This document shows, in pieces, positions 1 to 48,256 of a DNA stretch of 48,256 nt. The notes beneath the pieces are model-generated. The model did not search any database, was not told the DNA's origin, and was given only the letters and a program-made list of their open reading frames with translations. Where the stretch lies: assembly GCA_012513645.1 (NCBI GenBank), contig JAAZBU010000018.1, positions 1 to 48,256 on the forward strand, given 5' to 3'. Origin of the DNA: Clostridiales bacterium. GTDB taxonomy: Bacteria; Bacillota; Clostridia; Christensenellales; Aristaeellaceae. A program made the position numbers and the translations under genes. The stretch's first letter is position 1, and each line of letters opens with the position of its first letter.

Positions 1-1381
1 CCAGCAGCGTGTAGCGGGATGCGGCAGCGCTGTCATTATTCAGGAAGGATGTGCCCTTGCGGTCAGCCAGCGGCACGGCCATGTAGGTGTCGGCCAGGGC
101 ACACAGCTGGGCGAAGGTCTTGGGCACCAGGTACCTGGACAGGCCCAGCTGCGCCCAGGTCTCGTCCCTGCCAGCGCCAAACTGGTAGGTGCCGCCAAAG
201 ATGCCGACCGGCAGGGCATAGGCGTTGCCATCCTGGCTGACGGCCTGCTGAATGCTTTGGTGTATGCGGGCGACTTTGCCGGCGATGACCGGGTCATCCG
301 ACAGGTTCAGCAGGCGTCCGTCCTTTACCAGGCTGCTGAAATCACCCTGTGTGAGGGATATGTAGGCCACGTCCCAGGCGTTTTCGGGGTTTAATATGTG
401 CTCAAACTCCGCATCATATTCCACTTGAATCCTTTCGATCTGACGGGCGGGGTTCTCGGCCAGAAAAACCTCGTCCATGCTCCAGCCGTAGCCCAACACC
501 CTGACGATACCCGGGGCGGACGGGGGTGCCGCGGCCGGCTCTGCCGGCGGGGTCTGGGCGGCAATCTCGGCCTTGGCGGTCGCAGACAGGGCGGGGGATA
601 CGCGCACCGTCCAGGCATCCCGGTGCAGGTCATCCCGCATGCCCTGGGCATCCGTCTCGCGGAAGCCGACAGACATCGACAGGTCATAGCTCTCCGCCCG
701 GCGCAGCTGTCCATCGCTCACCGAAAAGGCAAAGCGCACGGTACCATCCTCCTGCGGAATCAGGCTGTATCCGGTGTCTGCCTCCACGGCCTGTTGGCCG
801 ATGACAATGTTGTTCACCCGCACCCACATCGTCAGCATCCTGGCGCCATGATTTGCCGCCAGCTCGCTGTAGCTGAGCGCGGTATCCGGGATGTTCATCT
901 CCATGTCATAGTGCACGGCGTAGCCGGCAGGGTCGTTCACGCTGTAGTCCTCGGGCACCAGCACCACATTGCTGCCCGCCTTGGGGGCAATGATGCCCGT
1001 GCCGTACAGGCCCGGCATATTGCCCTCGGCCTGGTAGACCACTTCCTCCAGGGTGACCAGCAGGTCGTCAAAGGCGTGGGTTTGGCCGACGGTTGCGATG
1101 TCGCCCTTGAGCAGGGCCTCCTCCTTCTCCTTGCCATAGAGGAAGCCGAACACCTCGGCCGTGGGGGACAGCATGGCTGCGACTGCAACAGCCGCCAGCA
1201 GCAGCGTCAGGGCCAGCGCCAGGGCGAGGCCAAGGCTTAGTTTCTTTTTCATTACAGGGGTCTCCTTTCCCGCTTTCAGGTAATCCAGGTTGTGCGCAAC
1301 AAAGGCGGTGAAGGCAGGGGGCGTCTCGGGGAACAGCGCTTTCAGGCGCTCGCTGCTGAGCGCATTCTTTTTCTTCATCAT
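1..1381 (-). CDS. Membrane anti-sigma factor with extracellular solute-binding-protein-like domain (3' end off window)
   Basis: This open frame is absent from the ORF track because it runs off the left edge. About 460 residues are visible. Residues 1-43 are polar and include the FPETPPAFTAFV stretch, like the cytoplasmic tail of clostridial anti-sigma factors. A hydrophobic segment follows (about 48-70, LGLALALALTLLL). The outside part has a beta-rich region of the kind seen in DUF4179-type anti-sigma proteins, a Pro/Ala-rich linker near 300, and then a stretch resembling family-1 ABC solute-binding proteins (AWDVAYISLTQGDFSSLV, then ALPVGIFGG). The start ATGATG overlaps the stop of the sigma gene (ATGA), which implies translational coupling. 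An internal ATG at 1252 would give a plain signal peptide, but the upstream frame is open and coupled to the sigma gene, so I prefer 1381. Anti-sigma function is inferred from position and topology. Confidence 0.72.
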   Translation of the reverse strand, partial: MMKKKNALSSERLKALFPETPPAFTAFVAHNLDYLKAGKETPVMKKKLSLGLALALALTLLLAAVAVAAMLSPTAEVFGFLYGKEKEEALLKGDIATVGQTHAFDDLLVTLEEVVYQAEGNMPGLYGTGIIAPKAGSNVVLVPEDYSVNDPAGYAVHYDMEMNIPDTALSYSELAANHGARMLTMWVRVNNIVIGQQAVEADTGYSLIPQEDGTVRFAFSVSDGQLRRAESYDLSMSVGFRETDAQGMRDDLHRDAWTVRVSPALSATAKAEIAAQTPPAEPAAAPPSAPGIVRVLGYGWSMDEVFLAENPARQIERIQVEYDAEFEHILNPENAWDVAYISLTQGDFSSLVKDGRLLNLSDDPVIAGKVARIHQSIQQAVSQDGNAYALPVGIFGGTYQFGAGRDETWAQLGLSRYLVPKTFAQLCALADTYMAVPLADRKGTSFLNNDSAAASRYTLL

Positions 1382-1854
1382 GGGGCTACCTCCCAGTCCA
1401 CTAACCTTTGTTTGAGTGCCCGGCGGGCGCGGAACAGCCTGTTTTTTACCGCTGTTGCCGTGATGCCCAGCGCCCGGGCGGTCTCTTTGGCAGTAAAGTT
1501 TTCCATGTAGTAGAGCAGCACGGGCGTGCGCAGGTTTTCGGGCAACAGCGCGATGGCCGCGCTCAGCTCCGATTCCTCCGGCTGGTGTTCTTCCCCGGTG
1601 CTTATCACCTCGGTCACGGGGGATACGCGCATGCGCTGGCGCTGGATGTTGCGGCACTCGTTGATCACGATGCGCGTGAGGTAGGGCCGGAAACGCGCCG
1701 GGTCTACCCTGTCGCGCGTGGACCAGGCCTTGAACAACGCCTGCTGCACGGCGTCCTTGCAGTCTGCCTCATGGCGCAGTATGCTCATGGACAGTCGGTA
1801 CAGCGCCGGTGTCAGCGCCAGTGTCTCCTCGGTAAACTGTTCAACAGAAATCAT
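1378..1854 (-). CDS. ECF-type RNA polymerase sigma factor
   Basis: An alternative sigma factor of 158 residues, a normal size for the ECF group. Region 2 lies at about 12-75 (LYRLSMSILRHEADCKDAVQQA, then the promoter-melting part). Region 4 lies at about 100-155 and carries the helix-turn-helix TAKETARALGITATAVKNRL. The ORF track begins 48 codons upstream, but the start at 1854 has AAGGAG seven bases before it and gives the standard N-terminus (MISVEQFTEE). Its stop overlaps the start of the anti-sigma/solute-binding fusion, so the two are probably co-translated and the sigma is held inactive at the membrane. I could not fix a promoter upstream, although the AT-rich stretch near 1915-1925 is a candidate for an autoregulated site. 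Confidence 0.88.
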   Translation of the reverse strand: MISVEQFTEETLALTPALYRLSMSILRHEADCKDAVQQALFKAWSTRDRVDPARFRPYLTRIVINECRNIQRQRMRVSPVTEVISTGEEHQPEESELSAAIALLPENLRTPVLLYYMENFTAKETARALGITATAVKNRLFRARRALKQRLVDWEVAP

Positions 1855-1972
1855 GAACTGCTCCTTACAGGGGTACATACCTTGAAAGCGCGGATGCATC
1901 CTCTTGCTCTCATTTATATATACGGCCGGGAAGTGCAAAAGGATAGATAAAAAGAAAATATGATGCCCGGCA

Positions 1973-2014
1973 GCAAAGAAAGACACCCAGCCTGGCAAAT
2001 GCGCAGCTGGGTGT
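1973..2014 (-). terminator. Rho-independent terminator of the envelope operon
   Basis: On the minus strand ACACCCAGC pairs with GCTGGGTGT around a 14-base loop and is followed by CTTTCTTT. It lies about 30 bases after the stop of the last VanW gene and separates that operon from the sigma/anti-sigma pair. Confidence 0.75.
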
Positions 2015-2042
2015 ACTGTAAGGCCGCCGGCTGTTGGGGCGG

Positions 2043-3053
2043 CTACTCCTGCACCCGCCAGATCAGGATGGTCAGCGCGCCGTCCTGGGCGCTGCCGTCG
2101 ATGCGCACGGGGAAGGGATACAGGTTGCGGAAGACCAGGTTGAGGTTTTTGTTGCCCACGGCAGCATCCGCGTGCAGCGGCAGGTAGCTGGCCCCGCTGG
2201 GCCCGTGGGGGCGGCGCTTGAGTATGTTCAGGCCGGGCAGCTGCATCAGCGCGTTGTACAGGGTGCTGCTCACCTGGCAGGTGCCGCCGCCGTAGCCCAG
2301 CACGGTTTCGCCGTCCACCAGCACATTGGCCGGCAGGTAGCCCGAGCGCGCGTTGTAGGGCCCCACATCGCGGTTGAAGTCAAAGACTTCGTTTTGCGCC
2401 ATCACAAAGGGGCGCATGCGCTCACAGGCCACGGTGATGTTCTGCATGCGGCCCAGGTTGGTTTCATCGGTGGTGATGCGGTAAAAGGAGGTGTAGGCCG
2501 CGATGGGGGCGCTGTCGTCCGCCGTGTCCACGCTGTCAAACAGGGGCTGCAATTCGCTCAGCAGCCGGGTATCGACATACCCGTACTGGCGGTGGTAAAT
2601 CAGCTTGCCCCAGCCGTTTTCCATGCCGATAAAGGCCAGCCGTGCGCCGGGATGCAAGGTGATCAGCGTGTCGCTGCCGGCATCGGGCGCGGCCTTGACG
2701 GGCGCCTCCTGCGCCACCCAGCCGATGTAGCCGGAGGTAACGGCGGGGTACTTGGGCGTGCGCGCCGCATCCACCGGAGCCACCCGGGTATCGTCCACAT
2801 AGCGGCGCCGCACATAGCCGGTCATGCCATTGGTGCGGATGTACAGCCAGTCGGGCGCCATCTCCAGAATTTCGATGGGGTAGCGCACGGACAGGTAGCT
2901 GACAATGGGCGCGTCATTATTGGGCTGGCTGAGCAGATGCGTTGGCTTGGCCAGCCTCCCGGTGTACAGCGCCGCGGGCTCCGCCGCCTGCTGTGCCACG
3001 GCGGATGCCGTCAGCAAAATCAACAGCAGGATGACCGCAACGGCGCGCTTCAT
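2043..3053 (-). CDS. Secreted SH3-repeat VanW family protein (copy 2)
   Basis: An exported 336-residue protein with a signal peptide at 1-22, two SH3-like repeats (about 28-95 and 105-165) of the wall-binding kind, and a VanW domain at about 180-336. The VanW signature GGGTCQVSSTLYNA starts near residue 255 and is followed by the usual RRPHG. VanW proteins are found beside glycopeptide-resistance genes and in many clostridial envelopes, but their biochemical role is not firmly known. The start ATG overlaps the stop of the upstream VanW paralogue (ATGA), and this is the last gene of the operon. It is a diverged duplicate of its neighbour with the same domain order; nothing here points to vancomycin resistance. 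Confidence 0.88.
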   Translation of the reverse strand: MKRAVAVILLLILLTASAVAQQAAEPAALYTGRLAKPTHLLSQPNNDAPIVSYLSVRYPIEILEMAPDWLYIRTNGMTGYVRRRYVDDTRVAPVDAARTPKYPAVTSGYIGWVAQEAPVKAAPDAGSDTLITLHPGARLAFIGMENGWGKLIYHRQYGYVDTRLLSELQPLFDSVDTADDSAPIAAYTSFYRITTDETNLGRMQNITVACERMRPFVMAQNEVFDFNRDVGPYNARSGYLPANVLVDGETVLGYGGGTCQVSSTLYNALMQLPGLNILKRRPHGPSGASYLPLHADAAVGNKNLNLVFRNLYPFPVRIDGSAQDGALTILIWRVQE

Positions 3054-4099
3054 GAGCGGATATCGTCCCGGTAAAAGGCGATGAACAGCACGCCGTCCTG
3101 CACGTGGGAGCTGATGCGGATGGCAAAATCGTAATCGTTGCGGAAGATGAAGTTGAGGTCGCCCGAGGAGGCGTCCACCCCATGGGGCAGGTAGGGGGCG
3201 CCGTTGCGCCCGTGGGGCGCGCGGGCCAGCACGGTCAGCCCGGTCAGCTGCAGCACCACGTTGTACAGCGTGCTGCTCAGCTGGCAGCTGCCGCCGCCCA
3301 CCGAGGGCACCAGTTCGCCCTCAAACAGACCCCAGGAGCTGAGGTACCCGTTGCGGCGGGAGAAGGGGCCCACGGTGCCGTTGAAGTCCAGCGTCTCGCC
3401 GGGCTGCATCACGCGGTCCATGCGGTCCACGCCCACCTTGATGTTCTCGATGCGGTTGAGGTTCATGTCATTCTCGGCGATGTTGTAAAACGAGTTGTAG
3501 ACGGCCAGCGGGGTCAGCTGGTCGCCGCTTTGCTCGTTGGGTGCAACCATCTGCAGGTCGGGCAAATTGGCCGTGTCCACATAGCCAAACTGACGCTTGA
3601 AGATCAGCCGTGCCCAGCCGCTCGATATATCCACAAAGGCCAGCTGCGTGCCCGCCTGCAGGGTGATCAGCACCTCGCTGCCCACCTCCGGCGCGGCCAT
3701 CACCTGGGTCTCCCTGTCCAGCGTGGTGTAGTACTGGCTGACCACCGTGCCGTAGCGCGGCGTGGTCACAGGATCCACCGCCACGATGTTGGAGGTGCGG
3801 TGCCGCAGCACAAAGCCCGTGCGCTTGCCGTAGTTGATCTCCAGGTAGTTGGGCAGCACATCCACAATGTCGATGGAGGAGCCGGCCTTCAAGGTGCCCA
3901 GGCGCTTGACGCTGCTGTCCGGGCTGATCACGTCGGGCGTGTAGTAGACGCCTGTGCCGCTGTCCGCCCCATAATCCAGCGAGATGCGCCCGGTATAGAT
4001 CACGGGCTTTTTGGTGGCGGCAATAGCGCCCTGGGGGGCAGCCATGCCCAGCACGAGGGCGAGAAGCATCAGGCACGCGGCCAATCGTTTTTTCATCAT
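3050..4099 (-). CDS. Secreted SH3-repeat VanW family protein (copy 1)
   Basis: A 349-residue paralogue of the next gene: signal peptide (MMKKRLAACLMLLALVLG), two SH3-like modules (about 35-100 and 115-175), then a VanW domain with GGGSCQLSSTLYNV near residue 268. I start it at the ATG at 4099 because AAGGAG sits eight bases upstream; the GTG at 4108 used by the ORF track is directly against that ribosome site. It begins just after the DUF896 gene and overlaps the downstream VanW gene by four bases. The tandem arrangement suggests duplication followed by divergence, with both proteins working at the cell wall. Confidence 0.87.
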   Translation of the reverse strand: MMKKRLAACLMLLALVLGMAAPQGAIAATKKPVIYTGRISLDYGADSGTGVYYTPDVISPDSSVKRLGTLKAGSSIDIVDVLPNYLEINYGKRTGFVLRHRTSNIVAVDPVTTPRYGTVVSQYYTTLDRETQVMAAPEVGSEVLITLQAGTQLAFVDISSGWARLIFKRQFGYVDTANLPDLQMVAPNEQSGDQLTPLAVYNSFYNIAENDMNLNRIENIKVGVDRMDRVMQPGETLDFNGTVGPFSRRNGYLSSWGLFEGELVPSVGGGSCQLSSTLYNVVLQLTGLTVLARAPHGRNGAPYLPHGVDASSGDLNFIFRNDYDFAIRISSHVQDGVLFIAFYRDDIRS

Positions 4100-4104
4100 G
4101 AGGT

Positions 4105-4326
4105 TCACTCCTTGTTGTCGGGGGTTTGCTTTTTCTCGAGCTTTTTGTAGCTGCCGTCCTCCTGCTGGAGGTACACATTGTCCAGCTGCTGGCGGAATCC
4201 GTCGCGGAAGTCGGCCAGGTATTCGCGCCGCAGGTCCTCCAACTCAATCAGCTCAGCGCTGCTGAGGCCCTGCTCGCGCTTTTTGCGCGACAGCGAGAGC
4301 ATGTATGCTACCCTCTCCTTATCCAT
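4105..4326 (-). CDS. DUF896 family small cytoplasmic protein (YnzC-like)
   Basis: A 73-residue charged protein matching the DUF896 pattern: LSRKKREQGLSSAEL followed by LRREYLADFRDGFRQQLDN. The family is small and helical, widespread in Bacillota (YnzC in Bacillus), and its role is not settled. The ATG at 4326 is preferred to the TTG at 4335; AGAGG lies upstream. It overlaps the end of the Lgt-like gene by eight bases and ends just before the first VanW gene, so it is translated inside the envelope operon. A housekeeping DUF896 protein among envelope genes is a slightly odd neighbour. Confidence 0.85.
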   Translation of the reverse strand: MDKERVAYMLSLSRKKREQGLSSAELIELEDLRREYLADFRDGFRQQLDNVYLQQEDGSYKKLEKKQTPDNKE

Positions 4327-5257
4327 GATACCCAATCCTCTCCAACATCCGCAACCCCAGCCCCATGGGCAGACATAATAGCAAAGTATATAGCCCGTAG
4401 GTGAGCCACTTGCTCATCTCAGACCGGTCCACCTTGAACTCCAGCCACAGGATGCCGCCCAGAATGACAGGCAGCAGGCCCAGCGTCCACACGGCCAGTA
4501 TTTTGTGCCCGCCCTGCCGCAGCAGCCGCACGGCCAGATAGATCAGAATCAGGGAAAACAGCGTCACGGCCAGCACCTGCTGCAGGCCCACAAAGCTGAA
4601 GCGGATATGCTGGTCAAAGCGCAGGCTTTCAAACAGTGTCTGCGTCACGCCGAAGGCCAGCCCGGCAAACAGCGCGGTGCGCCCCGCCTCGGGATGGCGG
4701 CGCAGGCTGCGCAGGGCCAGCAGGCACAGGATCAGCGCCCCCGCGCTCTCAAGCAGGTAGGTGCGCAGGTAGGCGTCATAGTCGTCCCGCATGGCCAGAA
4801 AGGTGTTGTCCAGCACGCCGGTGACCAGCGGCCGGCTGATGCCCAGCGCCGTGTACCCCTCGCCCAGCCGGGCGACGGCGATAAAGGCAAACAGCGCCGG
4901 GGCCAGCCTGTCCAGCCACAGCGCCGCCTTGACGCCTGTCAGCCTCGCGGCCAGCAGGCCGCCCAGCACCGCGCCCAGCAGCGCGCCAAACATGGAGAAG
5001 CCGCCCACCCGCAGGTTGAGCACATTGGCAGGCGTGAGGAAGGGGGCGAAGGTGATATCACACAGCACATACACCAGGCGCGCCAGAATCAGCCCAAAGA
5101 TGGGGGACAACAGGCAGGTGAGGGCGGCGGCGTTCTTTCGCGCCTCCTCCCGGCCGGCCAGGTGGATCAGCAGCAGGCCGGCCGCCAGGCAGCCGGCGGC
5201 CACAAGCAGCCCGTAAGCATACACGGTGAGGCCAAGGAAGTTCATCTGCGATGTCAC
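4319..5257 (-). CDS. Lgt-like polytopic membrane protein, catalytic motif degenerate
   Basis: A 312-residue integral membrane protein with about seven to nine hydrophobic segments. Its layout recalls prolipoprotein diacylglyceryl transferase: GGFSMFGALLGAVLGG falls where Lgt has its GG..HGG..G segment, and ARLGEGY falls where Lgt has the GR.GNF.N.E signature. The histidine of the first motif and the GN/N of the second are missing, so ordinary Lgt chemistry is doubtful. GTG at 5257 is chosen as start: GGAGG lies seven bases upstream and it overlaps the preceding stop (GTGA). It sits in an envelope operon with a glycosidase and VanW proteins. I see family resemblance, infer altered function, and do not assign lgt. 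Confidence 0.7.
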   Translation of the reverse strand: MTSQMNFLGLTVYAYGLLVAAGCLAAGLLLIHLAGREEARKNAAALTCLLSPIFGLILARLVYVLCDITFAPFLTPANVLNLRVGGFSMFGALLGAVLGGLLAARLTGVKAALWLDRLAPALFAFIAVARLGEGYTALGISRPLVTGVLDNTFLAMRDDYDAYLRTYLLESAGALILCLLALRSLRRHPEAGRTALFAGLAFGVTQTLFESLRFDQHIRFSFVGLQQVLAVTLFSLILIYLAVRLLRQGGHKILAVWTLGLLPVILGGILWLEFKVDRSEMSKWLTYGLYTLLLCLPMGLGLRMLERIGYHG

Positions 5258-6240
5258 GGGTTGCCCTCCGGCCCGGCCAGGGTGGCGAAATAAAGCATGT
5301 CGCTCTGAGCGCGCTCGTTGTTGCGGCTCTTTTGCTGGTAGTAGCCGCCGTTGTATACCATGGTGGCCGAGTTGCCGCCGTCAAAGTTAAAGGCCTGCGT
5401 GCAGCCCAGGCTGAGCATGAAATCGGCCAGCTCCTGATGCGTCACGCCCTGGGAATCCTTGGTTCGGCCCTCGGCCAGCACCAGCACGTAGCTCAATGGC
5501 CCTGTCTGGCCGATGGCCATGCGGGGCTCACGGCCCTTGGGGTTGTAGCCGTAGTCCGGGTCCATGGCCAGCACCTGGCCATCCTTCACCAGCGCCGGGC
5601 CAAAGGTAAAGGCGTTGATGATCTGACGGCCGGTGGCCTGGAAGGCCTCTACCTCGTCCTTTTGCGATTTGACAAACACATGCAGGTCGCCCAGCTCGTC
5701 GGTGATGAGCAGGTCCTTCTTGCTGTTGTACTTGGTGCGGATTTTTTCGCCCATGCGGTACTCAAAGGACGTCTTCACCGGGTCGTTGGACAGGTAGTTG
5801 GCGTTAATGGCGATGATGGCGTTGTTCTTCTGCGCCATGGAGGAGATCAACGCCAGCTTGTTGGAGCCGGGCTTGCCTGCCGTGGCCGTGCGCAGCTGGG
5901 ACGGATCGCTCACCGTGATGCGGGCGATGCGCCAGACGACGTGATCCTTGTCCAGCGTTTCAAGCGAAAGGGTGATGCTGCTGTCGCTATAGCCGGCCTC
6001 GGTAAAGGCCTGCTGATCGGGCACGCGGCCGGGGCTCAAGTCCATGGGCAGCGGGGCCAGGGGCGCTTCCGCCCGGGCGGCGGGCATCAGCCAGTAAAGC
6101 CAGCCGCTCTCCTCGGGCAGTTCTTCCAGCATGCGGTTGCGCTCCTCATCCAGCAGGGCGCCCGAGGGCACCAGCAGGGGCAGGCTCAGCACAAACAGGG
6201 CGGCAAACAGCAGGCAAAACAGTCTGGCGGTACGGGTCAT
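5254..6240 (-). CDS. Exported phosphodiester glycosidase family protein (NAGPA domain)
   Basis: A 328-residue protein with one N-terminal hydrophobic segment (ARLFCLLFAALFVLSLP), so secreted or membrane-anchored. The NAGPA domain covers about 100-320: NAIIAINANYLS, RMAIGQTG, and the signature FNFDGGNSATMVYNGG near residue 285. The family includes the enzyme that uncovers mannose-6-phosphate in animals and bacterial relatives cutting sugar-phosphodiester links in wall polymers or capsules. The ORF track starts 37 codons too early; the ATG at 6240 has AAAGGA upstream and follows the glycosyltransferase stop by one base. With the GT2-GtrA enzyme upstream, a role in building or trimming a wall glycopolymer is plausible but inferred. 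Confidence 0.87.
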   Translation of the reverse strand: MTRTARLFCLLFAALFVLSLPLLVPSGALLDEERNRMLEELPEESGWLYWLMPAARAEAPLAPLPMDLSPGRVPDQQAFTEAGYSDSSITLSLETLDKDHVVWRIARITVSDPSQLRTATAGKPGSNKLALISSMAQKNNAIIAINANYLSNDPVKTSFEYRMGEKIRTKYNSKKDLLITDELGDLHVFVKSQKDEVEAFQATGRQIINAFTFGPALVKDGQVLAMDPDYGYNPKGREPRMAIGQTGPLSYVLVLAEGRTKDSQGVTHQELADFMLSLGCTQAFNFDGGNSATMVYNGGYYQQKSRNNERAQSDMLYFATLAGPEGNP

Positions 6241-6241
6241 G

Positions 6242-7363
6242 TTACATGTTCCTTTCGGTGGCGTGGTCCGCAAACACCCAGGAGCGTTGCAGACGATAGT
6301 TGGCAAAGAACAGGCAGGTGTCGATGATGATTTTGAGCAGCGTGCGGTCAACCCCCAGCCACTCGTGTAATGTGCTGACCAAGCCGGCGGACAGCGCCAT
6401 CACCACCACCGCCAGCAGCACATAGCGTCGGAAGGCGCCCTTGCTTTTCTCGATGCGAAACACAAAGGCCTTGTTGGCCTTGAAGTTGAACACCGCAGAG
6501 ATGCTGCGGGCAATGGCCGTGGCCAGCAGCACATGCCAGGATACATCCCACAGAACCATGGCATTGGGGCTGAGGCCGGTCAGCGGCAGCAGCCACTTGT
6601 CCAGCGCCGTGAACAGCCCGATATCCAGCACCGTGGACAGCCCGCTGGCAGAGGCGTATTTGAAGAAGTTTTTAAACAACTGGCCGTAGATGCGTACCGA
6701 ATCGTGAAACGGCCGGAAGTGGGTGCGGCGGTTTTCCTCCAGGTAGATGGTCTGGATGGTGACGATGTGAAAGGTGATGTGCCTGCTGGAGGCCAAAATG
6801 AGCATGTTCATCTCATATTCAAAGCGGTCGCCGGGCACCTCCAGCATCAGGGGCACCAGATCCATGGTGAAGCCGCGCAGCCCGGTCTGGGTATCGGGCA
6901 GCCACTTGCCGTACAGCAGCGCAAAGAAAAAGCTGGTCAACCGGTTGCCTGCACGGCTTTTGCCGGGCACGTTGTCGGCCTTGAAATCGCGCGAGCCCAG
7001 GATCAGCTGCTCCGGGTGCAAGGCCATGGCCTGGGCCACCTTGAGCAGGTCGGGCGCTGTGTGCTGGCCATCGGAATCGGCGGTGACAATGCCGGGCGCG
7101 CCCGGCCAGTTTTGCTGAATGTAGCGCATGCCATGCTTGAGGGCATGGCCCTTGCCGCCGTTGACCGGGTAGCCGATCACCGTGCAGGCAGGCAGCGACT
7201 TGAGGTCATCAAAAAGCGCGGCGTATTCAGGCCCCGAGCCGTCGTCCACCACCAAAATGCGGGTAAAGCCGTGGGCGACCAGGTCGTCCACATATTCGGG
7301 GAGCAGGTGATCCGGGTGCAGGCTGGGGATTAACACCGCCACGTCAAGGGGATTCATGCTCAA
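6242..7363 (-). CDS. Bifunctional family-2 glycosyltransferase / GtrA-like membrane protein
   Basis: A 373-residue fusion. The N-terminal 230 residues are a GT-A glycosyltransferase of the dolichyl-phosphate-sugar synthase type (VVDDGSG at 38-44, VTADSDGQH near 94-101, RGF acceptor-loop region). The C-terminal part is a four-helix GtrA-like domain (FKYASASGLSTVLDIGLF onward) thought to move lipid-linked sugars across the membrane. First gene of the six-gene envelope operon. The start is probably TTG at 7363, because AAAGGA lies nine bases before it; the in-frame ATG at 7357 is the alternative and is fifteen bases away. The product probably decorates a polyprenyl phosphate for a surface polymer. 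Confidence 0.9.
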   Translation of the reverse strand: MSMNPLDVAVLIPSLHPDHLLPEYVDDLVAHGFTRILVVDDGSGPEYAALFDDLKSLPACTVIGYPVNGGKGHALKHGMRYIQQNWPGAPGIVTADSDGQHTAPDLLKVAQAMALHPEQLILGSRDFKADNVPGKSRAGNRLTSFFFALLYGKWLPDTQTGLRGFTMDLVPLMLEVPGDRFEYEMNMLILASSRHITFHIVTIQTIYLEENRRTHFRPFHDSVRIYGQLFKNFFKYASASGLSTVLDIGLFTALDKWLLPLTGLSPNAMVLWDVSWHVLLATAIARSISAVFNFKANKAFVFRIEKSKGAFRRYVLLAVVVMALSAGLVSTLHEWLGVDRTLLKIIIDTCLFFANYRLQRSWVFADHATERNM

Positions 7364-7410
7364 GTCTGCCGGTCCTTTCAGGTTTTGCCCGGAGGCATTT
7401 GGGCCCCCCT

Positions 7411-7439
7411 ATGATAGCGCGAAAGCCCATAAAAGTAAA
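7411..7439 (-). promoter_or_regulatory. Predicted sigma-A promoter of the envelope operon
   Basis: On the minus strand TTTACT, a 17-base spacer and TATCAT lie about 50 bases before the glycosyltransferase start. It is back to back with the promoter of the acetyltransferase gene. Confidence 0.45.
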
Positions 7440-7464
7440 TGAAACAGCCGCCTTGTTACAAGGG

Positions 7465-7494
7465 TTTCATTCCGGGCAATGGTTGCGGTATACT
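7465..7494 (+). promoter_or_regulatory. Predicted promoter of the GNAT gene
   Basis: A consensus-like -10 box TATACT at 7489-7494, with only a weak -35 (TTTCAT/TTCATT) 17-18 bases upstream. It is 33 bases before the ATG, which has a strong AGGAGG site. Confidence 0.45.
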
Positions 7495-7527
7495 CTTGTT
7501 AACGAGCAACACAACCCAGGAGGCAAC

Positions 7528-8658
7528 ATGACGGACTATGGCTTTGCCCGCCCGGGCGATGAGATGGAGATTCTGGATCTGGCCAACATGGTGTTCAGCA
7601 TGGCGGATGCGCCGACAGACTTTGTGCGTCTTCACCCCGCTGTGTACAGCCGGCCGGGCTTTGCCGGCATACACGCGGTGGCCAGGGAAGAGGGGCGCAT
7701 GGTGGCCATGGCGGCGCTCAAGCCCATGCAGGTGCGCCTGAGCGCGGAGGAGCGCCTTGCCTGCGGGTTCATCGGCACGGTGTGCACCCACCCGCGGCAT
7801 GAGCGCCAGGGGCACATGCGCCGCCTGATGCAGCTGCTGGAGGAGCGGGGGCGCCGGCAGGGCATGGCGCTGCTGATGCTGGGCGGCCAGCGCCAGCTGT
7901 ACCAGCGCTACGGCTACGAGCAGGGGGCAACGGCGCTGCATGAAACACTTACCCGCCGCAACCTGAGCGCCGTGGCGGATGCGGGGACGCCCTATGCCTT
8001 TGTCGCGCTGGAGGAGGTTGATGCCCCCGTGCTGGATACCATCTACAATTTGTACCTGGGCCAGCTATTGGTAGACCATCGTGAAAAGGATGCCCTTGTC
8101 CGCGTTCTGCGCACCTGGCAGGCGCAGGGGTATGCCGTGCTGCGGGGCGGGCAGCCCTTTGGCTACCTGTGCAGCGATGGGGATCGGCTGTCCGAGTGTG
8201 TGCTGGCGGACGACGCGAAGCTGCCCGAGGTGTTAAAGGCATGGCTGGCGTTCCGCGGGAAGGAGCAATGCGTGATTACCCTGCCGCTGCACCGCGGGCA
8301 GGCCATTGAAGCCGTGGGGCAGCTGGCCGGCAAGTGGCAGCTGGGGGACAGCCTGATGCTGCGTGTGATGGACTGGCCCAAGGTGGTGGGCGGCATGCTG
8401 CGCTTCAAGGCGGCGCAAACCGCGCTGCAGCCGGGGCAGGCTGTCTTTGCCGTGGAGGGCGAGGGATGCTGGCAGATCACGGTGGAGGGGCAAGGGGTGG
8501 CCGTCACCCCGACTGACAAAACGCCCGATGCGGTGTTTTCGCATCGGGCGGCTGTGCGGCAGTTCCTGTCGTCCCACGGCGGCTTGAGGGAGGCGCGGGA
8601 CGCCTTCTACGGCTGGCTGCCCTTGCCGTTTTCCGTGCCTTCACCGGATTGGTTTTGA
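7528..8658 (+). CDS. Eis-like GNAT family N-acetyltransferase
   Basis: A 376-residue protein with the Eis-like three-part layout: a first GNAT fold with the acetyl-CoA loop (GTVCTHPRHERQGHMRRLM, about 83-101), a second degenerate GNAT fold (about 150-280), and a C-terminal sterol-carrier-like domain (about 290-376). Relatives acetylate amines on small molecules or proteins; some modify aminoglycosides, but the substrate cannot be read from sequence. The ORF track begins 43 codons upstream of the real start: ATG 7528 has AGGAGG six bases before it. The last 52 bases overlap the convergent TetR gene. Confidence 0.87.
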   Translation: MTDYGFARPGDEMEILDLANMVFSMADAPTDFVRLHPAVYSRPGFAGIHAVAREEGRMVAMAALKPMQVRLSAEERLACGFIGTVCTHPRHERQGHMRRLMQLLEERGRRQGMALLMLGGQRQLYQRYGYEQGATALHETLTRRNLSAVADAGTPYAFVALEEVDAPVLDTIYNLYLGQLLVDHREKDALVRVLRTWQAQGYAVLRGGQPFGYLCSDGDRLSECVLADDAKLPEVLKAWLAFRGKEQCVITLPLHRGQAIEAVGQLAGKWQLGDSLMLRVMDWPKVVGGMLRFKAAQTALQPGQAVFAVEGEGCWQITVEGQGVAVTPTDKTPDAVFSHRAAVRQFLSSHGGLREARDAFYGWLPLPFSVPSPDWF

Positions 8659-9227
8659 GGCGCATCTAAAAACATATAGCTGTTGAGCAGCTTTTTGACG
8701 ATGCTGGCAATCTGCCGGGGCGTCTCCAGCTTGCCAAAGGCCATCCAGTGCTTGAGCATGCCGGCAAACCCGTGGCTGATAAATACATAGGAATAGGCAC
8801 GGGCGTGCTCGTCCGTGCCAAACAGCGTCTCCCAGGTCTCCTTGGTGCTGGGTTTGTTGCGCTCAAACACCTGGGCCAGGAAGGAGGCGCTGTCGGTGCG
8901 AAGCAGGGCGTCGCACTCACGCATGTGGTCGCTGAGGTATTCAAAGATGGCGCTGAGCATGGTCTCCAGCCCGTCCTCGTCGCGCACGGGCGCCTTTGCG
9001 TTCACAATGTCCGTGATGCCGTCCACCACTTCCTTCTCGATCGCCTGGTACAGGTCAAAGATATCGGTGTAGTGCAGGTAAAAGGTGCCGCGGCTGATGT
9101 CGGCAAGCTCGGTGATCTCGCGGATGCTGATGCGCTGCAGCGATCGGGTCTGCAACAGCTCGACCAGCACGTCCTTGAGCGCGTTGCGGGTTTTGGCGGT
9201 TCTGCGGTTGGTTGTCATGCTGGCCAT
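8607..9227 (-). CDS. TetR/AcrR family transcriptional regulator
   Basis: A 206-residue repressor. The DNA-binding helix-turn-helix is at about 33-53 (ISIREITELADISRGTFYLHY); the rest is a helical ligand domain with a TetR C-terminal segment of the type common in Bacillota. It is divergent from the MMPL exporter, and a perfect palindrome lies between the two, so it most likely represses the exporter and perhaps itself. Start choice is uncertain: GTG 9245, ATG 9227 or ATG 9218 are in frame; GGAGG is nearest to 9227. The 3' end overlaps the end of the acetyltransferase gene by 52 bases. Confidence 0.9.
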   Translation of the reverse strand: MASMTTNRRTAKTRNALKDVLVELLQTRSLQRISIREITELADISRGTFYLHYTDIFDLYQAIEKEVVDGITDIVNAKAPVRDEDGLETMLSAIFEYLSDHMRECDALLRTDSASFLAQVFERNKPSTKETWETLFGTDEHARAYSYVFISHGFAGMLKHWMAFGKLETPRQIASIVKKLLNSYMFLDAPQNQSGEGTENGKGSQP

Positions 9228-9284
9228 GGCCCCTCCATTTGACACATTTGTGCCCGTTGTTCAATGTTGCACAGGATATCTCAA

Positions 9285-9320
9285 TTTGCAGATTGCAGCA
9301 AGCTGCAAAAACAGTATACT
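9285..9320 (+). promoter_or_regulatory. MMPL promoter with TetR operator palindrome
   Basis: TTGCAG at 9293 and TATACT at 9315, 16 bases apart, form the exporter promoter. A perfect 7-2-7 palindrome, TTGCAGC-AA-GCTGCAA (9293-9308), covers the -35 box, and an outer TTTGCAG/CTGCAAA pair (9285-9291 and 9303-9309) surrounds it. This is the expected size and place for a TetR-family operator. Confidence 0.7.
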
Positions 9321-9374
9321 TGACACGTGCCTTGAAATCAACAGGTGTTAACATTTATTTCACAGGAGGATTGC

Positions 9375-11426
9375 ATGCTGAAACTGAGCGAATGGATCCT
9401 GCGGCATCGCAAGGCGGTTCTCTGGATTGCCTTGATTTGCTGTGTGGTCAGCGTATTCGCCATGCGCTACGTCAACATCAACTACAACATGGCGGACTAT
9501 CTGCCCGCCTCTTCGCCGTCGGCAAAGGCGCTTCAAATGGCGGGCAGTGGCCTGCCCAATATGCAGGTGTATGTGCCGGGCGTCTCGCCCCAGGGCGCGC
9601 TGGAGGTCAAGCAGCGCCTGCGGGAAGTGCCCAAGGTGCAGGATGTGCTGTGGCTGGACGACGCCGTGGACATGCGCGGCACGCCGTGGGAGGTCATCCC
9701 CCAGGCAACGCGCGACGGCTACTACGCCCAGGGCGGGGCGCTTTTCCAGGTCACGGTGGGCTATCAGGATGCGGCCTCCGTCTTCCAGGCGGTGCAAAGC
9801 CTATACCCGGATGCCATCTATAAGGGCGAGGCCCCCAACCAGGCACGGCTGCAGACGGTCACCATGGGTGAAATTGCCTCCATCATGTACTATGTGGTGC
9901 CCATTGTGCTGCTGATTTTGCTGCTGAGCACCAGCCATTGGTTTGAGCCGCTGCTGTTCATGCTGGTGATCGGCGTTGCCATCGTCATCAACGAGGGAAC
10001 CAACATCATCTTTGGCGAGATTTCCTTCGTCACCCAGGCATGCTCGGCGGTGCTGCAGTTAGCGGTATCCATCGACTATGCAGTATTCCTGCTGCACCGC
10101 TTTGCCGAATACCGTGAGCAGGGCATGAACGCGGTGGACGCCATGAAGATGGCCATGCAAAAGGCCGCCAGCGCCATTGCCGCCAGCGCCATGACCACGG
10201 TCTTCGGCTTCCTGGCGCTGCTGGTGATGGGCTTTGGCCTGGGCAAGGATATGGGCCTGGTGCTGGCCAAGGGTGTGATGCTCAGCTACCTGAGCGTGGT
10301 GATTGTGCTGCCTGCCGCCGCCATCGCCAGCATCAAAGTAATTGACAAGACGGCGCACCGCCGGCTGCTGCCCAGCTTTGATGGCTTTGGCCGCGCGGTC
10401 GTCCGCTATGGCGCGCCGCTGGCTGCCATCGTGCTCATTCTGTTAGTGCCCGCCTACCTGGGGCAGACAAGGAATGACTTTGTCTACGGCTCCTCCGGCA
10501 TGCATGGGCCCCATTCGGCCGCCCAGACCGAGGCGCAGGAGATCGACCGCATCTTTGGCCGCAACCAGATGATGATGCTCATGGTGCCGCAGGGCAATCC
10601 TGCCAAAACGGCGGAGCTGTCCGGGGAGGCAAAGGCCCTGCCCTACGTGCGCAGCGTGATCTCGTATGCGGAGATGGTGGGCGTGCAGATACCGCCCGAG
10701 GTGCTGCCGGAGTCGGCGCTGAGCATGCTGCGCGGCAATGGGCACGACCGCCTGCTGCTGACGGTGGATTCGCTGGATGAGGGGGAGCGGGCCTTTGCCA
10801 TCGTGGAAGAGGTGCGCGCCCTGGCTGAGCGCTATTACGGCGATGGGTATCATCTGCTGGGCGAAAGCGTGGTCAACTATGATGTCAAGGAGTCCATCAC
10901 GACGGACAACCTCAAGGTGCTGCTGGTTGGCGTGATTGGCATCGGGCTGGTCCTGCTGATCACCTTCCGCAACCTGTCTATCCCGATCATTCTGCTGCTG
11001 ATCATTGAAGGCGCCATCTGGTTTAACATGGCGGTGCCCTACTTTGCGGGCAGCACGCTCAACTATATCGGCTATCAGATCGTCAGCTCCGTGCAGCTGG
11101 GCGCCACGGTGGACTATGCCATCTTGCTGGCCCAGCGCTACATGGGGGCACGCCACACCATGGACCGGAAGGAAGCTGCCGCCTGGGCGCTGGCCAAATC
11201 CACCGGCTCCATTTTGCCGCCCATGCTCATCCTGACCATCGCGGGCTATTCCCTGTCCATCGTCGTCACATCCAACGCCGTCATCAGCCAGATGGGGGAA
11301 ATCATCGGCCGGGGCGCCGCCATCTCGGGCTTCATGGTGCTGATGGTACTGCCCAAGGTGCTGCAGTGGTGTGACGGGCTGATCATGAAAACCAACTTTG
11401 CCAAGAAGGAGGCCCTGAGATCATGA
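9375..11426 (+). CDS. MMPL/RND superfamily transporter
   Basis: A 683-residue integral membrane exporter with about twelve transmembrane helices in two similar halves, each starting with one helix and a large outer loop. The second-helix RND motifs are present twice: SIDYAVFLLHR (about 233) and TVDYAILLAQR (about 578). MMPL proteins export lipids, peptides or drugs using the proton gradient; the substrate here is unknown. Start ATG 9375 follows AGGAGG by five bases, ten codons inside the ORF-track frame. The stop overlaps the next gene by four bases (ATGA). Expression is probably controlled by the divergent TetR protein. Confidence 0.92.
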   Translation: MLKLSEWILRHRKAVLWIALICCVVSVFAMRYVNINYNMADYLPASSPSAKALQMAGSGLPNMQVYVPGVSPQGALEVKQRLREVPKVQDVLWLDDAVDMRGTPWEVIPQATRDGYYAQGGALFQVTVGYQDAASVFQAVQSLYPDAIYKGEAPNQARLQTVTMGEIASIMYYVVPIVLLILLLSTSHWFEPLLFMLVIGVAIVINEGTNIIFGEISFVTQACSAVLQLAVSIDYAVFLLHRFAEYREQGMNAVDAMKMAMQKAASAIAASAMTTVFGFLALLVMGFGLGKDMGLVLAKGVMLSYLSVVIVLPAAAIASIKVIDKTAHRRLLPSFDGFGRAVVRYGAPLAAIVLILLVPAYLGQTRNDFVYGSSGMHGPHSAAQTEAQEIDRIFGRNQMMMLMVPQGNPAKTAELSGEAKALPYVRSVISYAEMVGVQIPPEVLPESALSMLRGNGHDRLLLTVDSLDEGERAFAIVEEVRALAERYYGDGYHLLGESVVNYDVKESITTDNLKVLLVGVIGIGLVLLITFRNLSIPIILLLIIEGAIWFNMAVPYFAGSTLNYIGYQIVSSVQLGATVDYAILLAQRYMGARHTMDRKEAAAWALAKSTGSILPPMLILTIAGYSLSIVVTSNAVISQMGEIIGRGAAISGFMVLMVLPKVLQWCDGLIMKTNFAKKEALRS

Positions 11427-12349
11427 AAAAACTGACCGCGCTCGCCCTCGCCGTCCTGCTGCTGACAGGTGCCGCAGCCGCCCTGGGGGAGGTTAAGAAA
11501 AATGAAGTTGTCTACGCCCGCCTGTCCGCCGAAGGCGAGCTGAAGGATATCTACATCGTGAACGCCTTTGAGGCCGATGAGGCCCAGGAGGTAACAGATT
11601 ACGGCCGCTACGATGCCGTGATCAACTTGAGCGGCACCGAGCCCATCGCCTATCAGGGGGATGAGGCCAGGCTCAACTTGCCGGCGGGCCGCTACTACTA
11701 TCAGGGCAACCCCGAGCAAAAACAACTGCCGTGGGACATCGCCATCCGCTACACGTTGGACGGCAAGGCGGTGGAGGACCCCCAGATGCTGTCGGGCGCT
11801 GCGGGCAAGCTGGAAATCGCCATGGATATCCAGGTGCGAGAGCAGCTGGCGGCCTACGCCGGCGGTATGACGCTGCAGATCACCCTGACGCTGGACGGCG
11901 ACACCTGCCTCAACATCACATCTGACAAGGCGACCATCGCCCTGGCCGGCGGGAAACAGACGGTGGCCTATGTGGTGCTGCCCGGCCAGTCGGCCGGCTT
12001 CAGCGTGACGGCGGATGTGCGCGACTTTGCCATGTCGGGCATCCAGCTGGCCGGGGTGCGCATGAACATGGATACCGAGCAGTACCAGCGGGTGAGCGAG
12101 AACATGTTGGCCGGCAACCCCATGGCCCAGGCCGTTGGCCCCATGATCGACAACTTTGTCAAGGCCATGGCCGGCACCGAGGCGCAATCCTATGCCGATG
12201 CCCGCAACGGGGCCATCCAGTCGCTGCAGTTTGTGATGATGACCGATGAGATCGCAGCGCCACCCGCCCCGACTATCGAGAGCCAGCCGGAGGAAAAGCC
12301 CCTGGAGGAAGGGGTGACCGAGCGCTTCCTCTCCCTGTTTGGCGGATGA
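11423..12349 (+). CDS. Exported partner protein of the MMPL transporter
   Basis: A 308-residue protein with a clear signal peptide (MKKLTALALAVLLLTGAAAALG) and no other obvious membrane helix. The mature part (KNEVVYARLSAEGELKDIYI, then YDAVINLSGTEPI) resembles the outer domain of YhgE/Pip-like proteins that travel with MMPL transporters in Bacillota. It overlaps the MMPL stop and is followed by a strong terminator, so the two form one unit, probably an exporter plus an extracytoplasmic subunit. The family assignment comes from pattern recognition and is moderate; the function is inferred from the operon. Confidence 0.75.
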   Translation: MKKLTALALAVLLLTGAAAALGEVKKNEVVYARLSAEGELKDIYIVNAFEADEAQEVTDYGRYDAVINLSGTEPIAYQGDEARLNLPAGRYYYQGNPEQKQLPWDIAIRYTLDGKAVEDPQMLSGAAGKLEIAMDIQVREQLAAYAGGMTLQITLTLDGDTCLNITSDKATIALAGGKQTVAYVVLPGQSAGFSVTADVRDFAMSGIQLAGVRMNMDTEQYQRVSENMLAGNPMAQAVGPMIDNFVKAMAGTEAQSYADARNGAIQSLQFVMMTDEIAAPPAPTIESQPEEKPLEEGVTERFLSLFGG

Positions 12350-12379
12350 TTATTTGCATGTGCAAGGTTTGACATTTGT

Positions 12380-12418
12380 CCCCCGTTGTATAATAGATAC
12401 ACGGGGGATTTTTTGTTG
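12380..12418 (+). terminator. Rho-independent terminator after the MMPL operon
   Basis: CCCCCGTTGTAT pairs with ATACACGGGGG (one bulged T) around an AATAG loop, followed by ATTTTTT. The consensus -10 sequence TATAAT sits in the stem-loop; see the rejected list. Confidence 0.85.
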
Positions 12419-12432
12419 GGAAAGGAAGGGCT

Positions 12433-13005
12433 ATGCCTGGATTGAACGCAAACGCGCAGGCTTTTGAAGCGGCTGTCGCCCCCTGGGAGCGGCAGGTGTA
12501 CTTCACCTGCCTGCGCATCATGGGTAACCGGCAGGATGCCGAGGACTGTGCGCAGGAAGCCATGCTCAAGGCCTACCAGGCCTTCTCCGGCTTTCGCGGG
12601 GAGAGCAAGGTCAGCACCTGGCTGTACACCATTGCCGCTCGCTGCTGCATGGATGCCCTGCGCCGTCGGCGCGAGATGGTATCCCTGGACAACCTGCGGG
12701 AGGTGGGCTGGGAGGCCGAAAGTGACGAGCCCTCCCCCTACCTACAGTTGGAGCAGGCTGAACGCCGACGCCTGCTGGGGGAGGCCATCGCCCGGCTGCC
12801 GGCAGAGCATCGCCTGGTGCTCACCCTGTGCGACCTGCAGGGGATGAGCTATGAGGAGGCCGCCCGGGCGCTGGACTGCGCGCTGGGCACCGTCAAAAGC
12901 CGGCTCAGCCGTGCGAGAGCCGGGTTAAAACAACTGTTGACCGCCGATGGGGAACTTTTTCATGACAACATGCGTCCTATGGATGAAGGGAGGGAAAGCA
13001 AATGA
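12433..13005 (+). CDS. ECF-type RNA polymerase sigma factor
   Basis: A 190-residue SigW/RpoE-like sigma factor. Region 2 covers about 20-85 (RIMGNRQDAEDCAQEAMLKAY, then VSTWLYTIAARCCMDALRRR); region 4 covers about 110-165 with the helix-turn-helix SYEEAARALDCALGTVKSRL. GGAAAGG lies upstream of ATG 12433. Its stop overlaps the start of a zinc-finger anti-sigma gene (ATGA), the classical arrangement for a sigma factor released by its partner under envelope stress. It is unlike the first ECF gene in this window, so the two probably have different regulons. Confidence 0.92.
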   Translation: MPGLNANAQAFEAAVAPWERQVYFTCLRIMGNRQDAEDCAQEAMLKAYQAFSGFRGESKVSTWLYTIAARCCMDALRRRREMVSLDNLREVGWEAESDEPSPYLQLEQAERRRLLGEAIARLPAEHRLVLTLCDLQGMSYEEAARALDCALGTVKSRLSRARAGLKQLLTADGELFHDNMRPMDEGRESK

Positions 13006-14228
13006 CACACATGAACTGTGAACAGTTTTCCATCCTTCTCGACCGGTATCTGGAGGGGAGCCTGAGCGCGGACGAGCGCGCGGCCTTTGAGGCCCACGCC
13101 GGCCAATGCGCCGATTGCCGGCTGCTGCTCCAGATCCGCCGGGACTGCCAAGGCCTGGATGACGACGGCGAGGTACCCGCCAGCTTCTCATCCTCCTGGC
13201 GTCAGGCAATTCATCAACAGGAGGGCATGAACATGGAACAGATCCCCGAGACAAAGAAGCGGGCCAAGCCGCCAATCAACATCAGGCGCTGGGTGGCCAT
13301 CGCGGCCTCGCTGGTGCTGGTGCTTGGCGGCACCTGGCTGGTGGGGCAAAACCAGCCGCGCCATCGCGGCGCAACCAGCGAACAGACTGCCTACAGCGAT
13401 CCCTACGCCGGGGGCACCGGCCTTGACAACTACATGCGCACCATTGACGGCCAGCCTGCCCCGGCTGCCATGAAGATGGAGGCGGATTACGCGGCAAACT
13501 ATTCCGCGGAGGCATCCGCCATCGCCCCCGCCCCGGCAGCGCAAAATGCGCCCGCTCAACCGCAAAAGATGATCCGCACCGTCAGCCTCAACCTGGTAAC
13601 GCGCGAGTTTGAGCAGGACCTGGAGACGCTCAACGCGGCCATCGCCAAGCATGGCGGTTATGTGGAATATTCCGACGTATCGGCCGACCGGGGCAGCCGC
13701 CGCTACGCCAACCTGACCATCCGCATTCCCAAGGAGCAGTTGGATGCCTACCTGGCCGACGCCCAGCAGGTGGGCCGCGTGACGGCCTACACCGAATCCC
13801 AGGAGGATGTCAGCGAGCGCTATGCCGATACCGCCACCAGGCTGGCCTCGCAAAAGGCCAAGATGGAGCGCCTGCAGCAGCTGCTCAAACAGGCCATCAC
13901 CGTCAAGGATATTCTGGAGATTGAAAACCAGATTGCCGATACCCAGTATCAGCTGGATTCGCTCACCGGCGCCCTGCGCGGCATGGACAGCAAGGTGGAT
14001 TACTCCACCGTGCGGCTGTCCCTGCAGGAGGAGGTGCCCACTGCATCCCCCACCGAGCTGACGCTGGGGCAGCGCATTGGCCTTGCGATGTCCGATGCGT
14101 GGGAGGCCATCCAGTCCTTCCTGGAGGATCTGGTGGTGCTGCTGGCAGTCGCCCTGCCCTATGTGCTGGCGCTGGCCGTTGTTATCCTGATCGTCCGATT
14201 CATCATCAAAAGGAGGAAGAATAAATGA
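13002..14228 (+). CDS. zf-HC2 anti-sigma factor fused to DUF4349
   Basis: A 408-residue membrane protein. Residues 1-45 form a zinc-binding anti-sigma domain with C6, H32, C36 and C39 (HAGQCADC), able to hold the sigma factor encoded just before. A first transmembrane helix is at about 96-115. An Ala/Pro-rich linker leads to a DUF4349 domain (about 190-400: IRTVSLNLVTREFEQDLETL, GGYVEYSDVS, a coiled-coil stretch near 285-330) and a C-terminal helix with a basic tail. DUF4349 proteins are envelope-associated and often carry a lipobox; here the N-terminus is an anti-sigma module instead. The sensing role of the outer part is inferred. Confidence 0.88.
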   Translation: MTHMNCEQFSILLDRYLEGSLSADERAAFEAHAGQCADCRLLLQIRRDCQGLDDDGEVPASFSSSWRQAIHQQEGMNMEQIPETKKRAKPPINIRRWVAIAASLVLVLGGTWLVGQNQPRHRGATSEQTAYSDPYAGGTGLDNYMRTIDGQPAPAAMKMEADYAANYSAEASAIAPAPAAQNAPAQPQKMIRTVSLNLVTREFEQDLETLNAAIAKHGGYVEYSDVSADRGSRRYANLTIRIPKEQLDAYLADAQQVGRVTAYTESQEDVSERYADTATRLASQKAKMERLQQLLKQAITVKDILEIENQIADTQYQLDSLTGALRGMDSKVDYSTVRLSLQEEVPTASPTELTLGQRIGLAMSDAWEAIQSFLEDLVVLLAVALPYVLALAVVILIVRFIIKRRKNK

Positions 14229-14920
14229 AAAAAACGCTATTGATTGCATTGAGCTTGGCCTTGGTACTGGCCCTGGCGCTGCCTGCCCTGGCAGCCGAGG
14301 TCACCGTCACCGGCACCGCCACCGTCAGCCTGCCCGCCGACACCGCCTCCCTTCAGGTGGGGGCGACCATCAAGGCAAACACCGCCGCCGAGGCGCAGGC
14401 CCAGGTGGATCAGGTGATGCGCGATATCCTGGCTGCGCTGGACAAGTTAGGCATCGACAAGGCGGACATCAAGACCAGCAACTACTCCGTGTATGTGGAG
14501 ATGCCCTATGAGGAGTATGGCGCCATCCGCCCGTCCGCGCCGGTGTACAATGCCAGCAATATGCTCAGTGTTACCATCCGCAACCTGGAGCAGGTGGCCG
14601 CGGTGATCGATGCCGCCACCACCTCCGGCGCCAACCAGATCTACAGCCTGAGCTTTACCGCCTCCCAGTCGGCCGATGCCTACAACAAGGCGCTGGAGCG
14701 CGCCGTGGAGGATGGGCAGATGAAGGCCAAGGTGCTGGCCCAGGCCGCCGGCAAGCAGCTGGGCGCGCTGGAGGACATGAAGGCAGAGCAGATCTTCGGC
14801 GATGTCTATGGCATCATGAACCGCATGGACTTTGGCGCTGCCGCCTCCGAGAAGGCCGCCATCGTCACCGGGGATGTATCCGTCACGGCCAGCGTTACCC
14901 TGACATATAACCTGGAATAA
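14225..14920 (+). CDS. Exported SIMPL domain protein (DUF541)
   Basis: A 231-residue secreted protein with signal peptide (MKKTLLIALSLALVLALALPALA) and a SIMPL/DUF541 domain: VTVTGTATVSLPADTASLQVG at the start and the closing VTASVTLTYNLE beta strand. The family is periplasmic or surface-exposed and linked to stress tolerance; the molecular activity is not known. It overlaps the anti-sigma stop by four bases and is the last gene of the sigma operon, so it is a likely target of, or sensor for, the same envelope stress response. A strong bidirectional terminator follows. Confidence 0.9.
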   Translation: MKKTLLIALSLALVLALALPALAAEVTVTGTATVSLPADTASLQVGATIKANTAAEAQAQVDQVMRDILAALDKLGIDKADIKTSNYSVYVEMPYEEYGAIRPSAPVYNASNMLSVTIRNLEQVAAVIDAATTSGANQIYSLSFTASQSADAYNKALERAVEDGQMKAKVLAQAAGKQLGALEDMKAEQIFGDVYGIMNRMDFGAAASEKAAIVTGDVSVTASVTLTYNLE

Positions 14921-14935
14921 ACAATATCTGAACTC

Positions 14936-14967
14936 AAAGGCCCGCAGGCAAATGCTTGCGGGCCTTT
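14936..14967. terminator. Bidirectional terminator between convergent genes
   Basis: AAAGGCCCGCA(G) and (C)TTGCGGGCCTTT form a long stem around a short loop, with A- and T-rich ends on the two sides. It lies between the SIMPL gene (+) and the amidotransferase-type hydrolase (-) and can serve both. Confidence 0.88.
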
Positions 14968-14986
14968 AGCAATGGTGAGTCCGGTA

Positions 14987-15691
14987 TTACGCGCGCTTGC
15001 CGGCTTCCTTGATTAGCCAGTCAAACAGGCGCTGCATGGCCGGGTCGTGCGGGGCCAGGTTTTCCGGGTGCCACTGAAGGCCCAGCCCCGGATAGCCATC
15101 GGCAAACTCCACGGCCTCGATGAACCCGTCCTCCGACATGGCGCTGACCTTGAGGCCCTTACCCAGGTCCTTGATCACCTGGTGGTGGCGGCTGTTGACC
15201 GGGCTGGTATCGCTGCCAATCAGGCTGTGCAGCAGCGTGTCGGGGGTGATGCTCACCTTGTGCGCATCGGTGGGCGTATCATTTTGTGAATGGTTGATGT
15301 TCGTGGGGGCCTGGGTGGGGATATCCTGATACAGCGTGCCGCCCTGGGCCACGTTCATCAGCTGAATGCCCCGGCATATGGCCAGGAAGGGCTTGCGCGT
15401 AGAGAGCAGGTAGCGGTAGGTGTACAGCTCCTGCGCGTCGCGCTCGGGCACGATTTCATCGCACTGGGGGATGACTTCCTCGCCAAACTCGCGGGGATGG
15501 ATGTCCTCGCCGCCCGGGAAGATGACGCCGTCTACCTTGTCGATCATGGCCTTCCAGACGGCCTCATTGTCCGTCAAGGGGAACAGCACGGGCAGGCCGC
15601 CTGCGCGGATGACCGCGGTGATGTAGTCGTTGGGTATGTTCAGGCGTTTCCTTTGGGTATCCCAGTTGGCTCCGATTCCGATGGTGATCAT
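14987..15691 (-). CDS. Gamma-glutamyl-gamma-aminobutyrate hydrolase family protein (peptidase C26)
   Basis: A 234-residue cytoplasmic class-I glutamine-amidotransferase-type hydrolase, close in length to PuuD. The nucleophile elbow is AICRGIQ, the histidine/glutamate pair is LQWHPE near the end, and the oxyanion segment is VIFPGGEDIHP. PuuD relatives cleave gamma-glutamyl amides such as gamma-Glu-GABA made during putrescine breakdown; no other puu genes are present, so the substrate is uncertain. It is monocistronic, with AAGGA before the ATG and a shared terminator at its end. Confidence 0.9.
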   Translation of the reverse strand: MITIGIGANWDTQRKRLNIPNDYITAVIRAGGLPVLFPLTDNEAVWKAMIDKVDGVIFPGGEDIHPREFGEEVIPQCDEIVPERDAQELYTYRYLLSTRKPFLAICRGIQLMNVAQGGTLYQDIPTQAPTNINHSQNDTPTDAHKVSITPDTLLHSLIGSDTSPVNSRHHQVIKDLGKGLKVSAMSEDGFIEAVEFADGYPGLGLQWHPENLAPHDPAMQRLFDWLIKEAGKRA

Positions 15692-15724
15692 AGCGTTCCT
15701 TTCTTGTATGCATATTGTTTTTCC

Positions 15725-15753
15725 AGTATACCATAAGCGGGGGCCGGAACGAA
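15725..15753 (-). promoter_or_regulatory. Predicted promoter of the C26 hydrolase
   Basis: The minus strand shows TATACT as -10 with a weak -35 (TTCGTT) 17 bases upstream, about 35 bases before the start codon. Confidence 0.4.
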
Positions 15754-15788
15754 GGGGTTTGAAGCCTCAAGTATGAGGAAATATTAAT

Positions 15789-15817
15789 TTGTAACCCCTT
15801 TGGCCTTATGATATACT
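15789..15817 (+). promoter_or_regulatory. Predicted promoter of the xpaC-telA operon
   Basis: TTGTAA, 17 bases, TATACT, with a TG one base before the -10 (extended -10). It is 46 bases before the GTG start of the XpaC gene. Confidence 0.65.
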
Positions 15818-15863
15818 TCGCTTGTAGGTTCAAGGCTTTATTACGGTTGCGGGAGGATGCGCG

Positions 15864-16583
15864 GTGGCGAAATACAAACAGTCCAAATCCCCTGTGAAGG
15901 GGTGGATATATGGCTTCATCGCGGCAGGCCTGACCAGCCTTGGCTATGCGGCGATTTTTCCGCTGCACAGGTGGCCGCACTACCTGCTGATGGCCGCGGC
16001 CGCCCTGCTGGTGGGCCGTGTGGCGCAGATCATGGGGTCGGGGCTGGATACCTCGCAAAAGGCCCCCTCCATGGATGAGCTGCCCCTGACGGGCGATGAG
16101 CAGGTGGACCGCCTGGTCAAGCGCGGGCAGGAGATCATCGGACAGATCAAGGCCGAGAATGACCTGATCCCCGACCCCGAGGTATCGCGCAAGATTGACG
16201 AGATCGAAAGCGTATCCAACAAGATATTCCGCACGGTGATCGAGCAGCCCGGCAAGGCGCCGCAGATCCGCCGCTTTATGGATTATTATCTGCCCACCAC
16301 CCTCAAGATGCTGACCGGCTATCGCAAGATGGATGAGCGCCGCCTGCAGGGGTCGGAAGCAGTGGCCGTCAAGCAGAAGATCGAGTCGGCGCTGGATGTG
16401 GTGGTAGGCGCCTTTCGCAAGCAGCTCAACACCCTGTATCAGAATGATATCCTCGATATCTCCACCGATATCGATGTATTGGAAACCATGCTCAAACAGG
16501 ATAGCCTGACCGGACAGCAGTTCACCATGAACCGGACCGCCACCGGCGGCCAGGCTCAGGCCCAGGCACAGAAGGAGGAATAA
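15864..16583 (+). CDS. XpaC family protein (5-bromo-4-chloroindolyl phosphate hydrolysis family)
   Basis: A 239-residue protein with two N-terminal hydrophobic stretches (about 13-30 and 38-57) and a helical cytoplasmic part containing the family core VSNKIFRTVIEQPGKAPQIRRFMDYYLPTTLKML. XpaC was named for a phosphatase phenotype; members usually sit next to TelA, as here, and the real activity is unclear. GTG 15864 is the start: GGGAGG is seven bases upstream, while the ATG at 15857 is in another frame. The next gene starts two bases after its stop. Confidence 0.88.
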   Translation: MAKYKQSKSPVKGWIYGFIAAGLTSLGYAAIFPLHRWPHYLLMAAAALLVGRVAQIMGSGLDTSQKAPSMDELPLTGDEQVDRLVKRGQEIIGQIKAENDLIPDPEVSRKIDEIESVSNKIFRTVIEQPGKAPQIRRFMDYYLPTTLKMLTGYRKMDERRLQGSEAVAVKQKIESALDVVVGAFRKQLNTLYQNDILDISTDIDVLETMLKQDSLTGQQFTMNRTATGGQAQAQAQKEE

Positions 16584-16585
16584 CC

Positions 16586-17830
16586 ATGTCAGAACATAAG
16601 GACATCCCCCAGGCCACCGAAAATCAGGACACCCAGGAGCGCCTGCGCGCCATGGCCGAGGCCCAGCTGGAGCCCGTGCCCGTGCTCACGCTGACCCCCA
16701 GCGCCGGCGACAAGCTGCAAATGGAAAAGGTGATCGACCAGCTGGAGGGTACCAAGGTCAACGAGCCGGTCGCCCCCGATGTGCAGGCGGCCATCGCCAA
16801 GCAACTGGACAGCAGCCTGACGGAGGAGGAGCGCAAGACGGTTGACGCCTTCTCCCGGCAGATAGATATCAGCAACCCGCAGCACGTCATGCTGTATGGC
16901 GCCGACGCGCAGAAGAAGGTGTCCGACTTTGCCGACACCGTGCTGGCCGACGTAAAAAACAAGGATTCCGGCAGCGTGGGCGACATGATGACCAAGCTGA
17001 TCGGCGAGCTGAAGAGCTTTGAGAGCAGCACGGAAAAGCCCAAGGGCATCCGCGGCTGGTTTTTCAGCGCGGAAAAGTATGTCGCGCAGATCCGCGCGCG
17101 CTACGACTCGGTGGCGCAGAATGTAGAGAACATCGCAGGCACGCTGGAAAACCACCAGGTGCAGCTGCTTAAGGATGTGTCCATGCTCAACCACCTGTAC
17201 GACATGAACATCCAGTACTTCCGCGAGCTGACCATGTACATCCTGGCCGGCGAGAAGCGGCTGGAGGCCTTCCGCGCCAAGGAAGTGGCCGAGGCCAAGC
17301 AGCATGCCCAGCAGACCGGCGACGCCATGGATGCCCAGAAGGCCAGCGACCTGGATGCGGCGGCCGACCGGTTTGAAAAAAAGCTGCACGACCTCAAGCT
17401 CACCCGCCAGATCTCCATGCAGATGGCACCGCAGATCCGCCTGCTGCAAAACAACAACGCTTTGCTGATCGAGCGCATTCAGTCCACGCTGGTCAACACC
17501 TTGCCGCTGTGGAAAAACCAGATGGTGCTGGCCATCGGCATGGAGCACAGCCGCGCCGCCATGCAGGCTCAGCGCGCCGTGACCGACATGACCAACGAGC
17601 TGCTCAAAAAGAACGCCGAGAGCCTCAAAATGGGCACGGTAGAGACCGCCAAGGAGGCCGAGCGCGGCATCATCGACATCGAAACGCTCGTGCAGACCAA
17701 CCAGAGCCTGATTGACACCATGAACGAGGTGGTGCGCATTCAGGATGAGGGCCGAAAGAAGCGCCGCGAGGCCGAGCAGGTGCTCGCCCGCATGGAGAAC
17801 GAACTCAAGAACCGCCTGATCAACGGCTGA
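16586..17830 (+). CDS. Toxic anion resistance protein, TelA family
   Basis: A 414-residue soluble helical protein of the TelA/KlaA type (PF05816). Typical stretches are seen: GIRGWFFSAEKYVAQIRARYDSV, LLKDVSMLNHLYDMN, RQISMQMAPQIRLLQNNN and TLPLWKNQMVLAIG. The family is linked to tellurite and colicin resistance and to membrane-stress gene sets, with the mechanism unknown. AGAAGGAGG in the end of xpaC precedes its ATG. It is the core of a six-gene run with XpaC, a LemA-like protein and a TPM protein, the usual clostridial setting. Confidence 0.92.
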   Translation: MSEHKDIPQATENQDTQERLRAMAEAQLEPVPVLTLTPSAGDKLQMEKVIDQLEGTKVNEPVAPDVQAAIAKQLDSSLTEEERKTVDAFSRQIDISNPQHVMLYGADAQKKVSDFADTVLADVKNKDSGSVGDMMTKLIGELKSFESSTEKPKGIRGWFFSAEKYVAQIRARYDSVAQNVENIAGTLENHQVQLLKDVSMLNHLYDMNIQYFRELTMYILAGEKRLEAFRAKEVAEAKQHAQQTGDAMDAQKASDLDAAADRFEKKLHDLKLTRQISMQMAPQIRLLQNNNALLIERIQSTLVNTLPLWKNQMVLAIGMEHSRAAMQAQRAVTDMTNELLKKNAESLKMGTVETAKEAERGIIDIETLVQTNQSLIDTMNEVVRIQDEGRKKRREAEQVLARMENELKNRLING

Positions 17831-17843
17831 GCCGGGAGGTAGC

Positions 17844-18401
17844 ATGCACAAGCGCTCTACGGCCGTGTTGGCCTTTGTGCTGATGATTGCCCTGATAGGC
17901 GCCTCGCTGCTGTGGGGCGCCTACAAGGGCTGGTCCGCCGAGCGCCGGCAGGTGGAGACCAGCATGGGCACGCTGGAGGAGGTGCTGTCCGCCCGCCGGG
18001 AGGTGGGGGCCAACATCCTTACCGTGGCCCGCCGGCATCTGCCGGCCAGCGACCCGCTGCTGGTGTCCGTGCAGGCGGCGCTGACCGATCTGAACCAAAG
18101 CAGCGCCCTCACCCGGCGCGCCCAGGCCAACGAAACCCTGCAGGCCGGCATGAAAAACCTGCTGGACGAGCTGCGGCAGCTGCCCAGCCTCTCGGCCGAT
18201 GAGCGCGACAGCATGTACGTCAACCAGCTGCTGCCCCAGGCCCTGGAGCAGAGCGCCCGCATGACCGAGCAGGCCGAGTACAACCTGCAGGCCGAGCGCT
18301 TCAACCGCAGCTTTGACACCAGCTTTTCGGGCCGCCTGGCCCGCCTGCTTGGGGTGGAGCGCGCCGAACAGTTTACGCCGCCGGAGGGGAGCACGCCATG
18401 A
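17844..18401 (+). CDS. LemA-like membrane protein
   Basis: A 185-residue protein with one N-terminal helix (LAFVLMIALIGASLLWGAY) and an outward helical bundle. The pattern EYNLQAERFNRS near the end, followed by GRLARLLGVERAEQF, matches the LemA C-terminal pattern YN..V..FN...fP....a...gf.....F, although the phenylalanine-proline is replaced. LemA proteins are commonly paired with TPM proteins, as here. GGGAGGT precedes ATG 17844; the stop overlaps the TPM start (ATGA). Weaker similarity than a typical LemA, hence moderate confidence. Confidence 0.72.
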   Translation: MHKRSTAVLAFVLMIALIGASLLWGAYKGWSAERRQVETSMGTLEEVLSARREVGANILTVARRHLPASDPLLVSVQAALTDLNQSSALTRRAQANETLQAGMKNLLDELRQLPSLSADERDSMYVNQLLPQALEQSARMTEQAEYNLQAERFNRSFDTSFSGRLARLLGVERAEQFTPPEGSTP

Positions 18402-19195
18402 AAAAGCTAAGCATACTGCTGTGCCTGCTGATGGTGCTTGCCATGACGGCGATGGCCGAGCCTGCCGCCTCCCCCATCCATGATGGGGCGGCCGTCCTGC
18501 AGCCGGCTACGCTGGCCGATGCCCGCACACTGGCCGACCGGGTATGGGCCGCCACCGGCCTGCGCCTGGCGGTTGAGCTGCGCCACTTCCTGGGCGGGGC
18601 GGACCCTGCCGCCTACGCGCAGCGCTTGCTGGCCCAACAGGAGGACAGCGCGGATACCTTGCTGCTGCTGGTCGTCGTGGGGGAGGAGGCCTATGCCGCC
18701 GCGTCCGGTGCTACGGCCGAGCGCACCCTCAGCCGGGAGGCGCGGGACACGCTGCTGTCGCGCAGCTTTCGCCCTGCCTTTCAGGGGCGGGATTATGACG
18801 GCGCGGTCGCCGGCTTCCTGCTGGGCACGGCCCGGCAGTTAGAGGCATCGACCGGCGCCGATATCGACCTGGATGGCCTGTTTGGCCGCAGCCAGTCACA
18901 GCCCCTGCCCTCCGCGGCACCTACGCCCGCTTCCGGCACCCACAAAAGGATTCAGCTGCCCAACCTCAATGACATTCTGGGCGAGCCCATCTCGCCCACC
19001 CGCGATCCTGGCAGCGCGCGCCGCCAGCACGAGCAGGAGGACCGCGGCCTGAGCATTGGCAGCATCATCGCCATTGGCTTTGTGCTGTCGATGGTCTTTG
19101 GCGGCAAAAAGGGCAAGCGCGGCTGCGGGTGCGGCCCCCTGGGCTGGATCTTCGGCGTGTTTGGCCTGTCCAAGTTTTTCGGCTGGAGGAGATAG
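18398..19195 (+). CDS. TPM domain protein, exported and membrane-anchored
   Basis: A 265-residue protein with a signal peptide (MKKLSILLCLLMVLAMTAMA), a TPM domain at about 24-150 (IHDGAAVLQPATLADARTLADRV, then DTLLLLVVVGEE), a Ser/Pro linker, one transmembrane helix at about 222-238 and a Gly/Cys-rich end (GKRGCGCGPLGW). TPM domains have been reported as acid phosphatases in some proteins and as assembly factors in others; the activity here is unknown. It overlaps the LemA-like gene by four bases and is two bases from the next gene. Confidence 0.85.
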   Translation: MKKLSILLCLLMVLAMTAMAEPAASPIHDGAAVLQPATLADARTLADRVWAATGLRLAVELRHFLGGADPAAYAQRLLAQQEDSADTLLLLVVVGEEAYAAASGATAERTLSREARDTLLSRSFRPAFQGRDYDGAVAGFLLGTARQLEASTGADIDLDGLFGRSQSQPLPSAAPTPASGTHKRIQLPNLNDILGEPISPTRDPGSARRQHEQEDRGLSIGSIIAIGFVLSMVFGGKKGKRGCGCGPLGWIFGVFGLSKFFGWRR

Positions 19196-19197
19196 GC

Positions 19198-20505
19198 GTG
19201 CGGCTGCTGCTGATCAGCCTGGACGCTGCCTTTGAAGAAGACGCTGCCTTTTTGCTGTCGCTGCCCAACCTGGGCGCGCTGGCAGATCGGGGCGTCTTTT
19301 GCCAGCGCGTGCAGACCATCTACCCCAGCCTGACCTACCCGGTGCACACCACGCTGCTGACCGGCTGCTACCCGGACAAGCACGGCATCGGGCACAATGA
19401 GAAGTTCGTGCCCAGACTGCCCCCCGAAAAGCGGCCCTGGCATTGGGACGCGGAGGAGATTCAGGCGGAAACGCTGCATCAGGCGGCCTGGCGCGCGGGG
19501 CGTGAGGTGGCCTCCATCCTGTGGCCGGTCAGCGGGCATAACCGGGCCATCCGATACAACTTTCCCGAGGTGCATGCCTTGCCCGGGGAAAATCAGACCG
19601 CCAAGGTGCTGCGCTACGGCAGCTTCTGGTGGCTGCTGCGCAGCGAACTGAAATATGGGCGGACGCGGCCAAGCATCAAGCAGCCGCACCTGGACCGCTT
19701 TGCCGCGCTGCTGGCGCAAAAGCTCATTGAAAAGCAATACAACCCCCACCCGCCGGCCGGCAGGGCTACCTCGGTGGCCCCCAGCCCCAGGCAGCAGCGC
19801 ATGCACATGCCCGATGTGATCACCCTGCACCTGACGGACCTGGACGTGGTGCGCCATGAGCAGGGCACGCATACCCAGGAGAGCCGCGCGGCGCTGGTGC
19901 GCATGGATCAGCATGTGGGCCATCTGCTGCGCGCGCTGGAGGAGGCGGGGGTGTTGGACGATACGGTAGTGGCCGTGGTAAGCGACCATGGCCAGGCCGA
20001 TGTGAGCCGTGTGGTGGCGCTGGACGCGTGGCTGCGTGCCCAGGGCCTGCCCGCCCGCGCGCAGACCATGGGCTTTGGCGCGTACATCCGCTGCGAGCGC
20101 GGGGACTATCACGCCGTCAGCGAGGCGCTGCTTGCCCATCAGGAGGAGCTGCGCATCCGGCAGGTGTACACCCGCCGCCAGCTGCGCCAGATGCACGCGC
20201 CTGTGGATGTGCAGCTGGCCGTGGAGGCGCAGGAGGGCGTGGAGTATGTGGACGACCTGGAGGCCGCGCCCCACCGGGCGACCCATGGCTTTGGCCCGGA
20301 CCACCCGGCGGCCCAATGCCTGCTGTGGATGGCGGGCCCGCCCTTTTTGCAGGGCGCCAGGCTTCGCTCGGCCCATATGGTGGATATCGCGCCCACCTTG
20401 GCCCACGCCGTCCGGCTGGAGTTGCCCCAGGCCCAGGGCCGCATACTGTACGAGGCCTTTCAAGGCGAGATGGAGGGAATACCATGGCCAAACAAGCCGC
20501 TGTAA
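19198..20505 (+). CDS. Type I phosphodiesterase/nucleotide pyrophosphatase family protein
   Basis: A 435-residue alkaline-phosphatase-superfamily enzyme (PF01663-like). Metal and catalytic positions are visible: D9 in LISLDA, the nucleophile threonine region YPSLTYPVHTTLLTG (about 42-56), PDKHGIGHN, VVSDHGQ, and a late GFGPDHPAAQ histidine. Relatives cleave nucleotide or lipid phosphodiesters. No signal peptide is seen, so the enzyme is probably cytoplasmic. GTG 19198 is the start, with GGAGGAGA six bases before it; the track's ATG lies inside the TPM gene. It overlaps the next gene by 22 bases. Confidence 0.87.
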   Translation: MRLLLISLDAAFEEDAAFLLSLPNLGALADRGVFCQRVQTIYPSLTYPVHTTLLTGCYPDKHGIGHNEKFVPRLPPEKRPWHWDAEEIQAETLHQAAWRAGREVASILWPVSGHNRAIRYNFPEVHALPGENQTAKVLRYGSFWWLLRSELKYGRTRPSIKQPHLDRFAALLAQKLIEKQYNPHPPAGRATSVAPSPRQQRMHMPDVITLHLTDLDVVRHEQGTHTQESRAALVRMDQHVGHLLRALEEAGVLDDTVVAVVSDHGQADVSRVVALDAWLRAQGLPARAQTMGFGAYIRCERGDYHAVSEALLAHQEELRIRQVYTRRQLRQMHAPVDVQLAVEAQEGVEYVDDLEAAPHRATHGFGPDHPAAQCLLWMAGPPFLQGARLRSAHMVDIAPTLAHAVRLELPQAQGRILYEAFQGEMEGIPWPNKPL

Positions 20506-21374
20506 CGTTCTTTCACCAGTCCGGCTTTACGGTGGCGGTCGGCAAGACGCTGCTGATTTTCAGCTATTGGCAGGCCGGTGAGGACAAAATTCCCGAAAGC
20601 CATCGCCTCAGCGACCGCGATTTCAAGGGGTTTAACAACATCGTGGTCTTTGTGCCCCGCAACTCGGCGGAGCATCACGACCCGGTGATCTATACATGGA
20701 AAAAATCCTTCCCCATCACCTATGTGGTGTCGGCCGACGCCAAGGACGCCGTGCCCGATGATGTCACCGCGCGCTTCATCCGCGAGGGGGAGAGCCTGTC
20801 GGTGGCCAATGTCCGGGTATCGGCCTTTGGCTCGACCGATGCGGGCGTATCGCTGCTGGTCAAGACCGGCGGCCTGCATATCTTCCACGCCGGCGACCTC
20901 AACCTGTGGCACTGGCGGGAGGAAAATACCCTGCGCGAGATCACACGCGCGGAGGATGAGTTCTATCGCGTGGTGGCCTCCCTGCCCAACGAAAAGCTGG
21001 ATATCTGCATGTTTCCGGTGGACCCCAACCTGGGCGGCTTCTACGATGCCGGAGCCAACCACTTCATCATGGCCAGAAAGCCCAGCGTATTCTTCCCCAT
21101 GCACTGGGGCAGCCGCACCGAAATCGCCGAGGACTATGCCCGCCGCATGCATACCGCGCACACCACCGTGCACGCCCTGACCGAGCCGCGGGAGACCGCT
21201 GTGATCGACTTCTCGGTCAAGCCGCCGCTGATTCGCGATACGCTGGCCGAGCGCAAGGTCTTCGGCCGCGGCGTGCTGCCGCAGGAAATCAACGTAGACC
21301 TCAACGTCTACATATCTTCCGACGATCCCTTTTCCGAGACGGATTTGCCCGTTGATCTGCCGGGGCAGGAGTAG
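20484..21374 (+). CDS. Metallo-beta-lactamase-fold protein with degenerate metal site
   Basis: A 296-residue protein matching the fold of a clostridial MBL hydrolase family: HIFHAGDLNLWHW (metal Asp) and FPMHWGS (late His) are intact. The first ligand motif, normally H.H.DH in a VFVSH-like context, reads VFVPRNSAEHHDP, so two histidines and the aspartate are gone. ATG 20484 with GGAGGG upstream is the start; the track frame begins 152 codons earlier in an antisense-like extension. It is the last gene of the operon, and the stop is directly followed by the 156-bp repeat. A changed or lost hydrolase activity is inferred. Confidence 0.82.
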   Translation: MAKQAAVTFFHQSGFTVAVGKTLLIFSYWQAGEDKIPESHRLSDRDFKGFNNIVVFVPRNSAEHHDPVIYTWKKSFPITYVVSADAKDAVPDDVTARFIREGESLSVANVRVSAFGSTDAGVSLLVKTGGLHIFHAGDLNLWHWREENTLREITRAEDEFYRVVASLPNEKLDICMFPVDPNLGGFYDAGANHFIMARKPSVFFPMHWGSRTEIAEDYARRMHTAHTTVHALTEPRETAVIDFSVKPPLIRDTLAERKVFGRGVLPQEINVDLNVYISSDDPFSETDLPVDLPGQE

Positions 21375-21530
21375 TACCAAACGCAAACCTTCATGCTTTG
21401 ATGGGCTTGTCTTTTTCCGCCTGCGCATTGCCTCTCTCGGTCAGTGTAGCGCCGCTACGCTTCCCTCATTCAGCTTCACGCAGCCGAAAAAATCTCAAGC
21501 CCATCCTTGCATGAACGTTTTCGTTTTGTA
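21375..21530 (+). repeat. 156-bp inverted-repeat element, copy A (MITE-like)
   Basis: It runs from TACCAAACG to CGTTTTGTA and begins at the base after the TAG of the MBL gene. The two ends are imperfect inverted repeats of about 35 bases (AAACCTTCATGC...GATGGGCTTG against AAACGTTCATGC...GATGGGCTTG read from the other side). The inside holds a stem AGTGTAG/CTACGCT and a second stem ending AGCCGA. A near-identical element of the same length lies in opposite orientation at 28342-28497. TA at both ends fits a Tc1/IS630-type target duplication. No ORF of its own. Confidence 0.85.
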
Positions 21531-21593
21531 CAAGCCTCCATCGATAGCCTTTTTCCTGACATTTTCTTCACATAACTCTCAACGATAGGTCCC

Positions 21594-21622
21594 TTCAATA
21601 AACGTGCAAATTGTGGTATAAT
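21594..21622 (+). promoter_or_regulatory. Predicted promoter of pcrA-ligA
   Basis: TTCAAT, 17 bases, TATAAT with TGG before it (extended -10), about 95 bases before the pcrA start. The remaining sequence from 21531 to 21718 shows no gene. Confidence 0.65.
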
Positions 21623-21718
21623 ATGGTTGTATAGCGCGCCTACCGCTAAGCCGGTTGGTGAAAAAAAGCGCAACGGATGCCGCGGCACAGCCGGCGGCAG
21701 GATACAAAGAGGGGACCC

Positions 21719-23977
21719 ATGAACTTAAACGACCTCAATCCCATGCAGCGCCAGGCTGCTGAGACCATTGAAGGGCCTTTGCTGATCATTGCCGGGGCCG
21801 GCAGCGGCAAAACGCGCACCATGACCTATCGCATCGCCCACCTGATGCAGCAGGGGGTGCCCGCATATGCCATCATGGCGCTCACCTTTACCAACAAAGC
21901 CGCCAAGGAGATGCTGTCCCGCGTGGACAAGCTGACGGGCAGCTCCGCCGGCGATGCCTGGATTGGCACCTTCCACTCCATCTGCGTGCGCATCCTGCGC
22001 CGCGATATCGAAAAGATCGGCTATCAGCGCAACTTTGTCATCTACGACGATGATGACCAGATGCGCGTCATCAAGGACCTGTATAAGCGCCTGGATATTG
22101 ACGACAAGCAGCTGCCCCCGCGGGAGCTGAAGTCCATCATCTCCGATGCGAAGAACCGCCTGCTGAGCGCGGATGAATGGTTTGCCCAGACGCGAAAGGA
22201 TTTTCGCTCGCAAAAGATACACGACCTGTTTTTAGCGTACGACCGCACCCTCAAGCAGGCCAACGCGCTGGATTTTGACGACCTGATCGCCAAGGCGCTG
22301 CAGCTGCTGGTGGATCATCCGCCCGTATTGCAGCACTACCAGCGCCGTTTCTCCCATGTACATGTGGATGAGTACCAGGATACCAACTTCGCCCAGTATT
22401 CTCTGGTCAAGCTGCTCACCCAGGAGAGCCAGAACCTATGCGTGGTGGGCGACGACGACCAGTCCATCTACGGCTGGCGCGGGGCGGACATCCGCAACAT
22501 CCTGGACTTTCAAAAGGACTACCCCCAGGCCAAGGTGATCAAGCTGGAGCAGAACTACCGCTCCACCGCCAACATTCTGGAGGCGGCCAACCAAGTCATC
22601 GCCAACAACGAGGGCCGCATGGAAAAGGCCCTGTGGACGGAGATTGGCGAAGGCGAGAAGATCAAGTTCTGCAGCGCAGGGGACGAGCACGAGGAGAGCG
22701 CCTGGGTGTGTGAGCGCATCCGCAGCCTGCATCAAAAGGGGCTGCCCTATGCGCAGATTGCCGTGCTGTACCGCATGCATGCCCAGAGCCGCGTGCCCGA
22801 AGAAATGCTCATGCGCGCCGGCATTCCGTACCGCATCTACGGCGGCACCCGCTTTTACGACCGGCGGGAGATCCGCGATGTGGTGGCCTACCTGCGGCTG
22901 CTGATTAATCCGCTGGATGAGGTGTCGCTCAAGCGCATCATCAACGTGCCCAAGCGTTCCATCGGCGATGCCACCATCGCCACGCTGGAGCAGCATGCCC
23001 ACGATCAGCAGATTCCCCTCTACACGGCGCTGACCGACCTGCCGGAGGCGCTGTCCTCCCGCCCGCGCAAGTGTGTCGGCGACTTTGTCGCCATGATGAA
23101 CAAAATGACCGCCATGCGCGAACAGATGAAGCTGACCGAGTTTGTGCAGTTTGTGCTGGAGGAAAGCGGCCTGCTCAAGCAGTACGAGGATACCAACGAC
23201 GAGGAGCTCATCACCCGGCGTGAAAACGTGATGGAGTTTGTGGGCGCGGTGCAGGACTTTGAGAACCTGGCCGAGGACGCGACGCTGGAAAGTTTCCTGG
23301 AGAATGTGGCGCTGGTGACCGACCTGGACATGCAGGAGAATGCGCCCCAGTACGTCACGCTGATGACGCTGCACTCCGCCAAGGGGCTGGAGTACGATGC
23401 CGTGTTCCTCATCGGGCTGGAGGAGGGGGTATTCCCAAGCCAGCGTTCCCTGCTGGACAAGGAGCGTATGGAGGAGGAGCGCCGCCTGTGCTACGTGGGC
23501 ATGACCCGCGCCCGCAAATACCTCAGCCTGTCGCTGGCCAAGCGGCGCACGCTGTTTAACCAGATTTCCTTCAACCCGCCCAGCCCGTTCATCGCCGAGA
23601 TCCCGGCCCACTTGCTGGCGGATGACTTTGGCAAGGCCATGCGCAGGCACTTTGGCGTCACCGAGGCGCCGCCCCTTGCCCAGCGCAGGCCCACGCAGCG
23701 CCAACCCAAGATCAGCTTTGGCATCCCGGGCATGGGGCAGGACCTGACGCAGATCCCCGGCGTGCGCAAGGGCTTCCTTAACACCGCCGCCCGGCTAAAG
23801 AAAAAGGCGCCCACGGTGTTCAACGCCGGCGATAAGGTGCTGCACAAAAAGTTCGGCGAGGGCCTGGTGCTGGATGTCAGCGGCACGGGCACGGACACGC
23901 GCATCAGCATCCGCTTTACCGCCTACGGCGAAAAGCAGTTTGCGGTGCATGTGGCCCCCATCGTCAAAATGGAGTAG
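21719..23977 (+). CDS. pcrA: ATP-dependent DNA helicase PcrA/UvrD
   Basis: A 752-residue superfamily-1A helicase. Motifs in order: Q-motif LNPMQRQAAE (5-14), Walker A GAGSGKT (26-32), TFTNKAAKEM, Walker B VDEYQDTN, QSIYGWRGADI, QNYRS, LMTLHSAKGLEYD, VGMTRARKYL. The C-terminal 90 residues carry the PcrA-type tail (VLHKKFGEGLVLDV). It unwinds DNA with 3'-5' polarity in repair and in clearing stalled complexes. The start at 21719 follows GAGGGG; the track adds 14 codons. The ligA gene begins three bases after its stop, the common Bacillota pcrA-ligA order. Confidence 0.96.
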   Translation: MNLNDLNPMQRQAAETIEGPLLIIAGAGSGKTRTMTYRIAHLMQQGVPAYAIMALTFTNKAAKEMLSRVDKLTGSSAGDAWIGTFHSICVRILRRDIEKIGYQRNFVIYDDDDQMRVIKDLYKRLDIDDKQLPPRELKSIISDAKNRLLSADEWFAQTRKDFRSQKIHDLFLAYDRTLKQANALDFDDLIAKALQLLVDHPPVLQHYQRRFSHVHVDEYQDTNFAQYSLVKLLTQESQNLCVVGDDDQSIYGWRGADIRNILDFQKDYPQAKVIKLEQNYRSTANILEAANQVIANNEGRMEKALWTEIGEGEKIKFCSAGDEHEESAWVCERIRSLHQKGLPYAQIAVLYRMHAQSRVPEEMLMRAGIPYRIYGGTRFYDRREIRDVVAYLRLLINPLDEVSLKRIINVPKRSIGDATIATLEQHAHDQQIPLYTALTDLPEALSSRPRKCVGDFVAMMNKMTAMREQMKLTEFVQFVLEESGLLKQYEDTNDEELITRRENVMEFVGAVQDFENLAEDATLESFLENVALVTDLDMQENAPQYVTLMTLHSAKGLEYDAVFLIGLEEGVFPSQRSLLDKERMEEERRLCYVGMTRARKYLSLSLAKRRTLFNQISFNPPSPFIAEIPAHLLADDFGKAMRRHFGVTEAPPLAQRRPTQRQPKISFGIPGMGQDLTQIPGVRKGFLNTAARLKKKAPTVFNAGDKVLHKKFGEGLVLDVSGTGTDTRISIRFTAYGEKQFAVHVAPIVKME

Positions 23978-23980
23978 CCG

Positions 23981-25960
23981 ATGAGCGAGGATCTGCGCGC
24001 CGCGATGCGCGTTCTGGTTGACCAAATCAACGAGGCGTCATGGCGCTATTATGTTGAGGACGATCCCATCCTGTCCGATCAGGAATGGGATCGTTTGTAT
24101 GATCAGTTGCTGGAGATGGAGCGCCAGGCCGGCATGGTGCTGCCCGATTCGCCCACCCGGCGCGTTGGCGGTGAGCCGCTGGCCGCCTTCAAGCAGCACC
24201 GCCACCTGTCCCGCCTGTGGAGCATGGACAAGGTGCAATCCCCGGAGGCGCTGCGCCAGTGGCTGGCGCGGGCCCAGGCCATGCAGGCCCGGCAGGAGGG
24301 GCTGCCGCCGCTGCAGTGGGCGGTGGAGTACAAGTACGATGGGCTGACGGTCAACCTGACCTACCGGGACGGCGCGCTGGTGCACGCGGCCACCCGGGGC
24401 AACGGCCAGGTGGGGGAGGAGATTCTGCCCCAGGCCATGACCGTGCGGGGCATACCCCTGTCCATCCCCTATCGAGGGCTGATGGAGATCCACGGCGAGT
24501 GCATCATGCGCCTGAGCGAGCTCAAGCGCTTTAACCAAACAGCGGCAGAGCCGCTCAAAAACGCCCGCAACGCCGCCGCGGGCGCGTTGCGCAACCTGGA
24601 CCCGCAGGTGACGGCCTCCCGACGGCTGAACGCGTATTTTTACGAGGTGGGCTATATTGAGGACCCGCCCTACCAAGACCAGGTGGGCATGATGCGCTTT
24701 ATCCGCGAAAACGGCTTTCCCGTGTCGCCGTTGCTGGCCGTATCCGCCGACCCGGAGGAAATCAATGCCGCCGTCGCCCGGGTGGAGGCGCAGCGCGAAA
24801 CGCTGGATTTTCTCATCGACGGCGCGGTGGTCAAGATCACCGACAAGGCCACCAGAGAGGCCTTTGGCTATACGGACAAGTTTCCCCGCTGGGCGGTGGC
24901 GTGCAAATTTGCCGCCGAGGAGAGCACCACCACCCTGGAGCGCGTCACCTGGGAGCCCGGGCGTACCGGCAAGCTGACGCCCCTTGGCCATGTGATGCCG
25001 GTGGAGTTTTCGGGCGTCACCGTGCGCAAGGCCACGCTCAACAACTGGGGGGACATCCAGCGCAAGCGGCTGTCCCTGGGGGCCACCGTGTGGATCCGCC
25101 GCAGCAACGATGTTATCCCCGAGATCATGGGCGTGGTGGCGGATGATGCCCAGGGCCTGCCGATTGATAAGCCGGAGCACTGCCCGGCCTGCGGCAGCCA
25201 GCTGGAGGAGATCGGCGCCAACCTGTTCTGCCTTAACCGGGATGGCTGCAAGCCGCAGGTGGTGGCGCGCCTGACCCACTACGCGGGGCGGGACGCCATG
25301 GACATCGCCGGCTTTTCCGAGAAGACAGCGGAGCTGTTTTTCGACCGCCTGGGCGTGCAGGAGCCGGACCAGCTGTATACCCTCACCCGCGAGCAGCTGC
25401 TCGGGCTGCCGGGCTTTTTGGATAAAAAGGCGGACAATCTGATCGAGGGCATCCGCGCCAGCCGCGACTGCCAGCTGGATGCCTTTTTGTTTGCCATCGG
25501 CATTCCCAACATCGGCCGCGGTACCGCGCGCGACATCGCGGCGGAGCTGGGCAGCTTGGATGCTGTGCGCGCCGCAGGGGAGGAGCAGCTGTCCGCCATC
25601 CCCGGCGTGGGCGGGGTGCTGGTGCAGAGCATGGTGGATTTCTTCCGCGACCCGCAGAATGTCCGTTTGATTGACAGCCTGTTGGCCCTGGGGGTACGCC
25701 CCCATGATATGCAGCTCAGCGGCGCGCCCGGCCGGCTCACCGGCCAGTCGGTGGTGGTGACGGGCACCCTGCCCACCCTCAGCCGGCAGCAGGCGGAGGA
25801 GCTGATCCGCCGCCATGGGGGCATTGCCGCCAGCGCTGTCAGCCGCAAGACGGCCTTTGTGTTGTGCGGGGAAAGCGCCGGCAGCAAGCTGCAAAAGGCG
25901 CAGCAGCTGGGCATCCCGGTGCTGGATGAGGCCGCGTTCCTCAAGTTAATACAAGAATAA
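23981..25960 (+). CDS. ligA: NAD-dependent DNA ligase LigA
   Basis: A 659-residue ligase, normal length. Domain Ia (Tyr motif WRYYVEDDPILSDQEWD), adenylation domain with lysine in EYKYDGL (K118), the OB fold, a four-cysteine zinc finger (CPACGS, FCLNRDGC), HhH repeats (LGLPGFLDKKADN, GIPNIGRG, LSAIPGVGG) and a C-terminal BRCT domain (about 580-655). It seals nicks in replication and repair. GGAG lies eight bases before ATG 23981. Co-transcribed with pcrA. Confidence 0.97.
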   Translation: MSEDLRAAMRVLVDQINEASWRYYVEDDPILSDQEWDRLYDQLLEMERQAGMVLPDSPTRRVGGEPLAAFKQHRHLSRLWSMDKVQSPEALRQWLARAQAMQARQEGLPPLQWAVEYKYDGLTVNLTYRDGALVHAATRGNGQVGEEILPQAMTVRGIPLSIPYRGLMEIHGECIMRLSELKRFNQTAAEPLKNARNAAAGALRNLDPQVTASRRLNAYFYEVGYIEDPPYQDQVGMMRFIRENGFPVSPLLAVSADPEEINAAVARVEAQRETLDFLIDGAVVKITDKATREAFGYTDKFPRWAVACKFAAEESTTTLERVTWEPGRTGKLTPLGHVMPVEFSGVTVRKATLNNWGDIQRKRLSLGATVWIRRSNDVIPEIMGVVADDAQGLPIDKPEHCPACGSQLEEIGANLFCLNRDGCKPQVVARLTHYAGRDAMDIAGFSEKTAELFFDRLGVQEPDQLYTLTREQLLGLPGFLDKKADNLIEGIRASRDCQLDAFLFAIGIPNIGRGTARDIAAELGSLDAVRAAGEEQLSAIPGVGGVLVQSMVDFFRDPQNVRLIDSLLALGVRPHDMQLSGAPGRLTGQSVVVTGTLPTLSRQQAEELIRRHGGIAASAVSRKTAFVLCGESAGSKLQKAQQLGIPVLDEAAFLKLIQE

Positions 25961-25988
25961 TCACGACAATCTGTCTGCCACAAGCAAG

Positions 25989-26012
25989 CGAGCCGCCCGA
26001 AAGGGCGGCTCG
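25989..26012. terminator. Terminator hairpin between ligA and rplL
   Basis: CGAGCCGCCC-GAAA-GGGCGGCTCG, a perfect 10-bp stem with a GAAA loop. It lies between the convergent ends of ligA and rplL; the T-tracts on both sides are short, so it may act for both strands weakly. Confidence 0.75.
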
Positions 26013-26032
26013 ATGTGTTTGCGATGGTTTGA

Positions 26033-26410
26033 TTACTTGATTTCGATCTTGGCGCCGACTTCTTCAAACTGCTTCTTGATCTTCTCGGCGTCAGCCTTGG
26101 GCAGGCCTTCCTTGATGACCTTGGGCGCGGACTCAACGAACTCCTTGGCTTCCTTGAGGCCCAGGCCGCTGACGACTTCGCGGACAACCTTAATGACCTT
26201 GATCTTCTCGGAGCCGGCATCGGTCAGCACGACGTCAAACTCGGTCTTCTCTTCGGCGGCGGCTGCGGGGGCAGCGGCGGCTGCGGGGGCAGCGGCGGCA
26301 ACGGGGGCAGCGGCGGATACGCCAAACTTCTCTTCCAGCTCCTTGACGAGCTCGGCCAGCTCCAGCACGGTCATTGACTCAATGGCGGCCAGGATTTCTG
26401 CACGGTTCAT
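26033..26410 (-). CDS. rplL: 50S ribosomal protein L7/L12
   Basis: A 125-residue acidic stalk protein: N-terminal dimer domain ([31 protein letters not shown]), an Ala/Pro hinge and a C-terminal factor-binding domain ending VGAKIEIK. It recruits the GTPase factors to the ribosome. ATG 26410 with GGAGG eight bases upstream is preferred over the TTG used in the track. Downstream of rplJ, with a 42-base gap. Confidence 0.97.
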
Positions 26411-26452
26411 GTGTTTTTCCTCCAATTAATTCCTTAGTTTTGTGGTTTGGGG

Positions 26453-27022
26453 TTACGCTTCGGTTTCGGCCTTCTGCTTGCGCACGGCATCCACCGCATA
26501 GACCAGGGACCGCAGGGTGGCACTCAGCACGCCCACCAGGTTGGTGGCGGGGGCGTTCAAGCTGCCCATCATCTTGGCGATCAGCACCTCTCTGCTGGGC
26601 AGCTTGGCCAGGGCCTGCACGCCGGCAGGATCCATGTAGTTGCCCTCGACCAGGCCGGCCTTGATGGTGAACTTGTTGTTGGCCTTGGCCTCGGCCATGA
26701 AGTCGCTGATGATTTTGGCGGGGGACACAGGGTCCTGCATGCCAAAGGCAAAAGCCGACGGGCCGGTCAGCACATCATCCAGGCTGGTAATGCCCAGATC
26801 GTCCAGCGCGCGGCGCACCAACGTGTTCTTCAACACCTTGTAATCGACGCCCGCTTCGCGGAACTTGGCGCGCAGGGCCGTGATTTCGGCCACCGTGACG
26901 CCCGAGCTGCTCAGCACGATGACGGACTGGGCGGTCTTGATCTTCTCGGCGATCTCGGCCACTGCCTCGCGTTTGAGCTGCGCGTTCTTGTTCAGCTTCA
27001 CTGTTTCTTGGGGATTGCTCAT
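26453..27022 (-). CDS. rplJ: 50S ribosomal protein L10
   Basis: A 189-residue L10 protein with the rRNA-binding N-terminal domain (LRAKFREAGVDYKVLKNTLVRRAL) and a C-terminal helix that holds the L12 dimers. It is preceded by a recognisable L10 leader RNA with an attenuator, so L10(L12)4 should repress its own operon. rplK and rplA, which usually lie just upstream, are not here; the region upstream is the divergent rplM promoter. Confidence 0.97.
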   Translation of the reverse strand: MSNPQETVKLNKNAQLKREAVAEIAEKIKTAQSVIVLSSSGVTVAEITALRAKFREAGVDYKVLKNTLVRRALDDLGITSLDDVLTGPSAFAFGMQDPVSPAKIISDFMAEAKANNKFTIKAGLVEGNYMDPAGVQALAKLPSREVLIAKMMGSLNAPATNLVGVLSATLRSLVYAVDAVRKQKAETEA

Positions 27023-27048
27023 GTTTGTTTCACCGCCTTATGGCTTAG

Positions 27049-27175
27049 AATCAAGAAACCCTTGTGCATCGGCACAAGGGCATTCAATCAAATGCGTCTT
27101 GCACCTCGGCGGGCGACTGTCGTCATTAAGCGCGTAGCGCACCGGCTGTCTTTGGCACAGGCTTCTTCAAGCCAC
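27049..27175 (-). ncRNA. L10 leader (autoregulatory 5' RNA of rplJL) with attenuator
   Basis: Read on the minus strand, the leader contains the conserved L10-leader elements CCAAAGACAGCCGGTGC and CGCCGAGGTGC, which form the L10(L12)4-binding kink-turn region. It is followed by CCCTTGTGC-CGAT-GCACAAGGG-TTTCTTGATTC (27049-27080), a terminator-like attenuator just before the rplJ ribosome site. Excess L10-L12 complex is expected to bind the leader and favour termination. This mechanism is established for the Rfam family; the match here is by eye. Confidence 0.85.
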
Positions 27176-27179
27176 AGGT

Positions 27180-27208
27180 AGGTTATCACGCTGCCCGGCC
27201 CCTGTCAA
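27180..27208 (-). promoter_or_regulatory. rplJL promoter
   Basis: A perfect TTGACA -35 (minus strand), 17-base spacer and TAACCT -10, directly before the L10 leader. Confidence 0.75.
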
Positions 27209-27260
27209 GAGAAAAACAGAAAAAACTTGGCCAAATCCTGTAAAATGGCGGGAATAGACC

Positions 27261-27289
27261 TTGACATCAGCCCGAGGGTTTTGTAAGAT
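27261..27289 (+). promoter_or_regulatory. rplM-rpsI promoter
   Basis: TTGACA, exactly 17 bases, TAAGAT. It faces away from the rplJL promoter, and the two -35 boxes are about 53 bases apart. Confidence 0.8.
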
Positions 27290-27295
27290 AATCTT

Positions 27296-27386
27296 TGCAT
27301 CAATAGGCTCCGCTAGCCCCGGAACTATTGTAACAGCAAGCAGGGCCGTGCGACCATCACAGCGCTGCACCCGTACACAATGTTTT
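27296..27386 (+). ncRNA. Candidate 5' leader RNA of rplM
   Basis: About 95 bases of untranslated leader lie between the rplM promoter and AGGAGG. CAATAG and CTATTG pair around an inner CTCCG/CGGAA hairpin near the 5' end. An L13 leader (Rfam) is known upstream of rplM in Bacillota, so this may be one, but I cannot confirm the consensus by eye. Confidence 0.4.
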
Positions 27387-27402
27387 AGGAGGAAATTCAG
27401 CT

Positions 27403-27837
27403 TTGAATACCTATATGGCCAATGCGCAGACAGTCGAGCGCAAGTGGTATGTCGTTGATGCAGACGGTATGGTGCTTGGGCGGCTGGCCAGCCAGGTTGC
27501 CAACATCCTGCGCGGCAAGCACAAGCCCATCTATACCCCCCATGTCGATACCGGCGACCATGTGATCATCGTCAATGCAGACAAGGTGATCCTCACCGGC
27601 AAGAAGCTTGATCAGAAATTTTACTACCACCACTCCGGCTATGTTGGCGGCCTGAAGGCCACCAAGTACCGCCGGCTGATGGATGAGAAGCCCGAGTTTG
27701 CAGTGCGCCACGCAGTGGTGGGCATGCTGCCCAAGGGCCCCCTGGGCCGCAAGATGGCCACCAAGATGCACATTTTCGCCGGCGCTGAGCACGCGCATGC
27801 CGCCCAGCAGCCCGAAGCGCTCGAACTGATCAAGTAA
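27403..27837 (+). CDS. rplM: 50S ribosomal protein L13
   Basis: A 144-residue L13 with the family stretches [36 protein letters not shown] and MLPKGPLGR. The start is TTG 27403 (giving MNTYMANAQ), ten bases after a perfect AGGAGG; the ATG four codons later would remove the usual N-terminus. First gene of the rplM-rpsI operon. Confidence 0.97.
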
Positions 27838-27858
27838 GCGGAAGGAGATACACGTATC

Positions 27859-28248
27859 ATGGCTCAAGCAGATTTTAACGCAGTCGGCCGCCGAAAGAAG
27901 GCGATTGCCCGGGTGCGCCTTGTCCCCGGCAGCGGCAACATCGTGATCAACAAGCGTGAGATTGATAACTACTTTGGCCTGGAGACCCTCAAGATGACGG
28001 TCCGCCAGCCCTTGGTGCTCACCAAGACCACCGGCTTTGACGTGGTTGTCAACGTCAACGGCGGCGGCCTCACCGGCCAGTCCGGCGCCATCCGCCACGG
28101 CATCAGCCGCGCGCTCATCAAGGCCAACCCCGAGCTGCGCGCCGAGCTGAAAAAAGCCGGCTTTCTCACGCGCGATCCGCGCATGAAGGAGCGCAAGAAG
28201 TACGGCCTCAAGGGCGCCCGCCGTGCCCCGCAGTTCTCCAAGCGCTAA
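27859..28248 (+). CDS. rpsI: 30S ribosomal protein S9
   Basis: A 129-residue S9: [17 protein letters not shown] at the start, [19 protein letters not shown] in the middle and the basic C-terminal tail [11 protein letters not shown] that reaches the P-site tRNA. GGAAGGAGA lies upstream of the ATG. It is followed by a strong terminator. Confidence 0.98.
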
Positions 28249-28270
28249 TACCCAACGAAAGATATTCACA

Positions 28271-28310
28271 AAATCCCCGCCGTGTGCAAGACATGCGGCG
28301 GGGATTGTCT
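28271..28310 (+). terminator. Terminator after rpsI
   Basis: AATCCCCGCCG pairs with CGGCGGGGATT around a loop of about 13 bases, followed by a mixed T-containing tail. Confidence 0.82.
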
Positions 28311-28341
28311 GTTATGTTATATAGACCAAACGACCGGCATA

Positions 28342-28497
28342 TACTAAACGAAAATGTTCATGCAAGGATGGCGCAGGATTTTTTCGGCTGCGTGAAGCCG
28401 AATGAGGAAAGCGTAGTGGCGCTACGCTGACCGAGAGAGGCAATGCGCAGGCGGAAAAAGACAAGTCCCATCAAAGCGTTAAGGTTTGAGTTTCGTA
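28342..28497 (-). repeat. 156-bp inverted-repeat element, copy B (MITE-like)
   Basis: This is the reverse complement of the element at 21375-21530: same length, about 85-90% identical by eye, TA at both ends and the same inverted ends. It begins at the base after the TAA stop of the MazG-like gene (28498), so its orientation relative to the upstream gene is the same as for copy A. The inner stem AGCGTAG/CTACGCT is fully paired here. Confidence 0.85.
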
Positions 28498-28827
28498 TTA
28501 TTCCTCCCGGTGCAAGGAGCGCTCCTGCTCGAAGCCGTTGGGGTAGCGGCGCATCAGCTTGTTGATGTTGCTACCGGCGATGTCGGCCAGATCAACGCCC
28601 AGCGCTTCGGCGGCCAGGGCGCAGTACCACAGGATGTCGCCCACCTCCTCGGCCAGGTGGGCTTTGTTTACTTCATGGCCCTGGAAGCTGGCCTTCTTGA
28701 TGGCATCGGCAAATTCTCCGGCCTCTCCAGCCAGGCCGAGGGCGGCATTCTGCAGGGCGCCCAGCCCATCAAAATCCTTCAGGCTGCAGGTGCGCATGGC
28801 CTGTTGCTGGTACTCGCTGAAATTCAT
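28498..28827 (-). CDS. MazG-like nucleoside triphosphate pyrophosphohydrolase
   Basis: A 109-residue all-alpha NTP pyrophosphatase. The metal-binding motifs are GLAGEAGEFADAIKK (E..E) and LAEEVGDILWY (E..D), as in single-domain MazG-like enzymes. It probably hydrolyses non-canonical or excess dNTPs. AAAGGA lies before the ATG. It is the last gene of the cdaA operon and ends exactly at the 156-bp repeat. Confidence 0.88.
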   Translation of the reverse strand: MNFSEYQQQAMRTCSLKDFDGLGALQNAALGLAGEAGEFADAIKKASFQGHEVNKAHLAEEVGDILWYCALAAEALGVDLADIAGSNINKLMRRYPNGFEQERSLHREE

Positions 28828-28847
28828 GTGATGCGGTCCTTTCTGTG

Positions 28848-29834
28848 CTATGGCTGCTCCTGCCCGTTGTGGTTAGCGTGGCCATGATAGTCCGGCTGCT
28901 GGTAACGGTAGCTGTTGGGGTACACCGCCTCGTGGAAGGCATCCTCCTGCCGCACGGGCGAGGGCAGGCCGTCGATCATGCCCTCCTCGTCCTCGGTCTG
29001 CAGCCGCTCCCTCAGCCCGTCAAACAGCCGCTGGGCAGAGCGCATCCGGCTGCTTCGATCGCTGCGGCGGCGCCTGCCCTCACCGGATGGGGCGGGGGCG
29101 AGGTTTTCCCCCTGGGTGAAGCCGCCCCACCCGTTGCCGGGCTCGGGGGCCAGCGACAGGTCGTCGGCCTCAAAGCTATCGGGGTACAGCGGCTGCGGCG
29201 GCGCTGCCTGCGGGGAATAGTCTATATCGGCTGGGGGTGTATACTGCGCGGGCGTATGCTCCTGCCACAGCGGCGCGGGCTGGTACGCGTCCTGCGTGCC
29301 CAGATCTGGCGGCTGCCAGGCGTCGGGCTGAACCGGCGGATACAGCGGGGGATAGGCTGCCCCCTGCTGGCCATATCCGCCAACCGGCACGCTGTTTGGG
29401 TCAACATATTCTACGGGATACCCGGCATCCGCCGACATATCCGCATAGGGTAGGGGAGAAAGTCCCTGCTGCTGCAGACCATCCAGCGGATAGGCCTCCT
29501 GCGGGGTGGATACCCAGTCGGCGATGGTGTTGAGGGTATGGTCATCCATGTCGGTGTATTCCAGGTCCTGCGCAGTTTGCTGCAGGCGGCGGCTGCGCAG
29601 CCTGCGCGTCAGCCAGGAGCGCCAGACCAGGTAAGGCCGCCATCGCACCAGCCACACCGCATAGTCCAGCACCGTGCCGCCGATGATGATCAGCAGCACA
29701 ATGCCCAGCCAATACCGGGAAAAAAAGCTGCCCGTGCCGCTGGTGGAGTTGACCACTGCGTTCCAGGCGCTGTTGGCCGCCGTGCCCATCCAGCCGAACA
29801 TGAGGTTAAACAGCCAGTCCGCAAAGGCGTTCAC
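28848..29834 (-). CDS. Unknown membrane protein with Pro/Tyr/Gln-rich tail
   Basis: A 328-residue protein I do not recognise. Residues 1-35 are weakly hydrophobic, one clear helix lies at about 42-66 (YWLGIVLLIIIGGTVLDY), followed by a basic stretch (RRLRSRRL). Residues about 110-265 are low complexity, rich in Pro, Tyr, Gln and Asp, and then come RRRRSDRSSRMR and an acidic end. GTG 29834 overlaps the cdaR stop (GTGA) with GGAGG upstream, so it is co-translated with cdaR. In many Bacillota glmM follows cdaR; here this gene takes that place. A link to cyclic-di-AMP control or cell-wall work is only suggested by position. Confidence 0.75.
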   Translation of the reverse strand: MNAFADWLFNLMFGWMGTAANSAWNAVVNSTSGTGSFFSRYWLGIVLLIIIGGTVLDYAVWLVRWRPYLVWRSWLTRRLRSRRLQQTAQDLEYTDMDDHTLNTIADWVSTPQEAYPLDGLQQQGLSPLPYADMSADAGYPVEYVDPNSVPVGGYGQQGAAYPPLYPPVQPDAWQPPDLGTQDAYQPAPLWQEHTPAQYTPPADIDYSPQAAPPQPLYPDSFEADDLSLAPEPGNGWGGFTQGENLAPAPSGEGRRRRSDRSSRMRSAQRLFDGLRERLQTEDEEGMIDGLPSPVRQEDAFHEAVYPNSYRYQQPDYHGHANHNGQEQP

Positions 29835-30910
29835 GGCACGGCCTCCGGCGTGGGCGGTGTGTCGGGCACAATTTCTACGGTGACATACACCGCATCCTCG
29901 CTCATATACAGGGCGTTTTGCGGGCGCTCCACCTTCACGGCGCGGATCAGCGTCTCGCTGGCGCCGGCGATGTCAATGGTGCCGGAGGATACCTCAAGCA
30001 TGCTCACCGTGCGCAGGAACTCGCTGGTGCCCGCCACCGACAGGTACGCCGGCGCTGCGCTGATGGAAGCAACGCGGTACCCGGCCTTGGGCTGCCCGGA
30101 GGTGATGCCGCCCAGGTTGATGTCCACCGTCTTGAGGGGATACAGGCGCTGGTCCACCAGCATGGTATCCAGCAGGATGGATTCGCTGGTCACGCTGACT
30201 AAGGAGGAATCCACCACCTTGTTGTCTGCATCCTGCAGCACAAAGGGAACGGCGGTCAGCTGGGTGCCGGGCTGTGCGCTCAGGCGGGACAGGTCGTACA
30301 CCGCCACGCAGCGCGCAACGCGCTCCACCACCTGCCGGGGGCCGGAAATGACCACCAGCGCCGGGTCGATGCTGGGCTCGGGCGCGTAAAAGCCTGCGGG
30401 CGCCTCGCCCCGCTTGTCCAGCTGTACGGGGATGCGGCGGCGGGTGATGTAATTGTCCACCACCACCTTGACCTCGTTTTTAGAGAGCCAGGTAACCTGG
30501 CCGTAGGTGGAGGTGGTGTTGGTGATGATGGGCAGCATCTGCTCGCCCGCTGTGGTGATGCGCGACAGGTCCACCCGGGCGTTGTAGGTGGAGGCGGTGA
30601 CCGAGTTGTAGTACCGCTGCGGCACATCCACTCGCATTTGCAAAGTACCCAACTCTTCCAGGCCGGAAACCACGACCAGGCCGTTACGCTGCAGAATATC
30701 GGCATTGACCGCGGTAACGGCCACATCGGTAAAGGTCTTTTCGCGGCTCAGGTTGCCGTCGTTGCTGATCAGGCCACCCCACATCACCACCGACAGCGCC
30801 AGGCACCCCAACTTCAGCCCCCAGTTGCGCAGCATCACCTTTTTGAGGCGCTGCAGCAGGTCGCGCACGGAGGGCGCCTTGGTGCGGATGTCGTCGGGCT
30901 TATTGCTCAT
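29831..30910 (-). CDS. cdaR: CdaA regulatory protein CdaR (YbbR domains)
   Basis: A 359-residue protein with one N-terminal transmembrane helix (WGLKLGCLALSVVMWGGLI, about 28-48) and three to four YbbR-like beta repeats outside the membrane (about 55-345). YbbR/CdaR binds and modulates the diadenylate cyclase CdaA. The true start is ATG 30910 inside the end of cdaA (11-base overlap); the track adds 38 codons. It is directly downstream of cdaA, the standard arrangement. Confidence 0.92.
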   Translation of the reverse strand: MSNKPDDIRTKAPSVRDLLQRLKKVMLRNWGLKLGCLALSVVMWGGLISNDGNLSREKTFTDVAVTAVNADILQRNGLVVVSGLEELGTLQMRVDVPQRYYNSVTASTYNARVDLSRITTAGEQMLPIITNTTSTYGQVTWLSKNEVKVVVDNYITRRRIPVQLDKRGEAPAGFYAPEPSIDPALVVISGPRQVVERVARCVAVYDLSRLSAQPGTQLTAVPFVLQDADNKVVDSSLVSVTSESILLDTMLVDQRLYPLKTVDINLGGITSGQPKAGYRVASISAAPAYLSVAGTSEFLRTVSMLEVSSGTIDIAGASETLIRAVKVERPQNALYMSEDAVYVTVEIVPDTPPTPEAVP

Positions 30911-31769
30911 CCTTGCGGCTCCTCCATGCCTGATACTTGTCGTATGCGTACGCAAAGGCCTGCTTGAGGCCCATCTTCTCCTGCTTATAAAGGCCGGATA
31001 GCACGCGGGAAATGCCATCCGCATCCAGGTGGCGGGTCAGCTTGCCGCCCTGGGCCATGCTGATGATGCCGGTCTCCTCGGAGACGATCAGCACGATGGC
31101 ATCGGTTGTTTCGGTGACGCCCAGGCCCGCGCGGTGGCGCGTGCCCAGGTCGCGGCTCAGGTTGCTCTGCTCGCTCAGCCCCAGCACACAGGCGGCCGCC
31201 AGAATGCGGTCGCCGCGGATGATCACCGCGCCGTCATGCAGGGGGGTATTGGGCTCAAAGATGTTGATGATCAGTGGGCCCGATATCAGCGAATCAATGG
31301 TGGTGCCGGTGTCTATATAGTCCTTCAGGCCGGTCTTCTGTTCAAAGACCATCAGCGCCCCAATCCTGCGGCGGGACAGGCTCATCAGGCTCTGCGTGAC
31401 CTCGGTGATGATGCGGGTGGATTCATCCTGGCTGTCCAGGAACCGGTCCACCCGGGCGCCGCGGCCAATGCGCTCCAGCGCCCGGCGCAATTCGGGCTGA
31501 AACAGAATCAGCAACACCAGCGATCCATTGTTTACAATGCCCAGCAGCAGCCAGTTGAGCGCCACCAGCCCCAGAAAGCGGCTGAGCCAGCTGGCCACAA
31601 TCAGCACGCCAAAGCCCTTGAGCACCTGGCTGGCGCGCGTTTCCCGCGTCAACATGAACAGCTGGTAGATTAAAAAGGCAACAATCAGGATGTCCAGCCA
31701 GTCCTTTAGCTGGGGGCGGTTGAATACATTCCAGAAGAAAGCGCCGAATTGATCGGTGAATCTGCTCAA
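30900..31769 (-). CDS. cdaA: Diadenylate cyclase CdaA
   Basis: A 289-residue membrane enzyme making cyclic di-AMP from two ATP. Three N-terminal helices (about 25-90) precede the DAC domain, where the two catalytic motifs LHDGAV and GTRHRAG are intact. Cyclic di-AMP controls potassium and osmolyte uptake and wall homeostasis in Bacillota. I start it at TTG 31769 (LSRFTDQF), about eleven bases after AAAGGA; the track's start at 31811 overlaps the predicted -10 box TATAAT and so cannot be in the transcript. First gene of cdaA-cdaR-unknown-mazG. Confidence 0.95.
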   Translation of the reverse strand: MSRFTDQFGAFFWNVFNRPQLKDWLDILIVAFLIYQLFMLTRETRASQVLKGFGVLIVASWLSRFLGLVALNWLLLGIVNNGSLVLLILFQPELRRALERIGRGARVDRFLDSQDESTRIITEVTQSLMSLSRRRIGALMVFEQKTGLKDYIDTGTTIDSLISGPLIINIFEPNTPLHDGAVIIRGDRILAAACVLGLSEQSNLSRDLGTRHRAGLGVTETTDAIVLIVSEETGIISMAQGGKLTRHLDADGISRVLSGLYKQEKMGLKQAFAYAYDKYQAWRSRKDEQ

Positions 31770-31802
31770 TATCGCGGCCGTCCTTTCTTGAATGCTGATA
31801 TC

Positions 31803-31831
31803 ATTATACAACAGAAACGCTTTCAGATGAA
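31803..31831 (-). promoter_or_regulatory. Predicted cdaA promoter
   Basis: TATAAT -10 on the minus strand with a weak TTCATC -35 17 bases upstream, about 34 bases before the TTG start of cdaA. Confidence 0.5.
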
Positions 31832-31971
31832 GGTTGTCTATGAGATTTCACACTTTTTCAATAAAAAGACACAAAGGGGACAAATTTTTTCCTCCGTACT
31901 TTGCCGCATGCCGGCGGGAACCAGCCGCCGCTGGCGCAGGTGTACCGGTAATTTTTTTGAGCACGGAGCGC

Positions 31972-31998
31972 TTGACAAATACCCTATGGGGGTATAAT
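31972..31998 (+). promoter_or_regulatory. Copper operon promoter with CsoR operator
   Basis: TTGACA at 31972 and TATAAT at 31993 with a short 15-base spacer. Between and over them lies TACCC-TATG-GGGGTA (31980-31994), the pseudo-palindrome recognised by CsoR repressors. CsoR is encoded in the same operon, so binding would block the promoter until copper(I) releases it. Confidence 0.85.
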
Positions 31999-32025
31999 GT
32001 GGTGACGGAAGACAAGGAGGTCTGT

Positions 32026-34275
32026 ATGAAACAAGAAGTGTATGTGGTGGAGGGGATGACCTGTGCGGCATGCTCATCCGCCGTTGAAAGGGTAACGGGC
32101 AAGCTGCCCGGCGTGAGCGAAAGTCAGGTGAACCTGCTGACGGGCACCATGTCGATCACCTATGATGAAAAACAGGTAACGCCGGAGCAGATCATGCGCA
32201 AGGTGGAGCGGGCCGGCTTCAGCGCCCGACCTCTTGTTAAGGAGGCTGCGCAGGAGCCTGTTGAGACCGATGATGGCGAGGCCGCGCTTATGACTGAGCG
32301 CAGGCAGGTGATTGTGGCGCTTGTGCTGGCAGCGGTGCTGCTGTATGTCGCCATGGGGCCTATGCTGCTGCCCGGCTTGCCCATGCCGTCCCTTTTCCGG
32401 CTGGACCGATACCCCGTGAACGCCGCCATGCTGCAAATGCTGCTGACCATTCCCATCCTGTGGATCGGGCGCGGATTTTTCACGCGGGGGTTCAAGGCGC
32501 TGTGGCACCGCAGCCCCACCATGGACAGCCTGGTGGCGCTTGGGGCCTCGGCATCGTTCCTCTTTAGCCTGGCGATGACCTTTCTCATCAGCGATGACCC
32601 GCATCACGTGCATCACCTGTACTACGAGTCCGCCGGCATCATCGTGGCCTTTGTGCTGCTGGGCAAACACATGGAGGCGCGCAGCAAGCGCCGCACCACC
32701 GAGGCCATTCGCAAGCTGATGGAGCTGGCCCCCGACACCGCCGTGCTGGTGGCCGAGGACGGCACCGTGCGCGAGGTGCCCACTGGCCAGGTGCAGGTGG
32801 GCAATACCGTGCTGATCCGGCCGGGCAGCAAGGTGCCGCTGGATGGGCAGGTGATCAGGGGTGAATCCGCGGTGGATGAATCGCTGCTGACAGGGGAAAG
32901 CATGCCGGTGGAGAAGGGGCCGGGCAGCGAGGTAATCGGCGGCTCCCTCAACCAGCAGGGCGCGCTGTATGTGCGGGTGACGCGCATCGGGCAGGACACC
33001 ACGCTCAGCCGCATCGTGCGCTTCGTGCAGGATGCCCAGGGGCGCAAGGCGCCCATCTCCGGGCTGGCGGACCGGGTGTCGGCCATCTTCGTGCCGGTGG
33101 TCATCGCGATCGCGTTGCTGGCATCAGCCGCCTGGCTGATTGCGGGCAAGGATCTGGCCTTTGCGGTGCGCATTTTGACGGCGGTGCTTGTCATCGCCTG
33201 CCCCTGCGCCATGGGCCTGGCGACGCCCACTGCCATCGTGGTGGGCACCGGCCTGGGCGCGGCCCACGGCATTCTGATCCGCAACGGTGAGGCGCTGGAG
33301 AAGACCCACGAAAGCGATGTGGTGATCTTTGACAAGACAGGCACCGTGACCAGCGGCAAGCCGGCCGTGACGCATGTGCGCGCATTGGATATGCCCGAGG
33401 ACGAGCTGCTGGCGCGCATCGCCCTGGCGGAGCAGGCCTCCCAGCATCCCTTGGCGGCGGCCTTTATCAACCGTGCGCAGGAGGCGGGGGCCAGCGTGCC
33501 CGGTCTGAGCGTGGCGGAGTTTCGCAACACCACCGGCCTGGGCATCGAAGCAGACCTGTCCGACGGCACGACCATCGCCATTGGCAACGCGCAGCTGATG
33601 CGCACCCATGGTGCGGAGGTCATCCCGGTGCAACAGGAGGCGGAGGACCTGGCTGCCCAGGGGCAGACGATCGTCTTTGCAGCACTTGATGGCGTGCTGG
33701 TCGGCATGTTGGCAGTGGCCGATCAGATGAAGCCCGATGCCCCCGCCGCCATCTCGGAGCTGAAGGCCATGGGCATCCGCACCGTGCTGCTCACCGGCGA
33801 TAACGAGCGCACAGCCCAGGCGGTGGGCCGTCAGCTTGCGGTGGATGAGGTCATCGCCGGCGTGCTGCCCCAGGGCAAAGCCCAGGTGGTGGAGCAGGTG
33901 CGCGCGTCCGGCAAGCACGTGCTCATGGTGGGGGATGGCATCAACGACAGCCCGGCCCTGGCCGCGGCGGACGTGGGCCTGGCCATAGGCAGCGGCTCCG
34001 ACATTGCCATCGAGGCGGCCGATGTGGTGCTGATGAAGAGCGACATCCGCGATGTGCCACGCGCCATCCGCCTCAGCCGAGCCACCATCCGCAACATCCG
34101 GCAAAACCTATTCTGGGCCTTCTTTTACAACACCATTGGCATCCCGGTGGCGGCCGGATTGCTGTACCTGTTTGGCGGCCCGCTGATGAACCCGATGCTG
34201 GCCGGGCTGGCCATGTCCCTCAGCTCGGTGTTTGTGGTGGGCAACGCGCTGCGCTTGAGGAGGGCCAGGCTATGA
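32026..34275 (+). CDS. copA: Copper-exporting P1B-type ATPase CopA
   Basis: A 749-residue heavy-metal pump with one N-terminal HMA domain (GMTCAAC, C13/C16), eight membrane helices, the actuator LLTGESM, the CPC metal site (ACPCAMGLATP, about 393), the phosphorylation motif DKTGT (about 436), SQHPLA in the nucleotide domain and GDGINDSPAL. The CPC motif with CsoR and CopZ next to it indicates copper(I) or silver export. ATG 32026 with AAGGAGG upstream is the start; the track's 64 extra codons lie across the promoter and operator. The csoR start overlaps its stop (ATGA). Confidence 0.95.
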   Translation: MKQEVYVVEGMTCAACSSAVERVTGKLPGVSESQVNLLTGTMSITYDEKQVTPEQIMRKVERAGFSARPLVKEAAQEPVETDDGEAALMTERRQVIVALVLAAVLLYVAMGPMLLPGLPMPSLFRLDRYPVNAAMLQMLLTIPILWIGRGFFTRGFKALWHRSPTMDSLVALGASASFLFSLAMTFLISDDPHHVHHLYYESAGIIVAFVLLGKHMEARSKRRTTEAIRKLMELAPDTAVLVAEDGTVREVPTGQVQVGNTVLIRPGSKVPLDGQVIRGESAVDESLLTGESMPVEKGPGSEVIGGSLNQQGALYVRVTRIGQDTTLSRIVRFVQDAQGRKAPISGLADRVSAIFVPVVIAIALLASAAWLIAGKDLAFAVRILTAVLVIACPCAMGLATPTAIVVGTGLGAAHGILIRNGEALEKTHESDVVIFDKTGTVTSGKPAVTHVRALDMPEDELLARIALAEQASQHPLAAAFINRAQEAGASVPGLSVAEFRNTTGLGIEADLSDGTTIAIGNAQLMRTHGAEVIPVQQEAEDLAAQGQTIVFAALDGVLVGMLAVADQMKPDAPAAISELKAMGIRTVLLTGDNERTAQAVGRQLAVDEVIAGVLPQGKAQVVEQVRASGKHVLMVGDGINDSPALAAADVGLAIGSGSDIAIEAADVVLMKSDIRDVPRAIRLSRATIRNIRQNLFWAFFYNTIGIPVAAGLLYLFGGPLMNPMLAGLAMSLSSVFVVGNALRLRRARL

Positions 34276-34556
34276 GTGACAAGCATACCTACCGGGACCA
34301 GGCGCTGCACCGCGCGCTGATTAACCGCCTCAGCCGCATAGAGGGGCAGGTGCGCGGCGTGAAAAACATGGTGGAGAACGACATATACTGCATCGACATC
34401 CTCAACCAGACGGCGGCCATCCGCTCTGCGCTAAATGCTTTCAGCGCTACGCTGCTGGAGCAGCACATCCGCAGCTGTGTCAAGGCGGGCGTAGGCCGGG
34501 GGGATGAGGAGGTCATCGAGGAACTGGTGGACACCATCAAAAAGCTGACAAAGTAA
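34272..34556 (+). CDS. csoR: Copper-sensing repressor CsoR
   Basis: A 94-residue helical metalloregulator of the CsoR/RcnR family (RLSRIEGQVRGVKNMVE). The copper(I) ligands C40, H65 and C69 are all present (YCIDIL, LLEQHIRSC), which separates it from RcnR and formaldehyde-type FrmR. It should bind the TACCC-N4-GGGGTA site before copA and release it on copper binding. It overlaps copA by four bases. Confidence 0.93.
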   Translation: MSDKHTYRDQALHRALINRLSRIEGQVRGVKNMVENDIYCIDILNQTAAIRSALNAFSATLLEQHIRSCVKAGVGRGDEEVIEELVDTIKKLTK

Positions 34557-34580
34557 GTACAACGGCAAAGGAGCGTATAC

Positions 34581-34772
34581 ATGACCATTCTTCAGGTACC
34601 TGATATGCATTGTGAGAACTGCGTGCGCCGCATCACCGAGGCGCTGACCCGGGAAGGCCTGGCCTTCCGGGTGGATCTGGCGGGCAAGACCGTTGCGGTG
34701 GACGGCGATCAACAGGCGGTTGCCACCGCTGTCGAAGCCCTGGACGACCTGGGGTTTGATGCAATGGAATAA
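34581..34772 (+). CDS. copZ: Copper chaperone CopZ-like HMA protein
   Basis: A 63-residue single HMA domain with the copper site MHCENC (C11, C14) and the ferredoxin-like fold pattern. It carries copper(I) to CopA or exchanges with CsoR. The end is slightly shorter than usual. ATG with AAAGGAG upstream; last gene of the copper operon. Confidence 0.9.
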   Translation: MTILQVPDMHCENCVRRITEALTREGLAFRVDLAGKTVAVDGDQQAVATAVEALDDLGFDAME

Positions 34773-34792
34773 ACCTGCTTACCGCACCAAAG

Positions 34793-34815
34793 GGCCCCCG
34801 CGTGCTGCGGGGGCC
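34793..34815. terminator. Hairpin between copZ and the ABC transporter operon
   Basis: GGCCCCCGC-GTGCT-GCGGGGGCC, a perfect 9-bp stem between convergent genes. The T-tracts are poor on both strands. Confidence 0.65.
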
Positions 34816-34841
34816 TCCTCATTTGGCCGGATACCTCAGTA

Positions 34842-36161
34842 TCAGTAGTTGGTCAGGTTGTACATCTCGATGGCGTCATTGGCCAGGTTGGTCAGCTTGG
34901 TGACCGCTTCCTCGGGGGACAGGCCCTTGAGGAACACTTCCTCGGTGACATCTTCCACGTACTGGCGCACCTCGGGGAACACGCTCAGCAGGGAGCCCAC
35001 GTACTCGGGCCCGGAGGCATGCAGCTGATCCAGCGCAGTTTGGAACTGGGGATACTTGGCAATGTTCTCCTTGAAGGTCTCGGTGTCGTGTGCCTTCATG
35101 TTGATGGGGAAGTAGCCGGTCTTGGCGTTCCACACGGCCTGGTTTTCGGGGTTGATCATGTACTGAACAAACTCCCAGGAGGCGTCCATCTTCTTGTCGT
35201 CGCCGGAGTTGACCATCCACAGGGTGCCGCCGCCGGTGGAGACGCCGCCCTGGTCACCCTCGTTGACGTAGGGGAAGTAGGCGGTGCCCACTTCAAAGCT
35301 GTCGCCCACGTTGCCCAGCACGCCCGCCAGGTTGGCGGTGGAGGCCAGGAAGATCGCGGTCTTGCCGGCGACAAAGGCTGCGCGCGCCTGGCCGGTGCCG
35401 CCGCGCTCGATGTAGGAGGTGTAGGGGCTTTCGGAGATCTTCTTCCACATGTTGAACAGATCCAGCGCCGCGCCGTTCTCGTCAAAGGCTACGGACGTGG
35501 CGTAGGACTCGCGGCCGTTGCCGTTGTTCACGTACTGGCGGCCCATTTTACCGGTCCACTGCTCGAAGAACCAGCCATAGTTGGAGAACAGGAAGCCGGC
35601 GCGATCCAGCTTGCCGTCCTTGTCATAGGTGGCCAGCTTCTCGGCGATGGCCAGGATGCCGTCTACCGTGGTGGGCACTTCGGTGATGCCGGCCTCGTCA
35701 AAGGCGGTCTTGTTGTAGTACATCAGCGGGGTGGAGCAGTTGAACGGCATGGAGTTGATCACGCCGTCGATGGTGTAGTATGCCAACAGGTTGGGCTCGA
35801 TGACGGATACGTCAAAGCCGGTTTTGTCGATGTAGGTCTGCACGGGCACCATCTTCTGAGAATCGATGATGAAGCGGGAGCCAATTTCGTAGCTCTGCAC
35901 GATGTCAAACGGCAACGCCTCGCCCATGCTGGTGGCCTTCAGCTTGTTGATGGCGTCATCATACTCGCCCTGATACTGGGCATCCACGACGATTTTGTCC
36001 TGGGAGGCGTTGAAGGCTTCGACCATGGAGGCGATGACTTCCGCATTGGTACCGCCCAGGGAGTACCAGAACACCACTTTGGTCTTTTCGCCCTCCGCCA
36101 GTGCACTGAACGCTGACAGGCACAGCAGGACGGCCAGAAGGATTGCTACCAGTTTCTTCAT
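34842..36161 (-). CDS. ABC transporter extracellular sugar-binding protein
   Basis: A 439-residue family-1 solute-binding protein (UgpB/MalE type). The signal peptide is MKKLVAILLAVLLCLSAFSALA; C14 does not sit in a good lipobox, so anchoring is uncertain. The mature start KTKVVFWYSLGGTNAEVIASM and the later GVSTGGGTLWMVN and WEFVQYMINPE stretches are typical of this family, resembling glycerol-3-phosphate or multi-sugar binders. ATG 36161 with AAAGGAG upstream; five codons shorter than the track. Third gene after two permeases; substrate unknown. Confidence 0.92.
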   Translation of the reverse strand: MKKLVAILLAVLLCLSAFSALAEGEKTKVVFWYSLGGTNAEVIASMVEAFNASQDKIVVDAQYQGEYDDAINKLKATSMGEALPFDIVQSYEIGSRFIIDSQKMVPVQTYIDKTGFDVSVIEPNLLAYYTIDGVINSMPFNCSTPLMYYNKTAFDEAGITEVPTTVDGILAIAEKLATYDKDGKLDRAGFLFSNYGWFFEQWTGKMGRQYVNNGNGRESYATSVAFDENGAALDLFNMWKKISESPYTSYIERGGTGQARAAFVAGKTAIFLASTANLAGVLGNVGDSFEVGTAYFPYVNEGDQGGVSTGGGTLWMVNSGDDKKMDASWEFVQYMINPENQAVWNAKTGYFPINMKAHDTETFKENIAKYPQFQTALDQLHASGPEYVGSLLSVFPEVRQYVEDVTEEVFLKGLSPEEAVTKLTNLANDAIEMYNLTNY

Positions 36162-36212
36162 ATTGTCTCCTTTCAATCTTGGCTATATTCAATCGCCATT
36201 CGGCGAAAAGCC

Positions 36213-37052
36213 CTACCCTTTGACGGCGCCGGCCATCAGGCCGTTGATCAACTGCTTTTGCATGAAGATGAAGATGGACAGCGAGGGGATTAATACCACC
36301 ACCACGCCGGCCATCATCAGGCCGATCTGCTCGGAGTCGATATCATACAGCTGCGAGATACCGATCTGCACCGTGCGTACCTTGTCGGAGTTGGTGACCA
36401 GCAGCGGCCAAAGGTACTGATTCCACTGCTGGAGGAATACATAGGCACCCAGCGCACCCAGCGCAGGGCGCGCCAGAGGGATCACGATGGTGGCCAGAAA
36501 ACGCCAGTTGCCGCAGCCGTCCAGCTTGGCGGCCTCATGCAGCTCCTTGGCGAAGGTGAGGTAGTTTTGCCGCATCAAAAAGATGCCCATAGCCGAACAC
36601 GCGTAGGGCAATATCATCGCGCGGTAGCTGTCCAGCCATCCCCAGTGAGAGACGGTCAGGTAGTTGGCGATGATGGTGGCTTCCCAGGGCACCATCATGG
36701 TGGCCAGGATGCACATAAACACCAGGTTGCGCCCGCGGAACTGCAAAAAGCTGAAGGCAAACGCCGCCATGGAGCAGGTGATCATCTGCAAGATGGTGAC
36801 CGATCCCGCCACGATGAACGAGTTGACAATCTGGCGCGGGATGGTCGTCTTGGTGAAGACATGGCTGTAGGACACAAAGTCCATTCGCGTGGGGATCAGC
36901 CGCGAATACAATTCATCTGCCGGCATGCCGCTCATCATGAAGGTGTAAATCAGCGGCAGCATGATCAGCAGCACCAGCGGCAGGTTGAGGCCGATGCGCA
37001 GCAGGGCGCTGAGCGCGTTTTTTTGCCGGCGGGTAAGCGTTGCTTGGCTCAT
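36213..37052 (-). CDS. ABC sugar transporter permease (MalG/UgpE type)
   Basis: A 279-residue six-helix permease with the ATPase-contact EAA loop ELHEAAKLDGCGNWRFLATIVIPLARPAL, as in UgpE. It forms the channel with the upstream permease. Its start overlaps the upstream permease stop by four bases (ATGA), and the binding protein follows after 51 bases. No ATPase gene is in the window. Confidence 0.95.
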   Translation of the reverse strand: MSQATLTRRQKNALSALLRIGLNLPLVLLIMLPLIYTFMMSGMPADELYSRLIPTRMDFVSYSHVFTKTTIPRQIVNSFIVAGSVTILQMITCSMAAFAFSFLQFRGRNLVFMCILATMMVPWEATIIANYLTVSHWGWLDSYRAMILPYACSAMGIFLMRQNYLTFAKELHEAAKLDGCGNWRFLATIVIPLARPALGALGAYVFLQQWNQYLWPLLVTNSDKVRTVQIGISQLYDIDSEQIGLMMAGVVVVLIPSLSIFIFMQKQLINGLMAGAVKG

Positions 37053-37954
37053 TGGTAATGCACGCTCCTTTTTTCAGCGCGGAACTGCAGCAGCGTGATG
37101 ATCATGATGATGACAAACAGCACGATGGAGCGCGCCGCAGCCGAACCAAAGCGGAAGTTGCGAAAGGCATCCAGGTAGATGGAATAGACGATGACGTTGG
37201 TGGTCTCGTTAGGGCCGCCCGAGGTGAGCAGCCTGACCTGCGTAAAGCTCTGAAACGCGCTGATGATGTTGATGATGATCTGGAAAAACAGCGTGGGGGA
37301 CAGGCTGGGCAGCGTGATGTGGCGCTGCTGGTGCCAGTAGCCCGCGCCGTCGATGGCCGCGCTTTCGTACAGTTCGTCGGGGATGTTGCGCAGCCCGGCG
37401 GAGATAAAGATGAAGTTGATGCCGCTGGCCAGCCAGATGGAGATCACGCAAATGATGGGGAACGCCCATGCCGGGTCGTTGAGCCAGTTGGTGCGCGTGC
37501 CTGCCAGCCGGTTCACCAGCCCGATGGAAGGGTGAAAGATCATCTTGAAGCTCATCGCCGCGGCGGCGGAGGCAATGGCGATGGGCATGGCATAGATGGC
37601 GCTGGCAAAGGCCCGGGCGGGGAATTTGCGCGCCGTCAGCAGGCTGGTGGTCAGGCCGACCAGCAGGCTGCCGAAGGCGACAAAGAACACAAACCGCAGC
37701 GTGACCCACATGCTGTTCCAGAAGGCGGCCGAGTATTTGCCCACTAGAATATCCAGGTAGTTCTGCAGCTCGTAGAACACCTTGGGCTCGCCGTATTTAT
37801 TGGTTAAATAGGTGCTTAAATAGATGGTTTTGAAGAAGGGATAGTACAGAAATACAGCAAAAATAATCAGCGCAGGCAACAAAAAGAGCCACGGCTCTAT
37901 TGTTTCATACAGGGTCTTTTTCCTGCGCACCGTGAAAGCCTTCATCCGAGTCAT
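37049..37954 (-). CDS. ABC sugar transporter permease (MalF/UgpA type)
   Basis: A 301-residue six-helix permease with EAA loop ELYESAAIDGAGYWHQQRHITLPSL. First gene of the three-gene operon: AGGAGAACAG precedes ATG 37954, and a near-consensus promoter lies 67 bases upstream. It pairs with the MalG-type permease; the missing ATPase is probably a shared MsmX-like protein encoded elsewhere, as is common in Bacillota. Confidence 0.94.
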   Translation of the reverse strand: MTRMKAFTVRRKKTLYETIEPWLFLLPALIIFAVFLYYPFFKTIYLSTYLTNKYGEPKVFYELQNYLDILVGKYSAAFWNSMWVTLRFVFFVAFGSLLVGLTTSLLTARKFPARAFASAIYAMPIAIASAAAAMSFKMIFHPSIGLVNRLAGTRTNWLNDPAWAFPIICVISIWLASGINFIFISAGLRNIPDELYESAAIDGAGYWHQQRHITLPSLSPTLFFQIIINIISAFQSFTQVRLLTSGGPNETTNVIVYSIYLDAFRNFRFGSAAARSIVLFVIIMIITLLQFRAEKRSVHYQ

Positions 37955-38020
37955 CTGTTCTCCTGACGCGTTTTCTTACCCTTTAGGAGGGACCGTTTGA
38001 CGTTTCTGTTGACTGTGTCC

Positions 38021-38049
38021 ATCTTATCAACCGCAGGGGTTGCTGTCAA
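38021..38049 (-). promoter_or_regulatory. Promoter of the sugar ABC operon with possible operator
   Basis: TTGACA, 17 bases, TAAGAT on the minus strand. Inside the spacer CAACC-CCTGC-GGTTG is a 5-5-5 inverted repeat that could be a repressor site. The IS-flanking direct repeat ends four bases upstream of the -35. Confidence 0.75.
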
Positions 38050-38053
38050 GGAC

Positions 38054-38079
38054 GGGGCAGGCAGAGAGGGGGTTCCAAT
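38054..38079. repeat. 26-bp direct repeat, left of IS
   Basis: GGGGCAGGCAGAGAGGGGGT plus TCCAAT, identical to 39151-39176 and directly touching the left IS end. It is probably a target-site duplication of unusual length. Confidence 0.85.
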
Positions 38080-39150
38080 TGTAGGTTAGTCAAACATGTT
38101 GGACAGAGTATTCATTCAGGAACTCAACCGGGGATAAGAAGCCAAGGGGTCTCATCGGTAGCCGGTTGCTCCGGGATTGCCAGGCAGTTAACTGCCTGGC
38201 AAAGTCTTCGTAAGAGTAGAAGGTTCGGCGGCTGTAGAAGCGTTTGACATCTTCCCTGTGGCTGCGCTCCACCTTGCCGTTATGCCTTGGGGTGTAGGGG
38301 CGGATATGCTTCAGTTTAATCCCCAGCGTCTGAGCCGTTGTTTCAAAGGCTGTCAGACGAGTTGTTTGGCTAGAGATCAGACGGTTGGTGAACTCAAGGC
38401 CATTGTCTGTCTGGATACAGTGAACCTCAATTCCCAAGCGGGTGTAGTAATTGACCATGCTTAAGAGAAAGTCCTTTGATGAATAGGTATTTTGCTCCTG
38501 ATAAGCCTTCAGGTAACGCAGTCGAGTAAACTCATCTATCGCAGTGTATTGCACTAATCGTTCCTGAGCCGCTTCACCGACCTTGCAAGCCTTCGGGACG
38601 ATTTTGACATCTACCTGGATTCGTTCTCCCGGAAAGGTCATTTGCTGGTATGGCTTGGGCTTGTAGACTTTCTTTTTCGGCTTTGTTTGCAAGTTCAATT
38701 TGTACAAGATGCGATACAGACCGCTTAAGGACCTCTTGTATCCGCGCTTCCTGAGCCTGCACCACAGCTCTACCCGGCCCAGGGTAGGATTCCGTCTGCA
38801 CATGTCCCGCAGCAGCTTGATTTCCTGCTCTGTGTGTTGATTAGGATGGCGGTGCGGTCTTCGGGACTGACAAGCCAAGGATTCAATGTTCCCGTCATAC
38901 CGTGCCAGCCAGAAGTAGATGTATGACCGTGCCCTATTATGCCGCCTAGATGCCTTCCATACGCCGTGACGGAGAGCGAATTCGACCAATGATTGCCGGT
39001 ACTTCATGTCCTGGGTTATACTATTCATGGAGAAAGAGTTCCTTTCGTTAGTGTTGTGGTGGTAACAACAGTCTAACCGATTTGACCTCTTTCTCTTCCT
39101 TTTCACGCCTCCTTTCAGAAACATTGTCCAATATGTATGGTACTCCTACA
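38080..39150 (-). mobile_element. IS481-like insertion sequence, 1071 bp
   Basis: It runs from TGTAGG to CCTACA with imperfect terminal inverted repeats of about 26 bases (19 matches; the shared inner block is TTGGACA). It carries one transposase gene on the minus strand and is flanked by identical 26-bp direct repeats. TGT ends, about 1.1-kb length and a single unshifted DDE gene fit the IS481 family. Base composition is clearly less GC-rich than its surroundings, a sign of recent arrival. Confidence 0.87.
38090..39028 (-). CDS. IS481-like DDE transposase
   Basis: A 312-residue transposase: an N-terminal helix-turn-helix region (about 8-60), a second winged part (about 65-120) and an rve-type integrase core. 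The catalytic triad is visible as D in QVDVKIV, D in QTDNGLEF and E in GKVERSHRED. ATG 39028 (MNSITQDMKYRQ) with AAAGGAA upstream is the likely start; the track's 32 extra codons are basic and atypical. The frame is intact, so the element may be active. IS3 is an alternative, but no orfA or frameshift window is seen. Confidence 0.9.
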   Translation of the reverse strand: MNSITQDMKYRQSLVEFALRHGVWKASRRHNRARSYIYFWLARYDGNIESLACQSRRPHRHPNQHTEQEIKLLRDMCRRNPTLGRVELWCRLRKRGYKRSLSGLYRILYKLNLQTKPKKKVYKPKPYQQMTFPGERIQVDVKIVPKACKVGEAAQERLVQYTAIDEFTRLRYLKAYQEQNTYSSKDFLLSMVNYYTRLGIEVHCIQTDNGLEFTNRLISSQTTRLTAFETTAQTLGIKLKHIRPYTPRHNGKVERSHREDVKRFYSRRTFYSYEDFARQLTAWQSRSNRLPMRPLGFLSPVEFLNEYSVQHV

Positions 39151-39176
39151 GGGGCAGGCAGAGAGGGGGTTCCAAT
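39151..39176. repeat. 26-bp direct repeat, right of IS
   Basis: An identical copy of 38054-38079, directly touching the right end of the IS. Confidence 0.85.
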
Positions 39177-39214
39177 TGCATTCTTTAACAATATATTACC
39201 TGAATTTCACATGG

Positions 39215-39252
39215 GCAGGCACAAAAAAGCTGCCGGTCTAATGACCGGCAGC
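39215..39252 (-). terminator. Terminator after rpmA
   Basis: On the minus strand GCTGCCGGTC-ATTA-GACCGGCAGC followed by TTTTTT, about 17 bases after the rpmA stop. Confidence 0.92.
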
Positions 39253-39269
39253 ATCAAAGGGCGGGGTGC

Positions 39270-39575
39270 TTACTGCGCGACGGCCTCGGCCACTTCGGCC
39301 TCGGGGTGCACGCTCACCTGCTTTTTGAACTTGCCCAGGTGCTCAAAGCGGACAATGCCGTCCTTGAGCGCGAACAGGGTGTCATCCTTGCCGCGGCCCA
39401 CGTTGAGGCCGGGGTGCATCTTGGTGCCGCGCTGGCGCACTAAAATATTGCCGGCCAGCACAAACTGTCCGTCGGCGCGCTTGGGGCCAAGGCGCTTGGA
39501 TTCGCTGTCGCGGCCGTTGCGGGTGGAGCCCATGCCCTTCTTGTGGGCAAACAACTGAAGATTCAGCTTCAACAT
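39270..39575 (-). CDS. rpmA: 50S ribosomal protein L27 with cleavable N-terminus
   Basis: A 101-residue L27. The first nine residues MLKLNLQLF form the Firmicutes-type extension that the protease Prp removes before [21 protein letters not shown]. Removal is needed because the mature N-terminus reaches the peptidyl-transferase centre. The start ATG 39575 gives exactly this extension; the track adds eleven codons. The prp gene lies immediately upstream. Confidence 0.97.
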
Positions 39576-39591
39576 CTTGTGTTCCTCCGTT

Positions 39592-39915
39592 TCATTTGGG
39601 CGGCTCACTGTCTTTGAGCCGTATGTGCTTTGGGTAGGCGGCCTCCAGATCCTTCATGCCCTGCTCGAATACCCGGAATATGGTATCCGACCGGTCGTTG
39701 CCCTGCGGCAGATGCACCTCCAGCAGCCCGTCCCTTTGCAAAACGATGGGCGCAATCCCGGCTACTGACTCCAGCGCGTTGGCGCAGGTGATGGATAAAA
39801 AGGAGACGGCTGAACAAACAATGTCCTGCCCCGATGGGGCGAAGCCTGTGTGGCCGCTGATCCGGTAGCCTGTGATCACATCCCCGGGCAGGCGGTACAA
39901 CAGGACGGTGGTCAT
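39592..39915 (-). CDS. prp: Ribosomal-processing cysteine protease Prp
   Basis: A 107-residue protease (YsxB-like) that trims L27. The catalytic histidine is in [11 protein letters not shown] and the cysteine in DIVCSAVS, as in the family. The ORF track joins it to an upstream shadow; ATG 39915 ([11 protein letters not shown]) is the real start, two bases from the rplU stop. The rplU-prp-rpmA order is standard in Bacillota. Confidence 0.95.
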
Positions 39916-39917
39916 CT

Positions 39918-40223
39918 TCAGGCCTTGATGCCGGTGATCTCCACCTGGGTGAAGGGCTGCCGGTGACCCTGCTTGCGGCGGTAGTTCTTCTTGCTCTTGT
40001 ACTTGTAGACGATGATCTTCTGACCGCGGCCCTGCTTCAACACCTTGCCGGTCACCTCGGCGCCTTCCACCAGCGGGTTGCCCGCCTTGATGGTCTCGCC
40101 GCCCAGCATCAGCACGGGGAAGGTAACGGAGTCGTCCACCTGGTTGTCGAGTTTTTCCACATAGATGATGTCTCCCTCGGAGACGCGATACTGTTTGCCG
40201 CCAGTCGCGATGATTGCGTACAC
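39918..40223 (-). CDS. rplU: 50S ribosomal protein L21
   Basis: A 101-residue L21: [24 protein letters not shown] at the start and [20 protein letters not shown] near the end. The start is GTG 40223, eight bases after GGAGG, giving the family's [10 protein letters not shown]-terminus; the track's earlier start would include the ribosome site. First gene of the operon. Confidence 0.97.
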
Positions 40224-40229
40224 TTGCAG

Positions 40230-40315
40230 CACCTCCATACATTACTCGCCGGGCGTTTGGGCATTTTCAGCCCCGAGGCAGCGCGTGCGCTTTAAGGCCT
40301 CTCCCGAGCGGCTAA
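40230..40315 (-). ncRNA. Candidate structured leader of rplU
   Basis: About 90 bases of leader follow the promoter. It can fold as GAGGC...GCCTC with an inner AGCG/CGCT stem. An L21 leader is known in Bacillota, but I cannot confirm the match by eye. Confidence 0.3.
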
Positions 40316-40320
40316 ACCAT

Positions 40321-40349
40321 AAGATACCACAGGTGCAAGCCGCGGTCAA
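40321..40349 (-). promoter_or_regulatory. rplU-prp-rpmA promoter
   Basis: TTGACC, 17 bases, TATCTT on the minus strand, about 100 bases before rplU. Confidence 0.75.
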
Positions 40350-40388
40350 GTAAAATGCATGGAGAGTTTGTGCCTTTGGTGGAAAACT

Positions 40389-41117
40389 TTACCCCTGCAT
40401 CTCCGTCAGGTGCTGCCAGGTGTACTTGGGCATGTTCTGCCGCTGCAGGCGCGGGTTTTTGCGGGCCTGTATGGCCAGCGTGTCAAAGAACAGGCGCCAC
40501 AACTCCTGCGTCAGCAGTTCCTCCGGGGCGTCCTGGGGCAGCACGGCCTCCACCCGGCGGATTTCGATATGCCCGGCCTGCGCCAGGCCGGCCAGGTGCC
40601 GGCCCTCATCATAGACTACCAACCGTTCCTTGGGAAAGCGGGCGGAAAAGTGGGGCATCAGCAGGCCCAGCACATTGTTGCGCGGGCGGAAGACGGCCAG
40701 CATGCTGCCATCCGTCATCTGCCGGAAGCGCAGCAGCCCCATAAAGCGGTGCGCCTCCATGCCCACCTCCCGCTGGCAGGCCAGAAATGCCAGCACATCG
40801 TCATCCAGCGAGGCCAGCGCCTGCCGCCCCTGCACACACGCCCTATGAATGGTTTTGACGATGGCGGTGTGCCGGTCATCCCGGCGGGACAGATAGGCCA
40901 TCCGCACCATGTGCAGGAATTCCTGCCCCAGCGTTTTTTGCAGAAAAGCCCGGATGCGCTCTGCTTTTTCAGGGTCCGTTATTATCTGCCGGTCGGGCAG
41001 AAAGTTTTCCTGGCCATCCGCCGGGATGACGCAGATCAGCGCTGCCCGCTCCCGATAGGTGTCAAAGGCCACGGTCAGCAGGCCGTCAAAGGTGCCGTCA
41101 AAGCCGCAATGCATCAT
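40389..41117 (-). CDS. TIGR03915 family DNA-metabolism protein (DUF4130)
   Basis: A 242-residue protein matching the family that accompanies the TIGR03916 radical SAM protein. Typical parts are YDGTFDGLL-like CGFDGTFDGLLTVAFD at the start, FLHMVRMAYLSRRDD, and FMGLLRFRQMTDGSMLAVFRP. In other bacteria the same domain is fused to UdgX-type uracil-DNA-binding proteins, which is the reason for the DNA-repair label; its activity is not known. The start overlaps the stop of the radical SAM gene (ATGA), so translation is coupled, and both are controlled by the LexA-boxed promoter. Confidence 0.87.
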   Translation of the reverse strand: MMHCGFDGTFDGLLTVAFDTYRERAALICVIPADGQENFLPDRQIITDPEKAERIRAFLQKTLGQEFLHMVRMAYLSRRDDRHTAIVKTIHRACVQGRQALASLDDDVLAFLACQREVGMEAHRFMGLLRFRQMTDGSMLAVFRPRNNVLGLLMPHFSARFPKERLVVYDEGRHLAGLAQAGHIEIRRVEAVLPQDAPEELLTQELWRLFFDTLAIQARKNPRLQRQNMPKYTWQHLTEMQG

Positions 41118-42355
41118 ACCGCCTCCAGGAAGGACAGCTGCTCAAAGCCGCCACCGTCCTTAAACGCCAGGCAGCGGTACACCTGCTGCGGGTCATCGTG
41201 CAGGGGGTAGGGGCGCCGCCCGTCCGCCGTGAGGAAATACCGGGCGCGCGCCATCACCGCGCCGGTTTTCTTGAGGCTGTCGTAGCTCAGCCTGGCCAGG
41301 CGGCGGCCGGCCACAATGCGCCGCGCGCTGGTGACGCCGATGCCCGGTACCCGCAGCAGCAGCTCCAGCGGCGCGGTGTTGACGTCTATGGGAAACAGGT
41401 GGTAGTTGTCCACCGCCCAGGCCGCCTTGGGGTCCACCTGCAGGTCGAGCAGCGTGCGCTGGCCCAGGATCTCCTGCGCCCCAAAGCCGTAGAACCGTAG
41501 CAGCTAATCCGCCTGATACACGCGGTGCTCCCGCAGTAGCGGTGCGGCGGGAGCAATGCCGCCGGGCAGGGCAAGCGGGTTGACGGGCACATAGGCAGAG
41601 TAGTACACCCGCTTCAATTGCACCTGCCTGTATAAGCTTTCGGCCCGGGTGAGGATGTCCCGGTCGTTGCTGCGGCCCGCTCCCACAATCATCTGGGTGG
41701 ATTGCCCCGCCGGCACAAAGCGGGGTGCGGGCGTTGGGGAACGCAGGGCGGGCAGCAGCGCCATCCCCTCATCCCTGACCGACAGCATGACTGACCGGAT
41801 GCCCTGTGCCTGTTTATCGGGCGCCAGCAGGCGCAGGTCTTCCTCGGTGGCAAACTCGATGTTAGCGGATACCCGATCCACCAGGTACCCCAACCGTCGG
41901 ACCAGGTCAGGATCGGTCCCCGGGATGATCTTCATATGGATGTAGCCGTTAAAATGCTCCCGGTGGCGTAGCATCTCAGCCACCCGGATGAGCCGCTCCA
42001 TGGTGTGATCCGGGCTGACGGCCACGGCGGAGCTGAGGAAAAGCCCTTCAATGTAGTTGCGCCGGTAGAAGTCCATCGTCAGCTTGGCTACCTCCTCCGG
42101 CGTGAAGGCGGCGCGGGGGATGTCATTGCTGCGGCGGTTGATGCAGTAGGTGCAGTCGTACCGGCAGGCGTTTGTGTACAGCAGCTTGAGCAGCGATACG
42201 CACCGCCCGTCCGCCGTCCAGCTGTGGCATATGCCGCTGGCCGCAGCGCTGCCCACCGCCCCCAGCCTGCCCTTGCGCTCGCTGCCGCTGGAGGCACAGG
42301 ACACATCGTACTTGGCTGCGTCTGCCAAGATTTTCAGCTTATCGGCTACGTCCAT
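41114..42355 (-). pseudogene. Radical SAM DNA repair protein (TIGR03916) with in-frame TAG
   Basis: The two track ORFs 41504-42355 and 41114-41437 are one reading frame split by a single TAG at 41504-41506. The first 283 codons carry the radical SAM core (CRYDCTYC, C-X3-C-X2-C iron-sulfur site). After RVYQAD-stop the frame continues unbroken with LLRFYGFGAQEIL and a helix-hairpin-helix end (LLLRVPGIGVTSARRIV). In relatives I expect QADWLLRFYGF, so TGG (Trp) to TAG is the simplest reading: one base change. No frameshift is present, which means the damage is recent, a sequencing error, or tolerated by readthrough. The neighbour TIGR03915 gene is intact. Confidence 0.85.
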
Positions 42356-42371
42356 ACCATCACCTCAAATG

Positions 42372-42433
42372 AGAACAAATGTTTGCAAAACGGATGATAG
42401 CACACCGCAAGCCAAAACGCAAACATGTGTTCT
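42372..42433 (-). promoter_or_regulatory. SOS promoter with two LexA/DinR boxes
   Basis: AGAACAAATGTTTG (42372-42385) and, on the other strand, AGAACACATGTTTG (42420-42433) each match the Bacillota LexA box CGAACRNRYGTTYG with one mismatch. Between them lies a promoter on the minus strand: TTGCGT (overlapping the upstream box), 17 bases, TATCAT. The similarity of the two sites extends to 20 bases, making a near-perfect inverted repeat (42367-42386 and 42419-42438). Confidence 0.85.
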
Positions 42434-42454
42434 CATTTAGAAAACAAGACGCAC

Positions 42455-42480
42455 GCAAAAAGCCCCGCCGAAGCGGGGCC
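42455..42480 (-). terminator. Terminator of the nagA-ROK operon
   Basis: On the minus strand GCCCCGC-TTCG-GCGGGGC followed by TTTTT, 25 bases after the kinase stop. Confidence 0.92.
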
Positions 42481-42504
42481 AAATGAGCGCGTAAGATAGC
42501 GTGA

Positions 42505-43887
42505 TTAGTGGATGTCCGGCAGGCTGGCCGCGGCCACGGATTGACCGACCCGGCGGCTGTTCTCATCCGGGATGTGCAGTTGGATGGCCTTGGCCAGCTC
42601 GGGGTATTCGCGGTCCAGCACTTCCCTGGTCTTATTAAGCAGCAGGGAGCCGCCCTCGCCCGAGGTGACGCGCCCCATGATGAGCACATGCTCAATGGTG
42701 TAGAACAGGGCATAGTAGGCGATGGCGTGGCCAAAGTACACGCCGATGGTTTCATAGATCTGGCGGGCGCCCTCGTGGCCGGCCTCCATCTTGCCCTGCA
42801 CCACCTTGAGCTTTTCGGCGGGCGAGAGGGCAGGGTCCAACGCAATGCCGGCGGCAGGCGCCAGCTTAATCACCGCATCCTGAGAGAAATACTTGACGCC
42901 GCATCCATAGTCACCCGACCATTCATCCACCATGGCGTCCGTATTGGCATCCACCGGCACGAAGGCCAGCTCGTTCAGCCAGCCCATCAGGTGCATGTTG
43001 CTGTCCACATAGCCGCCGGCCTCGCTGGTGCCCATGGCAACGCCCAGCACATTGCCGGCGTCCAGGTTCATGGCACCGGCCAGCGCGGTCACGTCGCCGT
43101 CATTGGCCACCACCAGCGGGATATTGCCCAGCTCGCGGGCTACGTCCACATAGATGTTGCGCACCTTGGTCTCCACCAGCTCCTTGGGCACCTTGAGGAA
43201 CAGCGAGGCGACCCGCACCCGGTTATCAATGTACACGCCGGCACTGCTGACGCCGATGGCATCAACCCGGGGCATGTGGGCAGCCGCCGCCTTCATGGCC
43301 GACAGGATGCCCTGGCGATGGTACTCCGGATCCTCCGTGATCTTGGGAAACCAGATGACCTCTTCGGAGTATACAGCCTCGCCGTCGATGACGGCGGACA
43401 CCTTGCGGTCGCTGCCGCCGGCATCAAAGCCGATGCGGCAGCCATTCAGGTGCCGCCCGGTGGCGCTGATCTCCTCATGGGGCTGGGCGATCTGGCTCAC
43501 ATCCTCATGCCAGAGTACCTCAAAGGGCTGCTCATATACCTCCTGCATGAAGCCGACATCAAAGGCGCGCAGGCCGTCTGCCTGATAATCGGCCTGCAGG
43601 CGCTCGTACAGCGCTCGGCAGCCCGCGATATGAATCCTGTATCCGCCGCGCATCCACAGCAGGCTCTTGACGATGCGCTCCAGCAGCGCCACGGTGGCCT
43701 GCTCATCAACGCCCTCGGGCAAAATATCCGCTGACCAGGGGGAGGTGTATCCGCCGTTGCGCTCGATGGCGCATACAAAGCGGCGCGCAGCGCCATGGGC
43801 TGCGACCTGCTGCTGATAGTCCCTCCAGGCAAGCGACAGCGGGGAGAAGCCGGGATCCAGTTGGGCCTTGACGGCAAGGGTGAGCAT
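42505..43887 (-). CDS. ROK-like sugar kinase with long N-terminal extension
   Basis: A 460-residue protein. The C-terminal 290 residues are an ASKHA-fold kinase: IGFDAGGSDRKVSAV (phosphate-1 loop, about 172), DAIGVSSAGVYIDNR, VVANDGDVTALAGA (with the likely catalytic Asp) and LGVAMGTSEAGGYVD. The first 165 residues are an extra region I cannot assign (ERNGGYTSPWSADILPEG). Standard ROK kinases are near 300 residues. It follows nagA by four bases, so phosphorylation of N-acetylglucosamine or a related amino sugar is plausible; the substrate is inferred. AAAGGAG lies upstream of the ATG. Confidence 0.8.
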   Translation of the reverse strand: MLTLAVKAQLDPGFSPLSLAWRDYQQQVAAHGAARRFVCAIERNGGYTSPWSADILPEGVDEQATVALLERIVKSLLWMRGGYRIHIAGCRALYERLQADYQADGLRAFDVGFMQEVYEQPFEVLWHEDVSQIAQPHEEISATGRHLNGCRIGFDAGGSDRKVSAVIDGEAVYSEEVIWFPKITEDPEYHRQGILSAMKAAAAHMPRVDAIGVSSAGVYIDNRVRVASLFLKVPKELVETKVRNIYVDVARELGNIPLVVANDGDVTALAGAMNLDAGNVLGVAMGTSEAGGYVDSNMHLMGWLNELAFVPVDANTDAMVDEWSGDYGCGVKYFSQDAVIKLAPAAGIALDPALSPAEKLKVVQGKMEAGHEGARQIYETIGVYFGHAIAYYALFYTIEHVLIMGRVTSGEGGSLLLNKTREVLDREYPELAKAIQLHIPDENSRRVGQSVAAASLPDIH

Positions 43888-43891
43888 GGTG

Positions 43892-45040
43892 TCAGTTCTC
43901 CTTTGCGTATTTCCGCACGCCGCCTACATAGGTGGCGTACACTTGACAGTTCCCGTCCATCAGAACGAAGTCGGCATCCTTGCCCTCGCGGATGGAGCCC
44001 TTGCGGTCATCCGCCCCGATGGAGCGCGCCGCGCTGAGGGAAGCGGCATGCACGGCATCGCGCATCGACACGCCGCCTAGCTGGTACAGGTTGCGCACCG
44101 CATCGTTGAGATGCAGTACGCTGCCGGCGATGGTGCCATCCTGCAGGCGGCTTTCAATGCCCTTGACGTAGATGGGCTGGCCGCCCAGTGTATACTCGCC
44201 GTCGGGCAGGCCGCCGGCGCGCGTGCAGTCGGTCACCAGCACCAGCCGGTCGCCCTTGGCCACGTGCAGCAGGCTGAACAGGCCGCTGTGCACATGGAAG
44301 GCATCGGCAATCAGCTCGGCATATACATCGGTGGTCAGCGCGGCGCCTACGATGCCCGGCTCGCGGTGGTTGAGCCCGGTCATGGCGTTGAACAGGTGGG
44401 TGATATGGGAGGCGCCGGCACGGATGGCCTCCAGCGCCTGGTCGTAGCTGGCGCTGCTGTGGCCGATGGACACCACGATGTCGCTGCTGCCGGTGACCTG
44501 CTTGATGAAGTCAATGCCGCCGGGCATCTCGGGGGCCATGGTGACGATGCGCACGATATCCCTGTGGGCCAGCAGGCGGTCGGCCTGGGGCGGCAGGATG
44601 TGATCGGCGGACTGGGCGCCCTTGCGCTGGGGGTTGATGAAAGGCCCCTCCGCGTGGCAGCCCAGGATCTCCGCGCCGTCAAAATCTTCTGTCCGACTGA
44701 AGGGCATCAGCCTGCGCACCACGGCAAAGGCATTCTCCAGCTCCGCCCAGTCGACCGTCATGGTGGTGGGCAGGAAGGAGGTAACCCCGTTGGCTAAAAT
44801 GCCCCGGGCGATGGTGCGTATGCCCTCCTCGCTGCCGTCGGAGGTGTCCTCGCCCAGGTAGCCGTGGATATGAACATCCACCAGGCCGGGGGCGACATAG
44901 TGGCCCCGGGCATCAATGATCTCCTCATCGGTCAGGGCGTCCGCATCGACAATGCCGCGAAAGCGGTCGTCAAACAGCAGGGCCTTGCCGGTTACATCCC
45001 CCTGTTCGGTCAGAATGATTCCGTTGACGATCGCCTTCAT
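43892..45040 (-). CDS. nagA: N-acetylglucosamine-6-phosphate deacetylase
   Basis: A 382-residue amidohydrolase-fold enzyme that removes acetate from GlcNAc-6-phosphate. Metal and active-site residues are visible: VDVHIHGYLG (HxH), GCHAEGPFINPQRKGAQ, SIGHSSA, HLFNAMTGLNHREPG and the catalytic Asp in LVTDCTRAGG. ATG 45040 with AAGGGAG upstream is the start; the track adds 23 codons across the promoter region. First gene of a two-gene operon with the ROK-like kinase. nagB is not in the window. Confidence 0.95.
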   Translation of the reverse strand: MKAIVNGIILTEQGDVTGKALLFDDRFRGIVDADALTDEEIIDARGHYVAPGLVDVHIHGYLGEDTSDGSEEGIRTIARGILANGVTSFLPTTMTVDWAELENAFAVVRRLMPFSRTEDFDGAEILGCHAEGPFINPQRKGAQSADHILPPQADRLLAHRDIVRIVTMAPEMPGGIDFIKQVTGSSDIVVSIGHSSASYDQALEAIRAGASHITHLFNAMTGLNHREPGIVGAALTTDVYAELIADAFHVHSGLFSLLHVAKGDRLVLVTDCTRAGGLPDGEYTLGGQPIYVKGIESRLQDGTIAGSVLHLNDAVRNLYQLGGVSMRDAVHAASLSAARSIGADDRKGSIREGKDADFVLMDGNCQVYATYVGGVRKYAKEN

Positions 45041-45080
45041 CTTCGTTTCTCCCTTCGCGCCAAGGCATTTTTCAAACCAG

Positions 45081-45109
45081 ATTATACCCTTTGTAGGATG
45101 AATTGGCAA
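45081..45109 (-). promoter_or_regulatory. nagA promoter
   Basis: TTGCCA, 17 bases, TATAAT on the minus strand, about 41 bases before the nagA start. Confidence 0.75.
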
Positions 45110-45144
45110 CCGCGATGATTAAGGAATTAGCAAGACTTCGGGCT

Positions 45145-45173
45145 TTCGTTTTCGCATCAAACTGTGCTATAAT
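45145..45173 (+). promoter_or_regulatory. Promoter of the PII-like/DUF1538 operon
   Basis: A TATAAT box with TGC before it (extended -10) and a weak TTCGTT 17 bases upstream. The leader to the start codon is about 95 bases long and contains the perfect hairpin CAGTTTTT-N7-AAAAACTG (45221-45243), whose role is unknown. Confidence 0.6.
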
Positions 45174-45275
45174 CATGGGGTTGAAGGGTTTGTTTCTTAC
45201 TGCCCCAGGCGCACTGTGGACAGTTTTTTTCTTACAAAAACTGCGCTGCAATCACATCATAAGGGAGGATTGCAC

Positions 45276-45941
45276 ATGACCGGGGACCTCTTATTTTTCA
45301 TCATCGTAAACCGCGGAAAGGCCGGCCAGCTGCTGCACAAGGCGCAGGAGATCGGCGCCTCCGGCGGCACCATTTTTTTAGGGGAAGGCACCATGCCTTC
45401 CCGGCTGTTTGATATCCTGGGCATCAACCAGACACAGAAAGAGGTGCTCATTACCGCCGTGCCCGATGGCGTCAGCGACAGGCTGTACGCCATGCTGCGC
45501 GATGAGTTTCAGCTGCACAAGCGCTATAAGGGCGTTGCGTTTGCTGTGCCGTACCGCCAGTGGGTGCCGGATGCGCAGCCCAATGCGGCGGCTTCGTTCA
45601 CCCATCAGGATATACCGCCCTACCTGTGCCTGCTGACGGTGCTGGAGAAGGGCAAGGCCGAGGAATGCATGGCTGTGGCGCGCGCCGCCGGGGCTCGGGG
45701 TGGCACCGTCATCCATGGACGCGGCGCCGGCGTGCCGCAGGATTTTTACTTCCCTCTGGTCATTGAGCCGCAAAAGGAGATTGTGCTGATCGTCGCCTCG
45801 CGGGAGGCGGCCTACCCGATCCGCAACGCCATCTATGCCCAGATGGGGCTGGACCAGCCCGGCGGCGGCATCATCTTCTCCCTGCCAGTGCTGAGCACCC
45901 TGGGCCTGTATGAGGAGCGCGGGAAGGAGGTCAAAGCATGA
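45276..45941 (+). CDS. Tandem PII-like signalling protein
   Basis: A 221-residue soluble protein made of two PII-like (GlnB-fold) domains, about 1-100 and 118-215. The second shows the PII-type stretch KAEECMAVARAAGARGGTVIHGRG, where classical GlnB has a similar ARGGT turn before the T-loop; the first has the weaker AQEIGASGGTIFLGEG. The T-loop tyrosine of classical GlnB is not evident. Classical PII proteins bind ATP, ADP and 2-oxoglutarate and control transporters; this one is likely an effector-binding partner of the membrane protein encoded next. ATG 45276 follows GGGAGG; the track adds 20 codons. The stop overlaps the DUF1538 start (ATGA). Confidence 0.82.
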   Translation: MTGDLLFFIIVNRGKAGQLLHKAQEIGASGGTIFLGEGTMPSRLFDILGINQTQKEVLITAVPDGVSDRLYAMLRDEFQLHKRYKGVAFAVPYRQWVPDAQPNAAASFTHQDIPPYLCLLTVLEKGKAEECMAVARAAGARGGTVIHGRGAGVPQDFYFPLVIEPQKEIVLIVASREAAYPIRNAIYAQMGLDQPGGGIIFSLPVLSTLGLYEERGKEVKA

Positions 45942-47920
45942 GCCTGCTTCGTCAGAAAATTGAGGAGGTCAGCCGCTCGCTGCTTCCTGTGATCGCGCTG
46001 GTGCTGGTACTGGCCTTCACCTTGGTCAATCCGGAAAGCGATGTCATTATCCGGTTCCTGCTTGGCAGCCTGCTGCTGCTGATTGGCCTGGGCATCTTCC
46101 TGCTTGGTGTGGACCTGGCCATGAACCCCATTGGCGAGCACATGGCCGCCGCTACAGCCACCTCCAAGACGGCCATCGGCGTGGCCGTGCTGAGCTTTTT
46201 GATGGGCTTTCTGGTTACGGTGGCAGAGCCCGATCTGCTGATCCTGGGCGAGCAGGTGGAGTCCGCCTCCGGCGGCACCATCCAGGCGCAGACCATGGTC
46301 TACATGGTGTCTGCCGGCGTTGGCGTGCTGATTATGCTGGGCACCTTCCGCCTGCTGCGCGGGCGCAGCTACCCCATGTTCATGGGGCTGGCCTATATGG
46401 GCATCTTTGTACTCAGCCTGTTTGTGTCGGAAGAATTCCTGGCCATCTCCTTTGACTCCTCCGGCGCCACCACCGGCGCATTGACCACGCCGTTCATCCT
46501 GGCCCTGTCGGCCGGCCTGTCGCGCATCAAGGGCGGCAAGACCACGGAGGAAGATGCCTTCGGCATGGTGGGCGTGATGAGCGCGGGCCCCATGTACGCC
46601 CTGATGCTGATGAGTATCATCACAGGCCAGAGCAACATCCAGGGCGAGCCCGCGCCCTTTGAGCCGGCCAGCGGCATCCTTTCGCCTTTGCTGCACCTGC
46701 TGCCTGACGAGTTGATCAAATCATTCGTAGCGCTGCTGCCGCTGTGCGCGCTGTTCTTCCTGCTCAACTTTGTCCGCTTCAAGCTGGCCCGCCGCGAGAT
46801 GAGCCGCATCCTCAAGGGCCTGCTGTACACGCTGGTTGGTCTCACCCTTTTTCTGACCGGTGTTTATGTAGGGTTTCTTGATATGGGGCAGATCCTCGGC
46901 CGAAGCATTGCAGCGAATTATTCCTGGCTATTGCCCGTTGTGGCCTTTGCGCTGGGCATGATCGTTGTGTTGGTGGAGCCGGCCGTCATCGTGCTGGGTC
47001 AGCAGATTGAGGAGGTGACTGGCGGGCGCATTCCCAACCGGATCATCAAGATCACCCTGTCCATCGGCGTGGCCTTGGCCATGACGGGCTCCATGCTGCG
47101 CATCATGATCCCCGAGGTCAAGCTGTGGTATTTCCTGCTGACCGGGTTTGCGGCGGCCATTGTCCTGTCCTTCATGTCCGATCCGGTCTTCGTGGGCATT
47201 GCCTATGACGCCGGCGGCGTTGCCTCCGGCCCTATGACGGCGACCTTTGTGCTGGCTTTTGCCCAAGGGGCAGCGGCCATGACGCCCACGGCCAATGTGC
47301 TGGTGGATGGCTTCGGCGTGATTGCCATGGTGGCCATGGCGCCGGTGCTTTCCATCATGGTGCTGGGCGCTGTGTTTAAACGCAAGGCGGCCGTTGCCCG
47401 TCTGGAGGAGAACCGCCCCGCGCAGCAGGCACCCATCCTGGCCGGCAAGGTAGAGTTTTATGACTGCGTGGTAGCCATTCTCAACCGCGGCCTGGCGGAA
47501 GAAGCCATCGAGCTTGCGCGGGGCATCGGCGCACGCGGGGCGACCATCATCCACGGCCGCGGCTCAGGCGGGCATGAGGTGCGCATGTTCAATGTAGAGC
47601 TTCAAAAGGAGAAGGAGGCCGTCATCTGGCTGGTGGATACACGCATCAGCGATCAGGTGGCCGAGTGCCTCTACCATGGGCTTGACCTGGGCGGCGAGGG
47701 CGGCGGCACGGTGTTCACGATTCCTTCCGGCGCCATGGGCCTGCATGATATCCAGGAGGACGCGGAGCAGGGCCTCAGCCGCTGTCAGGTTGAACAGGGC
47801 CTGCAGGCAGCACAACAGGGGCTGGCCGCTGGCGCTGAGACCGAGGCATCGAAAGGGGATCCATCAACGCCCAGCGCGAATATTTCTGATATGCAGACAC
47901 CCGATAACGCGGGGGAATGA
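45938..47920 (+). CDS. Duplicated DUF1538 membrane protein with PII-like C-terminal domain
   Basis: A 660-residue protein. Residues about 1-490 are two DUF1538 units with roughly twelve membrane helices. Each half repeats the same motifs: AEPDLLILGEQVE and VEPAVIVLGQQIE, then FDSSGATTGALTTPFILAL and YDAGGVASGPMTATFVLAF. This looks like an internal duplication, as in inverted- or tandem-repeat transporters. Residues about 505-610 are a PII-like domain (AEEAIELARGIGARGATIIHGRGSG) closely resembling the second domain of the upstream protein. The last 50 residues are low complexity. DUF1538 is of unknown function; transport of a small ion or molecule is inferred from topology and the PII-like partner. 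Confidence 0.85.
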   Translation: MSLLRQKIEEVSRSLLPVIALVLVLAFTLVNPESDVIIRFLLGSLLLLIGLGIFLLGVDLAMNPIGEHMAAATATSKTAIGVAVLSFLMGFLVTVAEPDLLILGEQVESASGGTIQAQTMVYMVSAGVGVLIMLGTFRLLRGRSYPMFMGLAYMGIFVLSLFVSEEFLAISFDSSGATTGALTTPFILALSAGLSRIKGGKTTEEDAFGMVGVMSAGPMYALMLMSIITGQSNIQGEPAPFEPASGILSPLLHLLPDELIKSFVALLPLCALFFLLNFVRFKLARREMSRILKGLLYTLVGLTLFLTGVYVGFLDMGQILGRSIAANYSWLLPVVAFALGMIVVLVEPAVIVLGQQIEEVTGGRIPNRIIKITLSIGVALAMTGSMLRIMIPEVKLWYFLLTGFAAAIVLSFMSDPVFVGIAYDAGGVASGPMTATFVLAFAQGAAAMTPTANVLVDGFGVIAMVAMAPVLSIMVLGAVFKRKAAVARLEENRPAQQAPILAGKVEFYDCVVAILNRGLAEEAIELARGIGARGATIIHGRGSGGHEVRMFNVELQKEKEAVIWLVDTRISDQVAECLYHGLDLGGEGGGTVFTIPSGAMGLHDIQEDAEQGLSRCQVEQGLQAAQQGLAAGAETEASKGDPSTPSANISDMQTPDNAGE

Positions 47921-48084
47921 TCAGCGACTCCTCCGCATCTCTCCGCTTGAAAATCAGGCCCTTTGTTTGTCTCGGCAGCCCGCTGAAGGATGCGGGATGC
48001 ATGGCTGTTGGGCGTATTCCACGCAGGCATTCCGCATAAAACGCAGAGATTTCCAATTAATTGCGGCAAAATGCGTTTTATCCC

Positions 48085-48113
48085 TTGACAGACCGCCTGC
48101 CATTTTATAAAAT
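48085..48113 (+). promoter_or_regulatory. tRNA cluster promoter
   Basis: TTGACA, 17 bases, TAAAAT, 27 bases before the tRNA-Gln gene. The stretch 47921-48084 shows no gene and no convincing terminator. Confidence 0.75.
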
Positions 48114-48140
48114 AGCCTTCGCAGCCTGTAAGGTTGCTGA

Positions 48141-48214
48141 TGGGGAATTGTGTAACGGCAGCACATACGACTCTGACTCGTATTGTCTAGGTTCGAATCC
48201 TAGTTCCCCAGCCA
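48141..48214 (+). tRNA. tRNA-Gln (anticodon CTG), CCA encoded
   Basis: A full cloverleaf: acceptor TGGGGAA/TTCCCCA with discriminator G and CCA, anticodon stem TACGA/TCGTA with loop CTCTGAC (anticodon CTG, reads CAG), and T arm CTAGG-TTCGAAT-CCTAG. Confidence 0.95.
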
Positions 48215-48219
48215 GGTGT

Positions 48220-48256
48220 GCCTCCGTGGTCTAGTGGCCTAGGACACCGCCCTCTC
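48220..48256 (+). tRNA. tRNA-Glu (anticodon probably CTC), cut by window edge
   Basis: GCCTCCGTGGTCTAGTGGCC is the usual start of tRNA-Glu, followed by a D arm and the 5' anticodon stem CCGCC with loop beginning CTCTC, implying anticodon CTC. The 3' half is beyond the window. Confidence 0.85.

Follow-up and report, generated by a model that had tools for sequence, protein, structure and literature searches.

Does a gene that overlaps an ECF sigma factor gene encode an anti-sigma factor whose outer end is a solute-binding protein (SBP), and could such a protein switch transcription by capturing a ligand? The question is raised by the window analysed here, a stretch of 48,256 nucleotides that constitutes the whole of contig C116 from the 2.0-Mb genome of an anaerobic member of the Christensenellales, assembled in 175 contigs and 77.9% complete. 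Open reading frames and Pfam place a sigma factor gene at 1378..1854 (-), and its 158-residue product is an ECF sigma factor by its small size and by having sigma70 regions 2 and 4 only (Sigma70_r2, 5.1e-10; Sigma70_r4_2, 4.7e-15). An earlier note on this DNA had described an ECF sigma gene overlapping a second gene by ATGA, and inspection of the reading frames, the strand and the overlap agreed with that description. The stop/start overlap (1378..1381, (-)) would couple translation of sigma and anti-sigma, and the same four bases overlap in the full-length orthologs and in many relatives. The second gene does leave the window, as had been stated: its reading frame opens at 1381 and stays open to base 2, where the contig end cuts it.

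The visible part of this second gene (2..1381, (-)), delimited by its reading frame and by full-length relatives, encodes 460 residues of an anti-sigma/SBP fusion that has lost its 3′ end at the contig end. The predicted membrane protein with a cytoplasmic part, one helix and an outer region was borne out by a single hydrophobic segment in the fragment (19-residue windows starting at residues 46-63) and by a beta-rich outer domain. Judging from the topology given by that segment and from the upstream sigma gene, residues 1-44 (1250..1381, (-)) would be cytoplasmic and are presumed to bind sigma. The transmembrane helix, placed by hydrophobicity and the family alignment, spans about residues 46-68 (1178..1246, (-)). 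At its outer end lies a signal-peptidase-type A-x-A motif (residues 66-68; 1178..1186, (-)), which is near-invariant in the family alignment, A66 being present in 45 of 47 members and A68 in all 47. This membrane region, probably of DUF4179 type, precedes the anti-sigma factor's beta-rich outer domain (about residues 92-262; 596..1108, (-)), which was delimited by alignment, Pfam, AlphaFold and Foldseek. There follow a Pro/Ala-rich linker without a signal peptide (residues 263-290; 512..595, (-)), seen in the sequence of the fused proteins, and the N-terminal part of an SBP domain (residues 291-460; 2..511, (-)), assigned from profiles and relatives. We regard this fusion architecture as near certain.

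The earlier note had proposed looking for the sigma gene and fusion as a pair in related genomes, and a search of the family's genomes found it in four more. These in-frame orthologs (51-53% identity) come from three genera other than that of the window, bringing the total to five genomes of four genera. The intact fusion is 684-687 residues long (G310, 684; G180, 687); the ortholog of G155 has 671 residues with a run of N, and that of G316 is broken by a contig edge. All four are also in public assemblies (DHQX01000005.1 from Christensenella sp. UBA5327, which is placed in Christensenellales; JAQUWD010000008.1; LFTR01000241.1; JAQVQY010000092.1). A candidate for the lost tail of the window gene lies right where another contig of this genome begins (G000:C87:3-509, (+); L145:3-509). 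It encodes 168 residues, ends in a stop codon and is 43% identical to the corresponding C-terminus of a full-length relative. This tail was recovered with a full-length query, the window fragment having given no match in a first scan of the genome contigs. C116 and C87 probably adjoin with a short gap, in which case the start of C87 would be the end of the window gene. The extension that had been called for thus yielded a probable tail, joined to the window part by inference across about 50-70 codons that are unseen between the contigs.

SBP-like motifs had been reported in the outer segment, and they were found at residues ~335-400; the window fragment alone, however, matched no SBP in Pfam, NCBIfam or the PDB. 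Since the window was not enough to establish what the domain is, full-length relatives were used. One of these matched SBP_bac_8 (8e-6) and SBP_bac_1 (9.7e-5) in Pfam, both just below the cut-off. The isolated domain of L123 reached 27.8 bits against the 27-bit cut-off of SBP_bac_8, over residues 51-284 of the domain, and SBP_bac_1 was matched by 10 of 16 related domains. When a 16-domain profile was compared with the PDB, the best match was the xylo-oligosaccharide binding protein 3ZKK (E 5.3e-13), and the leading matches were nearly all carbohydrate ABC SBPs. Alignment by hhalign with two canonical SBPs of neighbouring loci gave 94.7% probability over 274 columns, and the fused domain aligned over its whole length with separate SBP genes (E down to 5e-43). 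AlphaFold models built from 5-6 sequences had a mean pLDDT of 50 (full-length) and 42 (SBP-only) and were unreliable in the SBP part; a Foldseek search with the full-length model gave raffinose-binding SBPs as its best rows, at E 0.002 and low TM. The match of the C-terminus to an SBP fold therefore stands at the level of sequence profiles, the models being too poor to show the fold itself. SBP ancestry of the domain is near certain.

Comparison with the orthologs revealed a conserved ECF-type promoter ahead of the sigma operon, CTATC-N17-CGTATA at 1919..1946 (-). The motif CTA[AT]C-N17-CGTATR occurs upstream of sigma in all five fused loci, and G002, which had been left out of motif discovery, carries it with one mismatch. 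It is likely that sigma autoregulates its operon. Upstream of sigma the window holds two tandem SH3-VanW genes (2043-3053 and 3050-4108, (-)). A VanW gene adjoins sigma in the window and in three orthologs, and the sigma promoter motif (0-1 mismatch) precedes the SH3-VanW gene in two of the five fused loci. In the fifth, UBA5327 (L124), a sugar ABC/catabolic operon with its own SBP takes the place of VanW. A regulon search with the motif gave few matches beyond the sigma promoters themselves, and since the upstream genes differ among the fused loci, no single regulon is evident. Between the promoter and the start of sigma lies another conserved element, a leader block (GAGAGC...GATGCATC...GCTTTC; 1884..1911, (-)) that contains a 6-bp stem. 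In the form GARAGC...GATGCATC...GCTTTC it is found in the window, L121, L123, L124, L093 and L045, where its conservation is far above that of its surroundings; the stem is kept in 6/6 with G-U changes only, and in some cases the block is out of frame with sigma.

Among the closest known systems is RsiV/sigma V of Bacillus subtilis (DUF4179, ECF30), in which an ECF sigma factor is likewise paired with a single-pass anti-sigma factor; the DUF4179-type membrane region of that protein is probably shared as well. In RsiV, DUF4179 holds the membrane segment and the signal-peptidase site, and binding of lysozyme opens the site to signal peptidase so that sigma V is released (PMC6066255). In both proteins an A-x-A-type position for signal peptidase follows directly outside the membrane, and the outer ligand-binding part of RsiV (PMC6066255) has a presumed counterpart here; however, RsiV binds lysozyme through an unrelated outer domain, whereas the outermost part here is an SBP domain. 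In the present family a conserved S-x-T-A-E-x-F-G-x-x-Y-G segment follows the A-x-A. Its helical moment is low, and the amphipathic-helix guard of RsiV was therefore not reproduced by this simple test.

The reading that we favour, with moderate confidence, is that a single protein serves as receptor and switch for an ECF sigma factor, through a ligand-loaded SBP domain and proteolytic release of sigma. At rest the anti-sigma factor would keep sigma at the membrane, with a carbohydrate-type SBP domain attached at its outer end by a flexible linker. On closing around its ligand, the SBP domain would act on the beta domain of the same anti-sigma factor and on the region next to the membrane. Signal peptidase could then cut at the A-x-A just outside the membrane, as it does in RsiV, and a site-2 M50 protease would cut within the membrane; the genome encodes one M50 protease and two signal peptidases (S26). 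Freed sigma would drive transcription of the sigma operon itself and also, at least in some relatives, of the neighbouring SH3-VanW cell-envelope gene. In relatives whose SBP is secreted as a protein of its own, the SBP would presumably dock on the anti-sigma factor, a contact that the fusion would make permanent. The outer domain of sugar-catching type, together with the occurrence of both halves as neighbouring genes in relatives, suggests that the genes are probably turned on when a molecule is captured. Release of sigma by ligand-triggered proteolysis is plausible; we infer the binding of a ligand, its class (a sugar), the cleavage, the direction of the switch and the regulon.

It is less likely that the SBP-like domain has lost ligand binding and acts as a protein- or wall-contact module, the signal being envelope stress or a protein partner, comparable to lysozyme for RsiV. 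Such a role would fit the SH3-VanW envelope genes, which stand beside the operon in four of the five fused loci and have the promoter motif ahead of them in two. It would also fit the divergence of this SBP family (15-27% identity outside the fused group), the SBP domains that follow a beta-propeller-like half in secreted paralogs, and the second, non-SBP outer module found at this position in many relatives. Against it, the SBP likeness covers both halves of the domain, and carbohydrate SBPs predominate among its best PDB matches. We consider it improbable that the domain serves an ABC importer, with the anti-sigma part reading the permease or transport state through it. Transport SBPs are its best PDB relatives and a sugar ABC/catabolic operon precedes the fused locus L124, but that operon has its own SBP, no permease gene was seen beside the other fused or split loci, and by eye the separate SBPs have no lipobox-like cysteine at the end of the signal peptide.

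The favoured receptor also presupposes that the membrane protein is an anti-sigma factor. A domain-family search of the window protein gave no anti-sigma domain family above its cut-off, which would suit an unrelated sensor that is merely co-transcribed with sigma. The DUF4179 score of this protein, about 15-16.3 bits, is far under the 30.1-bit cut-off, Pfam gave no match to the RsgI N-terminal anti-sigma domain even with E allowed up to 1, and a profile of the anti-sigma domain had no significant match in the PDB. Across the family, however, 23 of 45 members matched DUF4179 (best 1.5e-7) and one reached the cut-off. In 48 of 51 family loci the sigma gene lies immediately upstream of the anti-sigma gene. 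The three exceptions comprise one locus truncated at a contig end and two whose start the automated count misplaced. Foldseek also returned 3FBQ, a solved DUF4179 anti-sigma ectodomain of Bacillus anthracis BAS1627 (probability 0.90, E 0.039, 7% identity). This weak match is the highest-probability row and was attributed to the beta outer domain; BAS1627, unlike the present protein, has no SBP domain. Given the adjacency, the 4-base overlap in many loci and the DUF4179-type layout, an anti-sigma role is very likely and an unrelated sensor very improbable.

How the two halves came together is indicated by nine relatives in which sigma is followed by a shorter anti-sigma gene (about 263-280 residues) and this in turn by a gene of its own for a secreted SBP, signal peptide included; the genes often overlap by 4 bases. 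The Pro/Ala/Thr linker of the fused proteins takes the place of this signal peptide, and the window-group fusions form one clade with 100/100 support in a tree that held the four with a full anti-sigma half. The separate genes in relatives point to a natural fusion of operon neighbours and not to a frameshift. That an assembly artefact or frameshift joined two genes, for which the contig end that cuts the window gene and the separate genes in relatives could be cited, has a negligible probability and was ruled out by the identical in-frame joint in four other assemblies from other genera. The frameshift test set by the earlier note was accordingly passed: relatives do have separate genes, and the joint is nonetheless genuine.

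A divergent sixth SBP fusion is present in G179 (L101:2236-4132; G179:C119), where it is cut by a contig end. With its own linker and a long branch, it possibly represents a second, separate origin. L101 had also appeared to carry a second type of outer module, but only because the protein was itself part of that module's profile; the signal vanished on rebuilding. The second module, of ~340 residues and without a Pfam family, is fused to the anti-sigma factor in 21 relatives and separate in 4. Examples, fused to or beside members of the same anti-sigma family, are L054:1857-3650, L116:1014-2081 and L117:1554-2618; the module has a weakly PepSY/YycI-like C-terminus. Fusion and adjacency together suggest, by Rosetta-stone reasoning, that the outer modules physically act on the anti-sigma factor. 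Extended to the family, this would describe a class of ECF switches with interchangeable outer modules (the SBP or the second domain), fused or secreted from next door, in which extracellular solute receptors directly gate sigma by regulated proteolysis; we give this broader reading an even chance. All clear fusions and split pairs that were found lie in one family. No fusion or split pair was found in sampled genomes of the order's other families, a class-level genome sample gave one SBP-only match, and a search of viral contigs gave no match.

Among known systems, the RsgI anti-sigma-I factors of Clostridium thermocellum combine an anti-sigma factor with an outer module of carbohydrate-sensing type (PMC6056542), as is proposed here. 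Unlike the fusion described here, RsgI uses CBM/GH modules to sense polysaccharide, and its partner, sigma I, does not count as a standard ECF factor. The carbohydrate ABC SBPs (SBP_bac_1/SBP_bac_8, e.g. 3ZKK) share the sequence family of the C-terminal domain, but in the present protein that domain is attached to an anti-sigma factor, and most loci have no permease gene next door. In histidine kinase systems such as LuxP-LuxQ, ChvE-VirA and BvgS, a separate or fused SBP senses the ligand for a membrane signalling protein; their output is a phosphorelay, whereas here it would be release of sigma. A literature search restricted to open-licence papers found no report of SBP-fused anti-sigma factors, and within that literature these known parts occur in a combination without earlier report. 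Should the gating reading hold, SBPs would serve a third kind of output in addition to ABC import and histidine kinases. Confirmed ligand binding would mean that sensing of a soluble solute is wired straight to a sigma factor. Synthetic biology would gain sigma switches controlled by a ligand, and there would be a way to study how anti-sigma factors of the RsiV type gain new inputs. The natural separate-gene versions make the docking partner and interface testable.

SBP domains of this kind also occur in other settings. The genome of the window encodes two tandem secreted proteins in which a beta-propeller-like half is followed by a similar SBP domain (L012:2569-7076; G000:C108), and such long beta-propeller-like and SBP secreted proteins are common in the family. 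In G169 an orphan SBP of the same family (L111:2263-3549; G169:C8) was seen with no sigma or anti-sigma neighbours.
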